From NCBI GenBank assembly GCA_021815365.1, contig JAKAGZ010000005.1:1-64000 (forward strand): a stretch of DNA of 64,000 bases, in the 5' to 3' direction. The notes beneath the pieces are model-generated. The model was given only the letters and a program-made list of their open reading frames with translations. It made no database searches and was not told the origin of the DNA. Positions 1 through 64,000 of the stretch are shown one piece after another. Within the stretch, counting starts at the first letter, position 1. Each line of letters begins with the position of its first letter. A program made the translations under genes and the position numbers. This DNA is from Bacteroidota bacterium. GTDB lineage: Bacteria > Bacteroidota > Ignavibacteria > Ignavibacteriales > Ignavibacteriaceae.

Positions 1-322
1 TAAAATAGTTACCATTATTTTGGGAACAAAGATTATATTGGCTATTTCCAGTAACCATTGGACTAGCCCACCACATAAAACTTTTTAAAACTGCTGCACT
101 ACCTAAAATATTTAAACTAGCATCCGCATCTGAATTTTCGGTTAATTTGCTCTTAGTGACGCTTAGTAAATTTGCTGCTGTCGTTAAGGTACTCCTTGTT
201 AATTGCATTACTCCAATTCCACCATCTCTATTACTATTTATTACTCCTTGATTAATTCCACTGTCAGTTATGGCTATTGCCTTTATATAGATTAAACGGA
301 ATATTAAACCCAAATTATACAT
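1..322 (-). pseudogene. Fragment of an SLT-like lytic transglycosylase (cut by the window edge)
   Basis: The minus-strand frame is open from an ATG at 322 to the left edge, about 107 codons. It contains DSGIN followed by GGIGVMQLT and, further on, a NILGSAAVL stretch. This is the order seen in soluble lytic transglycosylase (SLT) domains (ESGxN, then GxxGxMQ, then NI..G...L). The usual catalytic Glu of ESG reads Asp here. There is no signal peptide and no obvious ribosome site, and an in-frame stop lies about 13 codons further upstream. I therefore read it as the broken 5' end of a gene that continues outside the window. The family call rests on motif spacing alone. Confidence 0.4.
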
Positions 323-607
323 TTGAAAAATATAAAAATGTTTTAACTCTAATTATCAAATCAATTTGTCGTCATAATTACAGTTGCTTCAAAAATATGA
401 CCTCTCCGAGGTCATTCATATTATAAAAAACATCGTAGATGTTTTATTATTGCCTGTCTGCCGACAGGCAGGTAGAAATTCAGAATAAACACGACTGTTA
501 ATCCTTGTAAAGCCTGCCTGCGCGAAGCCGCTTCGGCATAGGCAGGGATTAACAAATTATAACAATACAGTTAAGCACCAAAGTCCCAATGTTGGGGTAA
601 ATAAGAA
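323..607. repeat. Intergenic stretch filled with palindromic repeats
   Basis: No gene is visible. The stretch holds a gacctc/gaggtc hairpin (about 401-415), an acatc/gatgt hairpin (about 430-445), and two GC-rich CCTGCCTGCCG-type palindromes at 451-472 and 512-547. The second sits between ttaatcc (about 498-504) and ggattaa (about 546-552), so it looks inserted into, or extended from, another hairpin. These repeats belong to the same family as those at 11530-11550 and 20229-20290. Confidence 0.6.
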
Positions 608-790
608 TTATATTTTACATACTTCCTTAGTTAACTTATTATTTATTCCTGTTGCATAAATTGGGTTAAAAGTTGAAGAAGCTTCAGTAAAATAATTATC
701 ATAAATATTCGTATAATTGACAGAAAATTGATAAGAATTTGATGTCTGTCTATAAAAATGAGCCTCAGTTTCGTTTTTAAAATCCCAGCT
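608..790 (-). pseudogene. Orphan coding fragment, family not recognised
   Basis: This frame stays open for 60 codons to a TAA at 608-610 and reads like protein (many Asn, Tyr, Phe and Thr in an alternating pattern, as in surface proteins). It has no start codon: a stop lies immediately upstream of the Ser-Trp-Asp-Phe beginning at 790. It is probably the 3' end of a lost secreted or outer-membrane protein. I cannot name a family. Confidence 0.3.
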
Positions 791-913
791 TTAATGTTCA
801 CGTTGTCTTTTCATCCTTCTTCCTTTCCCTCATCATCTCCGAATTTCTCTCAATATCCACAGGTGCAGAAAACGAGCCCTTAAAAACTGAAAATTTTTAT
901 CTGGAAATTGTAT

Positions 914-1131
914 TTATGTTTTATATTCCTCTCCACACTTAAAACAAAACCTCGCAGTCGGATAAACAATCTCCTCTTACAGTTCGGGCATTCCTCTATC
1001 AGCCTCTCCCCGCAGGCGATACAGAATTCCTGTTTTTCATTTATGTGAGAAAAATTACCGCACGCTGGACAGAGACGGTAACGGTTCTCTGCTGTGTGTC
1101 TCTGTTCTTTTATTTTTACTTGTTCCGGCAC
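914..1131 (-). pseudogene. Frameshifted copy of a double zinc-ribbon protein
   Basis: The gene starts at GTG 1131 and is nearly identical to the intact gene at 17920-18138 through residue 52 (motifs CPACG, CIACG, CPNCK). After CPNCK one base is missing in the Lys codon. In the shifted frame the ancestral sequence continues as EEIVYPTARFCFKCGEEYKT to a TAA at 914-916. Without correction the ORF runs on to about 880 with an unrelated tail and loses the fourth Cys pair. The flanking DNA (about 815-1156) is also shared with about 17817-18164, so gene and surroundings were duplicated together. A sequencing error cannot be excluded, but this copy also differs at other positions. Confidence 0.75.
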
Positions 1132-1157
1132 AACGCATCCCTGTGAAAATAGTTTTA

Positions 1158-1238
1158 CGCCCTTAGTGCCCTAGTGGCATTTCTTTCCTGCCACTCACGG
1201 AAGTGATGTCTTCGGCACAAGACACCAAGTCACTAAGG
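1158..1238. repeat. Family A 3'-flanking palindrome, copy 1
   Basis: The element has the form cttagtg..tagtggc..gccac..gacaccaagtcactaag, with a variable centre that includes cggaagtgatgtcttcggcac. It lies directly downstream of the orphan T9SS tail. Related copies are at 3302-3380, 11523-11603, 21714-21768, 25840-25920 and 26059-26137. Confidence 0.7.
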
Positions 1239-1245
1239 ATTTTCC

Positions 1246-1380
1246 TTATTTCATTAAAATTAACTTCTTCGTCTTGATAAATTCTCCTGCAATAATGCGA
1301 TAAAAATATATCCAGCCTGTCCAGAGTTGACCGCCTTGCTGCAAGCCGGTTGCGTTAAATGTAAACTCTATAATTTTAAT
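1246..1380 (-). pseudogene. Orphan T9SS type A sorting-tail fragment
   Basis: The minus-strand frame ending at TAA 1246-1248 encodes FTFNATGL, then an aberrant QQGGQLWTG stretch, then IYFYRIIAG and FIKTKKLILMK. This matches the last 35-40 residues of the two T9SS cargo proteins in the window (NFDAAGLSSGIYFYRIIAG and so on), but nothing upstream codes for a protein. The insertion where SSG should be and the missing NYPNPFNPST half show it is a remnant. It is followed by a family A repeat, as the two intact tails are. Confidence 0.7.
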
Positions 1381-1392
1381 CAAGATTGGATT

Positions 1393-1857
1393 TTACGTTT
1401 TTACATCTACAGGTTTTTTCATCGCCATAAAATTCAAAGCAATAATAAGCAGGTAAACCACTAAATTTAACCAATAGCCAAACTGATAAGAAAGAGTAAT
1501 AAGCTCATTCTTTTTTGCATCACCGTTTAGTTTAATTTGTAAAATAATTCCCAGCAGCAGACACAGCGCACTGGCTGCGATCATAATCTTATCCTTTTCT
1601 TTTAACTTAGATAAGCTCAGCACCAGTCCCGCCACAGTAATGAATGCAAGTATAATTGCCACTGCTTCCGGGTCAACTTTCTCTTTTTTAACCTGACCAA
1701 ATCCTGCATCTGATACAACAGTAGTACCGGTTACTAATTCCAAGCCGGAAAAAGAAGCTACTGTCTGCCCTCCGCAGTCAACGTGTATCCACGGAAGGAA
1801 GAAAAGCAGAATTGAAACAATGAATAATGCCGGGGTTAATTTATTTGTGTGCTGCAT
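1393..1857 (-). CDS. Small integral membrane protein, unknown function
   Basis: This 154-residue protein has four hydrophobic segments at roughly residues 8-23, 65-83, 90-106 and 122-145. The first loop (about 24-60) holds a Cys-Gly-Gly motif and a Val/Thr-rich stretch and probably faces the periplasm. No enzymatic motif is visible. The start at 1857 fits a first transmembrane segment a few residues from the N-terminus. The next gene upstream (DUF4234-like, 1881-2180) is 23 bases away on the same strand, so the two are probably co-transcribed. I cannot assign a function. Confidence 0.7.
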   Translation of the reverse strand: MQHTNKLTPALFIVSILLFFLPWIHVDCGGQTVASFSGLELVTGTTVVSDAGFGQVKKEKVDPEAVAIILAFITVAGLVLSLSKLKEKDKIMIAASALCLLLGIILQIKLNGDAKKNELITLSYQFGYWLNLVVYLLIIALNFMAMKKPVDVKT

Positions 1858-1880
1858 ACTGTTTATCTCCTTTAATTTTT

Positions 1881-2180
1881 TTAACCCACCTGTTGATTAA
1901 ACTTATTTTGTATTATCGCCATACCGATAACACCGAGAAAGAATAACAGAAGAAAACTTTCCAGGTGACCTGTTTTCTTTTTGGTTACTGTTTCCACTCC
2001 TTCAGAATAAACCCAGAGCCAGTAAAAATTGGCAAAAGGAATAATCAGCAGCCAGGCTGTTGGTATGCTGGCTCCCAGAACTTTCATCTCTTCTTTTGTA
2101 CTTACGTACCAAACAAGACCATAAATGCCGAAAGTAATAATCGGCAGAAAGAGAACTGCAAGAGGACTGCGTTTTTTCAT
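1881..2180 (-). CDS. DUF4234-like small membrane protein
   Basis: The 99-residue protein has the layout and motifs of DUF4234 proteins: a Lys/Arg-rich N-terminus, a first helix with FGIYGLVWYV at about residues 17-26, a short polar loop, a second helix (LLIIPFANFYWLWVY) and a third C-terminal helix. The function of the family is unknown. It lies upstream of the 154-residue membrane protein and downstream of the CsgG-like lipoprotein, all on the minus strand. The start ATG at 2180 has an aaggtg-like ribosome site just upstream. Confidence 0.6.
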   Translation of the reverse strand: MKKRSPLAVLFLPIITFGIYGLVWYVSTKEEMKVLGASIPTAWLLIIPFANFYWLWVYSEGVETVTKKKTGHLESFLLLFFLGVIGMAIIQNKFNQQVG

Positions 2181-2282
2181 ATTGCACCTTTGGAATTTTA
2201 TTAGAAAATACTTTTAACCTTTAAGAAATTTTTCTCTCTTCGCGCCTTTGGGTCTATAATTTTTTAACTTATATAATGTCAG

Positions 2283-3272
2283 TTAATAATTAATTGTAGT
2301 TGCTAATACATTATCAACATAAATTGAATAGCTGCCCTGAGGTACCTTTGTGCCGTTCATATCTGTAAGATCCCATAAATACTCAAATTTTGTTGTCAAC
2401 GCTGTTGGGATAATGAAAGACCTGACAATTTTTGCTTCTTTGTTCTTTATTGTAACATTTGCCGAATTATCTCCCGTATTAAAATATAATCTTATGCCTG
2501 TTATTTCCGAAGTGCTGGTAATTTCATATTTAACCTGCAGCCATTCTTTAGGCTGGAGATTTAATGATAACGGAAGGGCATCATTCTCAAACTTAAAGTG
2601 CAGGTCTTTAACTCTATCGTAAGTATCCATCGAAATTTCATCCTGCCAGTTTCCATTGACAATACCTGAATATAATATCTGACCAGAGCCTGCATCTATT
2701 AAACGGAGTTCTAACTCAGCCACACCATAACGGCTGATCTTCATATCTGACTTTACCTCAGTCTTAATTATTCCAAGCTCCAAAATTCTATAGGCTAAAA
2801 TCCTGGTAGCAGTTTGTAATGTTGAGCTGACTATAGCTGTCATAGATGAATCGTTATATATCCTGAAATAATTGCTGATGTGAGAGCTGTTCTCCAATAA
2901 AGATATTTTCAATGTATTTTCATTCCTGTCGAAAACCATATAATTATTTTTCAGCAGCCTGCCGATTAAAAACCTGTCAACAACCAATTGCTGATCTTTG
3001 TATGAATTGTATAGTCTGTCGAAGTTCATTACAACGATCTTGTCTTTGTATGTAAGGTGTGAGGTTATGCCAGCAGGTAACTCGATTTTGTCTAATGTTT
3101 TGTCTATAAACCTTGGATAGCTTTCATCTATCAACTCCTTCATATTGATTTTCTTTTCAGTCCGTGTCTCGCTGCCACTCCTGTCATATTGATAATTAGT
3201 AAATTGTGCGACACTGCATCCCCAGAAAATTATTGCAACGGTAAAAATATTATACAGTAAAAATTTTTTCAT
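2283..3272 (-). CDS. CsgG/FlgO-like lipoprotein with C-terminal FlgD-type Ig domain
   Basis: Residues 1-19 form a lipoprotein signal with a WGC lipobox, so the 329-residue protein is probably anchored in a membrane facing the periplasm. Residues about 45-235 resemble FlgO/CsgG-type domains: IVVMNFDR strand, a helix leading to LIGRLL, then a long central helix and LELRLIDAGSGQILYSG. This is the usual end of a CsgG core. Residues about 265-329 (YLWDLTDMNGTKVPQGSY) match the FlgD-type Ig repeat often found in Bacteroidota secreted proteins. CsgG and FlgO relatives form or support outer-membrane pores and secretion. Next to T9SS cargo and two proteases it may serve the envelope side of this locus. 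The fold call is by motif only. Confidence 0.55.
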   Translation of the reverse strand: MKKFLLYNIFTVAIIFWGCSVAQFTNYQYDRSGSETRTEKKINMKELIDESYPRFIDKTLDKIELPAGITSHLTYKDKIVVMNFDRLYNSYKDQQLVVDRFLIGRLLKNNYMVFDRNENTLKISLLENSSHISNYFRIYNDSSMTAIVSSTLQTATRILAYRILELGIIKTEVKSDMKISRYGVAELELRLIDAGSGQILYSGIVNGNWQDEISMDTYDRVKDLHFKFENDALPLSLNLQPKEWLQVKYEITSTSEITGIRLYFNTGDNSANVTIKNKEAKIVRSFIIPTALTTKFEYLWDLTDMNGTKVPQGSYSIYVDNVLATTINY

Positions 3273-3301
3273 TCTTACACCTCCACTTACAAAATTCTTT
3301 C

Positions 3302-3380
3302 TTCGCCTTAGTGTCTTGTGCCGAAGGCATCACTTCCGTGAGTGGCATATTTCCCGCCACGAAGACACCAAGGCACAAAG
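3302..3380. repeat. Family A 3'-flanking palindrome, copy 2
   Basis: This begins cgccttagtgtcttgtgccg and ends gccacgaagacaccaaggca. It sits 4-80 bases downstream of the stop codon of the 1439-residue T9SS protein. The central gtgccgaaggcatcacttcc block is present in copy 1 in the opposite orientation, which suggests flipping of the hairpin loop. Confidence 0.7.
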
Positions 3381-3384
3381 ATTT

Positions 3385-6300
3385 TTATCTTATTAAAACT
3401 AATTTCTTTGTTTCTATAAATTTTCCCGCAGTAATTCGATACAAATATATCCCACTAGAAAGCCCGGCTGCATCGAAGTTAACCTTATAACTTCCCGCAA
3501 GTTTTTCTTCATTCACCAGAGTTTTTACCTCTCTGCCGAGCACATCATATATTTTTAGCGTAACAAAAGTCTCTTTTGGTAAATCGTATTGAATTACCGT
3601 GCTTGGGTTGAAGGGGTTGGGATAGTTCTGGCTTAAACTATATTGCTTGGGTATAATGCCATTCTCTTCTGCTATCCCCGTGGCTATTGAAATGCTTTGC
3701 AGCCCTGTGCGTTGATTATTCCCCTGGAACGTACCCCATATCGCAATAAGATTTCTTGTAGTTGAATTTGATTTTGCCAACACAGCATTTTTACTTCTAA
3801 TACTGTCTGCATCATATATCCCAACTATTTTCCCACCCGTTGTTCCAAAATAAACTATTCCATTGTGCGTCAGTATCGGCGCTGCTATTGCCGTAGAATC
3901 CTGATAATACCAGACTACATTCTTTAATGAATCAAGCACATAAAGTTCACCATCATCATTACCAAAATATATATTACCTGAATTTGATATTGATGCTGTT
4001 GACCTTATTTCCGCTGAAGTTGAAAATTCCCATTTTATATTGCCTGTAGCTGTGTTTACTGCATACAATTTACCATTGCTGGAACCTATATAAAGAATAC
4101 CATTAGCATCTATTACCGGAGAAGAAGTTATCTTTCCTCCTAAAAATGTTTGCCAGACTATTGTGCCTGTTTGTATCTTATTCATAATCACTTTTACAAT
4201 CTTACCGCCGCTTGTACCGACATAAAAATTCCCATTCTGATCAATTGCCGGCGAAGTCGTTATTGTATCTCCTATTGATAAAGTCCACGTTGGTTTTACA
4301 GGAGTTGTAATATTATCCAGGTCAAAGCCATAGATAGTTCCTTTCTCTGTTGAAAAGATAAGTCTTCGGTCGCTGGTAATTACTGCCGATTGCTGTATCG
4401 GTGCATCTGAAAAATAGCTCCAGGCTACTGTCCCATTTGACCTGTTTATTGCCTGAAAGTTTCTGTTGGTAACCCCAACATAAAGACGATTACTAATGGA
4501 ATCTATTGTTGGTGTTACCGATAATTCCGCTCCCATTGCAAGTACTGGCCATAATTGCGTACCATATTTTGAAAATGCATATAAATTTCTATCCGATGAT
4601 GCTATGTACACTGTCGAATCATAAGCAATTGAGCTTGATGAACGTACATTGCCATTAACTTGCAAAGGATACTCAACACTACCGTCCAAGTGCAATTTAT
4701 ATACTGCATCACCTGAAGCAACAGTATACAGGATATCGTCTCCTATCAAAGATACTCCTGAATAAATCGGTCCCCCAAGTTTCGATCTGAAAAATACCCT
4801 GGTTACTGTAGCCACGCTTGTATCCTGTGCCCCGTCGTTATCCTGAACTATCAGCTTGATCTTATTTGTACCAGGTCCAAATTGATAAGTTAGTACTGTT
4901 GAATCAGATTTAAGTTTACCGTTTATATACCAGAATACCGAATCAATCGTACCGTCCGCATCACTGCTTCCTGCGCTTGAAAATGTATAGGTTTTATATG
5001 CATTCTTTCCTGTATTGGAATCATAAATATTATTTAACGAGACTGCTTTAGGGAAAATGTTAAAAGGAACTGCATTGACTTCATTACTCAATGGACTCTC
5101 AGCCTGATATTCATTTACTGCCGAAACTTTATAGTAATATCTTTGTCCATTTGTTATCCCATTATCCTGATAACTTGTTGCCGGAACATTTACACTGTCA
5201 TTTAGCTTCTCTGCGCCGCTTGAGGTTCCCCGGTATATTCTGTATTTAGTAATATTACCAGCTCCTGAAAATGTCCAGTATATTGTAACCTTTTTATTCC
5301 CAGCATTGATTGTTGTAATTGATGGTGCGGGAACTAATGTAGTAAAATGCCAGGTAGATGAGTATGCACTTATACCGCCAGGGTTCAATGCTCTTACCCG
5401 CCAATAATATATTGCACTTACATTTAATGAGCTAATTTGTTTAGACGTTGATGTAAGTGTCGAATCATTAAATATCAACGATGAGAATAATGAATCTGTT
5501 GCTAACTGCAACTGATATGTTGCTGCCCTTGCCGAGGCATTCCAGCTTAGTGTTATCGTTGTCGGCTGATTTGTACTGCCGTTAGCAGGAGAAAGAAGTG
5601 TCGGTGTTTCAGGAGATGTATCGTATGTCGTGAAATGACTTATTACCGAAAACCCTCCATAACCGTCATTGTTTCCAGCCCTCACACGCCAATAGTACAC
5701 CGTCTTGCGCAATAACGAACCAAGTTTCTGTGACGCAGCATTTAACAGTGAATCATTAAAAACTTTCTGAGTAAATGCACTATCAAGCGATACCTGTAAA
5801 TGATACAACGCAGCACCTGGTACGCCGTTCCATTGCAAGGTTGGACTCGTTGAAATATTTTCAGCGCCATTTGACGGACTAGTAAGTACAGGATTAGCTA
5901 ATGTTGTTGTAAAGTTCCAGACAGATGAATATGGACCGTTTCCTCCAACATTATTTGCCCTGACTCTCCAATAGTATGTCTGGTTGTACCCGCTTAATGT
6001 TAATTGTTTAACTGTATCTGTCAAGGTTGAGTCATTAAAAACCAACACACTGAATGAGGTATCTGTTGCGATTTGAAGTTGATATTTTTCTGCATAGGGT
6101 TCTGTATGCCATTTGAAATTTATTGTAACAGGCTGGTTCTTCACTCCTGTCTGAGGAACAATTAACCCAACTGTTGTTGAAGGCGGAGCTAATATGCTGA
6201 ATGAATACCAGCTTTCGTGTCCTTCTATCTGGTCATTGATACCGTCTGCCTGAGTATCATAGCCTGTAACTGCTACTGTATCATTAATTGTCAAGCCTGG

Positions 6301-7704
6301 AAGTGTTATCGAGGTATCCGTCCCGACATTTACAATATTAGAAAATGTGTAGCCTGTGAAATTTCCGTAATATACTTTATAACCTTTTCTATCAGATTCT
6401 GGATTTGAATTCCATATTATCTTCAAGCCGCCTGCTGCCGGTATTTTATTTACGCCTTGTGGTAACGATATAGGGGCGCTGGTATCCGGTTCATTCAGGA
6501 TGGGATTTGTGTTTACTACACCGTAATTAATATCGTCATTACCATCATAAATTTTTGCTGCAATTTCTGCACTATTAGTAGTTCCCCAATAATTTTGTGA
6601 TGCAGGAATATTTTTTGAAGTTTTATTTTCAATTGCATACAGAGTAGAATTAATAAGATTAGAATTACGCGCAGAGTCTCCTGAAAAACTAACATACTGA
6701 TTAAGACCTATTTTTATGGCAACATTTGTATTTTGGATAGTTGTATTACTGATGCTGCCATTTGTAGTATTTATCCCAGTATTGTTTCCATTCCCAATTA
6801 TGGAGGAATTTTGTATAGTGCACTTGGCTGCATAATCAGATGTATTAAAATTTAGAATATTATTTTCTGAAGAAGAAATAATGCTGTTTTTAATTATAAT
6901 ATTAGCATTTGTATATCCCTCAAAAATCGTATTAATTAAGAAAGTCCTTGAGATTTCAAACATTTGACCGCTTCCCCATCGTATATTGCAATCTTTAAAG
7001 TAAGAATCCTCAATAATGATATTCTGGCTCCAGCAATCCCTGTTAGAATAAAATGTAGCCCTAAGAAAATTAGTCTGTGAAATTTCTATGTTAGCTCCCG
7101 AAGCTGCATAATTTAAATTGATAGTTCCATCAGTTATACTCGCACCAATTACTTTTAAAGTAGAATTATTTACATTAATAGTAGAATTTGACACAGTAAG
7201 ATTTGTAAGTGTTATGCTACCGGATCCGCGGGGATTGCTATAAGAGTTTGTTCCTTGATCAATAGAATTATGAAGGAGCTTTAAATTTGAAATCTTCAAT
7301 GTATCTGTATTCCCCACATCTGTAAAAACTGCCCTGCTTGCCCATTCCATTACTACGTAGTCAAAATGAGACAAAGATAAGTCAGCATTTGAAAATCTTA
7401 TTTGTGTTGCACCAGATGATTGATTTGCAACACTAGATGTAAATGTTATATTTTGGTTAGCTGTACCATTTGCGATGATAGCTCCTTTCACAAAAATCTG
7501 AAATGCCCCGGAATATTTAACGACAACACCAGGTTCAACTGTAAGTGTTACGCCAGCAGGCACCTGAACATCGCCAACGACTATGTATGGACTCCCGGCT
7601 AACGTCCAGGTAGTATTTGATGAAATTATTCCACTGACATTGGTTTGCCCCAATAAAAAACCTTGACATAGAAATAATAATAGAAGAATGGTAAACCTCT
7701 TCAT
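3385..7704 (-). CDS. Giant T9SS-exported protein: beta-helix, Fn3 repeats, PKD-like and PQQ-type propeller domains
   Basis: The 1439-residue protein opens with a signal peptide (about 1-19). Residues about 25-410 are Asn/Thr/Ile-rich parallel beta-helix repeats (NITFTSS, IIIEDSYF, TIQNSSIIG). About 430-880 hold four or five Fn3-like modules (YYWRVRA recurs three times). About 890-980 form a PKD-like module (DNDGAQDTS). About 985-1330 are propeller repeats of the PQQ type (GNFYVGTSGGKIVKV, GILYIGSSNGKLYAV). The last 80 residues are a T9SS type A tail with NYPNPFNPST, LGREVKTLVNEE and ETKKLVLIR. It should be secreted and fixed at the cell surface. No catalytic motif is seen; an adhesive or structural role is likely. 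Its tail is very like that of the 11608-16674 protein. Confidence 0.9.
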   Translation of the reverse strand: MKRFTILLLLFLCQGFLLGQTNVSGIISSNTTWTLAGSPYIVVGDVQVPAGVTLTVEPGVVVKYSGAFQIFVKGAIIANGTANQNITFTSSVANQSSGATQIRFSNADLSLSHFDYVVMEWASRAVFTDVGNTDTLKISNLKLLHNSIDQGTNSYSNPRGSGSITLTNLTVSNSTINVNNSTLKVIGASITDGTINLNYAASGANIEISQTNFLRATFYSNRDCWSQNIIIEDSYFKDCNIRWGSGQMFEISRTFLINTIFEGYTNANIIIKNSIISSSENNILNFNTSDYAAKCTIQNSSIIGNGNNTGINTTNGSISNTTIQNTNVAIKIGLNQYVSFSGDSARNSNLINSTLYAIENKTSKNIPASQNYWGTTNSAEIAAKIYDGNDDINYGVVNTNPILNEPDTSAPISLPQGVNKIPAAGGLKIIWNSNPESDRKGYKVYYGNFTGYTFSNIVNVGTDTSITLPGLTINDTVAVTGYDTQADGINDQIEGHESWYSFSILAPPSTTVGLIVPQTGVKNQPVTINFKWHTEPYAEKYQLQIATDTSFSVLVFNDSTLTDTVKQLTLSGYNQTYYWRVRANNVGGNGPYSSVWNFTTTLANPVLTSPSNGAENISTSPTLQWNGVPGAALYHLQVSLDSAFTQKVFNDSLLNAASQKLGSLLRKTVYYWRVRAGNNDGYGGFSVISHFTTYDTSPETPTLLSPANGSTNQPTTITLSWNASARAATYQLQLATDSLFSSLIFNDSTLTSTSKQISSLNVSAIYYWRVRALNPGGISAYSSTWHFTTLVPAPSITTINAGNKKVTIYWTFSGAGNITKYRIYRGTSSGAEKLNDSVNVPATSYQDNGITNGQRYYYKVSAVNEYQAESPLSNEVNAVPFNIFPKAVSLNNIYDSNTGKNAYKTYTFSSAGSSDADGTIDSVFWYINGKLKSDSTVLTYQFGPGTNKIKLIVQDNDGAQDTSVATVTRVFFRSKLGGPIYSGVSLIGDDILYTVASGDAVYKLHLDGSVEYPLQVNGNVRSSSSIAYDSTVYIASSDRNLYAFSKYGTQLWPVLAMGAELSVTPTIDSISNRLYVGVTNRNFQAINRSNGTVAWSYFSDAPIQQSAVITSDRRLIFSTEKGTIYGFDLDNITTPVKPTWTLSIGDTITTSPAIDQNGNFYVGTSGGKIVKVIMNKIQTGTIVWQTFLGGKITSSPVIDANGILYIGSSNGKLYAVNTATGNIKWEFSTSAEIRSTASISNSGNIYFGNDDGELYVLDSLKNVVWYYQDSTAIAAPILTHNGIVYFGTTGGKIVGIYDADSIRSKNAVLAKSNSTTRNLIAIWGTFQGNNQRTGLQSISIATGIAEENGIIPKQYSLSQNYPNPFNPSTVIQYDLPKETFVTLKIYDVLGREVKTLVNEEKLAGSYKVNFDAAGLSSGIYLYRITAGKFIETKKLVLIR

Positions 7705-7778
7705 AAAGAATCCTCCTTCATCTGTCTGTTCTACAATGCTATTAAACTCACTTTTAATTTAAAAACCCAACGAGCCGG

Positions 7779-7864
7779 AACCAAAATCGGATGTCAGAAG
7801 TCGGAGACCAGAGGTCACACTTGATCTCTGACTTCTGATCTCTGATTTCTTTTCCATTTTGGTT
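7779..7864. repeat. Inverted-repeat element (family D), copy 1
   Basis: Terminal arms AACCAAAAT and ATTTTGGTT are perfect inverted repeats around an 68-base core, which is itself an imperfect palindrome of gtcagaagtc / gatctctgac type. The right flank tttcttttccattttg and the left flank gccggaaccaaa recur at 53998-54169 with a different core. It lies between the T9SS gene and the caspase gene. Confidence 0.5.
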
Positions 7865-7884
7865 GACGACGAATAGACTAAACA

Positions 7885-9588
7885 TCATCTCCTAACAAAA
7901 ACAAATTGCCCGCCTTCATCGCCGGTGTCTCTTACAACCTGCAGCAATGGTGTTTGCTCTGAATTATTTGTTACTGCTATCCTGAAGTCATTAAAAAGCT
8001 GGGTAGCATCAAAATATTTGCTCTTATTATCATTTAGTGACTTAAGAAAGTAATAGGTAAATATGGAATGTCCATCCTTCCCGGCATCCTGAACTTCCTC
8101 CAGACCGCCTGAAGTAATTGCTATTCTTGATGTTTTGCTGTAAACTTCCTTATAATATCTCTCCATATTATTCGGATCAAATTTAATACTTTCTGTTGGT
8201 CTGCCTCTGAATATATCTCCTGCAAAGCATGCATCACTGACCAGCAATGTATGCCTGGTTTTTATGCCTCCCATAAAAGTTTTTATTTCATTGTTGGAGA
8301 TAAAATCGGCAATGGAATTTGTTGTCGCATCCACAGGTACCCAGTATCCTTTGTTAAGCTCTTTCTTAAACTGACCATGTCCAGAATAATAGATTAAAAG
8401 ATTGTCTTCGCTTTTTATATTATTTGTAAGCTCTTCTAATTCGTGAATAATATTTCTCCTGGTAGCTTGTTTATCAAGCACTGTAATTACCGTATCAAAC
8501 ATATAATCATTTTTTAATGTTTTTGCCACTCCTTCCGCATCATTGACTGCGTTTGCCAATTTAGGCCAATAGCCATGGTAAGAATTTATACCAATGACCA
8601 GCGCTATGTATTTACCCGAAGTAATCAGAGGAGCCGCTTTCCTGGTTATATAAAAAGTATCTATAGCGGCATTTGACTTCTTATCAATTGCTTTGACAAT
8701 GAGTTGGTTGTCTCCGTCCTGCAGATACATTTTAATATTAAAATCACCGTTTGGATAAAGCAAAGCTTCCCTGTCATTAACAGTTACGTTAAAAACACCA
8801 CTTTCATCCAGCGCCTGACCTTTTAGAATTATAACATCAGATTTACTGACTGCTTTAATCCCTCTTGAAGCTGGAGGGTCGAGAATTTTAATAACAGGAC
8901 CTGTAATATCCGGAGTCCAGTTTATGGCTAATTTTTTTTCAGATGAATCACCTTTAGTATCATAAGCCTTAATTGTTATTATATTTTTCCCGAAAATTAA
9001 TTCTTGATTAGTATAAAACTCGTTATTATCTAATAACAATATGTTCTTATCATTTACAATAATCTTATCAATTGTTGTTTTTGATTTTACCATCCCTCTT
9101 ATAGTAATTAATCTTTCTGAAACGTTCGCTTGATTATTTTCGTCTACTGCTGGTTCAATTAATGTGATTTCGGGTTTTGTGAGTATAGGCACATAATCAA
9201 TATCAAAATTATAGTTTGCAACTTTCATGTATTTATCCAATGCAAGAATTTCAAAATGATTGAAGCCCACATTAAGTTTTATGACTTTTCTAAATACATT
9301 ATTGTCAGCTAATATTTCCTTAGTGTTATTTATGAACAGACTTACGCTGTCGCTTTCATCATAAACAGAGCCTTCCACAGTGATAGAGTCACTATTTACA
9401 ATTAAGGAAGCATCTTTAAGAACATTCGGTTGTTCTAATTTTATGACAGGAGGCTCATTATCAATAGCCTTCTTTACAATTTCCTCTTTCAAGGGTATTA
9501 ATCTTCCTGTTTGAGTGTAGCCTTTTATCTGTGAGTAAGATTGTACACAGAATAAAAACAAAATCATAGCTGTTATTAATGTTTTCAT
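7885..9588 (-). CDS. Secreted caspase-like (C14) protease with Ig-like N-terminal repeats
   Basis: The 567-residue protein has a signal peptide (1-19). Residues about 45-320 form three Ig-like repeats (VNDREALLYPNGDFNIKM style). A caspase-family domain runs from about 327 (ALVIGINSYHG) to the end. The catalytic dyad is visible: His404 in YYSGHGQ and Cys454 in SDACFAGD. Bacterial members of this group (metacaspase/orthocaspase-like) cut after basic residues or act in signalling and cell death. A signal peptide places this one outside the cytoplasm, unlike most defence-type caspases. It is followed 32 bases upstream by a small secreted protein and then by a papain-like protease, all on one strand, so a shared proteolytic pathway is likely. 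Confidence 0.85.
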   Translation of the reverse strand: MKTLITAMILFLFCVQSYSQIKGYTQTGRLIPLKEEIVKKAIDNEPPVIKLEQPNVLKDASLIVNSDSITVEGSVYDESDSVSLFINNTKEILADNNVFRKVIKLNVGFNHFEILALDKYMKVANYNFDIDYVPILTKPEITLIEPAVDENNQANVSERLITIRGMVKSKTTIDKIIVNDKNILLLDNNEFYTNQELIFGKNIITIKAYDTKGDSSEKKLAINWTPDITGPVIKILDPPASRGIKAVSKSDVIILKGQALDESGVFNVTVNDREALLYPNGDFNIKMYLQDGDNQLIVKAIDKKSNAAIDTFYITRKAAPLITSGKYIALVIGINSYHGYWPKLANAVNDAEGVAKTLKNDYMFDTVITVLDKQATRRNIIHELEELTNNIKSEDNLLIYYSGHGQFKKELNKGYWVPVDATTNSIADFISNNEIKTFMGGIKTRHTLLVSDACFAGDIFRGRPTESIKFDPNNMERYYKEVYSKTSRIAITSGGLEEVQDAGKDGHSIFTYYFLKSLNDNKSKYFDATQLFNDFRIAVTNNSEQTPLLQVVRDTGDEGGQFVFVRR

Positions 9589-9620
9589 TTTAAATTCTCC
9601 AAATTACTTTCTAATCATTT

Positions 9621-10034
9621 TTAAATAAGAAAGAACCCCCCAATTGCGAGTGCTACATAAATTATCCACATAAATCCTCCGCCTCCTTTTTCATCTGCCA
9701 GCACTTCGAAATAATAATCATCACCTGTTAGCACCCTTTCTTCTTTTTCAGATAAATTCCATATTATTTTTCTTTCTTCATTTGCAAATTTCCCGGTCCC
9801 TAAATCTCCCTGAAGAAACTTCGGTTCCATATCAAAATCGGGATTGGATTTCTGCTTAAGTGCAATAGACACTTTATAATCGCTCGTAGTATCTCCCTGG
9901 AACTGGTAATATATAATTACCTTATGCTCAGAGGTTTCAAAATGAGCTTTGAGATTAGACTGCGCCATACTCCTGCCTGCAAAGGAAACAAAGAGCAGGA
10001 TTAAAATTAAAGTGAAGTATCTTTTAGTTATCAT
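9621..10034 (-). CDS. Small exported protein with C-terminal membrane anchor
   Basis: This 137-residue protein has a clear signal peptide (1-24, ending SMAQ). A beta-rich middle follows (about 27-110, with VIIYYQFQGDTTSDYKVSIAL and KIIWNLSEKEE). Then come a Gly4 hinge and a C-terminal hydrophobic helix (about 118-137). The middle resembles the short Ig-like modules found at the N-termini of Bacteroidota secreted enzymes, but I do not recognise a named family. It lies between the caspase-like and papain-like genes with gaps of 32 and 43 bases, so it is probably an operon partner that presents, regulates or receives one of the two proteases. Confidence 0.65.
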   Translation of the reverse strand: MITKRYFTLILILLFVSFAGRSMAQSNLKAHFETSEHKVIIYYQFQGDTTSDYKVSIALKQKSNPDFDMEPKFLQGDLGTGKFANEERKIIWNLSEKEERVLTGDDYYFEVLADEKGGGGFMWIIYVALAIGGFFLI

Positions 10035-10077
10035 ATTTCAACCCAAATTTGTTAAAATTATTTACTGTTCATAATAT

Positions 10078-11463
10078 TTAATTGCTGTTCGGTTTCTGTA
10101 TTTCAACCAAAACAGGAACGACATATTTGCCTTTGCTTTTTGCTTTGAATTTTATCTCATTACCGCCGGAAAAATCTATGTTATTTTTATCAACCTGAAT
10201 ATCATTTAATGCCTCATTCAATCTATCTGCAAAGCTCCCGCTGCCTTTTTCAATCTTATTTATTACCTCATCAATGTCCAGGCTCTTCTTTGAGTATAAG
10301 AAACAATAGTATGCAGCACCAGAAGTTGAATCTATGATATTAAAATGATCCTCGTCCGGAATTGCCACATTATTTTGCGAATAAGGAAGGTACGGCAGTG
10401 TTCGTTTATCCAGAGGAAATAATTTGGTTACCATGTATGTATTATCAGAACCAAAGGCATAAACATAAGCGGGTTCGTTATTAGATATCTTCAATTCAAA
10501 CAGCGTTCCTGAAGGATAAGATTTATCAGTAATAAAGTATTGCCCGTTAAATTTTGCGTTCATTATCTTTCCGTCGCTTTCAGTAAACCTTAAAGAGCCT
10601 TGCAGATCAGGTACATTAAGAGATTTATTTGGTCTGGCAAGTACTTCAAATGCATAAACACAAAATTTTTCAAAATCTGAATACTTGATCCATGTAAATC
10701 CGTTATTGCCCCAGTTCGTTCCCCAATTGTTCATTATTTCAAATGCACCTTTAAATTTATTATCATCATAGCCGATAACCGTTACACCATGTCCTCTGCT
10801 TATTTTAGATTTATAATCTTCCACATCAGGTTTCCAGACTTCCTCAGCATAATTAAACGATAGGGGAGCGTTCATTGCAATTACCACCGGTCTTTTATTT
10901 GCGATACTTTTTTTTACATAAAGGCTCTTATTTTTAGTTCTGAAATCCGCAATTTCTCTGTATTCAATAATTTTGTAATCCTTTGCTTTTATTTTATCCT
11001 GGTTGGTAACTTTACGATCGCAGTCATAAGCAAAGTCACTTAATTTTTCAGCCCCGATATCTTTTAATACATTCAGAGCATCAATAAGCGAGGTACCGGA
11101 GCTGCATCCTGTTCCCCGCCTGATCTGGTTATAAACAAACGAAGGAGAGAAAGCGTTTTTATTTATTGTCGAATAATCCCATTCGTTTCTTATTGCTTCA
11201 AGAATTGTTCTCGCAGAATAAGCTGTACTCCAGCCAGCACAAGTGCTTAAAGGTCCCTGATTACCCGGCATTGGAGCGTATTCTTTTAATGAATAGGCAG
11301 GCGGAACGTTGTGATAATCTCCCCTCATTAACATTGGTGCTACAGGACTGTTTGCATACAAAGAATCTGTCAGCAAAAGACCTCTGCCATATTCCTGTGA
11401 AAATACTATTGTCTGATAAAAAATAATTAACAGAAGAATTTTTCTAACAAGATGTTCCATCAT
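10078..11463 (-). CDS. Secreted papain-like cysteine protease (C1) with DUF4384-like C-terminal domain
   Basis: The 461-residue protein starts with a signal peptide (1-22). The C1 peptidase core runs from about 60 to 280. It shows the oxyanion Gln and nucleophile in NQGPLSTCAGWST (Cys75), the catalytic His in SRGHGVTVIGYDD (about 225) and the Asn in IMNNWGTNWGNNGF. Residues about 285-400 (FELKISNNEPAYVYAFGSDN, then FPLDK) resemble DUF4384, a domain that in other bacteria is often fused to caspase-like proteases. Finding that domain on a papain next to a caspase gene supports a functional link. There is no Bacteroidota sorting tail, so export is probably only to the periplasm or outer surface. 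Confidence 0.85.
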   Translation of the reverse strand: MMEHLVRKILLLIIFYQTIVFSQEYGRGLLLTDSLYANSPVAPMLMRGDYHNVPPAYSLKEYAPMPGNQGPLSTCAGWSTAYSARTILEAIRNEWDYSTINKNAFSPSFVYNQIRRGTGCSSGTSLIDALNVLKDIGAEKLSDFAYDCDRKVTNQDKIKAKDYKIIEYREIADFRTKNKSLYVKKSIANKRPVVIAMNAPLSFNYAEEVWKPDVEDYKSKISRGHGVTVIGYDDNKFKGAFEIMNNWGTNWGNNGFTWIKYSDFEKFCVYAFEVLARPNKSLNVPDLQGSLRFTESDGKIMNAKFNGQYFITDKSYPSGTLFELKISNNEPAYVYAFGSDNTYMVTKLFPLDKRTLPYLPYSQNNVAIPDEDHFNIIDSTSGAAYYCFLYSKKSLDIDEVINKIEKGSGSFADRLNEALNDIQVDKNNIDFSGGNEIKFKAKSKGKYVVPVLVEIQKPNSN

Positions 11464-11522
11464 TCAAATCTTTCTCTTTAATTTTTTCGTGCCTTATAGT
11501 GCCTCAGCTGACAAAATTCTTT

Positions 11523-11603
11523 CTTCGTGCCTGCCTGCCGATAGGCAAGCCTTAGTGTCTTAGTGGCATTTCTTTCCCGCCACCAAGACACCAAGTCACT
11601 AAG
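11523..11603. repeat. Family A 3'-flanking palindrome, copy 3, with a nested family B repeat
   Basis: The outer arms match the other family A copies (cttagtgtcttagtggc and gccaccaagacaccaagtca). A GC-rich family B palindrome, ctgcctgccgataggcaagc, interrupts the left arm at about 11530-11550 between gtgc and cttag. The element ends 5 bases from the stop codon of the 1688-residue T9SS gene. Confidence 0.7.
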
Positions 11604-11607
11604 ATTT

Positions 11608-14600
11608 TTATCTCATTAAAACAAATTTCTTCGTCTCAATAAATCCTCCTGCAATAATCCTATAAAAATATATCCCGCTTGAAAGTCCGGCTGCATCGAA
11701 ATTAACTTTATATCTACCTGCAGGCTTATCTTCATTCACCAGAGTTTTTACCTCTCTGCCAAGTATATCATATACTTTTAAAGTAACAAAAGATTCTTTT
11801 GGTAAATCATATTGGATAACTGTACTTGGATTGAAGGGGTTCGGGTAATTTTGGGATAAAGAAAAGCTTATTGGCAAAACATTATCTTCATCTAAATTTG
11901 TTAAAACTGCATTTACTGTTATGGACAGTTTGCTGATATTTCCTGAGAAATCAACTGCTGCAATTCTATAATAATAGACTTTCCCCTTTTCTGCACTTGA
12001 ATCAAGAAATGTACTGCTTGTTCTAAATGCAAAGGGTTTAGAGTTGGAAAGAGTGATATTGGAACTTGTGTCTCTATATATAGCAAAATATTGGAAATCC
12101 TTATCTACTGGTTTACTCCATTGTAAAGCAATCACTCCATTTTTTATGGTCACTTTCAAACTATCGGGCATACTGGGGATTAAATTATCTAAAGAGTACC
12201 CACTGTCAGGATTAGAAGTTGCGAAAGCTGTTGGAGAAACACCGTGCGCAGTGATTTCAAACATAGACCAAAACATCCCTTTTAATTTAGTTGAATCATA
12301 TATTGTTGGGACGATTGCTGCATACATTGAATCCGATCTTGCAGGCACTTCACCAGCATACGTCCACCAGGTCGAGTCTTGCCTCCAAATGCTGTATTTA
12401 GCTACAGGATTGTTTGCATCACCATCGTTAAGAGAAGCCCGCCATCTAATAAATACATTTTTCCCGTTATCATTAGGGACATCAAAAATCTTTACAATTT
12501 TAGGAGATGACATTGAAGGAGCTAAATATGTTCTTGATGCCGTATCTGTATTCGAATTGTAACTAACTAAAATTGTAACTTTGCGTAATTTTCCATCTCT
12601 TGACTTATTACTCGTTATATAACTTAATAAATATTGATTCTGTAATTGTTGCGATATAAGCTTATAAAGCTGAAGCAGTTGTGATGAGGATGGTGCATAA
12701 TAATATCTTCCACCTGTTCCTTGAGCAAGAGCAATAAGATTTTTCTCATCCTGACTTCCTTGTGAAAGTCCCAGGCCAATAGTATGAATTGGAATATTAA
12801 GTTGGTTTGCCTTATTTATTGTTTCCTGTAATGTATGAGTACTGGAATTATCACCTCCATCTGTAAGCAGAATTATTGTTTTCCGTTGCAGTTCCAGACT
12901 CGTTAAATCAAGAGCACTAAAAGCAGCATCATATATTGCAGTGGCTCCATTAGCGGTAATATTACTAATCGCATTTTTTAAAACAGTTTTATCACTCGTA
13001 AATGTTTGATTTATATAAACCTGATTATCGAATGAAATTATTGCTGCTCTATCATTTTGTTTTAAGCTATCAACGAAAAGGGATGCTGCATTTTTGGCAT
13101 CTGTTAGCGGTTGTCCCCCCATACTTCCACTTCTATCTATTACAAGCCCTACCGATATTGGTATGGGATGACTCCCCAGCGGAGTAACAGTCAATCCTTT
13201 TTGGAGTATACCGTCCTCATAGGCAACAAAATTTGTATCAGCTAAATTATTTATTGAATTCCTTGAGGTATCAAGCACGCTGACATAATTATTTATAGTA
13301 GGAAATTTGTTTGCGTCAATTTGGTCGAAGGATAATTTTACTAACTTAAGAAACGGGTTGTTAAGACTAACCTTGGCAAAAGTAAGAGGATTGTTCCAAA
13401 CACATCCATCAGGATAAAACCCATATTGGTTAAAACTAGGTGTACCCAATGAATAAACGAACATACTAAATTTTTTGCCAGATAGAACTTTTAAATTACT
13501 CTGGGTAAGGTCAATTTTTACTTCAACTTGAAAATGTCCTGAGGTCCAGGATATAGCAGCTTTTACTCCATTAGGGAAATCAATGAGAGGATAATCAAAA
13601 TGAAGGTTATATGGATAATCACCTGAAATTCCTCTGAATAGCACTTTAGCTGTTCCATTTCCTGTAGTATCATAAATCCAAAAATTACCTTCAGTGCTCG
13701 GATAGTTTGCAGGCCATTTGCCATTATTATTTGCATCAAAATAAATACCTATTTCACCGTAACGCTGCAAGTAAGTATTTGAAACAATATTTGAATCGTC
13801 AATAGCTATATATAAATAGTTCAAATCGTTTTTGATATACATTTTCGGCTTATAGATTGGTAAACTCGTTGAAAAAACTCCCAGGTAATTAGTTATGTCA
13901 ACAGGCGTTGCGTCATTCCATTCGTTTGTAGATATATTGCCGTCGATTGTTGGTATATTATTAACTTTAGCAGAATTTATTTTTACACCACCAAGACTTG
14001 GGGTACTGCTTACAATATTTGAGAAAGAACTTTCTACTCCATTTAGATAAGTTGAAATTTTATAATAATAAGTAGAATTATTATTTGCTGTAGTGTCAAC
14101 ATAGCTGTAATAATTCCAGCTGCTTTCAATCAAACTGAATGTTCCGTTTGCGGAATTACTTCTATAAATTCTGTATGGAATAAAATTTGAAGTAGAGTGG
14201 AAATTCCAGTTTAAAGGTACAAGATGTTCAAAGCCAGTGCCAGCAATTAAGTTTGAAGGTGCAGGTAGACTAGCAAGCCTTAATGAGAAAGCATAATTAC
14301 CTGTTGAATCCACAGAAAGAGTTGAAAGATTATCAGATTTTTTTCGATATGCTAATTCACTATTTACTAAATTCTGCGAATTATTAGGAAATATTCCTCC
14401 ATCTGCATAATAAGATATTCTGATATAATAAGTACCTGTACTGGGTGCAACATATATTATGTTTGCAAGTCCGCCATAATAACCAAAATAAGCAATCGTC
14501 AATATATTTCCACTATTATCATATAGCTTTAGTTTGCCACCAAGATTAACTCCACTGGAATCATTAATTAATATTTGAAATGTCTGGCCCGAACTTGCGT

Positions 14601-16674
14601 TAAATTTATAATAATCTATATCGGCAGCAGGAAAAATTGAAGCATTTAATGAGTCATTAAATGTTATCGGTGTTGCGTGTGTGACATCATTATTAGGTTC
14701 AAACCTGTCTCCTAGTTGTTGCCCCAACAATTTTAATGTCAAAGCATATCCTCCGGTTGTGCTGGATGGTGATGTCTCTTTAGCAGCCGGCATTATAGAA
14801 TTATTACTATTAGTAGAATTGGGGAAAATACCTACGTTATTATAATAAGCATATCTTATGTACAAAGTACCCGTTCTTGTTGCCTGATAAATAATTTTCG
14901 ATTCCGATGTAACATTAAAGTCATCGTTATGTGAGAGTAAGGTACCAGTAGAATCATAAAGCCATATTGCTCCATCTAAACTTGAACCCGTTAAATTAAT
15001 AGTATGGATTTCAATATTCTGTCCTAAAGTTGCAGTAAATTTATAATAATCAACATCATTCTGAGGATCAACAGTTGCATTTATAGAATCAGCTATAGCT
15101 AATTGAGTTGCATGTAATGCATCATTATTAGGTTCATATTGATCTCCTCCGCTGACTTGTGTAGTAACAGAAGCTATCCAAGTTCCATAATTAGATGTTA
15201 TCGGATATTCAGCTTCAATCCAGACTTTCGAACCAGTCGGATCAACACTAGCCGAATTATAATCGCCCCAACGAGAACCAGAATAATATCCTTCGCCAGA
15301 TTTTATTTGTGTGCTTGCCGGATTTATTAATACTTCATATGAAGAACGTATATCACAATAATTAGCAGAACTTGAGGTATTGTATACAACAAACATATTA
15401 CCAGCAGTATCGCACTCGACAGCAGGATAAAAATAATTAACCCCATCTTGTCCATAAATTATATTTTGAGGGACAGTGTTTGTAACCGGATTAATTTTTA
15501 ACAACCTTAGCGCAGCTACATTACCGCTACCCCAATTATAAGCTTGAGTAAATCCAATATGCAATAGTCCGTGCTTAAATATCACGTCTTGTATCCTGCA
15601 ATCTCCGGTTCTTAATAAATTACTTCCTCCTAATTGAACAGCGTCGGGTGGCATTGAATAACTTCCTACATTAATCGTAGCAATTCTACTCAGTACCGGA
15701 GGGTAATTACTTATACTCCATAATGTCACATTATTCCCTTGGTCCCAGGAATTACTAACAAAATATTCAGTTCCCTTTCCTCCACGCGCAGGCTGTAAAG
15801 AAGATACAATGGAATTATTTGCATAAGTTAGATTCCACCAATCAGTCCACGTAACTGAATTGCCATTATATAATGTACTTTTATTAATCATTCTTAATTT
15901 AACATATTGAAAAGTTGTATCGGAAAAACTAAACTGATTTGATGTTATATAAACGTTAAGGCTATCGAAACCAATTGCGGGATAGTCTGCCCAATTAGAG
16001 GTAGTGTCAGAACCATTTTTGGTAGCGTCTAATTTGTAAATCCACCAACTTCCTATGGCACTTGATGTTTGAGAAATTGCAATAACGTAATCGCAAGTGC
16101 GCTGGGTAAAATCTATTGCACTCGCTAACATAACAAATCTGTTATTATACGAATCGTAAAAAGCCCGCGGATCAGTTATATATGAAGATACGTTGAGTGA
16201 AGAGAACCAATTTTGTAAAGTAGTGCTATATAATAAGGTACCTGTTTTGCTGTAAATGGCAAAGGATGCATTAATTGCTTCTAAAATTTGTGAATTACCG
16301 GCAGCTAACGCACCATCAGGAGGTATCCAATTAGTTGGTCCATAACCTTGGAAACTATCTTGTATGCCAAGGTTCTGTGGTTTAACACTTTTATCTAATA
16401 TAGGTTGCCCACCACTTTCGAGGTTCAGGTAACTTATTTTTTTCAATTCTTCAACACGGGATATCTTTTCAGGAAAAAGTAACGGAATGTTTTTTTGCTG
16501 TATACTTTGAATTTTGCTTAGAGGCACTGAAGTAACAGAATAGGTAGACACCTCTTTGGGGGATATAAACCCATTCAAAGCTCCTGTTTGATATAAGTTT
16601 TGAGCTTTAGAAACAGGTACTAGGATTACTCCTATTAAAATGAACAAAACAAAAATGGTAAAATAGTTTTTCAT
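11608..16674 (-). CDS. Giant T9SS-exported protein with PPC, CBM9-like and von Willebrand A domains
   Basis: The 1688-residue protein has a signal peptide (1-24). About 100-510 is a propeller-like region (LAAGNSQILEAINASFAIYSK, WADYPAIGFDS). Two prepeptidase C-terminal (PPC) modules each begin with an EPNND motif (about 520-640 and 655-770). An Fn3 module follows. About 925-1090 looks like a CBM9-type module (TIDGNISTNEWNDATPV). A von Willebrand A domain (about 1135-1330) has a complete MIDAS start, DRSGSMGG. More Fn3-like sequence and a T9SS type A tail (NYPNPFNPST, LGREVKTLVNEDK) finish it. It should be displayed on the cell surface. PPC and VWA modules point to adhesion or to complexes with proteases, which fits the neighbouring caspase and papain genes. 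No hydrolase active site is visible. Confidence 0.9.
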   Translation of the reverse strand: MKNYFTIFVLFILIGVILVPVSKAQNLYQTGALNGFISPKEVSTYSVTSVPLSKIQSIQQKNIPLLFPEKISRVEELKKISYLNLESGGQPILDKSVKPQNLGIQDSFQGYGPTNWIPPDGALAAGNSQILEAINASFAIYSKTGTLLYSTTLQNWFSSLNVSSYITDPRAFYDSYNNRFVMLASAIDFTQRTCDYVIAISQTSSAIGSWWIYKLDATKNGSDTTSNWADYPAIGFDSLNVYITSNQFSFSDTTFQYVKLRMINKSTLYNGNSVTWTDWWNLTYANNSIVSSLQPARGGKGTEYFVSNSWDQGNNVTLWSISNYPPVLSRIATINVGSYSMPPDAVQLGGSNLLRTGDCRIQDVIFKHGLLHIGFTQAYNWGSGNVAALRLLKINPVTNTVPQNIIYGQDGVNYFYPAVECDTAGNMFVVYNTSSSANYCDIRSSYEVLINPASTQIKSGEGYYSGSRWGDYNSASVDPTGSKVWIEAEYPITSNYGTWIASVTTQVSGGDQYEPNNDALHATQLAIADSINATVDPQNDVDYYKFTATLGQNIEIHTINLTGSSLDGAIWLYDSTGTLLSHNDDFNVTSESKIIYQATRTGTLYIRYAYYNNVGIFPNSTNSNNSIMPAAKETSPSSTTGGYALTLKLLGQQLGDRFEPNNDVTHATPITFNDSLNASIFPAADIDYYKFNASSGQTFQILINDSSGVNLGGKLKLYDNSGNILTIAYFGYYGGLANIIYVAPSTGTYYIRISYYADGGIFPNNSQNLVNSELAYRKKSDNLSTLSVDSTGNYAFSLRLASLPAPSNLIAGTGFEHLVPLNWNFHSTSNFIPYRIYRSNSANGTFSLIESSWNYYSYVDTTANNNSTYYYKISTYLNGVESSFSNIVSSTPSLGGVKINSAKVNNIPTIDGNISTNEWNDATPVDITNYLGVFSTSLPIYKPKMYIKNDLNYLYIAIDDSNIVSNTYLQRYGEIGIYFDANNNGKWPANYPSTEGNFWIYDTTGNGTAKVLFRGISGDYPYNLHFDYPLIDFPNGVKAAISWTSGHFQVEVKIDLTQSNLKVLSGKKFSMFVYSLGTPSFNQYGFYPDGCVWNNPLTFAKVSLNNPFLKLVKLSFDQIDANKFPTINNYVSVLDTSRNSINNLADTNFVAYEDGILQKGLTVTPLGSHPIPISVGLVIDRSGSMGGQPLTDAKNAASLFVDSLKQNDRAAIISFDNQVYINQTFTSDKTVLKNAISNITANGATAIYDAAFSALDLTSLELQRKTIILLTDGGDNSSTHTLQETINKANQLNIPIHTIGLGLSQGSQDEKNLIALAQGTGGRYYYAPSSSQLLQLYKLISQQLQNQYLLSYITSNKSRDGKLRKVTILVSYNSNTDTASRTYLAPSMSSPKIVKIFDVPNDNGKNVFIRWRASLNDGDANNPVAKYSIWRQDSTWWTYAGEVPARSDSMYAAIVPTIYDSTKLKGMFWSMFEITAHGVSPTAFATSNPDSGYSLDNLIPSMPDSLKVTIKNGVIALQWSKPVDKDFQYFAIYRDTSSNITLSNSKPFAFRTSSTFLDSSAEKGKVYYYRIAAVDFSGNISKLSITVNAVLTNLDEDNVLPISFSLSQNYPNPFNPSTVIQYDLPKESFVTLKVYDILGREVKTLVNEDKPAGRYKVNFDAAGLSSGIYFYRIIAGGFIETKKFVLMR

Positions 16675-16726
16675 AACTAACTCCTAATTTTAATTTGTCA
16701 ACGCTTTAATAAATCGAAGTTGGACA

Positions 16727-16802
16727 CTTAGCTGCATTGCCGTTGAATTAAACTGTCCTAGGCGTTGCAGCTAAGCCACGTATATATTTCTTTATATAAC
16801 GT
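16727..16802. repeat. Imperfect inverted repeats between T9SS and HpaA-like genes
   Basis: Arms cttagctgcattgcc (16727-16741) and ggcgttgcagctaag (16761-16775) pair over 15 positions with 2 mismatches around a 19-base loop. A second, smaller palindrome of acgtatata / tatataacgt type follows at 16778-16802. The purpose is unknown. It lies upstream of the T9SS gene (minus strand) and could be a terminator-like structure or a recombination site. Confidence 0.5.
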
Positions 16803-16886
16803 TTTCCTCCTTATCCCAACATCATTTTATTATTAATCCTCTAATCCTCGCAATATCCACGCTTGTGGAAAACGAGCCACTAACAC

Positions 16887-17657
16887 CTATCTTTTTATAA
16901 ATCCAGCATTCTCTCTGATAGCTGGAACCTGATTTTGGACATGTTTTAATTCATCTTCAGAAAGCATATCCCATCCTAGCTTCATAACAGATTTATAAAA
17001 CTTAGCTAATGAAATTGCGATAGGATTGTGTACTCCAGGGTCTCCTATTGGAATACCTGTGGAGCCATATGCAAATTGTGCTTCGGCTTTCACATTAATA
17101 TCTTCTTGCGGAACAGATACACTTTTAACAAGTAATTTTTGTTGCGTAAACGTTTCAAATACGGCAATTGTAATTTTACCGCTAAGGTTTAATATACCCT
17201 CATAAGTGGAATAATTACCACTTGTAATTCCATAACCGTATGATGTGAGCGGGATATAAGTCCAACCACCTGAAGTTTGAACTGCATTTAAATCAATCTC
17301 TATTTTAAGTCCTAGTTGACATTCATTTTTGTCCGAATACGTCATCAAGTCATATGAGTCGTAAGGACCTTTAAGAATATATCCATGTGCTGTTAATATT
17401 TGCTGGAAATCATTTCCCATGCTTCCACGAAATTGCTTAAAAGGTGATTGATTTGTATAAGTAAGGCTTCCTAAATAAACTGGTTCGAGTAAGGCTACTT
17501 TTATTCCGGCACTTCCCGGCGCTACAGGACTTGGTGGTGAATAATTGAAATCAGGGATAATTAAAGGTGTTTTAGCTGCTTCGAGCCCGCCACTGCAACT
17601 ACAAAATAATACAACACATATTGGCAATAAAAACAAACAGTAGTAAAATGATTTCAT
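16887..17657 (-). CDS. HpaA-like lipoprotein
   Basis: The 256-residue protein has a lipoprotein signal with a CSC lipobox at about residues 19-21. The mature part follows the order known from Helicobacter HpaA-family lipoproteins (neuraminyllactose-binding hemagglutinin). It has PDFNYSPP, then IKVALLEPVYL, a helix FQQILTAHGYILKG, GLKIEIDLNAV, EGILNLSGKITIAVFE, and a C-terminal amphipathic stretch ending QNQVPAIRENAGF. HpaA members sit in the outer membrane or on the surface and the exact function is debated. It is the most upstream gene of the T9SS/protease locus apart from the zinc-ribbon gene. The family call is by eye, so moderate. Confidence 0.5.
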   Translation of the reverse strand: MKSFYYCLFLLPICVVLFCSCSGGLEAAKTPLIIPDFNYSPPSPVAPGSAGIKVALLEPVYLGSLTYTNQSPFKQFRGSMGNDFQQILTAHGYILKGPYDSYDLMTYSDKNECQLGLKIEIDLNAVQTSGGWTYIPLTSYGYGITSGNYSTYEGILNLSGKITIAVFETFTQQKLLVKSVSVPQEDINVKAEAQFAYGSTGIPIGDPGVHNPIAISLAKFYKSVMKLGWDMLSEDELKHVQNQVPAIRENAGFIKR

Positions 17658-17701
17658 AACAACTCCTAAATTTTATTGACAATGAAAATGCAATTGAGTT
17701 A

Positions 17702-17735
17702 AGGCATACCGGCATTGTCATTATTCGATATGCCT
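17702..17735. repeat. Short inverted repeat
   Basis: Arms aggcata (17702-17708) and tatgcct (17729-17735) enclose a 20-base loop in the 262-base gap between the zinc-ribbon and HpaA-like genes. The gap is otherwise without a visible gene. Confidence 0.35.
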
Positions 17736-17919
17736 GATAATAATTTATCCCAAGGAACATTATTTTTTAAAGCGGCACTTAATAATTGAAATGTAAAATA
17801 GATGCACGTTGCCTTCTTGTCCTTCTTCCTTTCCTAATCATCTTATGTATTCCTCGCAATATCCGCACTTGCAGAAAACGAGCCCTTAATAACTGAAAAT
17901 TTTTATCCGGGAATTGTGT

Positions 17920-18138
17920 TTATGTTTTATATTCCTCCCCGCACTTATAGCAAAACTTCGCTGTGGGATAGACAATCGCTTCTTTGCAGTTCGGGCATTC
18001 CTCTATCAGCCTCTCCCCGCAGGCGATACAGAATTCCTGCTTTTCATTTATGTGAGAGAAATTTCCGCACGCTGGGCAGAGGCGGTAACGGTTTTCCGCT
18101 GTGTATCTCTGTTCTTTTATTTTTACTTGTTCAGGCAC
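17920..18138 (-). CDS. Double zinc-ribbon protein (intact copy)
   Basis: The 72-residue protein starts at GTG 18138. It contains four Cys pairs: CPACG, CIACG, CPNCK and CYKCG, spaced as two tandem zinc ribbons. Such small proteins usually bind Zn and contact nucleic acid or protein partners; no specific role can be assigned. It is the intact version of the frameshifted copy at 914-1131. The DNA around it (about 17817-18164) repeats about 815-1156 in the same orientation, so the two copies bracket the whole T9SS/protease locus. The region upstream is repeat-rich and shows no clear promoter. Confidence 0.7.
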   Translation of the reverse strand: MPEQVKIKEQRYTAENRYRLCPACGNFSHINEKQEFCIACGERLIEECPNCKEAIVYPTAKFCYKCGEEYKT

Positions 18139-18172
18139 AACGCATCCCTGTGAAAATAGTTTTGTTTTAATA

Positions 18173-18225
18173 GGTAGGGGAGGGTCTGATCACAAAGTGA
18201 CCACTGTGTGGGACCCTCCCCTACC
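18173..18225. repeat. Family C palindrome with an enlarged loop
   Basis: Perfect arms ggtaggggagggtc (18173-18186) and gaccctcccctacc (18212-18225) enclose a 25-base centre. The same arms, with a three- to seven-base centre, occur inside the sensor kinase gene (23290-23310) and at 28222-28252. Confidence 0.75.
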
Positions 18226-18588
18226 AAGAAAATCAGATACGCATATGCAAGTCTCGTTCCAAAAGTAAAAGTCTTGATTACTGCAGGATTTTTAAATGCA
18301 GTAATTGTGAGGTGCAAACTACAGTTGACAGTAGTGTAAACTGTGGTTGGCGGGTGGCCCTCCTTCGCTAAGGCTACGAAGGATAAATTGGTGGTAGGTG
18401 GTTGGAGAAGGGTGATTGGAATTTGTTATGCCGGCTCCGTCTAATCGATTTCGCTCCCACATGTTGGAATTTGAGATTTGAAATTTGGCTTCATTTATCA
18501 ATGGGGCTACGGAGAAGAAAGTTTCTTTTTATATCTCTTTTTAGTAACTTCGCTCAGAAGATTTGTTAACTAATGAAATATTTGAACC
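18226..18588. other. Gene-free stretch
   Basis: I see no gene. The sequence contains a ccttcgctaaggctacgaagg palindrome (about 18360-18380) and low-complexity AT-rich and GT-rich stretches. Short open frames here lack coding character. Confidence 0.5.
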
Positions 18589-18816
18589 GTGAATGACTAT
18601 CAAGAATACATCTCTATTAATCCGGAAATACGGTTTGGTAAACCATATATTACAGGAACACGAATAGCGGTCGCAGATGTATTAAATTGGCTTGCTTCAG
18701 GGATGACATTTGATGAAATCATTCAGGATTATCCAGAACTTACTATAGAATATATCCGTGCTGCTCTTGCATTTGCTGCTCATCGTGAACAAATTTCGAA
18801 AATAGTTGTTGCATAA
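18589..18816 (+). CDS. DUF433 antitoxin
   Basis: The 75-residue protein has the DUF433 signature: ISINPEIRFGKPYITGTRIAVADVLNWLASGMTFDEI, then QDYPELTIEYIRAALAFA. DUF433 proteins are antitoxins with a winged-helix fold, usually paired with a DUF5615 PIN-like toxin. That toxin follows here, with its ATG directly after the TAA stop. Translation starts at GTG 18589. A related but intact pair on the other strand lies at 43867-44450. Confidence 0.85.
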   Translation: MNDYQEYISINPEIRFGKPYITGTRIAVADVLNWLASGMTFDEIIQDYPELTIEYIRAALAFAAHREQISKIVVA

Positions 18817-19154
18817 ATGAAATTACTGCTGGATGCAAACCTTTCCTGGCGCTTAGTAAAGCTGCTTAAAGAACATTTCAAAGAAGTTCTTCATGTAAAA
18901 GACACATCCTTACCTTACCCATCGAGTGATATTTCGATTTGGAATTATGCCCTTGCAAACAACTTCTGCATCGTTACAAACGATGAGGACTTTTTACATC
19001 TGCTTCTCCAAAAAGGTTTTCCGCCTGAAATTATTTTATTAAAAACCGGTAACAAAACAACAAGTACATACAAAATATCTTAGTGAAACATAAAAAGGAA
19101 ATTGAAGCATTTTTTGCATCAAGTGAATATGGCTTGCTCGAAATTTATAATTGA
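18817..19154 (+). pseudogene. DUF5615 PIN-like toxin, broken by a single-base deletion
   Basis: The reading frame begins LLLDANLSWRL and contains VTNDEDF, the acidic motifs of DUF5615 PIN-like RNases. After residue 79 (KTGN) the frame shifts and stops at 19081-19083, at 88 residues. If one base is restored just after 19053, the protein continues as QNNKYIQNILVKHKKE and EIEAFFASSEYGLLEIYN to a TGA at 19152-19154, about 112 residues, which is the normal family length. This is therefore a recent frameshift. The lost part includes the last helix of the fold, so the toxin is probably inactive. The paired antitoxin is intact. Confidence 0.75.
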
Positions 19155-19172
19155 CTTTACTTACTAGTGCAT

Positions 19173-19220
19173 CTGCAACTAAATGATTATACAAATATTG
19201 CAGGTTTTATTTAGTTGCAG
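19173..19220. repeat. Perfect 12-bp inverted repeat
   Basis: Arms ctgcaactaaat (19173-19184) and atttagttgcag (19209-19220) are perfect inverted repeats with a 24-base loop, 19 bases after the ancestral toxin stop. It could act as a bidirectional hairpin; no T-tract is evident. Confidence 0.6.
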
Positions 19221-19256
19221 CTCGTCAGAGTCCGTTTGACTCTATCGGAGTCTAAC

Positions 19257-19318
19257 GACCGACACTGTGCCCTGCTATTTCATAAATCATTTAGTCGGAA
19301 GGGCACAAGTGTTCCGTC
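19257..19318. repeat. Long imperfect palindrome preceded by GTCTAAC
   Basis: The arms gaccgacactgtgccct (19257-19273) and agggcacaagtgttccgtc (19300-19318) pair except for a few unpaired bases. Immediately left is GTCTAAC (19250-19256). The palindrome covers the 3' end of the TumE-like ORF on the minus strand. Extrahelical bases and the RYYYAAC heptamer recall integron attC sites, but the matching GTTRRRY end is not found. Confidence 0.4.
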
Positions 19319-19471
19319 ACTTACTCTTATATATATAATTATATTTAGTGTGGAGCTATCTTTCAAGCGTGCGGATATTTTGATATAGAAACCATTGGGA
19401 AATGTTTTGTATTCAAGAATCTTAAAATCAGAAACTATAGAAGATTCGCTAAGATACTTTATAATTTCCAT
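19280..19471 (-). pseudogene. TumE-like toxin, 3' end replaced by a palindrome
   Basis: The 63-residue ORF starts at ATG 19471 inside the 3' end of the preceding antitoxin-like gene. The first 45 residues (YLSESSIVSDFKILEYKTFP, NGFYIKISARLKDSSTLNI) resemble the beginning of TumE/DUF6516 toxins. Family members usually continue for another 40-60 residues with a Tyr/His/Trp-rich part ending in HH motifs. Here the sequence runs into the palindrome at 19257-19318 and stops. It is probably a truncated toxin. Confidence 0.5.
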
Positions 19472-19712
19472 CTTCTATATCTTTTTTCTGAGCAGATAAA
19501 TCCTTTGATTTTTTTCTGAAAGCCTTCCATTCCATATAATCATCCCATTTTTCAAAATCTTCGGAGGAGTCTTTCAGGTTGCCATCAAATTTTTCAAGGC
19601 TTGTATTATACTTAGACTCAAAAAAAGATAACTTATCCTCTACAGTATGCAATTGGTAGAGAATATTTGCATAATAAATATTCTTAATGGTATCTGAATT
19701 TATCGTTGTCAT
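19449..19712 (-). CDS. Antitoxin-like partner of the TumE-like gene
   Basis: From the ATG at 19712 this gives an 87-residue, highly charged helical protein (VEDKLSFFESKYNTSLEKF, EDFEKWDDYMEWKAF). That EDFEKWDDYxEWK pattern is typical of the small acidic proteins found directly upstream of TumE/DUF6516 toxins. Its 3' end overlaps the start of the toxin-like ORF by 23 bases, as expected for a translationally coupled pair. An upstream in-frame start would add 19 residues that do not fit the family, so I use the internal ATG. Confidence 0.55.
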   Translation of the reverse strand: MTTINSDTIKNIYYANILYQLHTVEDKLSFFESKYNTSLEKFDGNLKDSSEDFEKWDDYMEWKAFRKKSKDLSAQKKDIEDGNYKVS

Positions 19713-19797
19713 AATTTTTATTTTATTAAGTTTCAGATGAAAAATAATATGCCTGATCAACAAATTCAATCTATTGATGAATGGTAATAGATGATAA

Positions 19798-19887
19798 ACT
19801 TATTATAATGGCTTTACGCTGCTGCATAACGATAAAGATTTTCTGCCAATGGAAAAGCATCTCGGACTGAAAGTAATGAAGGAATAA
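19798..19887 (+). pseudogene. C-terminal remnant of a VapC-type PIN toxin
   Basis: The frame from 19798 to the TAA at 19885-19887 encodes a 29-residue tail containing GFTLLHNDKDF and HLGLKVMKE. This is the usual end of VapC PIN domains (TLLHNDKDFxxIAxxTGLK). A stop codon lies directly upstream, and nothing of the N-terminal PIN half is seen. The LHNDKDF motif is intact, but the fragment cannot be functional. Confidence 0.5.
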
Positions 19888-20343
19888 ATTTTGAAATGAA
19901 TAGCAAAGAAAATATTAAAAAGGTATTCATAAATTTTAAAATCATTCGGATAATAACGAGTGGCTAATAAAAGTTTTGACAAACCTATAGAATCGCGTCC
20001 ACCCTCGATGATTTGGTTCGGTTCTGTATGTCATTAAATGAAAAAGAATGCAGATATACCTTTCCCTGATGTTGAATTGCTATATAAATAAAACAGACTT
20101 TGCGCGAAAAAGATAAAATGGACAGATTATTTCTAACAGAAATTATAAAAAAACTGAAAAAGAAGTGAATAGCAAAGGAAATATTAAATGTATTGTCTCC
20201 ATCCTTTTCAACATAATTTTGCAATCTTGCTTGTCTGCCGTCTCGCCTCGCTGCGAAGCGGGCAGGCAGGTCTGCCAGGCAGCTTTAGCGAAGAGGGGTA
20301 ATCTTGCTAATTTTGTAATCATGGTAATCTTTTAATCTTGCAA
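19888..20343. other. Gene-free, repeat-rich stretch
   Basis: No supported gene. The phrase gaatagcaaagaaaatattaaa at about 19899 recurs with one change at about 20167, so part of this stretch is a diverged duplication of about 270 bases. A family B GC-rich palindrome (several gcaggcag / ctgcc blocks) occupies about 20229-20290. Confidence 0.45.
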
Positions 20344-21696
20344 TCACTCAATCCCCAGCTCCTTTAATATTTTCTGAAGCCCTTGGCGGGAGAGCCCTGC
20401 GGCTTCAGCCGCTTTTGTGCGGTTGCCGTCCATCTTACTGAGCAGATTTTGAATGTACTTCTTTCTAAACTGTACTTCAGCTTCATTCATAGGCAGGTTA
20501 TAAATATTTTCAGCCCTGTCATTATCTTCGTTCAAAAGGAATGATGATTCATCAAATACAGGTCCGTCGTTAAATACAAAAGCATTCCTAATTGCATTCT
20601 CCAACTCTCTTACGTTACCCTGCCATCTGTGACTTTTAAATTTCTTAATAACATCTCCAGTAACGGAAAATTTTTTGTTTTTATTATTCTCTCTCTCATA
20701 TTTACGAAGAAAATATTCAGTAAGCGGCTCAATATCTTCTACCCTTTCTCTCAGCGGAGGCATGTTGATCACAGTAGCGGATATCCTGTAATAGAAATCT
20801 TCTCTCATTTTGCCAAGCCTCACAAGCTCCTGTAAATTATCGTTACTTGCTATTATGACCCTGACATTTAATTGTATCTCATTATTTTTTTTCCCCCCGG
20901 AGCCAACCCTGGATATGGTTTTATATTGTAAGAACTGAAGTAATTTTATCTGGATATACTGGGACAGATCGGAAATTTCAGGTAAATAAACTGTACCATT
21001 ATTCGCTCCTTCAAATTTTCCGATCCTTTCTTCCTCGGCACCGGAAAAAGCTCCTTTAACGTGTCCGAACAGTTCGGATTCGATAAGATTTTCGCTTAAC
21101 GATGCAATCGGTACCGAAACAAAAAGCTTACCCTTTCTTTTTGATCTTTTATGAATTTCACTGGCAACAAGGTCTTTCCCGGTTCCCGATTCTCCAAGGA
21201 TCAGTACATCGGCATCGTTCATTGCTACCCGTTCTATTTCGTAATTAATCCTCTCCATAATTTCGCTTTTGAAGATAAATGAATCGGAAGAAAGCTGATC
21301 CTGCTGAAATGATCTTACAGCGCTGATCAGATCTTTTCTCTCAAATGCAGAGTTTATTTTCTGCACGAGCATCTCTATATTAAAATCTTTTTGGAAAAAA
21401 TCGTAAGCCCCTGATTTCATCGCTTCGACTGCAATATCTATTTCACCTAAATCAGTCACAATTATTACAGGCATGTCCGGTATTTCATTATGAACTCTTT
21501 TCAAAACATCAATACCGTAAATGTCAGGCAACTTCAGGTCGAGGAGCAGCACAGAGAAATTTTCTTTTTTCAAAATTGCAAGCCCCTTTGTTGCATTTTC
21601 AGCCTTTGTTATTTCGAAGCGGCTTTTCAATAAAAGCTCAACGTCGTTTCTGAATTTGGCGTTATCATCAATTAAGAGAATCTTATTTTTGTTCAT
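20344..21696 (-). CDS. Sigma-54-type response regulator (NtrC family) with altered Walker B
   Basis: From ATG 21696 (aaaggaaa ribosome site) the protein is 450 residues. An earlier in-frame start would add 21 poor residues. The receiver domain is 1-120, with phosphoacceptor Asp53 in LLLDLKLPD. The AAA+ domain (about 145-375) has Walker A GESGTGKD and a GAFSGA loop in place of GAFTGA. A Fis-type helix-turn-helix is at about 405-450 (RTKAAEAAGLSRQGLQKIL). The Walker B reads VYLPEISDL, where the family has hhhLDEIxxL, so the conserved Asp is Pro. It is encoded directly downstream of the sensor kinase at 21776-25678 and should be its partner. It would activate sigma-54 promoters, unless the Walker B change has made it a non-hydrolysing regulator. 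Confidence 0.9.
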   Translation of the reverse strand: MNKNKILLIDDNAKFRNDVELLLKSRFEITKAENATKGLAILKKENFSVLLLDLKLPDIYGIDVLKRVHNEIPDMPVIIVTDLGEIDIAVEAMKSGAYDFFQKDFNIEMLVQKINSAFERKDLISAVRSFQQDQLSSDSFIFKSEIMERINYEIERVAMNDADVLILGESGTGKDLVASEIHKRSKRKGKLFVSVPIASLSENLIESELFGHVKGAFSGAEEERIGKFEGANNGTVYLPEISDLSQYIQIKLLQFLQYKTISRVGSGGKKNNEIQLNVRVIIASNDNLQELVRLGKMREDFYYRISATVINMPPLRERVEDIEPLTEYFLRKYERENNKNKKFSVTGDVIKKFKSHRWQGNVRELENAIRNAFVFNDGPVFDESSFLLNEDNDRAENIYNLPMNEAEVQFRKKYIQNLLSKMDGNRTKAAEAAGLSRQGLQKILKELGIE

Positions 21697-21713
21697 AGAT
21701 TTTCCTTTGTGCA

Positions 21714-21768
21714 GTCGTGTCTTAGTGGCGAAAAGATTTCTCTGCCACCAATGCACCAAGTCACGAAG
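21714..21768. repeat. Family A palindrome, copy 4
   Basis: gtcgtgtcttagtggcg and gccaccaatgcaccaagtca form the arms. It lies between the stop codon of the sensor kinase and the start of its response regulator, so it becomes part of the mRNA if the two genes are co-transcribed. Confidence 0.65.
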
Positions 21769-21775
21769 AAATTAT

Positions 21776-24700
21776 TTAAATCAGTATTTGCAATTCAATT
21801 ACCAACTTAGCACCGCCGCTTTCTGAATTTTCGCAGCGGATTTTGCCATTAAATTTCTCCACGCATTTTCTTGCATAAGCCAGTCCAAAGCCCCGCCATT
21901 TTCCTTTAGTAGAAAATCCTGGCTCAAATATTTTTCCCAGATTTTCTTCAGAAATTCCTTTGCCATTGTCTTCAATAGTAATAATAACTTTATCGGACAC
22001 GCGTTCGCAGCCGATACAAATATATTTTTGACCTGTGTTAATCTTACCAAACTCTTCAACGGAATTATGAAGAATCATACTCAGCACTTCATTCAGTTCA
22101 GGCAAAGAAAATAATACATAAGATTCCTTCTCTAAGAACCTGGTCTCAATATTTATTTCCTGTCCATAATTAGAGCTGAACCTGGAAGCAACATATTTCA
22201 ATGTTTCATTGACAGCACATTGAAAGTGATTTTTAACCTCTAAAGAAATATTGGATACGATATTTTTCAGATTCTGAATATTATTTAATATTTTTTTTCT
22301 GAGAGCCAAAAGACTCTTTAGACTTTTATCACTATAAAGCAGACCAGAGAAGCTTATCAAATCCGAATTTAACTCACCAGAAGTCCGAAACAACAGTCCA
22401 CCATACTTAAAGTTATCTCCTCTGTCTATCTTACCATAATCAGGCTTTAAGTTTTGTCTGAACACAGCCCCGGTCTCCTCAATCAATTCAGATATTTTAA
22501 TTAGCTCAGGATAAACCTCACTGTGAAATTCAGAAATCACTACGGACAATTCTTTTAAAACCTCTGCTCTGTTATTTCCATCGGAAGAATACTGAAAATT
22601 CTGAATAAACAGAGAAAGCCTATTAATATTTGCCCGCATGCCGCCACCGTGTTCAAATTTTTTCAACTGAAGAAAGAGGTTTTCCAGCAAATAGGTTACT
22701 GACACACCCTGCAGCCGTTTGTCATATTTTGATTTCAATATGATGAACATAAAGAAAAAGCCAGCTAAATAAGGAAGCACATCGTCAGTAAAAATATTCC
22801 TCGTGCCGATAGTATACGAAACAGGGTTAGTTAAAAATTTTTCTCCCAGCATTACAATTATAAATACAGCAGCATATATTGCAGCAAAAAGTAAAATAAC
22901 TGACAACCTTTCTTTTGACAAATATGCCTGTTCTTTCTTATTATAAAAAAGAAATTTCACTTTCTTATTCATAACAAAAACAACAGCAGAAGCTATGATT
23001 AAAAAGAAAATAAATTTTAGACTATCGCGGATGAAATCAAATGAATGTACGTATTTAAGAATCTCTTTTTTGATGATGAAGTAACTTTGAGCAAATCCTT
23101 CCAGCTCCTGCACGGTGATAAAATCGCCGGGTTTTACTTTTATCGTTTTAGTTATACCTGAAGCAGGAAAATATACTTCAATAAAATAATCACCTGGCTG
23201 AAAGGGCAAACCAAAATGCTGAATTTTCGAACTGCAGCTTGCGTAACCGTTGCCGGCATTTACTTCCCTAAAAGCTATTAGCTTCACAAGGGAGGGTCTG
23301 AGACCCTCCCCTACTCTGAACAATTTAATTTTTGCACCGATTCCGCTCCTGTTACTCTCAGAACCTATGACCTTTACTTCAAGGTAATTTGGCTTAGTAT
23401 TAAAATTATTATTCAATTGATTGTCAAAAAAATTTCCAACGCCGGAATTTTGTCCGACAAAAACATCTAAATCGCCGTCCATCCCAACATCAAAGGTGGA
23501 TACAGAAGTATTGTAACCATTTATATAGGGACTTGAAGGAATATACTTGTCTGTTACATCAATAAATTTCAACTGATTATTATGAAAGCCGGAGTTTTTA
23601 TATAATTTTATACCACCCAGGTAAGCAATAAAAATATCAAGCCAGCCATCGTTATCAAAATCACCGAAAGCTGTGCCGTAAGTCCATAATGTACTGTCAA
23701 TCCCACACAGTTTAGTTATGTCAGTAAAATGACCTTTCCCATCGTTTAGGAAAAGTCTGTCATTGCCTCCTCTGTTGCCAACAAACAAATCAAGATTACC
23801 ATCGTTGTTGAAGTCGGCTAAGAGAACTGAATTAGTTTTTTTAAGAATGCCACAGGATGTTCCGCTTGAATCTGTAAAATCTCTGAAAGTGCCATCACCA
23901 TTATTCAGATAAAGCTTATTTTCATTTACCCAGTTGCCCACATAAAGATCAAGCCAGCCGTCATTGTTCACATCTCCGAAAGCTGCACAAATTGATGTTC
24001 CGTTTGACGTCAGTCCTGATTTAACAGTAACATCTTTAAACTCAGCACCGCTTTGATTCAGATAAATATGATTTGATCCCATAAAGCCGGTTGTGAAATA
24101 ATCCAGGCAGCCGTCATTATTAACATCACCAAGAATTGAACACTCAGATCTTCCGGCATCTTTTGTTAAACCATATTCTTTCGATGCGTCTCTGAAATAT
24201 CCTCTGCCGTTGTTCAGGTACAACGTATTATTACCCTGCAGTCTTGAAATAATAATATCGTCGCTGCCCGACTCATCAATATCCCCAGCAGCAACTCCGA
24301 TTTTCAGATATGATTTATAATTTATATCTGATAAATTTTCATCGCTGCCTGTAATTCCATGCTCTTTGGCAAAATCTTTAAAGAAAAACGGAGGCGCTAA
24401 AAGTTGGTTGGCACCATAAATATCAACGGTATATAAAAATTCGGTGTTATTGAAATTAACAATAGCTGAGCCATAGATTGAACCGAGGTTTTGTAAAGCC
24501 CAGTTCTTAAAAATGTAATTCGTATTATCTGTTTTTTGTTTTTCAGCGTTTGGGTTAACATTTCCGGGAGAATTTGACTCAATTATTTTTACAAGGTTTT
24601 TGCCTCTGACCCAAAGATCCTGCTGGTTCTGATAAAACGCATCCGCCCCAATCAGCCCCACATCCATGAACACATCCCATTTTATTGATTCGAAGTCTTT

Positions 24701-25678
24701 ACTAAAAGTATCAGAGTGCAGAATGCTGCCATTATTTAATAAGCACCAGATATTATTTTTATTATCAAAAGCAATATCAACCACTCCCGCCGGATCTATT
24801 TCGTTTCCATCTTTAGCAGTAAGCTTTTTTACCTGCTTCAGATAGAGCCGGTGCGCACTCTTATTAAAAGTAAACAATAAATTATTGTTTATTTTAACAC
24901 AGCCGAATGATGTATCGTGCATACTAGCAAGAGTTATTTCATCAGAAGGTTTAATAAAGGAATCAGACTTTTCATTAAGCTGAATGATTAAATTAAGCTT
25001 TGCGGAATTATCTGAGGAATTAATGTAGAAAATGGATCTTTGATCTTGTAAAAATGAAAATTTATTTCTTGTTTTTATATCGGGAAAGCTTGACGGCGAG
25101 CTGTCATCCAGAATCGGATTGTGTGTGATTTTTTTAATTTTTATGCTTGCGGGAGAATCCAAAGTAATTAAAGAATATTCCAATATTGAAAAGGCAAGCA
25201 TTTTTACAGGGGATATAAATTTAACACATGATATCGTATGTGAAAATTTAAGGTTTAACTGTGATTTATTTGCAATGGAAATCCCATTTCTGCTTTTAAT
25301 GATTCTCGCTATATATAATTTTGGTTTTATGAATGTGTTAAAGATCAAGGCGTCTTCAGAAAACACAATAACTTTTCCGTTACAGTCACCGTAATTTATG
25401 GTTTTGTCTTTAAGTTCAAGAAGGCTTTGAAATTTTTTACCATCAAAATGAATAATACTGCTTCTGGTAAAAATGTAAATATCATCGTCTGAAATTACAG
25501 ATATATTTATGATTGGATCTGCGCCGGGAACTGCAATACTGCGAAAAGAAATTTTTTTCGATTTATCCTTAGCCGCAGACTCTTCAACACCTTTTACGTT
25601 ATAGCTAAGCGTGGATATTGTTAATAGTAATAACAATAAATTGCTAAAAGCCCTTATTGTAAACAGCCCCTTTGCCAT
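21776..25678 (-). CDS. Hybrid sensor: FG-GAP/UnbV ectodomain fused to a histidine kinase
   Basis: The 1300-residue protein starts with a signal or anchor segment (about 8-28). An Asn/Ser-rich propeller-like region follows to about 400. FG-GAP/VCBS repeats run from about 440 to 750 (GDVNNDGWLDLYVGN, ADFNNDGNLDLFVGN). A UnbV/ASPIC-type domain spans about 760-860 and ends REVNAGNGYASCSSK. Three transmembrane segments lie near 890, 925 and 955. The cytoplasmic part has a His box of the FEHGGGMRANINRL type (about 1010) and a HATPase with DNGKGISEENLGKIFEPGF and GFGLAYARKCVE. FG-GAP/UnbV modules normally occur in secreted Ca-binding proteins, so here they probably sense an extracellular ligand or surface. 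A family C palindrome is inserted in frame at about residues 789-796. Start: ATG 25678. Confidence 0.85.
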   Translation of the reverse strand: MAKGLFTIRAFSNLLLLLLTISTLSYNVKGVEESAAKDKSKKISFRSIAVPGADPIINISVISDDDIYIFTRSSIIHFDGKKFQSLLELKDKTINYGDCNGKVIVFSEDALIFNTFIKPKLYIARIIKSRNGISIANKSQLNLKFSHTISCVKFISPVKMLAFSILEYSLITLDSPASIKIKKITHNPILDDSSPSSFPDIKTRNKFSFLQDQRSIFYINSSDNSAKLNLIIQLNEKSDSFIKPSDEITLASMHDTSFGCVKINNNLLFTFNKSAHRLYLKQVKKLTAKDGNEIDPAGVVDIAFDNKNNIWCLLNNGSILHSDTFSKDFESIKWDVFMDVGLIGADAFYQNQQDLWVRGKNLVKIIESNSPGNVNPNAEKQKTDNTNYIFKNWALQNLGSIYGSAIVNFNNTEFLYTVDIYGANQLLAPPFFFKDFAKEHGITGSDENLSDINYKSYLKIGVAAGDIDESGSDDIIISRLQGNNTLYLNNGRGYFRDASKEYGLTKDAGRSECSILGDVNNDGCLDYFTTGFMGSNHIYLNQSGAEFKDVTVKSGLTSNGTSICAAFGDVNNDGWLDLYVGNWVNENKLYLNNGDGTFRDFTDSSGTSCGILKKTNSVLLADFNNDGNLDLFVGNRGGNDRLFLNDGKGHFTDITKLCGIDSTLWTYGTAFGDFDNDGWLDIFIAYLGGIKLYKNSGFHNNQLKFIDVTDKYIPSSPYINGYNTSVSTFDVGMDGDLDVFVGQNSGVGNFFDNQLNNNFNTKPNYLEVKVIGSESNRSGIGAKIKLFRVGEGLRPSLVKLIAFREVNAGNGYASCSSKIQHFGLPFQPGDYFIEVYFPASGITKTIKVKPGDFITVQELEGFAQSYFIIKKEILKYVHSFDFIRDSLKFIFFLIIASAVVFVMNKKVKFLFYNKKEQAYLSKERLSVILLFAAIYAAVFIIVMLGEKFLTNPVSYTIGTRNIFTDDVLPYLAGFFFMFIILKSKYDKRLQGVSVTYLLENLFLQLKKFEHGGGMRANINRLSLFIQNFQYSSDGNNRAEVLKELSVVISEFHSEVYPELIKISELIEETGAVFRQNLKPDYGKIDRGDNFKYGGLLFRTSGELNSDLISFSGLLYSDKSLKSLLALRKKILNNIQNLKNIVSNISLEVKNHFQCAVNETLKYVASRFSSNYGQEINIETRFLEKESYVLFSLPELNEVLSMILHNSVEEFGKINTGQKYICIGCERVSDKVIITIEDNGKGISEENLGKIFEPGFSTKGKWRGFGLAYARKCVEKFNGKIRCENSESGGAKLVIELQILI
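23290..23310. repeat. Family C palindrome inside the sensor gene
   Basis: gggagggtct-g-agaccctccc is a perfect palindrome within the UnbV domain coding region. It adds RVGEGLRPSL-type residues between LF and VKLIAFREVNAG without breaking the frame. The same palindrome is intergenic at 18173-18225 and 28222-28252. Confidence 0.8.
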
Positions 25679-26142
25679 TCGCTTAAAATCTTTATTATTA
25701 AAAGGTTAGCTGAAAAAATTTAGCGAATATAGCAACGAAAAACAAATTAATTTTTGGCTAAGTTATCTTTTTATCTTAGTCGTCTAAATTGGAAAGTTGA
25801 GAGTTGCCAAGAAATAAAATTACCTAGTGGTTCTTAGAGCCTGTGTGTCTAGTGGCAATAAAAAATTTCTGGTTATTGCAGGATCCAAAGCAATAGCCAC
25901 AAAGTCTCAATGGCACAAAGCTTCACAAGAACTTTTTAGTCATCCTCCGAAATTTTCTTTGAATGTATTTTTTATAAATACCGGCTACAGTAACATAATT
26001 ACAAATGTTTCATATGCAACTTAAATCATCCAGTATTTATTAGTTTTCAAAAATTTCTCCGTGCCTTAGTGTTTTGGTGGCATTTCTTTCTTGTCACTCA
26101 AGAAGTGATGCCTTTGGCATAAGACACCAAGACACTACATAG
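25679..26142. repeat. Gene-free stretch with two family A palindromes
   Basis: No gene is supported. Degenerate family A copy 5 covers about 25840-25920 (cctgtgtgtctagtggc ... caatggcacaaag). Copy 6 covers 26059-26137 (gtgccttagtgttttggtgg ... aagacaccaagacactac) and ends 6 bases from the stop codon of the SSS transporter gene. The promoter of the sensor kinase should lie just upstream of 25678 in AT-rich sequence, but I cannot place it precisely. Confidence 0.6.
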
Positions 26143-27567
26143 TTAGTCTATCTTGTAATGCGGTTCATACCTGATAATTCCGTAGAAATGAATTGCAATT
26201 GACACAACCAGCCCCACCAGCATCGGTTCAATCTCATTTATTACCGGTATCATCAAAAAATTTTCTCTTACTAAATACCACACAAGACTGGATAGAACTG
26301 CGGCGATCATTTCTATAAAAATTATTTTGTTACCAATACGCCATCGGGGATAGTAGGCGCTGATAACAGGAATTATCATTCCGGGAATACATATCGAACC
26401 AACTGCGTACCATATTTCTATTACTGACGGAATTGCAAAAGCAAGTATCACTGCTACTATGCCCGAAGCAATTAAACCCAATTCTGTGTAAAGCTTCAGC
26501 TTATCTTCTGAAGCGTGTTTTGAAATCTTATCACGAAGTGACCAATTCTGGAAAATAAAATCTCTTCCGATAGTTGTTCCGCTTAAAAATAAAAAGCTGT
26601 TGAGTGTTGACATAATGGTTGCAAATAATCCTGCGTAAAATATTCCCTTAAAACCGGGAGTAAGAATTTTTTCTGCAAGCAAGGGAAAGGACAGAACGGG
26701 CTGTTTCATATTTGGTATTAAAGCTCTGGCATATAAACCAGTTGAAGTTGTAAGAAAATCAAACAGCGCCCAGAAAATAATTGAAATTAAAATTCCTTTC
26801 ATTGCAACGTTTCCATCCTTTGCAGCATAACAGCGCTGGTGAAAGCCGGGGTCGGCAAAAGTCCAGAGCGCAATTAAAAACCAGACGATCAGAAAAGTCG
26901 GCGTGGCTCCACCTGTTAAGCTCAGATGTTCAGGCGGGAGCGAATGGCTGAGAAAATTTGTCCCGCCGAGAGTGAAGTAGCAAAACAATAAAATAATTAT
27001 GAATGCAATGAACATCACAAAGAACTGAAACGAATCAGTATAAACAGTACTTCTGAAGCCACCTTTAAATAAATATACAAGCGATATTAAAAGGCTGATC
27101 AAAAGACTAATAAAAATATTTATTTTAAAGATCAGTGAAAGCAGGCTCGCTGTCATCAGCAGGTAAGGCGCAGGCGAAACAAGAATAAAAACAAGCACCG
27201 CTGATACAAGCCCTGCTTCTCTTCCATAAGTATTTGTTATCTTATCGGCGATCGTAAACAAAGATGCCTGTCTGATCTTTTTTGCAAAGAACAGCGCAAA
27301 CAAGAAAGCAAAAACATAATAAGGGAAGCCCTGCGTGAACCAGCTTGCTATTCCATACCTGTAAGTAAATTCACCCACTCCCAGGATTCCACCATACCAG
27401 GCAGAAACATTTGTCAGCACAAATAAAAGAAGTCCCACTTTCCTGCCTGAAAGAAGATAATCGTCTGCTTCTGTCTTTGTAATTTTACCTGAATAAAATC
27501 CTACTAAAACAACGGTCAAAAGGAAAGCAATTATTACTGCAATATCTAAAAAACTAAAAGAGACCAT
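26143..27567 (-). CDS. Sodium:solute symporter (SSS family), probable thiamine transporter
   Basis: The 474-residue protein has 12-13 hydrophobic helices and SSS motifs: DYLLSGRKVGLLLFVLTNVSAWYGG near residues 36-60 and a conserved GFHQRCYAAKD stretch near 240. Its 5' end overlaps thiamine pyrophosphokinase by 14 bases, and the whole operon lies behind a TPP riboswitch. SSS proteins couple Na+ to uptake of vitamins, sugars or amino acids. In Bacteroidota thiamine operons this slot is usually taken by PnuT-type transporters, so the inner-membrane thiamine (or precursor) permease role is inferred from position and regulation, not from the sequence itself. Confidence 0.85.
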   Translation of the reverse strand: MVSFSFLDIAVIIAFLLTVVLVGFYSGKITKTEADDYLLSGRKVGLLLFVLTNVSAWYGGILGVGEFTYRYGIASWFTQGFPYYVFAFLFALFFAKKIRQASLFTIADKITNTYGREAGLVSAVLVFILVSPAPYLLMTASLLSLIFKINIFISLLISLLISLVYLFKGGFRSTVYTDSFQFFVMFIAFIIILLFCYFTLGGTNFLSHSLPPEHLSLTGGATPTFLIVWFLIALWTFADPGFHQRCYAAKDGNVAMKGILISIIFWALFDFLTTSTGLYARALIPNMKQPVLSFPLLAEKILTPGFKGIFYAGLFATIMSTLNSFLFLSGTTIGRDFIFQNWSLRDKISKHASEDKLKLYTELGLIASGIVAVILAFAIPSVIEIWYAVGSICIPGMIIPVISAYYPRWRIGNKIIFIEMIAAVLSSLVWYLVRENFLMIPVINEIEPMLVGLVVSIAIHFYGIIRYEPHYKID

Positions 27568-28207
27568 TTCTTCTCACAGTATTGAAATCCCTGATCACGA
27601 AGATAGGTCCGCCTTTAATTTGTAACTTCACTGAATCAGAAACAGCAGCATTGCTTGTGCTTTCTCTTATTCCAAATGGAAGCGCAGTATTTTTGAGCGG
27701 ATATTTAAGTCCTGAAGAAGTGATTTTTGTTTTACTGTTAAAACCATAGAGGGAAAATATTTCATCGGGACTGGTCTTAATTTCAACATTCCCTGTATAG
27801 GCTGAGAGTAAAGATCTTTCAGCAATTATTTTAATGTTTATCTTTTCAAAAAATTTAAGAACAATCCCAAGATTACAAAAGGTATGATCGAGCCTGTCGC
27901 CTGTTACACCAGCTAAAGCAGCCTCGGTAAAATTTTTCGCAATTGCGAACTTCAGGCATTTTTCAACATCAGTGTCGTTCTGTCTTTTTATTCGGATGAT
28001 CTTAGAACTATCCCGGAAATATTCCAATATTTTTTTATCAGCAGAATCGAGATCACCAATTATAAAATGTGGAATTATCCCGAGTTTTTTTGCAGAGTTA
28101 GCACCGCCGTCTGCACAAATGATAGTCGTATAATTCTCCGTTAAAAGAAATTCAATTATACTTTTAGACGGTGGTTTGCCGTTAGCTATGATAATACATT
28201 TTTTCAT
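27554..28207 (-). CDS. thiN: Thiamine pyrophosphokinase
   Basis: The 217-residue protein transfers a pyrophosphate from ATP to thiamine, giving TPP in the cytoplasm. Family features are visible: ICADGGANSAKKLGIIPHFIIGDLDS (about 30-55), QNDTDVEKCLKFAI (about 75-90), GVTGDRLDHTFCNLGI (about 100-115) and the C-terminal SNAAVSDSVKLQIKGGPIFVI. Length is normal. It lies between the TonB receptor and the SSS transporter, overlapping the latter by 14 bases. That order (riboswitch, receptor, kinase, permease) indicates salvage of external thiamine followed by trapping as TPP. Confidence 0.92.
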   Translation of the reverse strand: MKKCIIIANGKPPSKSIIEFLLTENYTTIICADGGANSAKKLGIIPHFIIGDLDSADKKILEYFRDSSKIIRIKRQNDTDVEKCLKFAIAKNFTEAALAGVTGDRLDHTFCNLGIVLKFFEKINIKIIAERSLLSAYTGNVEIKTSPDEIFSLYGFNSKTKITSSGLKYPLKNTALPFGIRESTSNAAVSDSVKLQIKGGPIFVIRDFNTVRRNGLF

Positions 28208-28221
28208 TTAATTATATTATC

Positions 28222-28252
28222 TGCAGGGGAGGGCCTGAGACCCTCCCCTGCA
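28222..28252. repeat. Family C palindrome between tonB receptor and thiN genes
   Basis: tgcaggggaggg and ccctcccctgca form perfect 12-bp arms around cctgaga. In the operon mRNA this would make a very stable stem without a T-tract. It could set the 3' end stability of the receptor message. Confidence 0.75.
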
Positions 28253-28265
28253 ACATGAACAATAA

Positions 28266-30731
28266 TTACAGACCTATTTCAATTCCTGCTAAAAAATTTC
28301 TGTCGGCGATCGGAAAGAATTCTCCGCCGATTGCATTAGCAGAGTACAATCTATCAAAAACATTATTTACCTGGAAATAAATTTTTGATGCACTTAACGA
28401 GCTGAATACCTTAAAACTGTAACTCGCCAATACATCTGCTGTGAAATATGCGTCGTTCACATTATCGGAATAACTTACAAAACCGGGGAATGTATTCAAA
28501 TATTTGTTAAGGTTCTTATCATAATTATCCGAATAAAATTTACCGACATATTTCCCTGTCAGCCGTAAATAAAAATTATCTTTATTATATGCAAGACCAA
28601 CATTGGCAAGAAAATCCGGGAAGCCGCTTATTTCATTGCCGCTCAGGTCAATAGAACTCTTTGCATCAATATAATATCTGCCTTCCTTAATTTCATTTTT
28701 ACTGTAGGCAGCATTTGCATAAACTGAAAATCCTTCAGGAAGTATAATGTTCAGAGAAAGTTCAACTCCGCGATGCAGCGTCTGCGGAACATTTCCTGTG
28801 ATCGGCTGACCATAAATATCAACTTTGCCGTTCTTCACTATTTCATTGTCAAAGATCATATAAAAAAGATTAAGGGAAACATTAAAATTTTTTTTATTAA
28901 AAGATGTACCGAATTCTATATCATTCATTGTTTCAGGGTGCACAAGCGGTTTATCAAAATTATAAGTGCCGTTTGCATTTTGTTCGAACTGAGGAACAGC
29001 ACCACCTGATGCTTCGTCTGCGTTATAGTAATTTGATAATCTTGGCTCTCTTGAAACTCTTGCAAAAGAAAGATAAAAATTCTGCTCAGGATTTATTTTG
29101 TAATTTATTCCTAACCTTGGATTAAAAAATAAATTGCTCACACGGAAATTTGTGCCAATGTATTTTTCATCATACAGCATATATTTATGATAAGCCAGTT
29201 GAATTTCGCCAAGAAGATTCACCTGCCTATTCAGGTTATAAGTTTCGTGAACAAAGCCGCTGATAATATCTTTCCCGCCCTTATAAAAATAATACCTGTA
29301 ATCCTTAGTAACCCCTGCTGGTAGATTTTCACCGAAGTTGATACCGCCCCAATGATCAGAGCGGTGATGTCTGAACTCACCCCCAATAATCAATTCGCCG
29401 TTTGTATGTTTTATACTGACTCTTGGTATCCACCCGTACTGTGTATTTTCAACCTGAGCACGGATCAGCACATTCACTGGATTTCCATTCGGATTAAATC
29501 CGTTCTGGTGTGTTAATCTCAGGTACGAAGTATCAGCCCACGATCCATCAAAATCGAAAAAGCCATTGCCAATAACCAAAAACAATGCAGAGTTGATTGT
29601 TACCTTATCGTTCAACTGAAGTTCATTCATTAATTCATAATGCGGCTGAGAGAAATTTTCAATTTCATCCGGTCTCCGCTGCAAAGTGTATGTATAATTT
29701 TTATTGTCAGCTTCCCAATATGAATAATTAGCTCTGCGCAGATTTCTATCTTTGATTGCAAATTTTGGCAGTCCAGTATACGCTAAGCCATCTGAGATTG
29801 GTCCTCCGTAAATATTAATCTGCGTAGTAAGCTTTTTATCATACCTGACAGCAGAAAGATAATATGCATTAAATTTTACCCAGGAATTATTGCGATAGCC
29901 GCTGCTCAAAGTCTGCGAAAGTTTAGCATAGATTGAGTATTTGTTGTCTATCAGTCCGCTCGAAAACGATGCTGAATATTTCCTGGTATTGAAACTACCG
30001 ATAGAGGAAGAAAATTGCTGCATAGGTTTATTCGAAAAAGAAGAAGTAATTATATTGATCGAGCCGCCTATCGCCGGATAACCGGTTACACCTGAACCAG
30101 CTCCTCTTTGCACCTGTATAAGCTGTGTACTTGCAAGAAGGTCGGGAAAGTCTATCCAGTAAACGTTATTATCTTCAGGATCATTTTGAGGAATGCCATT
30201 TATCGAAACTGAAATTCTCCTCTGATCAAAACCCCTGATACTTAAATAATTATATCCCAAGCCGTTGCCATTCTCTGAATAAAACGTTGTGGATGGTAGT
30301 GATCCGAGAAATTGTGGTATATCCTGCAAAGTGTAGTTCTCATCAATATATTTTCTATTTACCTTATTAAATGCGAGTGGAGTAACACCTTCTTTGCCAA
30401 GATTACCTTCAATCAGTACTGTTTGAGAGGGAATAACTTTCGGCTGCAACTCAATCATTAAGGGAAAGTGTGTTGAATCAGAGATAGTGAGCTGTTTATC
30501 AGAATAACCAATATAACTTACAACGATCACATCATTTAGCTGTAAGTTTTTAAGTTGGAATATACCATTCTTATCAGATGATGTTCCTATAGTTTTATTG
30601 CTCTGCAAAACAATATTTGCTCCCTGCAGCGGCTGCTTAGTTTCGACATCAAGTACCTTCCCATCTATAGTCAGGTTTTGTGCAGGAAGAAGAACAGTTA
30701 AAAACAAAAAAAGACCAATTAAGATTTTCAT
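28266..30731 (-). CDS. TonB-dependent outer-membrane receptor, probable thiamine/TPP uptake
   Basis: The 821-residue protein has a signal peptide (1-17), a carboxypeptidase-regulatory-like domain (about 22-105, KVLDVETKQPLQGANIVLQ), a plug (about 125-230, with LSIRGFDQRRISVSINGIP and VQRGAGSGVTG) and a beta-barrel to the C-terminus, ending in a typical FLAGIEIGL aromatic/hydrophobic strand. It is the first gene after a TPP riboswitch and is followed by thiN and an SSS permease. The substrate is therefore very probably thiamine or a phosphorylated form. ATG 30731 has aaaggagatg upstream. Expression should fall when TPP is plentiful. Confidence 0.9.
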   Translation of the reverse strand: MKILIGLFLFLTVLLPAQNLTIDGKVLDVETKQPLQGANIVLQSNKTIGTSSDKNGIFQLKNLQLNDVIVVSYIGYSDKQLTISDSTHFPLMIELQPKVIPSQTVLIEGNLGKEGVTPLAFNKVNRKYIDENYTLQDIPQFLGSLPSTTFYSENGNGLGYNYLSIRGFDQRRISVSINGIPQNDPEDNNVYWIDFPDLLASTQLIQVQRGAGSGVTGYPAIGGSINIITSSFSNKPMQQFSSSIGSFNTRKYSASFSSGLIDNKYSIYAKLSQTLSSGYRNNSWVKFNAYYLSAVRYDKKLTTQINIYGGPISDGLAYTGLPKFAIKDRNLRRANYSYWEADNKNYTYTLQRRPDEIENFSQPHYELMNELQLNDKVTINSALFLVIGNGFFDFDGSWADTSYLRLTHQNGFNPNGNPVNVLIRAQVENTQYGWIPRVSIKHTNGELIIGGEFRHHRSDHWGGINFGENLPAGVTKDYRYYFYKGGKDIISGFVHETYNLNRQVNLLGEIQLAYHKYMLYDEKYIGTNFRVSNLFFNPRLGINYKINPEQNFYLSFARVSREPRLSNYYNADEASGGAVPQFEQNANGTYNFDKPLVHPETMNDIEFGTSFNKKNFNVSLNLFYMIFDNEIVKNGKVDIYGQPITGNVPQTLHRGVELSLNIILPEGFSVYANAAYSKNEIKEGRYYIDAKSSIDLSGNEISGFPDFLANVGLAYNKDNFYLRLTGKYVGKFYSDNYDKNLNKYLNTFPGFVSYSDNVNDAYFTADVLASYSFKVFSSLSASKIYFQVNNVFDRLYSANAIGGEFFPIADRNFLAGIEIGL

Positions 30732-30753
30732 TTTTTTACATCTCCTTTAAATG

Positions 30754-30778
30754 AAAAATAGCCATTGAGGAACGGCTA
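30754..30778 (-). terminator. Rho-independent terminator of the TPP switch
   Basis: In the transcript TAGCCGTT-CCTC-AATGGCTA forms an 8-bp stem (with one G-U) and is followed by TTTTT. Its 5' arm duplicates the 5' strand of the aptamer stem, which allows it to be blocked by the anti-terminator segment at 30796-30806. Confidence 0.75.
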
Positions 30779-30795
30779 AAAATCTTAATCAGGTC

Positions 30796-30891
30796 TTTAG
30801 CCCGTTTCCCTACGCTGGAATTACCCAGATCAGGTTTTAGGGTATTATCTCAGTTATCCCGAACAATCAGGATAACACCCCTAACGGCTAA
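30796..30891 (-). ncRNA. TPP riboswitch (THI element)
   Basis: Read on the minus strand this contains the conserved THI core: ggggtg, CTGAGATaatACCC, ACCTGATCTGGGTAATTCC and GCGTAGGGAA. The outer stem pairs TTAGCCGTT (30883-30891) with AACGGGCTAA (30797-30806). A copy of the 5' strand, TTTAGCCGTT, occurs downstream and competes for the same partner. TPP binding should favour the aptamer stem and free that copy to make the terminator at 30754-30778. Without TPP the downstream copy pairs with the middle segment and transcription continues. Confidence 0.95.
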
Positions 30892-30964
30892 TTAAAATTA
30901 TTTATGTGAATTAAACTTTTATAAGACTCCTTTTTACAAAGTAAAAATTAAAATAATTTATTAA

Positions 30965-33610
30965 TTATTCAACTATTAATTCCTGACCTATTATTATTTT
31001 ATTTCCGGTAAGATTATTCAAATCTTTTAACCTGTCGATGGTAGTGTTATATTGTCTGGCAATAGTATAAAGCGATTCACCGGTGGTAACTGTGTGAGTT
31101 TTTGCTCCGTGAATATTTCCCTTCCCTGTAGTTTTGTCAGATGATACTTTTTCAGGAAGATCATTCACATCTGCATCAGAATAAATTTTAAGCGACTTTC
31201 CGGCAATTATTTTATTACTACGCAGTCCATTCCATCTTCTGATATTCGCAATTGAAACTTTGTACATCTCTGCTATTACACCGATAGCGTCACCTTCTTT
31301 AACTTTATAATAGTTAAGATTAGCGGCAGTCTTTACAGTGTTATCACCCAGAGAGGAAACTCCGCGTCCGAATATTTTAATCACCTTTCCGGCTTCTATC
31401 CTGTTGCTTGATAATCCATTCCATTTTCTGATCTGTACTACAGGAATACCGAACTTTTGAGCAATCTGGCTCATTGTATCGCCCCTTTTTACTTTGTAGC
31501 GGTACACATTCGTTTTAGGAGGTAGTACATCATTAGCAGAAACATAACCAGATGATTTATCTGAGAGAATTTTCAGTCTCTTTCCTGTATATATTTTATT
31601 TCCTGATAAATTATTCCAGTCTTTAAGATCATTTATTCCGACACCATATCTCGATGCTATATAGCTGAGATTCTCGCCGCGCCTGATCCTGTGATATATC
31701 CAGCTATTTGACATTTTTACAGGAACGTTTTTCGTAACTGTCTTCTCGGTTTCTGATTGATTGTCAAGACTCGAATAAAAATCTTTCTTATCATTGGCAA
31801 CATAAATCGTTAACTTCTGTCCGATTTTTATAGACTTTGTGTAAGGAATATTATTCCAGTTCCTTATATCACTAACCCTCACATTGAACAGGTCTGCTAT
31901 GCCTAAGAGGCTATCTTTTTTCTTAACATGATAAACAACATCTGTCTTTCCGGGCGGTGCAATAGTATTTGCATTGTCAGAATCTGAATTTTCCTTTTCA
32001 ACTGACGCAACGTCATTCGGTTGAACCTCTTTTCCTGACATTTTACTGGTTGTATCAGATTCACTTTTATTTAGTGAAAGATAAGGTGACACATATTCAT
32101 CATACCCTGTGTTAGTGTCCACCGGATTTGCATCAGACGAACTATCATCAGATGCTGTTTCAGTATTTGTATTGTAAGCATAGTCACCTCCCGAAATGTT
32201 AGCCGGGATTTTCAGCTTAACACCTCTATACAATCTCGACCGAACAGAAATATTATTTGCATCTGCAAGATCATATTTCGAAATACCGTACCTAACAGCA
32301 ATGCTATATAGTGTTTCACCTCTTCTGACAGTATGAACGAGATATGTTCTCCTGGCAGATTCAGGAACATTCTGCAGGCTTGCGGTTAATTTCTCCACTG
32401 AACCCCGCGGCACTTTTAGTGGATAGCCTCCTTCAAAATTTGCAGGGGTACACATTTGTGTTAATTCTGGATTAAGCGACAACAGCTTATCAACATCTAT
32501 TCCCGCAGATTGTGCAAGGTAATTGAGATCTATCGCATCATTAACAGTACAGATATCGTAGTTATCTGGCTTCTGATAATCAATATTTGTAAAACCATAC
32601 TTTTCAGGATTCATCCCGATTAAGCAAACAGCTATATATTGCGGGACATAACTTCTTGTTTCTCTCGGCAGGTATCTCCGAATATTCCAGAAGTCCGTGC
32701 TGCCTGCTCTTCTTATCGCCCTGACAATTCTACCTTCACCTGCATTATAAGATGCAAGCACAAGATACCAATCGCCGAGATCGTTATATAAATCTTTTAA
32801 ATGTTTTGCAGCAGCATCAGTTGCTTTTTCAGGATTTCTTCTTTCGTCAAAATAAATACCAGATTCAAGTCCATAAAGTCTGCCTGTTGCTTTTACAAAT
32901 TGCCACATTCCTACCGCACTTGCCCAGGACCTTGCAACAGGATTTAATCCGCTTTCAATCATACTCAGATACGCAAGCTGTTTTGGAAGACCTTCCTTCC
33001 CGAAAATTTTTGTTATCATCGGAAAATACTTCCCAGACCTTTCGAGCCACAACTGCATATGATCTCTTCCGCGTCCGGTATAATATTCGATCCATTGTTC
33101 AACTATTGGATTTACTTCAAGAGGGATTTCTGCCGGAATGATCACGGGTTTAAAATCTTTTGGTATCTCAGGTTCTTTCCCTGTTTTTTCCATCTGCAGT
33201 TCGGGAACAGTTTTTCCCATCCATTCTTCGAGAGCAGCAAACGAAACATCAGGGGGTAATTCAGAAAGACCATCTACATATTTTTTATAATCATCAAGAA
33301 TTGATTTTTCTAATTCAACGTAGGCTTCATTCTCTTCTATACCGGGATAATAACTTAGATTGTTAATAATCTTTAATGCGGATTCATAATTGGCGACTGT
33401 TTCGCTTGTGTTTTTCAGTTCCTGTTTCGCCAGAGCAGCAACATAATACTGTCTGGCTTGTTCTAACATTTCAGAAACTATATCTGTTTTCCGGGATGAT
33501 TGTACGGTTTGAGGAGTGTCCTCCTTTACTATTTCTTTATTTACACTGCAAGAATAAAAGAAAATAGTAAATAAAGATATAGTAAAAAACGGCAGTACTC
33601 TTTTTCTCAT
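30965..33610 (-). CDS. LysM-rich lytic transglycosylase (MltD-like)
   Basis: This 881-residue cell-wall enzyme begins with a lipoprotein-type signal (SCS at about residues 20-22). The SLT domain covers about 195-330, with the catalytic Glu in SMIESGLNP and later [19 protein letters not shown]. Six LysM repeats follow from about residue 420 to the end ([79 protein letters not shown]). E. coli MltD has two, so this copy is much longer. It cleaves peptidoglycan between MurNAc and GlcNAc in the periplasm, and the LysM array should hold it on the glycan. It stands alone, upstream of the thiamine operon. Confidence 0.9.
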
Positions 33611-33730
33611 TCAGACTCCAAAGGATTATATTTACACAGGAATATATAATTTACTTTTTTTTTAATCAAGTAGCTTTTCAAATAAAACAGTTAATCAATT
33701 ATAATTTAATAGGTTATGTTTGAAAAAATA

Positions 33731-35275
33731 TTAGAGAGGAATATTTCCGTGTTTCTTTTTAGGGTTTTTGTCAACTTTTGTTTTTAATAATTTAAATGAA
33801 TTTATTAATTTCATTCTGGTCTCTCCTGGAAGAATAACATCATCTACATAACCTCTTTCAGCAGCAATATACGGGTTCGCAAATTTTTCTATATACTCGG
33901 CTAATTTTTTTTCAGTTTCTTTTTGAGGATCATCTGCACCTGAAATTTCTTTTTTAAAAATAATTTCAACAGCTCCTTTAGGTCCCATAACTGCTATCTC
34001 TGCACTCGGCCAGGCATAATTAAAATCTCCGCGGATGTGTTTTGAATTCATCACATCATAAGCGCCGCCGTAAGCTTTTCTGGTTATAACAGTAACTTTA
34101 GGAACAGTTGCTTCACAAAAAGCAAAAAGTAATTTTGAACCGTGTCTGATTATACCTCCCCACTCCTGTTCAGTTCCAGGCAAAAATCCCGGAACGTCTT
34201 CGAGGACTAATAAAGGAATATTAAACGCATCGCAAAACCTGACGAACCTTGCACCTTTTACTGATGCATTTATATCAAGAACGCCTGCTAAAACTGAAGG
34301 CTGGTTTGCAACTATTCCAATAGACATTCCGCCGATTCTTGCAAAGCCTACAATTATATTCTGAGCGTAATTAGCATGTACTTCAAGAAATTCACTTTCA
34401 TCTACAAGTAGATTAATTATTTCTTTCATATCATACGGTTTATTAGGATTAGCAGGAATTATTGTATCGAGTTCTTTAATCGGTTCAAGAGAAGATTCGT
34501 CAAAACTTGTATCCTGAGGTTTATCCATAAAATTCAGCGGCAGATAACTCATTAATTTCCTGATGTTAAGCAAAGTCTCAACTTCATTTTCGAAAATGAA
34601 GTGTGCAACACCGCTCTTTGCTGCATGTGTTTCCGCTCCGCCAAGGTCTTCAAAAGTTACATCTTCGTGTGTAACTGTTTTAACAACGTTCGGTCCGGTT
34701 ACAAACATGTGGCTCGTATTTTTAACCATAAAAATAAAATCAGTTATAGCCGGAGAATAAACAGCACCGCCTGCACAGGGTCCCAGTACCGCCGAAATCT
34801 GAGGGATAACACCTGATGCAAGTGTATTCCGTAAAAAAATATCTGCATAACCGCCGAGGCTTACAACTCCTTCCTGGATCCTTGCACCACCGGAATCATT
34901 TAGACCTATGACAGGTATGCCGAGCTTCATTGCCATTTCCATGATTTTTACAATTTTTTCTGCGTGTGCTTCAGAAAGTGATCCGCCGAAAACAGTAAAG
35001 TCCTGGCTGAAAAGTGCAACAGGTCTTGCATCTATTTTTGCAAAACCTGTAACGACACCATCGCCGGGGTAATGTTGTTTGTTCAAACCGAAATCAGTTG
35101 CGCGGTGTTTAACGAACATATCAATTTCTTCAAAGCTTCCTTCGTCTACAAGAAGTTCAATCCTTTCCCTTGCAAAAAGCTTTCCTTTGTCGTGCTGTGC
35201 TTTAACTTTTTCAGGACCGCCTCCCTGTTTTGCTTTTTCTTTTTTCTTAAGTAGTTCGTCTGTTTTATCGTGCAT
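33731..35275 (-). CDS. Acyl-CoA carboxylase carboxyltransferase (beta) subunit
   Basis: The 514-residue protein matches the propionyl-/methylmalonyl-CoA carboxyltransferase family (PccB/MmdA). Visible motifs are [12 protein letters not shown] (about 95), the acyl-CoA site [14 protein letters not shown] (about 122), [11 protein letters not shown] (about 163) and, in the second half, [19 protein letters not shown] and [15 protein letters not shown]. It would transfer CO2 between carboxybiotin and propionyl-CoA. No biotin carboxylase or biotin carrier gene is nearby, so partners must be encoded elsewhere. If it works with a membrane decarboxylase it could instead be methylmalonyl-CoA decarboxylase alpha. 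Start at ATG 35275, aaaggg upstream. Confidence 0.9.
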
Positions 35276-35304
35276 ATTTTATGCCCTTTACGATTTCATA
35301 AATT

Positions 35305-36108
35305 TCAGATGTGAACTTCTGTATGGAAATTTTCTCCTGCTGAACGGAAAGATTTTTCAATTTCGTTCTTTAATGAGAGGAACCTATCGTGCCTGTCCAG
35401 ACCTTTTATTATTGCGGTCTCAGCATCAATATTGATCTCTTCAAATATGTGTCCGGGGTTTTTCTTCATCAAATAAATTTTATTTGACAGATAGACAGCT
35501 TCAGTAATGTTTGTAGTTGCGAGAATGATCGTCAGATTATATTTCTTTATGACTTTCCTTATCATTTCATAAATTTCATCTTTTGTTTCTGAGTTCATTC
35601 TTTTAAACGGCTCATCAAGCAGAATAATTTCAGGCTTAGCGGCTAAAGCCCTTGCAAGTGAAATCCTGAATCTGAATCCGAGGCTTTCATTATGCGGAAA
35701 ATGTCCTTCATATCCCGAGAGACCAACCATATCAATCAATTCTTTATAAAAAACTTCCTGATCACCTAAACTTGAACTTGAATTTGGTCTTCTCCCAAAT
35801 GCGATATTTTCTTTAACGTTCAGCCATGGGAATGATGATGGTCTTTCAGGTATAAGAGCTATTTTGCCAATCGGTTTATCATATACATTATTTTTTAGAT
35901 AAACTTTCCCGCCATCAGGTTTTTCAATAGCTGAAATTATTTTTAGCAATGTAGACTTGCCGCTTGCAAACGGTGCAAGTATGGAAATAAATTTCCCCTT
36001 ACCATCAGTGTCATCAATTAAGATATTAATATTCTCAAGCACATTCTGCTTTGCGCCGGCAGCTTTCAAATAATGTTTTGAAATATTTTCTAATTTTAAT
36101 ATGCTCAA
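35305..36108 (-). CDS. ABC transporter ATPase, nitrate/sulfonate/taurine type, with unusual motifs
   Basis: The 267-residue protein belongs to the SsuB/TauB-like ABC ATPases and pairs with the permease immediately upstream (36112-36867; 3 bases apart). Walker A reads APFASGKST, with Ala for the first Gly. The signature motif is degenerate: where LSGGQRQR is expected there is SLGFRFRISLARAL. Walker B (EIILLDEPF) is intact, as is the late switch region (LATTNITEA, with Thr-Asn where Thr-His is usual). The lost LSGGQ and H-loop His suggest reduced or altered ATP turnover. No substrate-binding protein is nearby. Confidence 0.85.
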   Translation of the reverse strand: MSILKLENISKHYLKAAGAKQNVLENINILIDDTDGKGKFISILAPFASGKSTLLKIISAIEKPDGGKVYLKNNVYDKPIGKIALIPERPSSFPWLNVKENIAFGRRPNSSSSLGDQEVFYKELIDMVGLSGYEGHFPHNESLGFRFRISLARALAAKPEIILLDEPFKRMNSETKDEIYEMIRKVIKKYNLTIILATTNITEAVYLSNKIYLMKKNPGHIFEEINIDAETAIIKGLDRHDRFLSLKNEIEKSFRSAGENFHTEVHI

Positions 36109-36111
36109 TTG

Positions 36112-36867
36112 TTATTCCCAGAATGCAAATTTCTTTTTAAGAAAAATAATAACGCCTCTTCCCGCGAAGATGGTTATTCCAACTATCAAAAATGCGGAAA
36201 ACATTGCCGAAAGATCCCTGTATTGAAGTGCCAGTCTGAAAATATTTCCAATTCCGAATTTACCGTATATAAACTCGAAAGCAATTACTAAAGACCAGAT
36301 GTACAAATGAAGTACAAAAATATGATTAAAAATTTCCGGCTGGAGAGATTTCCAGATCACCTTTCGCCTTATACTAATTTCTGAAATTCCTAAAGATCTT
36401 GCCGCATCAACATACTCGTGACATAAGTGTGCTCTCCTCTTCTGGAAAAAAATTACGAAAGAGAAAAAAGATGTGAGCAAAGCAAAGACAAATTCTATGT
36501 AAAGTGAATCGTGGAACCAGTAAATTAACAGAAACCCGATAAGTATTCCCGGCAGAAATTTTGAAAACCAATTTAATGAATGAATAAAATCTGACACAAC
36601 ACTTTTCCTGTTATCAAAAAAATGACTGAGAAAATGCAGCAGCAGGTATGCAAATAAAATCGAAAGGTAAACAGAGGCTGTTGTATTCAGGTAGTTAACC
36701 GCAAGATGATATTCATCCCATAAAGCACCGAAAGATTGTATCACTATTGATGGCTTGGGCAGAACATTATTAACTGGCAAAACAAATTCAAAGAGAACGA
36801 TCCAGAGAATAAAATATGTCACTACATAAATTGCTGAAGGTCTTCTGCGGATTTGTAGTTCAATCAT
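36112..36867 (-). CDS. ABC transporter permease (SsuC/TauC-like)
   Basis: The 251-residue membrane protein has about six helices and the cytoplasmic EAA loop (YVDAARSLGISEISIRRKVIWKSLQPEIF, about 150-178) that contacts the ATPase. The layout fits permeases for sulfonates, nitrate, taurine or thiamine precursors. It is followed at once by its ATPase on the same strand. The substrate cannot be told from the sequence. Closeness to the thiamine operon (5 kb away) does not by itself suggest thiamine, as there is no riboswitch here. Confidence 0.8.
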   Translation of the reverse strand: MIELQIRRRPSAIYVVTYFILWIVLFEFVLPVNNVLPKPSIVIQSFGALWDEYHLAVNYLNTTASVYLSILFAYLLLHFLSHFFDNRKSVVSDFIHSLNWFSKFLPGILIGFLLIYWFHDSLYIEFVFALLTSFFSFVIFFQKRRAHLCHEYVDAARSLGISEISIRRKVIWKSLQPEIFNHIFVLHLYIWSLVIAFEFIYGKFGIGNIFRLALQYRDLSAMFSAFLIVGITIFAGRGVIIFLKKKFAFWE

Positions 36868-37175
36868 TTGCTTGTTTTAAAAGAAATTTGATCGTGACTA
36901 AATTCTCATTTATCTAATTCAAAATATATCTAAAGAAGGACTTTATATCAATTATTATGGAATTAGTTTGTACCTTAGAATAGCTAATAAGGTTATTTAG
37001 TTCCGTATTACTGTTGCTACTAAGGTAATCTAAAATTTGAATAAGGTTTCCTTACCATCGCAACTTAATTTTATGACAAACCTTAGTAACAAGTAAAATT
37101 GAGTCCAATTCACCTTATTACATTATCCAGAATTTTGTACGAACACTAATTGACACAATCTTCACGAGATGACTT
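36868..37175. other. Gene-free stretch upstream of the ABC transporter
   Basis: AT-rich, with several diverged aaggt(a/t)a(t/c)-type phrases (about 36990-37070) that look like a weak tandem or palindromic repeat. I see no gene, terminator or clear promoter. Confidence 0.4.
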
Positions 37176-37823
37176 CTACAATTTTTGCAGGAAAGGATTT
37201 GTAATTCTTTCAATACCGATTGTACTCTCGCTGCCATGCCCTGGATAAATTATCACTTCATCCTCGAGAGTAAGTAGTTTTGTTTTTATTGATTCGATCA
37301 GCGTCCGGTAATCTCCTCCGAACAAATCCGTTCTGCCTATACTGCTGCGAAAAAGAACATCACCGGTGATACATTTTTTTTCAGCTTCAAAATAAAAACA
37401 ATATTCACCGGGAGTATGGCCGGGAGTAAATAAAAATGTAACCGGAACTTTGCCAATTTTAACAGACGTTTCATCAGTTATATATTTTTCCGGCAGCGGA
37501 GGCTGTTCTGCTTCTATCCCAAGGGTCTCACACTGTTTCGTGAAGTGCTGCAGAAGGATCACATCCTTTTCAGGAATATAATAATCAGGATTAAAGCTAT
37601 CCATCACAAATTTGTTGCCAAGAACATGATCAATATGGCAGTGAGTGTTCAGCAAATACTTTACTGAGAGATGATTTACGTCTATAAAATTTTCTAACTG
37701 ATCTTGTTCAGTTTTATCGAAACAACCCGGGTCGATAATCGCAGCTTCTTTTGTTTCACTACACCAGACCACATAAGTATTTTCGGCAAAGGGATTGAAA
37801 GTAAATTTTTGGATCTTCAGCAT
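37176..37823 (-). CDS. Metallo-beta-lactamase-fold hydrolase (glyoxalase II-like)
   Basis: The 215-residue protein carries the MBL metal site THCHIDHVLG (about 61-70), the later His in TPGHTPGEYCFY (about 135), the Asp of CITGDVLF and a C-terminal YPGHGS. The family ranges from hydroxyacylglutathione hydrolases to persulfide dioxygenases; the short length (215 instead of about 250) and missing C-terminal glutathione domain fit the broad bacterial type of unknown thioester substrate. It follows aroC on the same strand with a 12-base gap. Confidence 0.9.
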   Translation of the reverse strand: MLKIQKFTFNPFAENTYVVWCSETKEAAIIDPGCFDKTEQDQLENFIDVNHLSVKYLLNTHCHIDHVLGNKFVMDSFNPDYYIPEKDVILLQHFTKQCETLGIEAEQPPLPEKYITDETSVKIGKVPVTFLFTPGHTPGEYCFYFEAEKKCITGDVLFRSSIGRTDLFGGDYRTLIESIKTKLLTLEDEVIIYPGHGSESTIGIERITNPFLQKL

Positions 37824-37835
37824 TTTGAGCTCTAT

Positions 37836-39044
37836 TCAGTTTCTAAAATTTTTTCTGATCCGCTGATTCAGCTTTCCAGTGTAGCTTTTGTAATTATCTT
37901 TTGTTTCTTCAATTGAGTCACCGCCAAATTTAAGCAGGAAAAATTTTGCTAGGCTCCAGGCGAGCATTGATTCTGAAATTACCGCACAGGCAGGCACAGC
38001 GACAAAATCACTACGCTCTCTCCTTGCAAGAACGCTCTTCATTTTTTTCAGATCAACAGTTTCTATCGGACTCATTAAAGTTGCTATGGGTTTCATTGCT
38101 GCACGGACAATGATCGGCAAGCCGGTTGATATTCCCCCTTCAATTCCGCCTGCGCGGTTTGTTTTCCTGAGAAGCTTACCGCCTTTAATTATTATTTCAT
38201 CGTGTGATTCAGAACCGAATTTTTCTGCAGATTCAAAACCAGCACCGATTGAAACAGCTTTAACTGCATTGATAGACATTACAGCATGCGCTATTTCCGC
38301 ATCGAGCTTTCTGTCGTAATGCATAAAGCTTCCTAACCCAACGGGTACGCCCGTGGCAACAGTTATGAAAGTGCCTCCAAGCGTGTCGCCTTTCTTCTTA
38401 GCAAGTTTGATTTTATTAATTATCGTTTCCTCCTGAGATTTATTCAAAGCTCTGACTTCACTTCTGTCAGCTTTTTCGGATAAATCCCACCCTTGAAATT
38501 TCTCTGGTAACTTGTTTGCAAATAATTTCTCTGTAAAATTTTCTTTACTGAAAATCCCGCCAATACTTTCGACATAACTACCGATTGAAATTCCAAACTC
38601 CTCCAAAAATATCCTTGCGATTGTTCCTGCTGCTACTCTTGCAGCAGTCTCACGTGCGCTTGATCTTTCAATTGAATTCCTGATATCATCAAAATTAAAT
38701 TTTGAAATCCCAACTAGGTCCGCGTGACCGGGGCGGGGAATGCTGATTCTTTCAACCCGGTATTTTTTATCCGGCGACATTTTATCAGTCCAGTTTTCCC
38801 AATCATTATTTTTAATCAACAAAGAAATCGGCGAGCCTAAAGTCTTTCTGAACCTTATTCCCGAAAGTATTTCAGCAGAATCAGATTCTATTTTCATTCT
38901 CATTCCCCTGCCATAACCGGCTTGCCTTCTTTTTAAATGAAAATTAATAATATCGTTATCAACTTTTAGATTTGCCGGAAAGCCCTCGATAATTGCTGTT
39001 AAAGCTTTACCGTGAGACTCACCTGCTGTAAGAAATCTTATCAT
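37836..39044 (-). CDS. aroC: Chorismate synthase
   Basis: The 402-residue enzyme converts 5-enolpyruvylshikimate-3-phosphate to chorismate, using reduced FMN. Family motifs are present: MIRFLTAGESHGKALTAIIEG at the start, RRQAGYGRGMRM (about 38), RPGHADLVG (about 106) and SSARETAARVAAGTIAR (about 130), GAGFE and later EGGIS(T)GLPI. Length is normal. It is followed by the MBL hydrolase. Upstream lies the terminator of the htrA-like gene, so a separate promoter is expected just before 39044. Confidence 0.95.
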   Translation of the reverse strand: MIRFLTAGESHGKALTAIIEGFPANLKVDNDIINFHLKRRQAGYGRGMRMKIESDSAEILSGIRFRKTLGSPISLLIKNNDWENWTDKMSPDKKYRVERISIPRPGHADLVGISKFNFDDIRNSIERSSARETAARVAAGTIARIFLEEFGISIGSYVESIGGIFSKENFTEKLFANKLPEKFQGWDLSEKADRSEVRALNKSQEETIINKIKLAKKKGDTLGGTFITVATGVPVGLGSFMHYDRKLDAEIAHAVMSINAVKAVSIGAGFESAEKFGSESHDEIIIKGGKLLRKTNRAGGIEGGISTGLPIIVRAAMKPIATLMSPIETVDLKKMKSVLARRERSDFVAVPACAVISESMLAWSLAKFFLLKFGGDSIEETKDNYKSYTGKLNQRIRKNFRN

Positions 39045-39077
39045 TAATTCACCGTCATTAAATGATGAAGTAAATAT

Positions 39078-39105
39078 AAAAAAAACGCCCGAATAATCGG
39101 GCGTT
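39078..39105 (-). terminator. Rho-independent terminator after the HtrA-like gene
   Basis: On the minus strand AACGCCCGA-TTAT-TCGGGCGTT (9-bp arms) is followed by a run of T. It starts about 24 bases after the stop codon of the gene at 39129-40628 and separates it from aroC. Confidence 0.9.
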
Positions 39106-39128
39106 CACAAAATAATTTTTGAGATGTG

Positions 39129-40628
39129 CTACTTACTCTTGTCAGGGATTTCAAGTCCGATAAATCTTGTATTGCCCTGAGAATCTTTTAATTTTAAAAG
39201 TACTGCAGAACCTTTCTTATCTTTAACGGCTTGCTTAAAATCACCGACATTATTTACAGGTTTTCTATCTGCTTCAAGTATTACAATCCCTGGTGAAAGG
39301 CGCTGATCCTCAGCAGTGCTTAAAGGTTTTACATCAGTGATCATAACACCGTGATCAACGTTATATTGTGTTCTATCATTTGAAGTAAGGTTTCTGATCG
39401 TCAATCCTACCTGGTCAATACTTGCGGTAGAAGCAGCTTTCTCACTTCCGCTTTCTGATTTGTCTTTTATGTCAACAACCTTCTGTGTATTTCCCTTATC
39501 ATCCCGCGCTTTAAGTGTAACTGTTTTATCTAATTCTTTACCGTTTCTGAAGATCGTAAGATCAACTTTTGTCCCGGCGGATTTGCCTGCAATATAACTT
39601 TGCAGTTCATTTGTCTGGTTCACATCTTTGCCATCAATTTTCAGAATTACATCGCCTTCTTTAATCCCTGCAGATTCTGCAGAACCACCCGGGACTAACT
39701 TTTGGACCATAATTCCTTTCGGTCTGTTCATACCAAGAGATCTTGCCAGAGCATCATCAATGTTGCTGATCTCAATTCCGATATAACCTCTCGTAACTTT
39801 ACCGTGAGCTATCAGGTCTTTCACAACAGACTTTACCATATTTATCGGAATAGCAAAACCATACCCGATGTAAGTTCCGGTACCGGATGCAGCAATTGCT
39901 GAATTGATGCCTACCACAGCACCGGAAAGATCTACGAGAGCACCTCCGCTGTTACCCGGATTAATAGCTGCATCAGTCTGAATAAAATTTTCTACTCCAT
40001 ACCTGTCCTTGATCAATCCTAACTGACCTCTTCCCTTTGCACTTACAATGCCGGCAGTAACCGTAGAGGTAAGTGATAAAGGATTTCCGATTGCCATTAC
40101 CCACTGCCCTACTTTCAGAGCATCTGAATCTCCCAAGTATGCAGTCGGTAAATTTTTTGCATCAATTTTAATTACCGCAAGGTCTGTTAAAGGATCGGTG
40201 CCGATAATTTTCGCATCAAAAGTTCTCTTGTCATATAAACCGACAGTAACTTTAGTTGCGTTTTCTACTACGTGATTATTTGTTACAATATATCCATCGG
40301 GTGAAATAATAATTCCGCTGCCCGAACCTCTTTCTTCTTGTGGCATATCCTTAAACGGGAAGAAGAAAAAGTTTTCGTGCGGGTTATTTTTCATCTCTGA
40401 AGCAACATCTATTTGTACTATCTGTGGTGTGACTTTTTCTGCAACTTCGATGAACGCTTTACTGAAAGAAGTTGCATCTGCGTCTAAATTTACAGGCGGA
40501 GTACTTGTCCCTAATTTTATATCAGCCATGCTTGGTCTTACCAATCCAAATCCAGATACAAGCAGTGCACCGAAAACAATTCCGGCTACTACAAGTGCCA
40601 ACGCACCAAATATCTTTTTCGATTTCAT
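39129..40628 (-). CDS. Periplasmic serine protease, HtrA/DegP (Do) family
   Basis: The 499-residue protein has an N-terminal membrane anchor or signal (7-30), a trypsin-like domain and two PDZ domains. The catalytic triad is visible: His in VTNNHVVE (about 120), Asp in LTDLAVIKID (about 147) and Ser in AAINPGNSGGALVD (about 227). The PDZ domains start near 300 (GYIGIEISNIDD) and 410. It degrades or refolds damaged envelope proteins. It has its own terminator downstream and is 58 bases from recO, so it may be co-transcribed with the kinase-mtnA-recO group or have its own promoter. Confidence 0.92.
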   Translation of the reverse strand: MKSKKIFGALALVVAGIVFGALLVSGFGLVRPSMADIKLGTSTPPVNLDADATSFSKAFIEVAEKVTPQIVQIDVASEMKNNPHENFFFFPFKDMPQEERGSGSGIIISPDGYIVTNNHVVENATKVTVGLYDKRTFDAKIIGTDPLTDLAVIKIDAKNLPTAYLGDSDALKVGQWVMAIGNPLSLTSTVTAGIVSAKGRGQLGLIKDRYGVENFIQTDAAINPGNSGGALVDLSGAVVGINSAIAASGTGTYIGYGFAIPINMVKSVVKDLIAHGKVTRGYIGIEISNIDDALARSLGMNRPKGIMVQKLVPGGSAESAGIKEGDVILKIDGKDVNQTNELQSYIAGKSAGTKVDLTIFRNGKELDKTVTLKARDDKGNTQKVVDIKDKSESGSEKAASTASIDQVGLTIRNLTSNDRTQYNVDHGVMITDVKPLSTAEDQRLSPGIVILEADRKPVNNVGDFKQAVKDKKGSAVLLKLKDSQGNTRFIGLEIPDKSK

Positions 40629-40686
40629 ATTTATTCCTCAGTTTATTTTTAATGACTATGAAATATATAATTACCGGTTAAGTTTT

Positions 40687-41427
40687 TCACTTTAACAACT
40701 GCAAAGACATAATCCCTTTAAAATCGGGTATGTGATATTTCAAATATTTTTCCATAAAAACAATAGCCTGATCAATAACCCCGGCGCTTATACTTTCTAA
40801 TAATTTGTTGGTTTTTAGACTTTTCAAGCAATTAAAAAGTTCCTGATTTATTATAACGGACCCTGCGTATTCCTCTGCACATTTCTCACATAAAAGTCCG
40901 CTGGCAAAATCGTAATAAAGCTGCACTCCTTTCAGGTCGTTAATTCTGCACGAAGAACATTTTTCAAGCTGAACCGGGTAACCGGTCTCTTTCAAAAAGA
41001 AGAGAAGAAATCTGGCAAAAATTGTATTGGCTTTTTCGGGGGAAGATTCAAGCAGAGAAAATATCCTTATCATTCCTTTGAACAAACGCAGATTTTGTTC
41101 GTGTTCCGGTGTAAGATTTTTCACAAGCTCTATAATTGAGTAAGCATACTTCAGTTTTTCAAGTTCAGCTTTGATGCCGGGATAATGTTCAATAATATCA
41201 GCCGAGCTTATTAGCTGCAGGTCGCGCGTACTCTTGTTATAAAAAACAACTTCGATATAATTTACAGGATCTACTTTCAATCCGAGTTTTGTTTTCGGGC
41301 TCCTCCCTCCTTTTAAGATCGCAGAAATTTTACCAAGCTCTTTCGTGAAAAGAGAAACTATCAGACTCGTATCACCGTAGTTCAGCTTGCTTAAAACAAC
41401 TGCCTCAGTTTTTATAATTTCACTCAT
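40687..41427 (-). CDS. recO: DNA repair protein RecO
   Basis: The 246-residue protein helps RecR load RecA on SSB-coated DNA. The N-terminal OB-fold motif is clear (EAVVLSKLNYGDTSLIVSLFTKELGK), followed by the helical domain and a Cys4 zinc site (CSSCR ... CEKC, about 160-188). Length is normal. Its start overlaps the stop of the mtnA-type gene by 4 bases (ATGA), so the two are translationally coupled. Confidence 0.93.
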   Translation of the reverse strand: MSEIIKTEAVVLSKLNYGDTSLIVSLFTKELGKISAILKGGRSPKTKLGLKVDPVNYIEVVFYNKSTRDLQLISSADIIEHYPGIKAELEKLKYAYSIIELVKNLTPEHEQNLRLFKGMIRIFSLLESSPEKANTIFARFLLFFLKETGYPVQLEKCSSCRINDLKGVQLYYDFASGLLCEKCAEEYAGSVIINQELFNCLKSLKTNKLLESISAGVIDQAIVFMEKYLKYHIPDFKGIMSLQLLK

Positions 41428-42443
41428 TTAATAAAATTATAAGGGAAAGTAAAAACTTTTTCTTCTGTGATTATTCCTGATATAAGATGAGAAGGGGTAA
41501 CGTCAAAAGCAGGAGAATATGCTTCGTAATTATCAGGTGAAATTTTTACTCCGTTAATTGCTAAAATTTCTTCTTTGCTTCGCCGTTCAATTTTTATTCC
41601 TTCGCCTGAAACGAGTGTTCTGTCAATAGTAGTATCCGGTGCAGCAACATAAAAAGGAATGTTATGATAGCTGCAGAGTATCGCAAGGTTATAAGTCCCG
41701 ATCTTATTTGCAGTGTCGCCGTTCAGTGCTATTCTGTCAGCACCAACGATAACAAAATCAATTTCGTTCTCTTTCATTAATGATGCTGCCATCGAATCAG
41801 TAAGGATTGAAAAAGGGATGCCTGAGCGTTCTAGTTCAAAAGCCGTTAACCGTGAACCTTGCAGAAGCGGTCGCGTTTCATCTGCGTAAACAAATTCAAC
41901 AAGATTATTTTCGAATCCTTTTTTGATAACATTAAATGCTGTCCCGTCACCGCCGGTTGCAAGTTTTCCTGTGTTACAGTGTGTTAGAATTTTCGATTTC
42001 TTTTTATAAATCGTTAAACCATTCTCGCCAATCCTTCTGCATTTTTCTGCATCATCCCGATGGATTTCTTTTGCTTTGTATAAAAGTTTTACATATAAAT
42101 TTTCAGTGTCGTTCTTTTTCTCATTAAAGACTTTTTTTATTTCATCCAAAGCAAAAAAGAGATTGACTGCTGTCGGGCGGGTTTTAATCATTCTTTGAAA
42201 GGCTTTCTGAAAAATTTCATCAACATTTTTGCCGGCGGAATTTTTAACAGCGAGAGATAAAGCATAAGCAGCGGCAATTCCGATAAGGGGCGCTCCTCTG
42301 ATCTCTAATTTTTCAATCGCTTCTGCGATCCTTTCGTAGCTGTCGGTAGTGATATATTCTTCTTTCAAAGGGAGTTTAGTCTGATCAATAAAAACTAACT
42401 GATCATCCTTAAAATCAATTGAAAAATATTCTCTGCTATTCAT
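41424..42443 (-). CDS. mtnA: S-methyl-5-thioribose-1-phosphate isomerase
   Basis: From the ATG at 42443 the protein is 339 residues. It shows MtnA/eIF2B-alpha motifs: RGAPLIGIAAAYALSLA (about 45), HCNTGKLATGGDGTAFNVI (about 148, with the catalytic Cys), ADETRPLLQGSRLTAFEL (about 185) and the Asp in VGADRIALNGDTANKIGTY (about 235). It isomerises methylthioribose-1-phosphate to methylthioribulose-1-phosphate. No mtnB, mtnC or mtnP is near. It overlaps the stop of the PfkB-family kinase by 8 bases, so the kinase may make its substrate. An upstream in-frame start at 42488 would overlap the kinase more and is less likely. Confidence 0.9.
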   Translation of the reverse strand: MNSREYFSIDFKDDQLVFIDQTKLPLKEEYITTDSYERIAEAIEKLEIRGAPLIGIAAAYALSLAVKNSAGKNVDEIFQKAFQRMIKTRPTAVNLFFALDEIKKVFNEKKNDTENLYVKLLYKAKEIHRDDAEKCRRIGENGLTIYKKKSKILTHCNTGKLATGGDGTAFNVIKKGFENNLVEFVYADETRPLLQGSRLTAFELERSGIPFSILTDSMAASLMKENEIDFVIVGADRIALNGDTANKIGTYNLAILCSYHNIPFYVAAPDTTIDRTLVSGEGIKIERRSKEEILAINGVKISPDNYEAYSPAFDVTPSHLISGIITEEKVFTFPYNFIK

Positions 42444-43347
42444 CAAACTTTGAAAGATTAAAAAATTCTCTGTACCTGTCGTGAACACGAAGATAATTCA
42501 GTTCCTCCAATCCTTTCGTGCTGAATTTCTCTACGCAGAACGAGGCAAGAGCAGAACCATAAACGACAGCTTTTTTCATATTCTCTGAGCTGAGGTCGCG
42601 GGTTTTGTGAAGATAGCCGACAAATCCTCCGGCAAAAGTATCACCTGCGCCTGTCGGATCGTAAATCATCTCAAGCGGATATGCGGGTGCAGAAAAAATA
42701 GTATCCTCAGCAAAAAGCAGCGCACCGTGTTCACCTTTTTTGATTATCAGAAATTCCGGTCCAAGCTCGCGGATTTGCTTCGCAGCTTTGATCAGGTTTG
42801 GCTCATTCGCCAGCAGTCTTGCTTCTGAGTCATTAATAATCAAAACATTCACGCGTTTTAAAAGTTTTAACAGCTCATCTCTTTTCCCCTCGATCCAGTA
42901 ATTCATCGTATCGCAGACAACAAATTGCGGATCTGTCATCTGATCGAGAACTTTTATTTGCAGAACAGGATCAATATTTCCAAGGCAAACAAATCTTGAT
43001 TTCCTGAACCTTTCAGGAATAACAGGATCGAAAGATTCAAAGACGTTCAGTTCGGTAAACAGGGTATCCCTCACATTGAGATCGTAGTGATATTTCCCTG
43101 ACCAACGAAAGGTCTTTCCTCCCTCTACGACCTGAAGCCCTTCAAGATCAACATTATGATTCTCCAGCATTTTTGTGTATTCTTTCGGAAAGTCGTCTCC
43201 TACAACACCAACCAGGTAAACCGGTCCGCTGAAATAACTGGCTGCAAGGGAAATATAAACCGCTGAACCACCTAATGCGTTTTCAACTCTGTCGAAAGGG
43301 GTAACGACAGTGTCTAAGCCGAGCGACCCAACAACAAGTAAGCTCAA
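42436..43347 (-). CDS. PfkB/ribokinase-family sugar kinase
   Basis: The 303-residue protein starts at TTG 43347, which has GGAG six bases upstream. A start nine codons earlier (TTG 43374) has none. PfkB signatures are present: NALGGSAVYISLAASYF (about 25-42) and DPTGAGDTFAGGFVGYL (about 240-256) with the catalytic Asp. The family phosphorylates ribose, nucleosides or related sugars. It is translationally coupled to mtnA, so methylthioribose or another 5-modified ribose is a reasonable substrate. This would replace MtnK, which belongs to a different fold. That is inference from context. Confidence 0.85.
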   Translation of the reverse strand: MSLLVVGSLGLDTVVTPFDRVENALGGSAVYISLAASYFSGPVYLVGVVGDDFPKEYTKMLENHNVDLEGLQVVEGGKTFRWSGKYHYDLNVRDTLFTELNVFESFDPVIPERFRKSRFVCLGNIDPVLQIKVLDQMTDPQFVVCDTMNYWIEGKRDELLKLLKRVNVLIINDSEARLLANEPNLIKAAKQIRELGPEFLIIKKGEHGALLFAEDTIFSAPAYPLEMIYDPTGAGDTFAGGFVGYLHKTRDLSSENMKKAVVYGSALASFCVEKFSTKGLEELNYLRVHDRYREFFNLSKFDE

Positions 43348-43401
43348 AATTTTCTCCGGATTTTTTTGTAACAATGATATGAAAAATAACTAAATTGAAA
43401 A

Positions 43402-43863
43402 CTAAAGCATAATCTCAATAAATTTTAGCAGGTCAGATCTTTTCGTGAAATATTCGCTGATAATGTCTATTGACTTTTTTTGGCCGGGCCAGGCTAATAA
43501 TTTTTTTGCTTCTTCGGGCTCTGCCCATAAAAATTCAGAATGTTCTTCACTTAGTTTAACTTCACAGTCCGCAGAAACTTTTGCAGCAAAGACAGGGAGA
43601 TATGAGAGTGAATCGGTTTCGGGAGAATAAAAAGAATTTACATTCGGCGCTACCCAGAATTTACCCGGTGTAAGTCCTGTTTCTTCTTTTATTTCTCTCA
43701 ATGCAGCTTCATACGCTTTTTCATTATCCCTTATTTTGCCTGATACCATTTGCCACAATCCAGGGAAAATTTCTTTTTCAGATCTTTCCAGAAGGAGAAA
43801 TTCAATTCCTCCTTTTGTCTCACGGAAAACGTGCGCTTCAATAAGTTCATACTCTGATTTCAT
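43402..43863 (-). CDS. NUDIX hydrolase
   Basis: The 153-residue protein contains the NUDIX box GX5EX7REUXEEXGU with the usual residues (KIRDNEKAYEAALREIKEETGL, split at about 43-64). It hydrolyses nucleoside diphosphate-linked compounds using a divalent metal. The sequence around (LLERSEKEIFPGLWQMVSG) resembles dihydroneopterin triphosphate or dATP pyrophosphatases. The substrate is not determined. It is 3 bases from the downstream toxin gene's stop and 55 from the kinase. Confidence 0.85.
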   Translation of the reverse strand: MKSEYELIEAHVFRETKGGIEFLLLERSEKEIFPGLWQMVSGKIRDNEKAYEAALREIKEETGLTPGKFWVAPNVNSFYSPETDSLSYLPVFAAKVSADCEVKLSEEHSEFLWAEPEEAKKLLAWPGQKKSIDIISEYFTKRSDLLKFIEIML

Positions 43864-43866
43864 TTT

Positions 43867-44220
43867 TTAGCCGTGGCCAATAATCTCTGTATTGTTTAAC
43901 TCGACAAGATCACACTCATTAAAGAGTTCTTCAATGCGGTTTAAATTATTTGAAAGTATGTTAAAAAGATTTTTGTTATTAATATTGCCTGTGGTAACTA
44001 TGAGTAGCCTTTTAGGGTTTTTGTTAAGATAGAATGAGTTTAAAAAATCAGTGTCTTTTGTAATAACAATTCTATCTTCCTGTCGGGCTATTTTTCTAAT
44101 TTCCTTATCTGTTGTTTTCTCTTTATCCGGAAGGTTATCTGTATGTATAACATCGTGCCCTCTTTCTTTCAGCAATTTTGAAAGACGAAAGGGCAGTTGA
44201 GCGTCAATAATAAATTTCAC
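43867..44220 (-). CDS. DUF5615 PIN-like toxin (intact)
   Basis: From the GTG at 44220 the protein is 117 residues. An upstream ATG at 44277 would read in frame but adds 19 Cys-rich residues that lie inside the antitoxin gene, so it is unlikely. The start GTG overlaps the antitoxin TGA (GTGA), a typical coupled arrangement. Motifs KFIIDAQLPFRLSKLL at the start, DVIHT and VITKDTDFLNSF match DUF5615 PIN-like RNases. It is the intact counterpart of the frameshifted toxin at 18817-19154. Confidence 0.85.
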   Translation of the reverse strand: MKFIIDAQLPFRLSKLLKERGHDVIHTDNLPDKEKTTDKEIRKIARQEDRIVITKDTDFLNSFYLNKNPKRLLIVTTGNINNKNLFNILSNNLNRIEELFNECDLVELNNTEIIGHG

Positions 44221-44450
44221 GCAACAACATCCCTGATAGATTTTACTCTGGTTAGTCTGGATGCAAACTGCAGACATGCCTGAATATCTTCTTTTTCAAT
44301 AGCAGGGTAATCGGCAATTATCTCCTCTGTGCTCATTCCTGATGAGAGCAGGTCAAGGATCATTTCAACTGGATATCTCATATTGCGAACAGTTGGTTTA
44401 CCGTGACAGATATCCGGGTTTATAGTAATTCTCGATAAATAATTTTCCAC
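44217..44450 (-). CDS. DUF433 antitoxin
   Basis: The 77-residue protein (GTG start 44450) has the DUF433 pattern: ITINPDICHGKPTVRNMRYPVEMILDLLSSGMSTEEIIADYP, then EDIQACLQFASRL. It pairs with the DUF5615 toxin that starts in its stop codon. It should bind the toxin and autoregulate the pair. It shares only the family pattern with the antitoxin at 18589-18816, so the two modules were acquired separately or diverged long ago. Confidence 0.85.
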   Translation of the reverse strand: MENYLSRITINPDICHGKPTVRNMRYPVEMILDLLSSGMSTEEIIADYPAIEKEDIQACLQFASRLTRVKSIRDVVA

Positions 44451-44547
44451 TTCAATCTTCTTTTGTTTGTTTTTAAAATTGTCCTAACCTACTCTTTTCC
44501 AAAGACTTTTTCAATAGCACATTAATGTCCGTACTATAAGACATCCC

Positions 44548-47500
44548 TTAAAAATAAGCCCTGAATTCTGCTCTTGCAGTATTTATAACTTTCCCGCCGC
44601 CCTGCCACCTGCCGTCATAACTTAGAGTAGACTGCAGGTTTGCTGCAAGACGATAATCAAAATTAGTACTCCAAAAATAATTTTTCCCGATCAGATTTCC
44701 TTCAGTCAGTTCGAAAGGAAGAAAATTATTATTTACATTACCCCGCAGTTCGATCCGCTGCATTTCAATTCTGAATCTTCCTGTGCCGGCAAATGATAAA
44801 TTTATTCTTACTGACTCTGAGTTTAAGTCAATCACGGTTGGAACTGCAGGAAAATTATCCGTGCTTCTGCCGACTTTAATAGCAAAGCCAACTTCAATAT
44901 TATTTTCAGGTCTGTACGAAAAATCAGAATTAACTGAGTTTGTTGTAATAAGTCTCCTCTGGTTTGAAAATGATAACGGGTTTGTCGTTAAATTATCCTC
45001 CTTATTTACAAAGTCAGTTTGGTTGCCTATTTCAGGAACCAGCCTTGTGCGAAGCCTGATGCTTCTTTCGCGGTTGTATTCCCGCACAGGACCATCATTG
45101 AACTGGTTCAAACTTTTTGTTTGTGAAAATCTGAAGCGCAGTGAAAAATCCTGATCGTTTTCAAAAAGAAAAAAATCCTGCTGAATAAAATTTGTCCCGC
45201 TGATCGTTTTATTTTGATTCTGAAAATCAGAAAAGTGGAGGAAGTATATTTTTTTATAATCCTGTTCCCTTGTATTCTCTTCAACACGCCAGAAAGTTTC
45301 TGTGGATAAAGGCTGGAATAATTTTCCGAGGAAGGAATCTTTTTCAAAAATATCTCCGTAATTGATCCGCCAGTTTGTGCTGGTCTTTAAATTTATTACG
45401 GGGAACAACTGCTCGGTCGGCACTGTAATTAAAATGTAATCGCCGTCAAACAAAGTTGGTTCAAATTCGTTAACATCGGCAATGCCGTTATGATTTAAGT
45501 CACCGAGATATTTATAATTGCCGGTTCCTTTTGCAACGCGGACAAAAACTTTCTGAAGCTTTGCTGATTTTTGTGTTTGAACTTCATAAAAAATATTCCC
45601 ATCCATAATTCGTTCCCACAATTTCAAGTGTGTCCTGGAACGGATAAGTATGGTCTGGTTATTTAAATACCCCTGCTTCTTAAAATCTTCTGTATAGTTT
45701 TTATCCCTGAGAGTAATGTTCAAATAAGAATTTACCGAGCTGCTTCCTTCATAAGTAAATTCATAAGATTGTGCAGTAGCCCGTGATTCTCTTAAAAGAA
45801 TTCCATCCAAAGGAAAGTAATCATCCCTTAAAGAATATTTAACAGATACTTTAAATCCGCTCAGCCCGATAAGAGAAATAAAAGGGCTGACTTCATAATA
45901 TTTCAAGCTGCTGGAAAGAAGAGAGTCTGTTGCAGAATTTTTATCTTCTTTGTTCTCAGCAAGAAAATCCACCCCGGGTTTAAAATATCCAATCGTTTTG
46001 TAAGCCTGCCCCGACTGCCGCAGCCAATTGCTTTTCAGCAGAATATTTCTTGAACTCACATAATCAAGATTATATTCGAGGCGGTAATCTTTATTATTTG
46101 TAAAAACCAACGTGTTGTTATACCTATCAGACCTGAAATCATTCCCTCTCTTCAAAAGACCAACAGAAGAAGTTATACTCAGCTCATCTATTGGAGAATA
46201 ATTCAGATTCATTTCCCGTAAGTGTTCGTCAACTGACTGGGGAACATTTATAATATTATAATATCGGTTAAACTCCACCTCGTTAAACCGGTCGAGTGCA
46301 GTGAACCTGCTTTGTATGAACCTGTCCTTGTAAGACAAACCAGCTTTACCAAAATTCATTTTCCCCAGCGAGATTTTCTGCGGATCAATTTTTATAAACA
46401 AATTCGCTGCGCCGCCAAAATTATTATTATCATCTATATTAGAGAATTTGTTTTTATCCCAGAGGCTTCCGGTAATTTCAAGGCTGATTGAAATGTCATT
46501 GCGTGGTTTAAAGTCTAACAACAGGTTGCTGAATTGTTTTGACTCTGGCATCGGTAAAAAAATTACAGGCGCATAACTTCCCTGTTTAATTCCCACCCAT
46601 TGATAATTCCCCAGGCTTTGTTTCTGATAATCGCCATTCCCCTGTCCGACAAAACTGAATGAAACATTATAGATTGCTGAGGAATCACCGGGATTATATT
46701 TGTAGTATGAATAAGGCTGCGAGTTTATCAGTGTGTCAATCTTTTGATAAACACCGCGCGGATTGCCGAGTGAATCTGGAAGGGCGAGGATTACTCCGCT
46801 CTTTGATGCTTTATTCCTGTCATCGCCGGCATTTCTTAAAATTGCTTTATCGGAATCTGAAAGCGAAATATCTATTGGTGCATTTTCGTCATCACCTTCT
46901 TTTAGATACTGAAATTTTATTCCGAGTTTATCGTTGAATAATTTTGTTTCAACTCCGGTTCCGAGAAAAGTTCTTGCAAACCTTCTGTCAGTATATTCAA
47001 AGTCAACTGATATTCTGCTTGCTGAGGTTATCAGCTTGTTTGGAGTAAAAGTAATTTGTGCATTTGAATATTCGATGACGTAATCATTTCTTTCTCCCCT
47101 TTTCATTCGAATGCCGTCAACATAAACTTTTTCTGTTCCGGCGATCACAATGATATTCGGTTCGTTGTTTACGCCCGAGAGTCTGTAAGGTCCCTGCACC
47201 CCATCCTGTCCTAAAAAATTATTTGTAGTGAATTTCCCTCTCGAACTTGCAATCGAAAAATATGCTTTTTCATTTCCGTAATTATATTCGCCCAGCAGTC
47301 CCTGCAGCTTTCTGTTGATAACACCAAACTCCCCGAATCTTTTTTCTAACTGGTAATCACCGAAAGTTCCTGCAGCACGCGGATGTTTTATCTGTATAAA
47401 AACTTTGTCAAGCTCATCAAGCCTTTCAGTGTTGCCTTCAGGCTGAATAGGAGTGTTCTCGTCTGTAAGGGCTGCGACTAATTCAATTTCGTCTGACAAT

Positions 47501-48054
47501 TTTCCTGAAAGCTGCAGCCTGAATCCGCTGTTGAGCGAAAGGTCCCTGTTCGTTCCGATAGTAAAACCTCTCACCAGTGTTCCGCTTCTTTCAATGCCGC
47601 TCCCGAAAATAGATTCGGCAGTAAATCCCGGTGACTCACTTTGAATTACCTTGATCGTGTCTTTTGTGCTTTCGCTGTATTTATAAACCAGGCTTCTTTT
47701 TTTATATTCTTTATTTAGTGACAGTCTGAAAGTTTGATATGTTATTATCAACGTGTCGAAGTCAGAATATTTCAGATCTTTTGCCAAAGAGAACTCACCG
47801 GTTGAATATGAAATTTTATATTCGTTTTTATTCAGGATCTTCTTTCCAAGATATATAGTTTCAGAAAAAGGGATGATAGATAATTTTGAAATTTTATAAT
47901 TATTATCGAAACGAACAGCAAGTGTATCAGAAACTGTTTCGATATAATACTTCTCCTGAGCCTGAGCAGGCAGGGATAAAATGAAAAATGAAATTATTAC
48001 AGGAAAATTTTTGAATATGAATTTCAAAAGCTGAAAATTTTTTGTTGAAAGCAA
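44548..48054 (-). CDS. Large outer-membrane beta-barrel-type protein, unknown role
   Basis: The 1168-residue protein has an N-terminal signal (about 14-32, ending AQAQ). An extended beta region follows, with a conserved-looking stretch GSGIERSGTLVRGFTIGTNRD, a Pro/Glu-rich linker (ENTPIQPEGNTERLDELDKVFIQIKHP) and YVDGIRMKRGERNDYVIEY. From about residue 360 to the end it consists of alternating amphipathic strands (for example FRIEMQRIELRGNVNN), ending in RAEFRAYF, an aromatic C-terminus typical of outer-membrane barrels. It has no TonB box, plug or enzyme motif that I recognise. A barrel with a large N-terminal periplasmic/surface region is the best guess; it might be a translocon or glycan-related porin. 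Confidence 0.55.
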   Translation of the reverse strand: MLSTKNFQLLKFIFKNFPVIISFFILSLPAQAQEKYYIETVSDTLAVRFDNNYKISKLSIIPFSETIYLGKKILNKNEYKISYSTGEFSLAKDLKYSDFDTLIITYQTFRLSLNKEYKKRSLVYKYSESTKDTIKVIQSESPGFTAESIFGSGIERSGTLVRGFTIGTNRDLSLNSGFRLQLSGKLSDEIELVAALTDENTPIQPEGNTERLDELDKVFIQIKHPRAAGTFGDYQLEKRFGEFGVINRKLQGLLGEYNYGNEKAYFSIASSRGKFTTNNFLGQDGVQGPYRLSGVNNEPNIIVIAGTEKVYVDGIRMKRGERNDYVIEYSNAQITFTPNKLITSASRISVDFEYTDRRFARTFLGTGVETKLFNDKLGIKFQYLKEGDDENAPIDISLSDSDKAILRNAGDDRNKASKSGVILALPDSLGNPRGVYQKIDTLINSQPYSYYKYNPGDSSAIYNVSFSFVGQGNGDYQKQSLGNYQWVGIKQGSYAPVIFLPMPESKQFSNLLLDFKPRNDISISLEITGSLWDKNKFSNIDDNNNFGGAANLFIKIDPQKISLGKMNFGKAGLSYKDRFIQSRFTALDRFNEVEFNRYYNIINVPQSVDEHLREMNLNYSPIDELSITSSVGLLKRGNDFRSDRYNNTLVFTNNKDYRLEYNLDYVSSRNILLKSNWLRQSGQAYKTIGYFKPGVDFLAENKEDKNSATDSLLSSSLKYYEVSPFISLIGLSGFKVSVKYSLRDDYFPLDGILLRESRATAQSYEFTYEGSSSVNSYLNITLRDKNYTEDFKKQGYLNNQTILIRSRTHLKLWERIMDGNIFYEVQTQKSAKLQKVFVRVAKGTGNYKYLGDLNHNGIADVNEFEPTLFDGDYILITVPTEQLFPVINLKTSTNWRINYGDIFEKDSFLGKLFQPLSTETFWRVEENTREQDYKKIYFLHFSDFQNQNKTISGTNFIQQDFFLFENDQDFSLRFRFSQTKSLNQFNDGPVREYNRERSIRLRTRLVPEIGNQTDFVNKEDNLTTNPLSFSNQRRLITTNSVNSDFSYRPENNIEVGFAIKVGRSTDNFPAVPTVIDLNSESVRINLSFAGTGRFRIEMQRIELRGNVNNNFLPFELTEGNLIGKNYFWSTNFDYRLAANLQSTLSYDGRWQGGGKVINTARAEFRAYF

Positions 48055-48435
48055 ATCTATTGTTAACCTGTTATTCGATCAAGTATTAAAAAATCTTCTT
48101 TATGAGCCGGCATTCATAATTGTTAAAAATATTTTTCCCGGAACAATAAGAGAAGTAAATATTATGTTTATTCCAAAAAGATTTTCATTACTGCAAACTC
48201 ACCCCCCCAAGCCCCTTCTCTTGCAAAGGGAAGGGGGCGGGGGATGAGTTACTTTATATACCATAATCCATTACTAGCAACTAAACCAATAAGAAAATTT
48301 TTATTATTAGAAAATATTTCAGATAGATATGCCTGCATTAAATAACCTGCTCGTATTATTAAATTTGCCTTCACAGTTGGAATTTATTTTATTATTTTGA
48401 CCAATCAAATTTAAGCTAATAATAAGAAAGATTAT
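48055..48435. other. Divergent intergenic region with a GC-rich palindrome
   Basis: The stretch separates the outer-membrane protein (minus) from the DUF4258 gene (plus). It contains actcacccccccaagcccct / agggaagggggcgggggatgagt, an imperfect palindrome at about 48199-48249 unrelated to families A-D. No gene is supported. Confidence 0.5.
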
Positions 48436-48756
48436 ATGATAGAAAAAATCAGGCAGGCAGCGGCGAAAAAAATTGTTTACACACCACATGCTGCAGCACA
48501 AATAATGAATGTTGAAAGAATGATCAACCCCGATGAAATAAGGAAAGTTATCAGCGGAGGAGAAATTGTCGAGGATTATCCATATGATGAGAGGGGAAAT
48601 ACAAGTCTGATCTTAGGGTATGGGAATAACAACAGACCCATACATATTGTCTGCGCACCGACAGAATTTTATCTTTTAATAATTACAGCTTATCTTCCTT
48701 CAGAGATTAAATGGAGCCGGGATTTTAAAACGAGAGAACCATTATGGTCTGTTTAA
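48436..48756 (+). CDS. DUF4258 protein, candidate toxin
   Basis: The 106-residue protein fits DUF4258: YTPHAAAQIMNVERMINPDEIRKVISGGEIVEDYPYDERGN, then PIHIVCAPTEFYLLIITAYLPS. The family has a RelE-like small alpha/beta layout and often sits next to an MqsA/YgiT-type antitoxin, which follows here, overlapping by 13 bases. A toxin acting on mRNA or translation is therefore likely, but not proven for this family. The pair is on the opposite strand to its neighbours, as expected of a mobile module. Confidence 0.75.
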   Translation: MIEKIRQAAAKKIVYTPHAAAQIMNVERMINPDEIRKVISGGEIVEDYPYDERGNTSLILGYGNNNRPIHIVCAPTEFYLLIITAYLPSEIKWSRDFKTREPLWSV

Positions 48757-48980
48757 AATGCTACTGCGACACTGAAAGGAAATTCAGTCCCTTCACAATT
48801 AAAAGAGAAGGCTACGAGATAACTTTTAAAGAAGTACCTTCGTGGATTTGTCCGGCGTGTAATGAAATTTATTTCGATGAATCAGAAGTTGAAATCCTTC
48901 ATAAGACTGTGCAAAGTCTCGATGAGCAGTCAGTTAAGTTAAAAGAAGCGATAGTGTACTGGCCTGGAAACGAAAGATAA
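48744..48980 (+). CDS. MqsA/YgiT-type zinc-finger antitoxin (short form)
   Basis: The 78-residue protein has two Cys pairs (CLKCYC near the start and CPACNE at about 40), the N-terminal zinc-binding part of MqsA. It lacks the C-terminal helix-turn-helix that full MqsA uses to bind DNA, so it may neutralise the toxin without acting as a repressor. It overlaps the DUF4258 gene by 13 bases and ends against the convergent MacB-like permease gene. Confidence 0.75.
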   Translation: MVCLKCYCDTERKFSPFTIKREGYEITFKEVPSWICPACNEIYFDESEVEILHKTVQSLDEQSVKLKEAIVYWPGNER

Positions 48981-50213
48981 TTATTCATACCTCAGCGCTT
49001 CAATCGGGTCGAGGTTTGCTGCTTTATAAGCAGGGTAAGTTCCAAAAATAATTCCAACAAAAACACAAAGAGATAAACCGATTGCAACCCAATCGTAAGG
49101 AATAGCCGCCTGTGCTTTTAAGAGACTCCCTGCAAGATTTCCGATCCCCACACCTAAAACAATTCCGATTACTCCGCCAACAAGGCAAAGTGTAATCGCT
49201 TCGATCAGAAACTGAATAAGAATATTTTTCTTCTGTGCACCGACAGCCTTCCTGATACCTATCTCTCTTGTTCTTTCAGTTACAGAGACTAACATAATAT
49301 TCATAATTCCCACACCAGCTGCAAGCAGTGCAATTATCGAGACAACAATTGCACCGATCTTTATTCCTGCCGTTATTTGGTTTACCTGTCCGATCAGAGA
49401 TTCATTACTGAAAATTTCAAAATCGTTATCTTCCCCCGGCGGAACTTTCCTGATCGCACGCATATATCCCACTGCTGCATCAATCAGCCTGTTATAGTCT
49501 TGTTTATTTTTTGCCATTACCATGATGTTAATGCTCGTGTTATGCTTTCCATACATTGTTTGAAATGTTGATAAAGGCATAACAACCCTGTTATCCTGGC
49601 TCTCGCCGAACATCGCTGCTTTGGGACTGAGAACTCCGATCACTAAGAACGGCCTGTTATCTACACTGATAGTTTGTCCGACCGGATTAATGCTTGGGAA
49701 TAGTTTATCAACAATGTCTTTACCTATAAGGCAAACATTATTAGTGTATTCTATATCAGTTTCTCTTAAGCTTCTTCCGTAATCAACTGTCCAGTCATTT
49801 GTTCTCATCCCGCCGACCGTTTCACCCAAAACTCTGATGTTAGGGTTGGTTTGAATGTTACCATACTTTACAACTTTCCCTCCGCGTGCCTGTTCAGCCC
49901 CCATTGCCTCTGCGCCTTTCAATAAACCTTTAAGACGATCAAACTGCTCAAGTGTAATATTGTGCCTGTTCCTGTATTTTCTCCATTCTTTAGGTCCGTG
50001 GACACCCAGCGCAGGAAATTTTTGTATCTGAAAAGTATTTTGCGAAAGACCGGAGAGACCATTCTCAATACTTTTCTGAAGCATCGTAATAATTGTCATA
50101 ATAACAATTATCGAAAAAATTCCTACCACAACTCCAAGAATTGTCAGGAGAGTTCTTAACCTGTTCCCTTTGATTGACTGAAGAGAGAGCTGAATAGTTT
50201 CGAAAAGCTGCAT
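48981..50213 (-). CDS. MacB-type ABC transporter permease
   Basis: The 410-residue protein has one N-terminal helix (about 18-45), a periplasmic MacB core domain (about 55-245) and three C-terminal helices with the FtsX-type motif (GIMNIMLVSVTERTREIGIRKAVGAQ, about 295-320). The C-terminus is YKAANLDPIEALRYE, as in the family. It moves macrolides, peptides or lipids to the cell surface together with an ATPase and adaptor. Neither is adjacent, so the partners lie elsewhere. Start at 50213, no overlap with the next gene. Confidence 0.9.
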   Translation of the reverse strand: MQLFETIQLSLQSIKGNRLRTLLTILGVVVGIFSIIVIMTIITMLQKSIENGLSGLSQNTFQIQKFPALGVHGPKEWRKYRNRHNITLEQFDRLKGLLKGAEAMGAEQARGGKVVKYGNIQTNPNIRVLGETVGGMRTNDWTVDYGRSLRETDIEYTNNVCLIGKDIVDKLFPSINPVGQTISVDNRPFLVIGVLSPKAAMFGESQDNRVVMPLSTFQTMYGKHNTSINIMVMAKNKQDYNRLIDAAVGYMRAIRKVPPGEDNDFEIFSNESLIGQVNQITAGIKIGAIVVSIIALLAAGVGIMNIMLVSVTERTREIGIRKAVGAQKKNILIQFLIEAITLCLVGGVIGIVLGVGIGNLAGSLLKAQAAIPYDWVAIGLSLCVFVGIIFGTYPAYKAANLDPIEALRYE

Positions 50214-50413
50214 AATAAATTATCCGTCAAAGTTTATTGCAAAACAAAATTACTCTGAATAAAATAATAGATTTGTAACTTATATCAAACGTAAAATACC
50301 TCTCATTAATTTTAACAAGCATTATTTTTGACAGAGGCATAAAATGGAAGGTTTAAACCAATTAAGACCAGTTCTTACAATTTATTTTTCTTCTGAACTT
50401 TATCAGCATTATA

Positions 50414-52030
50414 TTGCTAACTACAATTATTTATATCACTGGAATTATAAAAATTTTGAAATTAAATATACGAGCGTTCCTTCATAGCGGGGCGATATGT
50501 GGCTTCATAATTACCTTATTTTTTATAACTGAATTATTTGCACAGGATACCACTTCCAGCCTTGCTTTTAAAAATAACAGACCACAAAGAAGAACAACAT
50601 TATTCTATCAGCCGGACCTTTCATACCCGATATGGCAGCAATTTAAATTGATCCAGGAAGCAAATTCCGGTGATCCTCTTGCGATGCACGAACTGGGATT
50701 ACGATATCTTTTCAGCGAAGGATTTCCTGCAGATACTGTCAAAGCTGCATTGTGGATAGGCAAAGCTGCTGAAAAAAAATTACCAGCCGCAGAATATAAT
50801 TACGGCATTCTATTAAATAACGGATGGGGCGTTGACTGGAATCCTTTTAAAGCATACGAATTTTTCAAAGATGCTGCATCAGCCGGAATGCCGCAGGCTG
50901 AATATATTTATGGAATCTTAAATACAAATAATTTAATCGTCAAAAAAAATTGGGACAAAGCTTACACCTGGGTAAAAAAAGCTTCGGACCAGGGCTTCCT
51001 GCCGGCAAAAGAAGCAGAGGCTGAATTAAAGAAAAGAGTTTCGCAGGGTTATTTCGATTCAACAAAAACTTCTTCAGAAAAGAATAATACTTTTTCATCA
51101 GCCGATGATGAACCTGCTATTACATCAAACCTGAGCTTGGTTTTTATTGACTTCGCATCAAAATCTGATTCCGTTCCGGTTATTACAGACAAACAAATAA
51201 TCGAAGATATACTAAGAAATGACAGCGAAATTTTGGTTGATACTTTAGGTATCAGCAATAAAAAAGATTCTTTACTGATGTTAAAAAAAACAGGGCTGCA
51301 ATATTTGGTAAAATCTGCGGAAGCCGGAAATCCCGAAGCTTTAACATTGATCGGAAGACTCTACCAGGAAGGAATTTTTTTTCGCAAAAATATTATTACA
51401 GCATCATTATACTATTTACGAGCAACACGGCTTGACTCGCCTACCGCACCGGCTATTTTGTGGTATATTATACGACAGGATGGTTACTTCGTAAAACTAA
51501 AAAATCTTGTAGACCAAAATAACGCTGATGCAATGTATGTATGGTATGAGCTTTATATTTTAGGGTTCGATCATCAATTTACAGATCAGGATGCAATGAA
51601 GCTTTTAACGAAAGCTGCAGAAGAAAATCACCTGCCTTCAATTGTGGAATTAGGGTTGTCATACCTGACCGGAAAAATTATCGAGAAAAATAAAGACAAA
51701 GCTATTTTGTTATGGAAACGTGCCGAAGAGATGGGCAGCATGGAAGCGTCAGTAAGAATAGCCGCTGCAGAACTTTTGGGCGATGTAAATAATGGTATCG
51801 GCAATTTCAGTAATGACATTAAGCTGCTTGAGAAAGCCGATACGCTTGGTTCAGTGCTGTCACAGGTCACACTTGCTTACTGTTATGAAAACGGAATTGG
51901 TGTTAAAAAATTTAAGCCTGAGGCAGTTAAATACTACAGGCTGGCTGCACAGCGCGGCAGCAGGTATGCCTATGACCAATTGAAAAGAATGTATGATGAA
52001 ATCCGTCCGCCGGATTTCAAGGTTAAATAG
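50414..52030 (+). CDS. Sel1-repeat protein
   Basis: The protein has a signal-like segment ending LFAQ and then Sel1 repeats through the whole length: LAMHELGLRYLFSEGFP, PAAEYNYGILLNNGWG, PEALTLIGRLYQEGI, PSIVELGLSYLTGK, SQVTLAYCYENGIG. Sel1 repeats form alpha-solenoids that bind other proteins. The start is uncertain. The longest frame begins at TTG 50414, but a second TTG at 50456 would give a normal signal peptide and is perhaps the true start. No ATG or good ribosome site is near either. Upstream is the divergent MacB-like gene. Confidence 0.8.
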   Translation: MLTTIIYITGIIKILKLNIRAFLHSGAICGFIITLFFITELFAQDTTSSLAFKNNRPQRRTTLFYQPDLSYPIWQQFKLIQEANSGDPLAMHELGLRYLFSEGFPADTVKAALWIGKAAEKKLPAAEYNYGILLNNGWGVDWNPFKAYEFFKDAASAGMPQAEYIYGILNTNNLIVKKNWDKAYTWVKKASDQGFLPAKEAEAELKKRVSQGYFDSTKTSSEKNNTFSSADDEPAITSNLSLVFIDFASKSDSVPVITDKQIIEDILRNDSEILVDTLGISNKKDSLLMLKKTGLQYLVKSAEAGNPEALTLIGRLYQEGIFFRKNIITASLYYLRATRLDSPTAPAILWYIIRQDGYFVKLKNLVDQNNADAMYVWYELYILGFDHQFTDQDAMKLLTKAAEENHLPSIVELGLSYLTGKIIEKNKDKAILLWKRAEEMGSMEASVRIAAAELLGDVNNGIGNFSNDIKLLEKADTLGSVLSQVTLAYCYENGIGVKKFKPEAVKYYRLAAQRGSRYAYDQLKRMYDEIRPPDFKVK

Positions 52031-52192
52031 CTTCCTTAATCCCTTCCTGGTTAATTTATTTCTGATCCGAACCGCCCCCCTTTTAAATTTTTAATGCTAT
52101 ATATTTTTTAATTTTTTTTATCTAAATTGCTTTTGTTATTAGAAGGAAGTCGTAATTGAGGAAAATATTTTCTGACGTTTTTTACAGCTAAG

Positions 52193-53956
52193 ATGGAAGA
52201 TACAGACTACAGAATAAATTCACACCAGCAACTGCTGGATGAAATAAACAAACTTCAGCAGCGCGTTGAAGAGCTTACCCTGAATTCCGACAAATTTAAA
52301 CTCGTTGAAAAATCTTTTTTAGAAAAGGAAAAAAATTATAAAGAGATTTTCAACTCGGTGAGCGATGCAATTTATATCCAGGATCGTGAAGGACGTTTTT
52401 TAGATGTTAACTTTGGCGCAGTTAAAATGTACGGCTATTCGAAGGAAGAATTTATAGGAAAGACGCCAGAATTTCTTTCCGCTCCCGGTAAAAATAGCAT
52501 GACAAAAACACTTGAGGCTTTGAAGAAAGCATTTGAAGGAGAAGTACAAACTTTTGAATGGTGGGGAAAAAGAAAAAACGGAGAAATATTTCCCAAAGAA
52601 GTTGTACTGAACAAAGGAACTTTCTTAGGAAAAGATGTAATAGTTGCTACAGCGAGAGATATATCTGAAAGGAAAAAAGCAGAATCACTTCAGGCTGCTT
52701 TATATGCCATTGCTGAAAAATCAAGCTCCACAAAAGACCTCGATGAATTTTATTATTCGATGCATCAGATTATAAAAGAAATAATGAATGCTGATAATTT
52801 CTATATAGCAATTTATGATGCAGAAAATAATACTCTAAGTTTCCCTTACTTTGTTGATGAGATAGATGAGCAGCCCCAAAGTCATAAACCCGGCAAAGGT
52901 TTGACCGAATATGTTTTAAACTCAGGTGAGCCATTATTAGCTCCCCCTGAAGTTGTAGAAAGGCTTATTGCTGAAAATAAAATAGAAGATATAGGCGCGC
53001 CTTCTATAGACTGGCTCGGTATTCCTTTAAAAACCATAGACAAAACAATTGGAGTACTCGTTGTACAAAGCTATACAGAAAAAGTAAGGTACAGCGAAAA
53101 AGATAAATATCTTTTAACATTCGTTTCACAGCACGTTGCCGCTGCACTTGAGAGAAAACAATCTTCTGAAGCAATAAAAAAATACTCGCACGAACTCGAA
53201 GAGCTGAATAAAAGCAAGGACAAATTCTTCTCAATTATTTCACACGATCTGCGCAGCCCCTTCCATCCTTTGCTGGGACTTTCAGAAATTTTAGCTAATG
53301 AGATTGACTCATTAAGCAAGGAAGAGATATCTGATTACAGCAAGGAAATTTTTAATCTTCTTCAGAATCAATACAGGCTGCTTGAAGATCTGCTGGACTG
53401 GTCGAAACTTCAGAGAAATACTATAAGTTTCGTTCCGGCAGAGATACAGTTAAACTCAGTTGTGAATGAAACTCTAAGTTTACTCAGAGAGAATGCTGAA
53501 AGAAAAAAAATCCTACTGGTAAATCTCATTGATGACAGCACGGTGGTTAAAGCTGACAAGAATTTGTTAAGATCAATTTTACAGAATTTAATTTCCAATG
53601 CTATAAAATTCTCTTTTGAAAATGGTGAAATTGAAATAAGTGCAAAAGAACCTGCACTGTCGAAACAGGTTTATAGCAGTTCTGATAAAGAAACAGATCC
53701 CGAAGGATCACGAAAAAATGAGATGATAGAAATTTGTGTCTATGATTCGGGAGTGGGGTTAACAAGCGATGAAATAAATAACATCTTTTCATTTCACCTT
53801 GGACATTCAAAACCGGGAACAAAAGGAGAGAAAGGCAGCGGTCTGGGATTGATCCTTTGTAAAGAGATGGTTGAAAAACATGGCGGTACGATCCGGATCG
53901 AAAGTGAGAAAGGAAGAGGCAGCAAATTTTATTTCACATTACCTAAGATAGTATAA
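52193..53956 (+). CDS. Cytoplasmic PAS-GAF histidine kinase
   Basis: The 587-residue kinase lacks transmembrane segments. It has a coiled-coil start (about 8-42), a PAS domain (about 45-160, SVSDAIYIQDREGRFLDVN), a GAF domain (about 175-320), a HisKA dimerisation helix with the phosphoacceptor His in FFSIISHDLRSPF (about 347) and a HATPase domain with N box LLRSILQNLISNAIKFS and G boxes YDSGVGL and GSGLGLILCKEMVEKHGG. It should sense a cytoplasmic signal. No response regulator is next to it. Confidence 0.92.
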   Translation: MEDTDYRINSHQQLLDEINKLQQRVEELTLNSDKFKLVEKSFLEKEKNYKEIFNSVSDAIYIQDREGRFLDVNFGAVKMYGYSKEEFIGKTPEFLSAPGKNSMTKTLEALKKAFEGEVQTFEWWGKRKNGEIFPKEVVLNKGTFLGKDVIVATARDISERKKAESLQAALYAIAEKSSSTKDLDEFYYSMHQIIKEIMNADNFYIAIYDAENNTLSFPYFVDEIDEQPQSHKPGKGLTEYVLNSGEPLLAPPEVVERLIAENKIEDIGAPSIDWLGIPLKTIDKTIGVLVVQSYTEKVRYSEKDKYLLTFVSQHVAAALERKQSSEAIKKYSHELEELNKSKDKFFSIISHDLRSPFHPLLGLSEILANEIDSLSKEEISDYSKEIFNLLQNQYRLLEDLLDWSKLQRNTISFVPAEIQLNSVVNETLSLLRENAERKKILLVNLIDDSTVVKADKNLLRSILQNLISNAIKFSFENGEIEISAKEPALSKQVYSSSDKETDPEGSRKNEMIEICVYDSGVGLTSDEINNIFSFHLGHSKPGTKGEKGSGLGLILCKEMVEKHGGTIRIESEKGRGSKFYFTLPKIV

Positions 53957-54198
53957 AGCTATGTCTTCCGATTAACATATTCCATAAACCGGCACAGCCG
54001 GAACCAAATGGTAAAGTAAACTCAGACAATTAGTCTTTCGGTTATGGTAACGATGCCCGTTTCGTCTAACGGTTACGGAATTCGGTTGCATCACCCGATT
54101 CACGTTTTACGCTTTACGATACGGGCTTCGTAACCGAATAACGCTAAACAATTTCTTTTCCATTTTGCGTAAAATTTTATGACGAATAGAACATACCT
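53957..54198. repeat. Convergent intergenic region with family D element, copy 2
   Basis: Terminal arms at 53998-54012 (gccggaaccaaatgg) and about 54158-54169 (ttccattttgcg) match copy 1 (7779-7864) on the outside. The core is different and contains a large hairpin (tcggttatggtaacgatgcccgt with acgggcttcgtaaccga). It lies between two convergent genes and could terminate both. Confidence 0.5.
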
Positions 54199-55437
54199 TC
54201 ACTTAGCCAACGGGTCAAGCTCTTCAACTTTTTGAAGGATCAATAGACCAGCCATAAAGAATAAACCGATAGCCAGAGCAGCAGTGCGTTCGTTCGAGAT
54301 ATCTGAGATTATTCCGTAAAACAACGGACCAACCACCGCCGAAGATTTACCGAACAGCCCGTCGTAAAATCCAAAAAATTCTGCTTCTCTTTCTTTTGGA
54401 GTGAGCAGCGCCATTAAACTTCTGCTGCAGGACTGTGAAGAACCAATTGATAAACCAGCCAAAAGTCCTATCACATAAAATTCCGGCACTGTATTAACAA
54501 AGTATGCACCGGTTACAACACCAAGCCAGATTATTAAAGTAATCGTAATAGTTCTCTTGGGACCAATATGATCTGAAACAATTCCGAACATAAATGAGCC
54601 TGCAACCGCGGTGCTTTGTACGATGACAAAAAAATAAATTATTTCTGCGTCTGACATTTTTAAAACATTTGTCGCAAAGATCGAGGCAAATGCGATGATC
54701 GTAATTATTGCATCGTTGTAAAGGAAAAAAGCAAGAAGGAATTTTGTAACGGATGGATATTTGCTTTTCACGAACAACGCTTTAAGTGTACTGAAACTTT
54801 TTTCTACGCCGTTTTTTATCAGTGCCTTTCTGACCGGGTTATCTATTTTTGGTTCGCTGACAAAAACAAATAACGGGATAGAGAAAAAAAGGAAAAAGAT
54901 TGCTGCAATTACAAAAGAAAATCTTATGTAAAAATAATAATCAGGTGAACTCTGCGGAGGAAGAAGAAACATTACGATCAATAACACAACAAGCGCACCG
55001 ACATAGCCCATTGCAAACCCGTAACCGGAAACTCTGCCGTAATTTTTTTTTGTTGTCAGGTTCGGAAGAAAAGCATCGTAAAATACCAATCCGGCTTCAA
55101 AACCTATATTCGCAAAGATGAACAAAACCATACCTAGCACAATCTCGCCTTTCTCAACAAAAAACATAAATGCAGTACAGATCACTGAGACGAGTGTGAA
55201 CAAAAGAAGAAATTTTTTCCTGTTCCGAGATACATCTGCGATCGCTCCCATTGGCGGACTTAAAAGAGCGGCGAGAATCATAGATATGCTGACAGCCAGA
55301 CCCCAGAGCCATTTTCTTCCGCCTGCAACATAATCAGTAAAATATTTCGAATAGATAACAGTAACTATTATTACAGAAAAAGCAGTGTTGGCAAAATCGA
55401 AAAACGCCCAGCTTATTATTCTGCCTTTTTCTTTCAT
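54199..55437 (-). CDS. MFS transporter, UMF1/Atg22-like
   Basis: The 412-residue protein has 12 helices and the UMF1-type start (ISWAFFDFANTAFSVIIVTVIYSKYFTDYV). Other family traits are PPMGAIADVSRNRKKFLL (about 61-78) and GLLAGLSIGSSQSCSRSLMALLTPKEREAEFFGFY (about 330-365). UMF1 proteins are related to yeast Atg22 vacuolar amino-acid effluxers; the bacterial substrate is unknown. Its ATG follows the nusB stop with no gap, so the two are co-transcribed. Confidence 0.85.
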   Translation of the reverse strand: MKEKGRIISWAFFDFANTAFSVIIVTVIYSKYFTDYVAGGRKWLWGLAVSISMILAALLSPPMGAIADVSRNRKKFLLLFTLVSVICTAFMFFVEKGEIVLGMVLFIFANIGFEAGLVFYDAFLPNLTTKKNYGRVSGYGFAMGYVGALVVLLIVMFLLPPQSSPDYYFYIRFSFVIAAIFFLFFSIPLFVFVSEPKIDNPVRKALIKNGVEKSFSTLKALFVKSKYPSVTKFLLAFFLYNDAIITIIAFASIFATNVLKMSDAEIIYFFVIVQSTAVAGSFMFGIVSDHIGPKRTITITLIIWLGVVTGAYFVNTVPEFYVIGLLAGLSIGSSQSCSRSLMALLTPKEREAEFFGFYDGLFGKSSAVVGPLFYGIISDISNERTAALAIGLFFMAGLLILQKVEELDPLAK

Positions 55438-55923
55438 TTATTTTTTCTTGCCGAAAGGTTTCGAAATTGTTTCTTCAACCAGTCCCCTGCCTGTTTTGTT
55501 GAGAACATTTGTTTCTTTCAGCTTAGATAAAATTGCATCGAGTATCCCATTGATAAATTTTCCACTGCCTGCTGTACTGAAAACTTTTGCGATTTCTATT
55601 GCTTCATTTATCGAAACTTTTGGGGGAATATCCGGGAAATAGAGCAATTCGCAGATCCCCATTCTTAAAAGTAATTTATCAATCAGAGCGATCCTGTTCA
55701 TTTCCCAGTTAGCAACTCTTAATTTTATTTTTTCATCAAGCTCATCTTGATGAGTAATGACCTTGTTAATCAGCTCCTCAGCAAACTGCCTGTCGGGTTT
55801 ATCAAGTGTATCAGGCAGTATACCCTCGATATGAGCCGTTAATGAATCCTTGTTCATTTCATAGGCGTAAAGTATCTGAAGAACTTTTTCCCTTACAATT
55901 CTGCGTTTAGACATTTGAGACAT
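55438..55923 (-). CDS. nusB: Transcription antitermination factor NusB
   Basis: The 161-residue protein fits NusB: SKRRIVREKVLQILYAYE at the start, then a C-terminal core with IALIDKLLLRMGICELLYFPDIPPKVSINEAIEIAKVFSTAGSGKFINGILDAI. It binds the boxA RNA with NusE and prevents early termination of rRNA transcripts. Two starts are possible (ATG 55923 or ATG 55914). It is slightly longer at the C-terminus than usual because of a basic tail. It is coupled to the MFS gene downstream. Confidence 0.93.
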   Translation of the reverse strand: MSQMSKRRIVREKVLQILYAYEMNKDSLTAHIEGILPDTLDKPDRQFAEELINKVITHQDELDEKIKLRVANWEMNRIALIDKLLLRMGICELLYFPDIPPKVSINEAIEIAKVFSTAGSGKFINGILDAILSKLKETNVLNKTGRGLVEETISKPFGKKK

Positions 55924-55965
55924 ATTCTACTACAAAGTTAATCATTGTATTTCACCTGCGCTTTA

Positions 55966-56994
55966 TTATAATGCAAAGAACCAAAAAACCAGCAAAGCAA
56001 TGCTCTCTTTCATCCTGTAATAAATTTTATTATCAAAACTGAGGTTCAATCCCGATGCTGCTACCATTGCTTTTATATGATAAAACTTACAAATTTCCTG
56101 AACCCTGGTTAAATGATAAGAATCAGAAATTATCACAATATTATGTAAATGTTGATTATCAATCAGTTCATTTTTTATAAATCTTATCTGCTCATTCGTT
56201 GATGATGTTTTCTTTTCGAGGCGGATATTTGTAGTATCAATATTTTTTTCTTTCAGGTATTTATAAGCAACTTCGGCTTCACTCATCTCGCCGGGTGCAT
56301 GCCCGCCGGTTAACTGTATCCTTTTCAAAATCTTTTGCTGATAAAGCTCTGCGGCTTTATCTGCTCTGAATGCAAGACTCGGGCTTGGCTGATTACCTGA
56401 CCATACAGCAGCACCAAGAACTACACCCGTAAACTTTCTTTTATTTTTATCTTTTGATTTTAATTTATTTTCTGCTCCAGACTGCAGCGTTATAAATGCT
56501 GTTATAAATAAAAAAATAACTATGGCAACTGAATTTACCGTCGCTCTCAAAAGTAACAAATCTTTTCTTCCCGATAAAGTAATCCACACAACAGAAATAA
56601 AAATAAATTGTATGAACTGGTAAAATGAAAATAGTATCCCTTGCAGAACTTCCCTGAGAGGATGATCCAGTATAAAAATATTTGGAAGAGGTATTTTAAC
56701 CAGGGAATAAATCTCTGAGAGAACCAGCGCGGCAGTCATCAGTACAGTATAGAAGATCAGCAGTCGTGGTTTATATTCGATTTTTTTATTGTAGGAATAG
56801 AACACAATTCCCAAAATCAAAATAAAAGCAAAGAAGAGATTAAAAAAATTTCCCGGATAGAGTATGTCAAAATCAGAAATGGGCAGACCCTGGTTCCTGT
56901 ATTTTATAAAGTAAAGAAAAATAAGATCAAAAATAATTACGGGAATAATTATGCTTAGAAGCTTTCTCCTGGTATTGTTATTGCGGGCGGGCAT
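55966..56994 (-). CDS. YdcF/ElyC-like membrane protein (DUF218)
   Basis: The 342-residue protein has about five N-terminal helices (to residue 180), then a DUF218 domain: GVVLGAAVWSGNQPSPSLAFRADKAAELYQ, QLTGG, SEAEVAYKYL, RLEKKTSSTNEQIRFIKNEL and VIISDSYHLTRV. DUF218 members act in envelope-polysaccharide metabolism (ElyC) or as SAM-binding proteins (YdcF). It is 42 bases upstream of nusB on the same strand. The N-terminal membrane part is longer than in the E. coli proteins. Confidence 0.85.
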   Translation of the reverse strand: MPARNNNTRRKLLSIIIPVIIFDLIFLYFIKYRNQGLPISDFDILYPGNFFNLFFAFILILGIVFYSYNKKIEYKPRLLIFYTVLMTAALVLSEIYSLVKIPLPNIFILDHPLREVLQGILFSFYQFIQFIFISVVWITLSGRKDLLLLRATVNSVAIVIFLFITAFITLQSGAENKLKSKDKNKRKFTGVVLGAAVWSGNQPSPSLAFRADKAAELYQQKILKRIQLTGGHAPGEMSEAEVAYKYLKEKNIDTTNIRLEKKTSSTNEQIRFIKNELIDNQHLHNIVIISDSYHLTRVQEICKFYHIKAMVAASGLNLSFDNKIYYRMKESIALLVFWFFAL

Positions 56995-57521
56995 TTAAGA
57001 AAAGTTTAAGTTCAAGTTCAAGTTAAAGATTAAGTTTAGATTTTTAAGAGCATTAAAAATTCATAAATGATATTCAGAATTTTCTGTTTAAGTGAGTTAA
57101 AGTTACCCAATAAAGCCATTCTCTGCAAGGCAGGATTGGGGAAGGGTACCAGCACCTTTTTTAGTTACTGAACTTACGCAAAAGATTAGAGAACAAAAGT
57201 TGGCATCTTTTATAGAAAAACAGATAATAATTTTTTCGGAAGTAATACTGTTTTTGTCGCTATATTTTTAAAAACAAAAGCTGTCATCTCTCTATCTGTG
57301 TAAGTTGAATAAGTAATACAGTACGAAGTACATCCTTAATCTTAAACTTACACTTCCTCTTATCCCCCTTAATCCATACGAATATTTTTCGCTCATACCG
57401 AAAATAAATCAGTAGTTAAGCCTGTTAATCACTTAAAGACGGATAAATTAGAGACATTTTTAATTGGCAGGGTAGTTGCGAATACTACGCTAAAGGATGT
57501 TAAATTTACGAGGGTTAAAAA
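56995..57521. other. Gene-free stretch with a MITE-like inverted repeat
   Basis: No gene is supported. aacttacgca (57171-57180) and tgtgtaagtt (57297-57306) are inverted repeats around about 116 bases, with further partial pairing inward (agattagagaac against gatagagagat). The stretch also carries a short aagttcaagttcaagttaaag tandem (about 57006-57028). Confidence 0.45.
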
Positions 57522-57791
57522 ATGAAAAAGTTAATATTTGTTGGAGTTATGATCTTAGGATTTGTAGTTAGTTATACTTCGAGTGTGCCTGAATTTTTAC
57601 AAAAACAAGTTCAATCACTCAGTGGTATGAGCCGCAGTGAGTTTGATACATACATTAACAAGAAACATTACCTGGTAAAAGCCTGGGCAGTAGATCCCAA
57701 AAAAATGGACCCTAAAACTTACAAAGCACTTTACGAAACGCTAAATTATCAGGAGACAATACTTAATTTTATAAAAGGAAAAACAAAATAA
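57522..57791 (+). CDS. Small exported protein, unknown
   Basis: The 89-residue protein has a signal peptide (MKKLIFVGVMILGFVVSYT, 1-20) and a charged helical mature part with SGMSRSEFDTYINKKHYLVKAWAVD and an ETILNFIKGKTK end. It has a gaggg site 8 bases before the ATG. I do not recognise the family. It converges with the following minus-strand gene, with a 7-base gap. Nothing in its surroundings indicates a role. Confidence 0.6.
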   Translation: MKKLIFVGVMILGFVVSYTSSVPEFLQKQVQSLSGMSRSEFDTYINKKHYLVKAWAVDPKKMDPKTYKALYETLNYQETILNFIKGKTK

Positions 57792-57798
57792 GTGCAGC

Positions 57799-58623
57799 TC
57801 AGTTTATCGGGATTACGCACCCTAAATTGAAATTCACAAAATGTTTTTTTTCGTTCTTATAGAAAAACCAGTTGTACCCGCTCTCTAACTTGATTCCAGA
57901 GGTTATCCCTGTCTTTATGAAAAGACCCGTTCCCAATGTTGTTAGAAAACCTTTTTTGCTTGAATCCGGAAAAACTTTTTTGCCTGTGATATAGTCAACA
58001 TCAGTTTCTGATGTCAGCAAATTTCCATATCCTGAAAAGATTGAAAGTATAGGTTCAACAAATGAGCCAGTAAAAATAAAAATCCTGTTAACCAAACCAA
58101 CGCTCATTAAATAAGATGTGCCTCCGTTAACTGCCGCCTTCGTTCCTGAAAATCCATTTTGAACAAGGAAATTGTCTCCGTTTAAATTTACTGAGCTGTA
58201 GCCAAGCTGAATCCCCAGGGAATAAAATTTATTGAACTGATAATTCAGGTCGGCTAAAAAAGATATACCTTGTTTTCGTATCTTTGCTTCATTCAGAGGT
58301 CTCAGATTTACTATCCCTCCCCCGTTCAGACTGAAGTAGCCCCAGGCTGATGATTCTTTCTCAGAAAAATTATTTTCCTGATTAAACGATATCCATTCTC
58401 CTGTTGAAAGAATTATATAATCAATATCTGTTTTAGGATAGTCATAAAGCAGGTCATTATCCCCTGAACGAAATTCAACAGTGCTCTGTTTTATTTTTAT
58501 TACTTTCCCTCTGACTGTTCCAAAATATTTCAAATGGATTTCATCAGTTTTTTTTTCCTGCGCTCTCAGCACAAATCCACTAACAGTAATAATTAGAACC
58601 GTCAGCAAAAATATTTTTCTCAT
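57799..58623 (-). CDS. Exported protein with SH3-like start and beta-barrel-like C-terminus
   Basis: The 274-residue protein has a signal peptide (1-21). Residues about 28-80 (GTVRGKVIKIKQSTVEFRSGDNDLLYDYPKTDIDYIIL) form a small beta module that recurs in Bacteroidota proteins handling mRNA-like or wall polymers. From about 90 the sequence is a set of amphipathic strands (SLGIQLGYSSVNLNGD, GIKLESGYNWFFYK) ending NFNLGCVIPIN, as in small outer-membrane barrels. The role is unknown. It follows the EIIA-like gene with a 20-base gap. Confidence 0.6.
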   Translation of the reverse strand: MRKIFLLTVLIITVSGFVLRAQEKKTDEIHLKYFGTVRGKVIKIKQSTVEFRSGDNDLLYDYPKTDIDYIILSTGEWISFNQENNFSEKESSAWGYFSLNGGGIVNLRPLNEAKIRKQGISFLADLNYQFNKFYSLGIQLGYSSVNLNGDNFLVQNGFSGTKAAVNGGTSYLMSVGLVNRIFIFTGSFVEPILSIFSGYGNLLTSETDVDYITGKKVFPDSSKKGFLTTLGTGLFIKTGITSGIKLESGYNWFFYKNEKKHFVNFNLGCVIPIN

Positions 58624-58643
58624 ACAACTAAAACGTTTTCTTT

Positions 58644-59447
58644 CTACTTTGCTTCATTAGATAAATTATTTGTAAGCCTGATTGCAATACAATCATACGA
58701 ACAGCGGTTAAGCTGATAATCTGCTGAGCTTCTTTTAATAATGCGCCATCCGTTCAGTTCAAAAATTCCTTTCGAAGCAATAGTCTCGACAAGCTGAAGA
58801 GAGTTATCGAGAATATCACTTAACTCTTTATTCTGCGAGAGCACAACAGGTCTTTGATTAGAGGCAGCAATTATAGTCACCGGTTCGATAATCATATTTG
58901 ATAGCTGCTGGATTTTTTGTTCAGCAGAAATTCCCCTTGCTTCCAGTTGTATCATCCTCGCTCTTGCTTCAGAACCGACCAGACTTTTTGAAGCGCTGAC
59001 TAAATCCAAAAGATAATTTCTGATTGTATTCAAGTCATTAGCTTTGCGGAAAGATTCTATGTTAGGGTCACTTTGCAGAGCTTTGGCAAGAATAGAAATT
59101 TCTTTCAGGTAATGATTCCTCTGGTTATCCGGCACAAGATGCATTATAACTATGTGAACAGGCACATTATCGGGAGCGCCATAGTTAATGCCGGTTGGAC
59201 TCCAGCCTACCGAGCAGATCAGGTCTTCTTCATAAGGCACACGTGCGTGCGGGCAGGCAAAACTTTTACCTAATGCCGTTGGGCTGTTTTTTTCACGGGA
59301 CAAAACCAAACCTGCAACGTCTGTACCATTTGGCACGGAGGGAATCGCTTCTATAATATGAGCTAAGAATTGCAGTGAATGAAATTTATCATTATCAGGC
59401 AACTCAATTAAACGACCTTCCTGTAAAGCATCTAATAAAGTTTCCAT
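58644..59447 (-). CDS. PTS EIIA (fructose/mannitol-type)-like regulatory protein
   Basis: The 267-residue protein has a PTS_EIIA_2-like domain (about 1-150). The phosphorylatable His is in FACPHARVP (about 68), with GLVLSREKNSPTALG before it and LISVxxxPxG-like ICSVGWSPTGINYG after it. A C-terminal part (about 160-267) is of no known family. No PTS permease, EI or HPr gene is nearby. It lies 2 bases from mgtA and is surely co-transcribed. In proteobacteria, EIIA-Ntr type proteins control K+ and Mg2+/phosphate transport, so a regulatory link to MgtA is likely. Confidence 0.85.
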   Translation of the reverse strand: METLLDALQEGRLIELPDNDKFHSLQFLAHIIEAIPSVPNGTDVAGLVLSREKNSPTALGKSFACPHARVPYEEDLICSVGWSPTGINYGAPDNVPVHIVIMHLVPDNQRNHYLKEISILAKALQSDPNIESFRKANDLNTIRNYLLDLVSASKSLVGSEARARMIQLEARGISAEQKIQQLSNMIIEPVTIIAASNQRPVVLSQNKELSDILDNSLQLVETIASKGIFELNGWRIIKRSSADYQLNRCSYDCIAIRLTNNLSNEAK

Positions 59448-59449
59448 AA

Positions 59450-62101
59450 TTAATTACCTCCGTATTTTTTGAAGAACCAGACTTTAACACTATGCGTCAG
59501 AAAACTGTACGCTAATAAAAATCCTAATACCCACAACCAGTAAACTGCCGGGAGCGGCACTAAACCAATTACTTCTGCAAAAGAAGAATACGGCAGCCAT
59601 GCACCAATCAGCATAATAAATAATGTTGTCAATGTCATCGGCAAAGATGCCCTGCTTCCAATAAACGGAATACGCCTGGTACGAATAATGTGAACGATCA
59701 ATGTTTGTGTTAACAATGATTCAACAAACCATCCGGTTTGAAAAAGTTTTTCATAATACTGACCGTTTGAACCCGAATTTAGAAACTGATAGCATCCAAA
59801 AACAAACCACATAAGAGCAAATGTTGCGTAATCAAAAATAGAACTGATTGGACCGATAAAAATCATAAATTTTTTAATGTTGTCAATATTCCATTTCAAT
59901 GGTTTAGCTACAATTTCTTTATCTACATTATCAGTCGGGATTCCCGTCTGCGAAAAATCGTAAAGCAAATTGTTAAGCAGAATCTGGATAGGGCGCATCG
60001 GTAAAAACGGAAGTAAATAACTTGCACCAACGATGCTGAACATATTTCCAAAATTTGAACTGGCACCCATCCTGATATATTTAACAATATTAGCAAACAC
60101 TTTACGTCCTTCAATAATACCATCTTCAAGTACTAATAAATTTTTTTCGAGCAGAACAATGTCTGCTGCTTCTTTAGCAACATCAACAGCCGAATCCACC
60201 GAAATTCCTACATCAGCAGCACGCAAAGATGGCGAATCGTTTATTCCATCGCCCATATAACCAACAACGTATCCCGCCTGCCGAAGTGAAGTAATTACCT
60301 TTTCTTTCTGAAGAGGCGATAATTTCGCAAATATATTATTTTGCTGAACAGCAAGAGAAAATTCTTCGTTAGTCAGGCGGTTTAACTCATCTCCCGTTAT
60401 AACCCGCCCTGCTTTCAGACCAACATCTTTACATACTTTTTGTGTAACAAGTGAATTATCTCCGGTTAAAATTTTAACTGTCACACCTGTATTATGTAAA
60501 ACTTTAATCGCTTCTGCTGCAGAGTCTTTCGGCGGATCAAAAAAGGCTATGTAACCAAGAAGTATTAAATTTTTTTCATCGGCCACACTAAAGGACTGAT
60601 AAGTAGATGGGAACTCGCGGTAAGCAATAGCCAGCACACGATAACCATTGTTGTTAAGCGTCTCGACCTCTTCATAAAGATCATCGTGTATCATGTCAAT
60701 TAACGGATATATTTCTTCATCTACCTGGTAATGCGTACAAACTGAATAAATCTCTTCAACAGCACCCTTGCAAATCAAAACGTGATCACCTTCATATTGA
60801 ACGATAACAGACATTCTCCTTCTTTGAAAATCAAAAGGTAACTCGTCAACCAGGCTGCATTTACCTTCAACGTTAAGCTCGATATGCGAAAGTACAGCAC
60901 GGTCAATCAGGTTCCTTAAACCTGTCTGGTAAAAACTATTCAGATAAGCATATTGCAGAACTGCGTTGCTTTCATTACCGGTAATATCAACGTGTTTTTC
61001 CAGGATAACCCTGTCCTGTGTCAGTGTCCCTGTTTTATCTGTACAAAGGATATCTATTGCGCCAAAATTCTGTATCGAAGAAAGGTTTTTTACAATTACT
61101 TTTTTCTTTGACATTGTTAAAGCGCCTTTAGCGAGATTCACAGTAACAATCATTGGAAGCATTTCGGGAGTCAGTCCAACAGCAATGGAGAGACCAAATA
61201 ATAATGCTTCGATCCAGTTCCCTTTGGTTATTCCAACTATCATAAATACAGCAAACACCATCAAGGTCATAAAACGAATCATCAGCCAGGTAAATGATTT
61301 GATACCTGAATCAAAACTTGTTTCGGCTCTCCTTTCAGTCAGCTTTTCCGAAATTGACCCAAAGTAAGTTTTAGTACCTGTGTTAACTACTAAAGCACGT
61401 GCAGTTCCACTGAGAACGTTACTTCCCTGGAAGCATGCATTTTGTAATTCAAATACAAAACCATTTTCGAGTTTTGTTTGTTCAGCTTTCTTTTCAATTG
61501 GCATAGATTCGCCAGTAAGCACTGACTGGCTGACAAAGAAATCCTTTGCAAAGATTAAACGCAGATCAGCAGGTATAATCGAACCCGCATGAAGAAGTAC
61601 TATATCACCCGGTACAACATCTGACATAGGCAACTCTGTTTCTTTACCATCTCTGAGCAGCAGCACGTGTGACTGCACCCGTTTACCGAGCGACTCAACA
61701 GCCTTTGAAGATCTTCTGTCAAGAATATAAGATAAGCCCACACTGAGTAATACCATTATACTCACTATTATCATTGATTTTGCTTCACCGATAATTCCTG
61801 AGACCAGCGCAATAACCAGTAACTGAATAACCAAAGGGCTCTTGCATCTGTTCAGAACATCTGCCCAGAAGCCGAGAGTTTTTGAATGTGCAAGTTCATT
61901 AAAGCCGTAATCCTCTAATCGTTTTTGGGCTTCTTCGGATGATAATCCCTTAATATCAGTTTCGAGTTTTTCAAGACTGCCCTTAACATCGAGGCTGCAA
62001 ACTTCAATTAAACGACGTTCATTCTCAGAAGTTTGATGAGGAGATTTTGCTTCTTTAGTAAAATTTGATGAAGATATTTTTGAGAAGATAGAACGAGCCA
62101 T
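59450..62101 (-). CDS. mgtA: Magnesium-importing P-type ATPase (MgtA/MgtB type)
   Basis: The 883-residue protein brings Mg2+ into the cytoplasm at the expense of ATP. It has an N-terminal cation-ATPase domain (VKGSLEKLETDIKGLSSEEAQKRLEDYGFNEL), a TGES motif (SVLTGESMPIEKK), the phosphorylation site CTDKTGTLTQ (about 355), the hinge MGDGINDSPSLRAADVGISVDSAVDVAKEAADIVLLEK (about 625), and about ten helices. Those C-terminal sequences (TDNVDKEIVAKP, FGCYQFLNSGSNGQYYEKLFQTGWFVESLLTQTLIVHIIRT) are MgtA-specific. A ribosome site gggggatt precedes ATG 62101. The leader upstream (62102-62389) carries two small ORFs and a hairpin. Confidence 0.95.
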   Translation of the reverse strand: MARSIFSKISSSNFTKEAKSPHQTSENERRLIEVCSLDVKGSLEKLETDIKGLSSEEAQKRLEDYGFNELAHSKTLGFWADVLNRCKSPLVIQLLVIALVSGIIGEAKSMIIVSIMVLLSVGLSYILDRRSSKAVESLGKRVQSHVLLLRDGKETELPMSDVVPGDIVLLHAGSIIPADLRLIFAKDFFVSQSVLTGESMPIEKKAEQTKLENGFVFELQNACFQGSNVLSGTARALVVNTGTKTYFGSISEKLTERRAETSFDSGIKSFTWLMIRFMTLMVFAVFMIVGITKGNWIEALLFGLSIAVGLTPEMLPMIVTVNLAKGALTMSKKKVIVKNLSSIQNFGAIDILCTDKTGTLTQDRVILEKHVDITGNESNAVLQYAYLNSFYQTGLRNLIDRAVLSHIELNVEGKCSLVDELPFDFQRRRMSVIVQYEGDHVLICKGAVEEIYSVCTHYQVDEEIYPLIDMIHDDLYEEVETLNNNGYRVLAIAYREFPSTYQSFSVADEKNLILLGYIAFFDPPKDSAAEAIKVLHNTGVTVKILTGDNSLVTQKVCKDVGLKAGRVITGDELNRLTNEEFSLAVQQNNIFAKLSPLQKEKVITSLRQAGYVVGYMGDGINDSPSLRAADVGISVDSAVDVAKEAADIVLLEKNLLVLEDGIIEGRKVFANIVKYIRMGASSNFGNMFSIVGASYLLPFLPMRPIQILLNNLLYDFSQTGIPTDNVDKEIVAKPLKWNIDNIKKFMIFIGPISSIFDYATFALMWFVFGCYQFLNSGSNGQYYEKLFQTGWFVESLLTQTLIVHIIRTRRIPFIGSRASLPMTLTTLFIMLIGAWLPYSSFAEVIGLVPLPAVYWLWVLGFLLAYSFLTHSVKVWFFKKYGGN

Positions 62102-62112
62102 TACAAATCCCC

Positions 62113-62205
62113 CTAATAAAAATTTTGTTTACCGATCAGATAATTGCTCATAATTATTCTTATGACGGCGAAATTTGTAATCGGAAAGAAATTTAATCTT
62201 AACAT
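62113..62205 (-). CDS. Leader ORF 2 of mgtA, 30 residues
   Basis: ATG 62205 is preceded by a perfect GGAGGTG site and the frame ends at TAG 62113-62115, 11 bases before the mgtA start. The peptide begins MLRLNFFPITNF, is hydrophobic in the middle (AVIRIIM) and has a basic-aromatic tail. Its short distance to mgtA suggests translational coupling or a leader role. It could also be a small membrane peptide. It lies after the hairpin at 62226-62268. Confidence 0.55.
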   Translation of the reverse strand: MLRLNFFPITNFAVIRIIMSNYLIGKQNFY

Positions 62206-62225
62206 GGCACCTCCAAAAGCATATA

Positions 62226-62268
62226 CCTTAGGGTGTGCCTATGAATTAAGCGGAAGGCTAACCTAAGG
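62226..62268 (-). promoter_or_regulatory. mgtA leader hairpin
   Basis: In the transcript CCTTAGG (with inner GCCT) pairs with CCTAAGG (with inner AGGC) to make a 7-bp plus 4-bp stem. The 5' arm contains the TAG stop of leader ORF 1 (62263-62265). A ribosome finishing ORF 1 would sit on this arm, so folding should depend on whether ORF 1 is translated to its end. Confidence 0.6.
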
Positions 62269-62325
62269 AAAGATGATACAGTAAGTTTTTTTATTTTCAG
62301 CGCCAGGTTCGTCTGAATCGGGCAT
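62263..62325 (-). CDS. Leader ORF 1 of mgtA, Asp/Glu/Pro-rich 20-residue peptide
   Basis: ATG 62325 has AAGGAA six bases upstream and the frame closes at TAG 62263-62265. The peptide starts MPDSDEPGAENKK, so three acidic residues and two prolines fall within the first seven positions, and ends hydrophobic (CIIFP). Nascent chains with acidic and proline residues near the N-terminus are known to destabilise ribosomes when Mg2+ is low; that is how E. coli MgtL senses Mg2+. The sequence is otherwise unrelated to MgtL. Confidence 0.6.
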   Translation of the reverse strand: MPDSDEPGAENKKTYCIIFP

Positions 62326-62358
62326 GTTGTTTCCTTATAATTTTAGATTTAGACTTTT

Positions 62359-62389
62359 CAAAAATATATTTTTATAAGCTTTAAACAAA
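62359..62389 (-). promoter_or_regulatory. Bacteroidota-type promoter of mgtA
   Basis: On the minus strand TTTG (62386-62389), a 19-base spacer and TATTTTTG (62359-62366) fit the TTTG-N19-TAnnTTTG consensus exactly. Transcription would start near 62352, about 27 bases before leader ORF 1 and 250 before mgtA. Confidence 0.65.
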
Positions 62390-62501
62390 ATAAAATTATT
62401 ACTTAACTAATTGTAAGTCTGTGAAGATTAAGGCTGTTGTAGTGTGCTTTTACTAAACTGATATCTCTATCCGTTTTTATTCTGATTTGCCTGAAGCAGA
62501 T

Positions 62502-62642
62502 CTAGTGGACAAATAAAAGTGCAAATAAAATAAAACTTAACCAGCAAATCAGCCAACCGAAGCCTATGAATATAACAAATAATAACACATCATAAGCTTT
62601 TATCCAGTCTGTAATTTTTTTTAGTCCGAGTATCAAAGACAT
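62502..62642 (-). CDS. 46-residue membrane protein upstream of mgtA
   Basis: ATG 62642 has a perfect AGGAGGTGG ribosome site and the frame ends at TAG 62502-62504. The first 17 residues are amphipathic (MSLILGLKKITDWIKAYD). Residues about 18-45 form a long hydrophobic helix (VLLFVIFIGFGWLIC, then WLSFILFALLFVH). It lies 113 bases upstream of the mgtA promoter on the same strand. Enterobacteria use small membrane proteins (MgtS, MgtR) to stabilise or destroy MgtA. This one may have a like role, but its sequence is unrelated. Confidence 0.65.
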   Translation of the reverse strand: MSLILGLKKITDWIKAYDVLLFVIFIGFGWLICWLSFILFALLFVH

Positions 62643-62928
62643 AACCACCTCCTGGGAGTATGCTTTTTTTCAGCAACTTAGATACCATTTTTATCATTGC
62701 TTATTAGACTTATTTTTAAGTTTGACAAGGATAGTTTTTCAGCAGTGAGAAACATTTTGTTTATTTTTCCTGAGTTTTGGAATTATCATTAAAACTATTA
62801 TGATTTCTTACAATTCTCTCTGTTCTAATATATGCATATTTTGGTATATTATTTGGTATGGGAGAAAATACTTTGTTAATTTAATTGTTTAACAAAGGAA
62901 GTGCTTAAAATATTTTAGCGAGGTAAGT
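62643..62928. other. Divergent intergenic region
   Basis: It separates the 46-residue ORF (minus) from the Cyc2-like gene (plus). It is very AT-rich, with repeated tattttgg and tatttgg phrases (about 62839-62858) upstream of the plus-strand gene, but no confident promoter match. No further gene is visible. Confidence 0.4.
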
Positions 62929-64000
62929 ATGAAAAACTTAAATACATTTTTGGGGGTTCTTTTGTTTACTTTTATAGCAATTATGTTATCCACACCTCTT
63001 TATTCAATGCCAAACTTTGCCAGAAAATATAATATGGGTTGCAGCAGCTGCCACGCGCCAATTCCTAAATTAAACGAGTTCGGATTTAAATTTAGAGCTG
63101 CAGGGTTTAGATTGCCTGATGAAATAGGCAAAGATATAACTACAGAGAATTTAGGCGATTACTTTGCAGGAAGAATACAGTCCCGGTATGATTTAGCACG
63201 TTCCGAGTCACCTACCGGAATAGTTACTAACACAAATCAATTTACATTTGCAGAAATCACACTTTATCCTGCAACTGGTGCTTATGGCAAATATTTATCT
63301 TCACTTATTGAGATGTCGTTTCTTCCAGATGAAGCTGCAGAAATAGAAAATGGATATGTAAAAGTTTCCTTTGGAAAAGAAAAACAATATTTTACTGCAA
63401 AGGCTGGGATATTTCACCCGTTTGAAGGTTATGGTGCTTCTGATAGACCACTCGGATTAAGCAGGCCATTGTTCCAAACCACAACAGCAAATTTCAATCA
63501 ATCAACTGCATTTAAACCATGGGGATACGATCAAACAGGAATAGAATTAGGATATTCTATCAATAATACATTTATCAGAGCTACTATTTTTAATGGTATA
63601 GTAGGTACTACAGGAAAACCTGCACAAGGTGGAGCATTAAATAAAGCTAAGACAGATCTATCCTACAACGACAAAGACCTTCAGTTAACTATAACGCAAA
63701 TATTAGCTGATAACGGTGGTGGAATTACTGGTTACTTTTATTCAGGAAAAGTTGATCTGAATACAGGGCTAACAGGCGGAACAGACCCAAAATTATTTCA
63801 AAATTCATTTACCAGATATGCCTTTTATGCCAGCTACCCATTTCAAAATGCTTTATTACTAGGCGGATATCAAAAAGGGCAGGATGATTCTTTTAATAAA
63901 ACTTTGAAAACAAAGGGAGATACTTTTAACAGCAACGGATTTTTTGGTGAGCTAGATTATAAAGTTGATGAACCTATTTGGTTAGGATTAAGATATGCTC
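62929..64000 (+). CDS. Cyc2-like fused cytochrome-porin, partial
   Basis: The gene starts at ATG 62929 (gaggta before it) and remains open to the edge (357 codons). A signal peptide (1-26) ends PLYS, directly before MPNFARKYNMGCSSCH. This fits the Cyc2 heme motif AxPxFARQTGxxCxxCH except for KY in place of QT and S for the first A. Following PIPKLNEFGFKFRAAGFRLP is also the usual Cyc2 continuation. The rest is a row of amphipathic beta-strands, as in a porin (FTFAEITLYPATGAYGKYLSS, YFTAKAGIFHPFEG). Cyc2 proteins oxidise Fe(II) outside the cell and pass electrons through the barrel. A related extracellular redox role is likely, but the donor is open. Confidence 0.8.
   Translation, partial: MKNLNTFLGVLLFTFIAIMLSTPLYSMPNFARKYNMGCSSCHAPIPKLNEFGFKFRAAGFRLPDEIGKDITTENLGDYFAGRIQSRYDLARSESPTGIVTNTNQFTFAEITLYPATGAYGKYLSSLIEMSFLPDEAAEIENGYVKVSFGKEKQYFTAKAGIFHPFEGYGASDRPLGLSRPLFQTTTANFNQSTAFKPWGYDQTGIELGYSINNTFIRATIFNGIVGTTGKPAQGGALNKAKTDLSYNDKDLQLTITQILADNGGGITGYFYSGKVDLNTGLTGGTDPKLFQNSFTRYAFYASYPFQNALLLGGYQKGQDDSFNKTLKTKGDTFNSNGFFGELDYKVDEPIWLGLRYA

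Follow-up and report, generated by a model that had tools for sequence, protein, structure and literature searches.

In the window, the whole 64,000-nt stretch of DNA analyzed here, the minus strand carries mgtA, which encodes a Mg2+-importing P-type ATPase (1094 bits against TIGR01524, Mg P-type ATPase; cut-off 611), preceded by a compact leader (Table 1). A sequence-only reading of this region had named a promoter (TTTG-N19-TATTTTTG), an AAGGAA site, a 20-residue ORF (ORF1), a hairpin and mgtA, and every one of these elements is present on the minus strand. The hairpin pairs CCTTAGG (62268-62262) with CCTAAGG (62232-62226), and the ORF1 stop codon lies within the 5′ arm, as had been described (TAG 62265-62263). 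That reading did not include the output of the switch, in which the 3′ arm pairs instead with the Shine-Dalgarno (SD) sequence and AUG of the next ORF; nor did it include ORF2, or the occurrence of the same module before mgtE. ORF2 ends 11 nt before mgtA, and its stop codon overlaps a GGGGGA sequence 5′ of mgtA.

Table 1. Features of the mgtA leader region, in positions of the window.
Feature	Position	Strand	Evidence or remark
-33 element TTTG (Bacteroidota-type promoter)	62386..62389	-	sequence
-7 element TATTTTTG (TAnnTTTG)	62359..62366	-	box starts 41 nt 5′ of ORF1 AUG
ORF1 Shine-Dalgarno AAGGAA	62331..62336	-	AGG conserved in alignment of relatives
ORF1, leader peptide MPDSDEPGAENKKTYCIIFP, stop TAG 62265-62263	62263..62325	-	
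D-S-D-E-P-G-A stretch, ORF1 codons 3-9, proposed ribosome-destabilizing element	62299..62319	-	codon-by-codon conservation
Segment 2, 5′ arm of hairpin A, containing the ORF1 stop codon	62255..62268	-	covariation and swap test
Segment 3, arm common to both hairpins; bound to segment 2 in hairpin A (open) or to segment 4 in hairpin B (closed)	62226..62243	-	
Segment 4, ORF2 Shine-Dalgarno GGAGG and AUG, closed in hairpin B	62203..62214	-	
ORF2, 30-codon frame MLRLNFFPITNFAVIRIIMSNYLIGKQNFY, SD GGAGG	62113..62205	-	between hairpin and mgtA
mgtA, Mg2+-importing P-type ATPase, controlled gene	59450..62101	-	TIGR01524 and Pfam domains

The neighborhood holds further frames on the same strand. Just 5′ of the leader, a hydrophobic frame of 46 codons, preceded by a strong SD (62505-62642, minus strand; AGGAGGTGGTTATG) possibly encodes a small membrane protein; it had no Pfam match and is absent 5′ of mgtA in the relatives that we read. 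Directly 3′ of mgtA lies a gene for a PTS EIIA-2 domain protein (58644-59447, minus strand; 76.6 bits), followed by a gene without a family match (57799-58623).

To place the leader among relatives, mgtA homologues were collected by searching 164 genomes of the order and 294 of the class, and their upstream regions were read. The leader was found 5′ of 25 of the 28 close MgtA homologues (68-100% identity) that had enough upstream sequence, and its named carriers include Stygiobacter electus 09-Me, two Melioribacter MAGs and several Ignavibacteriales MAGs. Nearly all of these ORFs start with M-x-DSDEPG-A/T, the variants being DTDELSP, GSDEPGA, DSDDPGA and SDSDESGPD. Upstream of three close homologues (in G099, G162 and G382) the leader is absent or unrecognisable; in G099, a GTG-started frame with an SD (VEDSVGDVSSSN...) stands 5′ of a 76% identical mgtA (L017) and may be a decayed leader. 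In the clade of MgtA proteins with about 52% identity, the upstream regions inspected lacked the leader, except for a different acidic ORF in G026. There, about 226 nt 5′ of mgtA (L027), an acidic and proline-containing leader (MDDPGGEKCSALNGVSSIVSIYDIRNSM) ends inside an 11-bp hairpin, and may be a version that arose independently or diverged strongly on this other MgtA clade.

Across 84,980 species genomes, the pattern ATG-NNN-DSDEPG was matched by 35 stretches, of which 19 lie before mgtA in the Ignavibacteria group, two lie before mgtE (uncultured Ignavibacterium) and 14 are not free-standing. These last, from Actinobacteria, Gemmatimonadota, Marinobacter and others, were rejected as leaders, with 12 within long open frames and two belonging to peptides of 83 and 106 aa. 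By this DNA-pattern scan, the free-standing leader is confined to Ignavibacteria-related records. A covariance model of the leader (R1), applied to the order and to 395 genomes from the phylum, gave confident matches before mgtA or mgtE only. Weaker matches at other genes (L107, L108, L110, L111, L113 and L116) were inspected and set aside because the leader architecture was missing.

Read from sequence, the 25 mgtA leaders and six mgtE leaders each place a short ORF with an SD, under peptide-level selection, before a Mg2+ transporter gene. Conservation of the start, frame and acidic residues in relatives, on which the earlier proposal depended, was found: M-x-DSDEPG(A/T) is kept, and the distance from the AUG to segment 2 varies mostly by multiples of three (same frame in 22 of 30 leaders, p = 9e-6). 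Each of D3, S4, D5, E6, P7 and G8 is retained in 28-29 of 30 leaders, so that most leaders carry DSDEP at codons 3-7 (the motif is weaker in G047). Across codons 3-6, the pairwise difference is 0.50-0.58 at third positions versus 0-0.13 at positions 1 and 2, and from codon 10 onward all three positions vary freely, with no conservation. ORF1, acidic motif included, is thus selected at the peptide level. Unlike codons 3-6, codons 7-8 (CCT GGC) are conserved at their third positions too, which is beyond what ribosome drop-off alone explains, and may reflect an added codon or RNA constraint.

The end of ORF1 is tied to the RNA structure. In 30 of 30 leaders, the stop codon falls between -9 and +16 nt of the start of segment 2, including the eight out-of-frame leaders (-9 to -5, +8 or +16 nt). 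In leaders with early stops, the folded helix reaches upstream to about 3 nt from the stop codon, so that a ribosome terminating there would mask the outer portion of segment 2. For a ribosome at codon 9, by comparison, the median distance to segment 2 downstream would be 33 nt (25-38). From this geometry, we infer that the choice between the two folds described below is coupled to translation of ORF1. The sequence-only rule that a finished ORF1 prevents the hairpin and an early fall-off allows it agrees with this arrangement.

The 3′ arm (consensus CAUUGGUUCAUCUCC) has two possible pairing partners in most leaders, the arm containing the ORF1 stop (helix A) or the SD and AUG of the next frame (GGAGGUGNCAAUG; helix B). 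Covariation, counted on model-fitted alignments with shuffles and slid registers as controls, was found for both, including the hairpin arms for which it had been predicted. All 13 pairs of helix A change on both sides among 31 sequences, with 45 double-change cells versus 21.8 ± 3.9 in shuffles; helix B has 23 such cells versus 12.2 ± 2.8 (0 of 500 shuffles). Slid registers were far worse for both helices. An alignment-free comparison of duplex energies gave the same picture, with means of −17.2 kcal/mol for A and −17.2 kcal/mol for B when each arm was paired with its own partner, versus −11.8 and −13.8 kcal/mol when partners were swapped. None of 5000 swap permutations was as good as the own partner for A, and none of 5000 for B, while the control pairing of the 5′ arm with the SD had no own-partner preference (4617 of 5000). 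Helix B is weakest in G058 (−8.6 kcal/mol) and G131. Both exclusive helices are thus conserved and covary. The support for the structure is comparative; taken alone, the window leader folds with no unusual stability (z = −0.85).

At equilibrium, the closed form B is slightly favored (median 2 kcal/mol; 5.4 kcal/mol in the window), and the window leader still folded into B when codons 1-12 were blocked. Because B is favored in most leaders, we rejected switching by thermodynamics alone; the open state must be kinetic, through co-transcriptional trapping. By eye, no T-run, the sign of an intrinsic terminator, follows hairpin A or B. The ORF1 SD of the window can pair with segment 2, but this additional pairing was not consistently seen in relatives, again by eye.

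The proposed promoter stood only in part. The TTTG-N19-TATTTTTG arrangement is exact in the window, and a TAnnTTTG box lies 28-80 nt 5′ of ORF1 in 16 of 31 leaders (2.0 in shuffles), usually starting 39-42 nt upstream of the ORF. The -33 TTTG with its 19-base spacer is exact in the window only, and its conservation in relatives was not found.

ORF2 is open in 20 leaders that we read, with a stop codon that overlaps the mgtA start codon in several and lies up to 86 nt upstream in others. Leader by leader, the frame is open slightly more than expected by chance (median p about 0.10). A role as a conserved peptide was rejected, as the sequence of ORF2 is divergent (four pairs, dN/dS about 0.35-0.9), and its role probably lies in being translated. 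Two relatives have lost the ORF2 AUG (AGG in G134, ACG in G646) and kept helix B, so translation of ORF2 cannot be the sole output in these genomes.

In six genomes, five of them with the acidic motif, the same leader immediately precedes a separate paralogue of mgtE; the R1 model contributed four of these leaders (G061, G121, G131 and the motif-poor G047). The downstream gene, with MgtE_N, CBS and MgtE domains by Pfam, is a second paralogue with 71-100% identity among the six genomes, and all six copies have the leader. In these leaders, the SD and start codon of the transporter gene serve as segment 4. The ordinary mgtE, at about 35% identity to the leader-associated one, is widespread and accompanies the second paralogue; no leader was found in its upstream regions (n = 14, one of which was not assessable owing to a miscalled start). 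Leader-mgtA and the second mgtE never occur together in any genome of the order. The G047 leader has both helices and a weaker peptide, MKESSSYINL. Its helix B (L105/L120) is long and unbroken over the SD and AUG, and one acidic residue lies near the peptide start (MKESSSYINLENKYSIKKTTLRK), making it a natural test case for the role of the acidic motif. Separately, three ordinary mgtE genes (L127, L128 and L137, in G006, G005 and G003) share a block around TTTTCGGGAATAATGGGCTAAATTTAA about 100 nt upstream that is unrelated to the leader and is possibly a regulator site.

Several known systems share parts of this design. In the M-box Mg2+ riboswitch before mgtE, an RNA fold controls mgtE in response to Mg2+ with no need for a translated leader; control of mgtE is common to both, but the window leader has no M-box match. 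In erm-type translational attenuators, leader translation decides helix choice and access to the downstream SD, the signal being an antibiotic-stalled ribosome. The logic of helix choice is the same as in the Ignavibacteria leader, for which the proposed signal is instead drop-off on acidic residues. A search of the leader against Rfam returned no relevant match at E ≤ 10, and thus no known riboswitch or M-box model.

The nearest functional precedents come from enterobacteria. MgtL of Escherichia and Salmonella is a short ORF before mgtA with acidic and proline residues near its start (EPDP); its poor translation at low Mg2+ turns mgtA on, and its RNA adopts two exclusive folds (PMC11282234, PMC11552253). 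The Ignavibacteria leader resembles MgtL-mgtA in biology, with a short acidic/proline ORF before mgtA and two exclusive folds. It differs in peptide (DSDEPGA) and RNA, which has no three-way-junction leader, in its output, a sequestered next start site, and in serving mgtE as well. The peptide had been called unrelated to that of MgtL, correctly at the level of sequence. For the Ignavibacteria leader, sequence shows the anatomy and the target genes; drop-off, Mg2+ as the signal and the direction of the switch we infer from precedent. The CorL leader of enterobacterial corA is similar in that translation of a leader ORF represses a Mg2+ transporter gene, but it is Rho-based, serves a different transporter, and has no described acidic start motif of the DSDEPG type (PMC11552253).

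In logic, the nearest system is MgtQ, between mgtC and mgtB in Salmonella, a tiny ORF whose translation is aborted at acidic codons. Its 2:3 stem competes with a 3:4 stem that hides the SD of a Mg2+ transporter (PMC8092293). In MgtQ, however, an extra 1:2 pairing means that lost translation turns mgtB off, whereas for the Ignavibacteria leader no such segment was consistently seen among relatives by eye, and lost translation should turn the gene on. MgtQ is also only 8 aa and lies inside an operon, while ORF1 has 17-27 aa and lies at the 5′ end of its transcript, often with ORF2. Because no sequence relation was found, we class the Ignavibacteria leader as a probable functional analogue, not a homologue, of MgtL and MgtQ. 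It differs from them in its peptide, RNA, taxon, predicted default state and service to two transporter families. A search of the literature, partial in coverage, found nothing relevant on Ignavibacteria or mgtE leader peptides, and no described relative; the sequence-only reading likewise knew of no described Mg leader of this kind in the phylum.

We consider it likely that the leader is a translation-abort attenuator in which the ribosome serves as the Mg2+ sensor, with MgtL (PMC11282234, PMC11552253) and MgtQ (PMC8092293) as precedents for the direction of the switch. Translation would begin with ORF1. With enough Mg2+, the ribosome would clear D-S-D-E-P-G and terminate in or just before segment 2, covering it; segment 3 would then pair with the next SD and AUG in helix B, shutting off translation. 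At low Mg2+, the ribosome would drop off or stall at codons 3-9, upstream of segment 2, and helix A would form once segment 3 was made and before segment 4 existed, leaving the next start open. The next frame is mgtE in Ignavibacterium; ORF2 takes that place in the window and in most relatives, and its translation would hand ribosomes to mgtA, shield the transcript from Rho, or both; coupled re-initiation and Rho protection both fit this handover. In ribosome-destabilization (IRD) Mg2+ leaders of the MgtL/MgtQ type, bL31 counteracts the abortion of translation at low Mg2+; genes for bL31 and Rho are present in the genome.

How the switch delivers its output is the step on which a Rho-based reading competes, and on that step alone. 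A ribosome-operated, Mg2+-responsive leader might act through Rho-dependent termination, as MgtL does, with helix B only part of a terminator-competent fold. Rho is available, an untranslated ORF2 region would expose RNA to it, and the two leaders that lack an ORF2 start keep helix B. Yet segment 4 is the mgtE SD and AUG in six genomes, which points to direct control of initiation, and ORF2 is open in 20 leaders, several ending on the mgtA start codon; a Rho-based output is accordingly possible but rather doubtful. The signal could differ too. The same two helices would be exchanged if ORF1 were an arrest peptide or a sensor of amino acids or tRNA (Asp, Glu or Pro supply), as a ribosome held at codons 3-9 likewise leaves segment 2 free. 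The near-invariant CCT GGC is what a specific arrest motif or codon effect would produce, and the related mgtP ORF of Salmonella responds to charged tRNA-Pro (PMC8092293). This reading is nonetheless unlikely given the single Pro codon, acidic codons 3-6 that match the described ribosome-destabilizing type, and targets that are only Mg2+ transporters, from two unrelated families.

Less probable still is that the RNA itself binds Mg2+ and ORF1 is secondary. Leaders of Mg2+ transporter genes are a known site of Mg2+ riboswitches, and direct sensing by RNA is still debated even for E. coli mgtA (PMC11552253). Here, however, no Rfam family scored sensibly, conservation outside the helices is at the protein level, with changes at third bases, the ORF1 stop keeps its position at segment 2, and the structure is a simple exchange of two helices without a conserved junction for ions; direct binding therefore seems very improbable. 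A chance meeting of ORF and hairpin in the window, with which the ordinary stability of its fold would be compatible, is refuted for practical purposes by conservation of the leader in 31 genomes, peptide-level selection and covariation.

Returning to the abort attenuator, it seems moderately likely that Ignavibacteria use a portable leader, made of three segments and an M-x-DSDEPGA abort peptide, to control the high-affinity Mg2+ importer of the genome (MgtA or the second MgtE) through a helix exchange at the next start codon, lost leader translation being the on state, and that a ribosomal Mg2+ gauge arose or was kept outside Proteobacteria. The module is kept in relatives, even before an unrelated transporter, and ribosomes may thus gauge Mg2+ in distant bacteria in a manner similar to that of E. 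coli and Salmonella. MgtL, CorL and MgtQ were studied in enterobacteria, and sensing of Mg2+ by the stability of the ribosome might be either peculiar to them or a general solution; a separate module that has a different peptide, belongs to a different phylum and precedes two unrelated transporters would argue for the latter. The 31 variants form a compact natural set for testing which nascent residues destabilize the ribosome, and a named strain (09-Me) exists for one of the carriers, Stygiobacter electus.

If this reading is correct, the second MgtE paralogue is predicted to be a Mg2+-starvation importer. As a separate observation on its surroundings, a gene of the CrcB (fluoride channel) family and a further conserved small gene follow leader-mgtE in the same direction (L075, 2-732; L078, 168-930).
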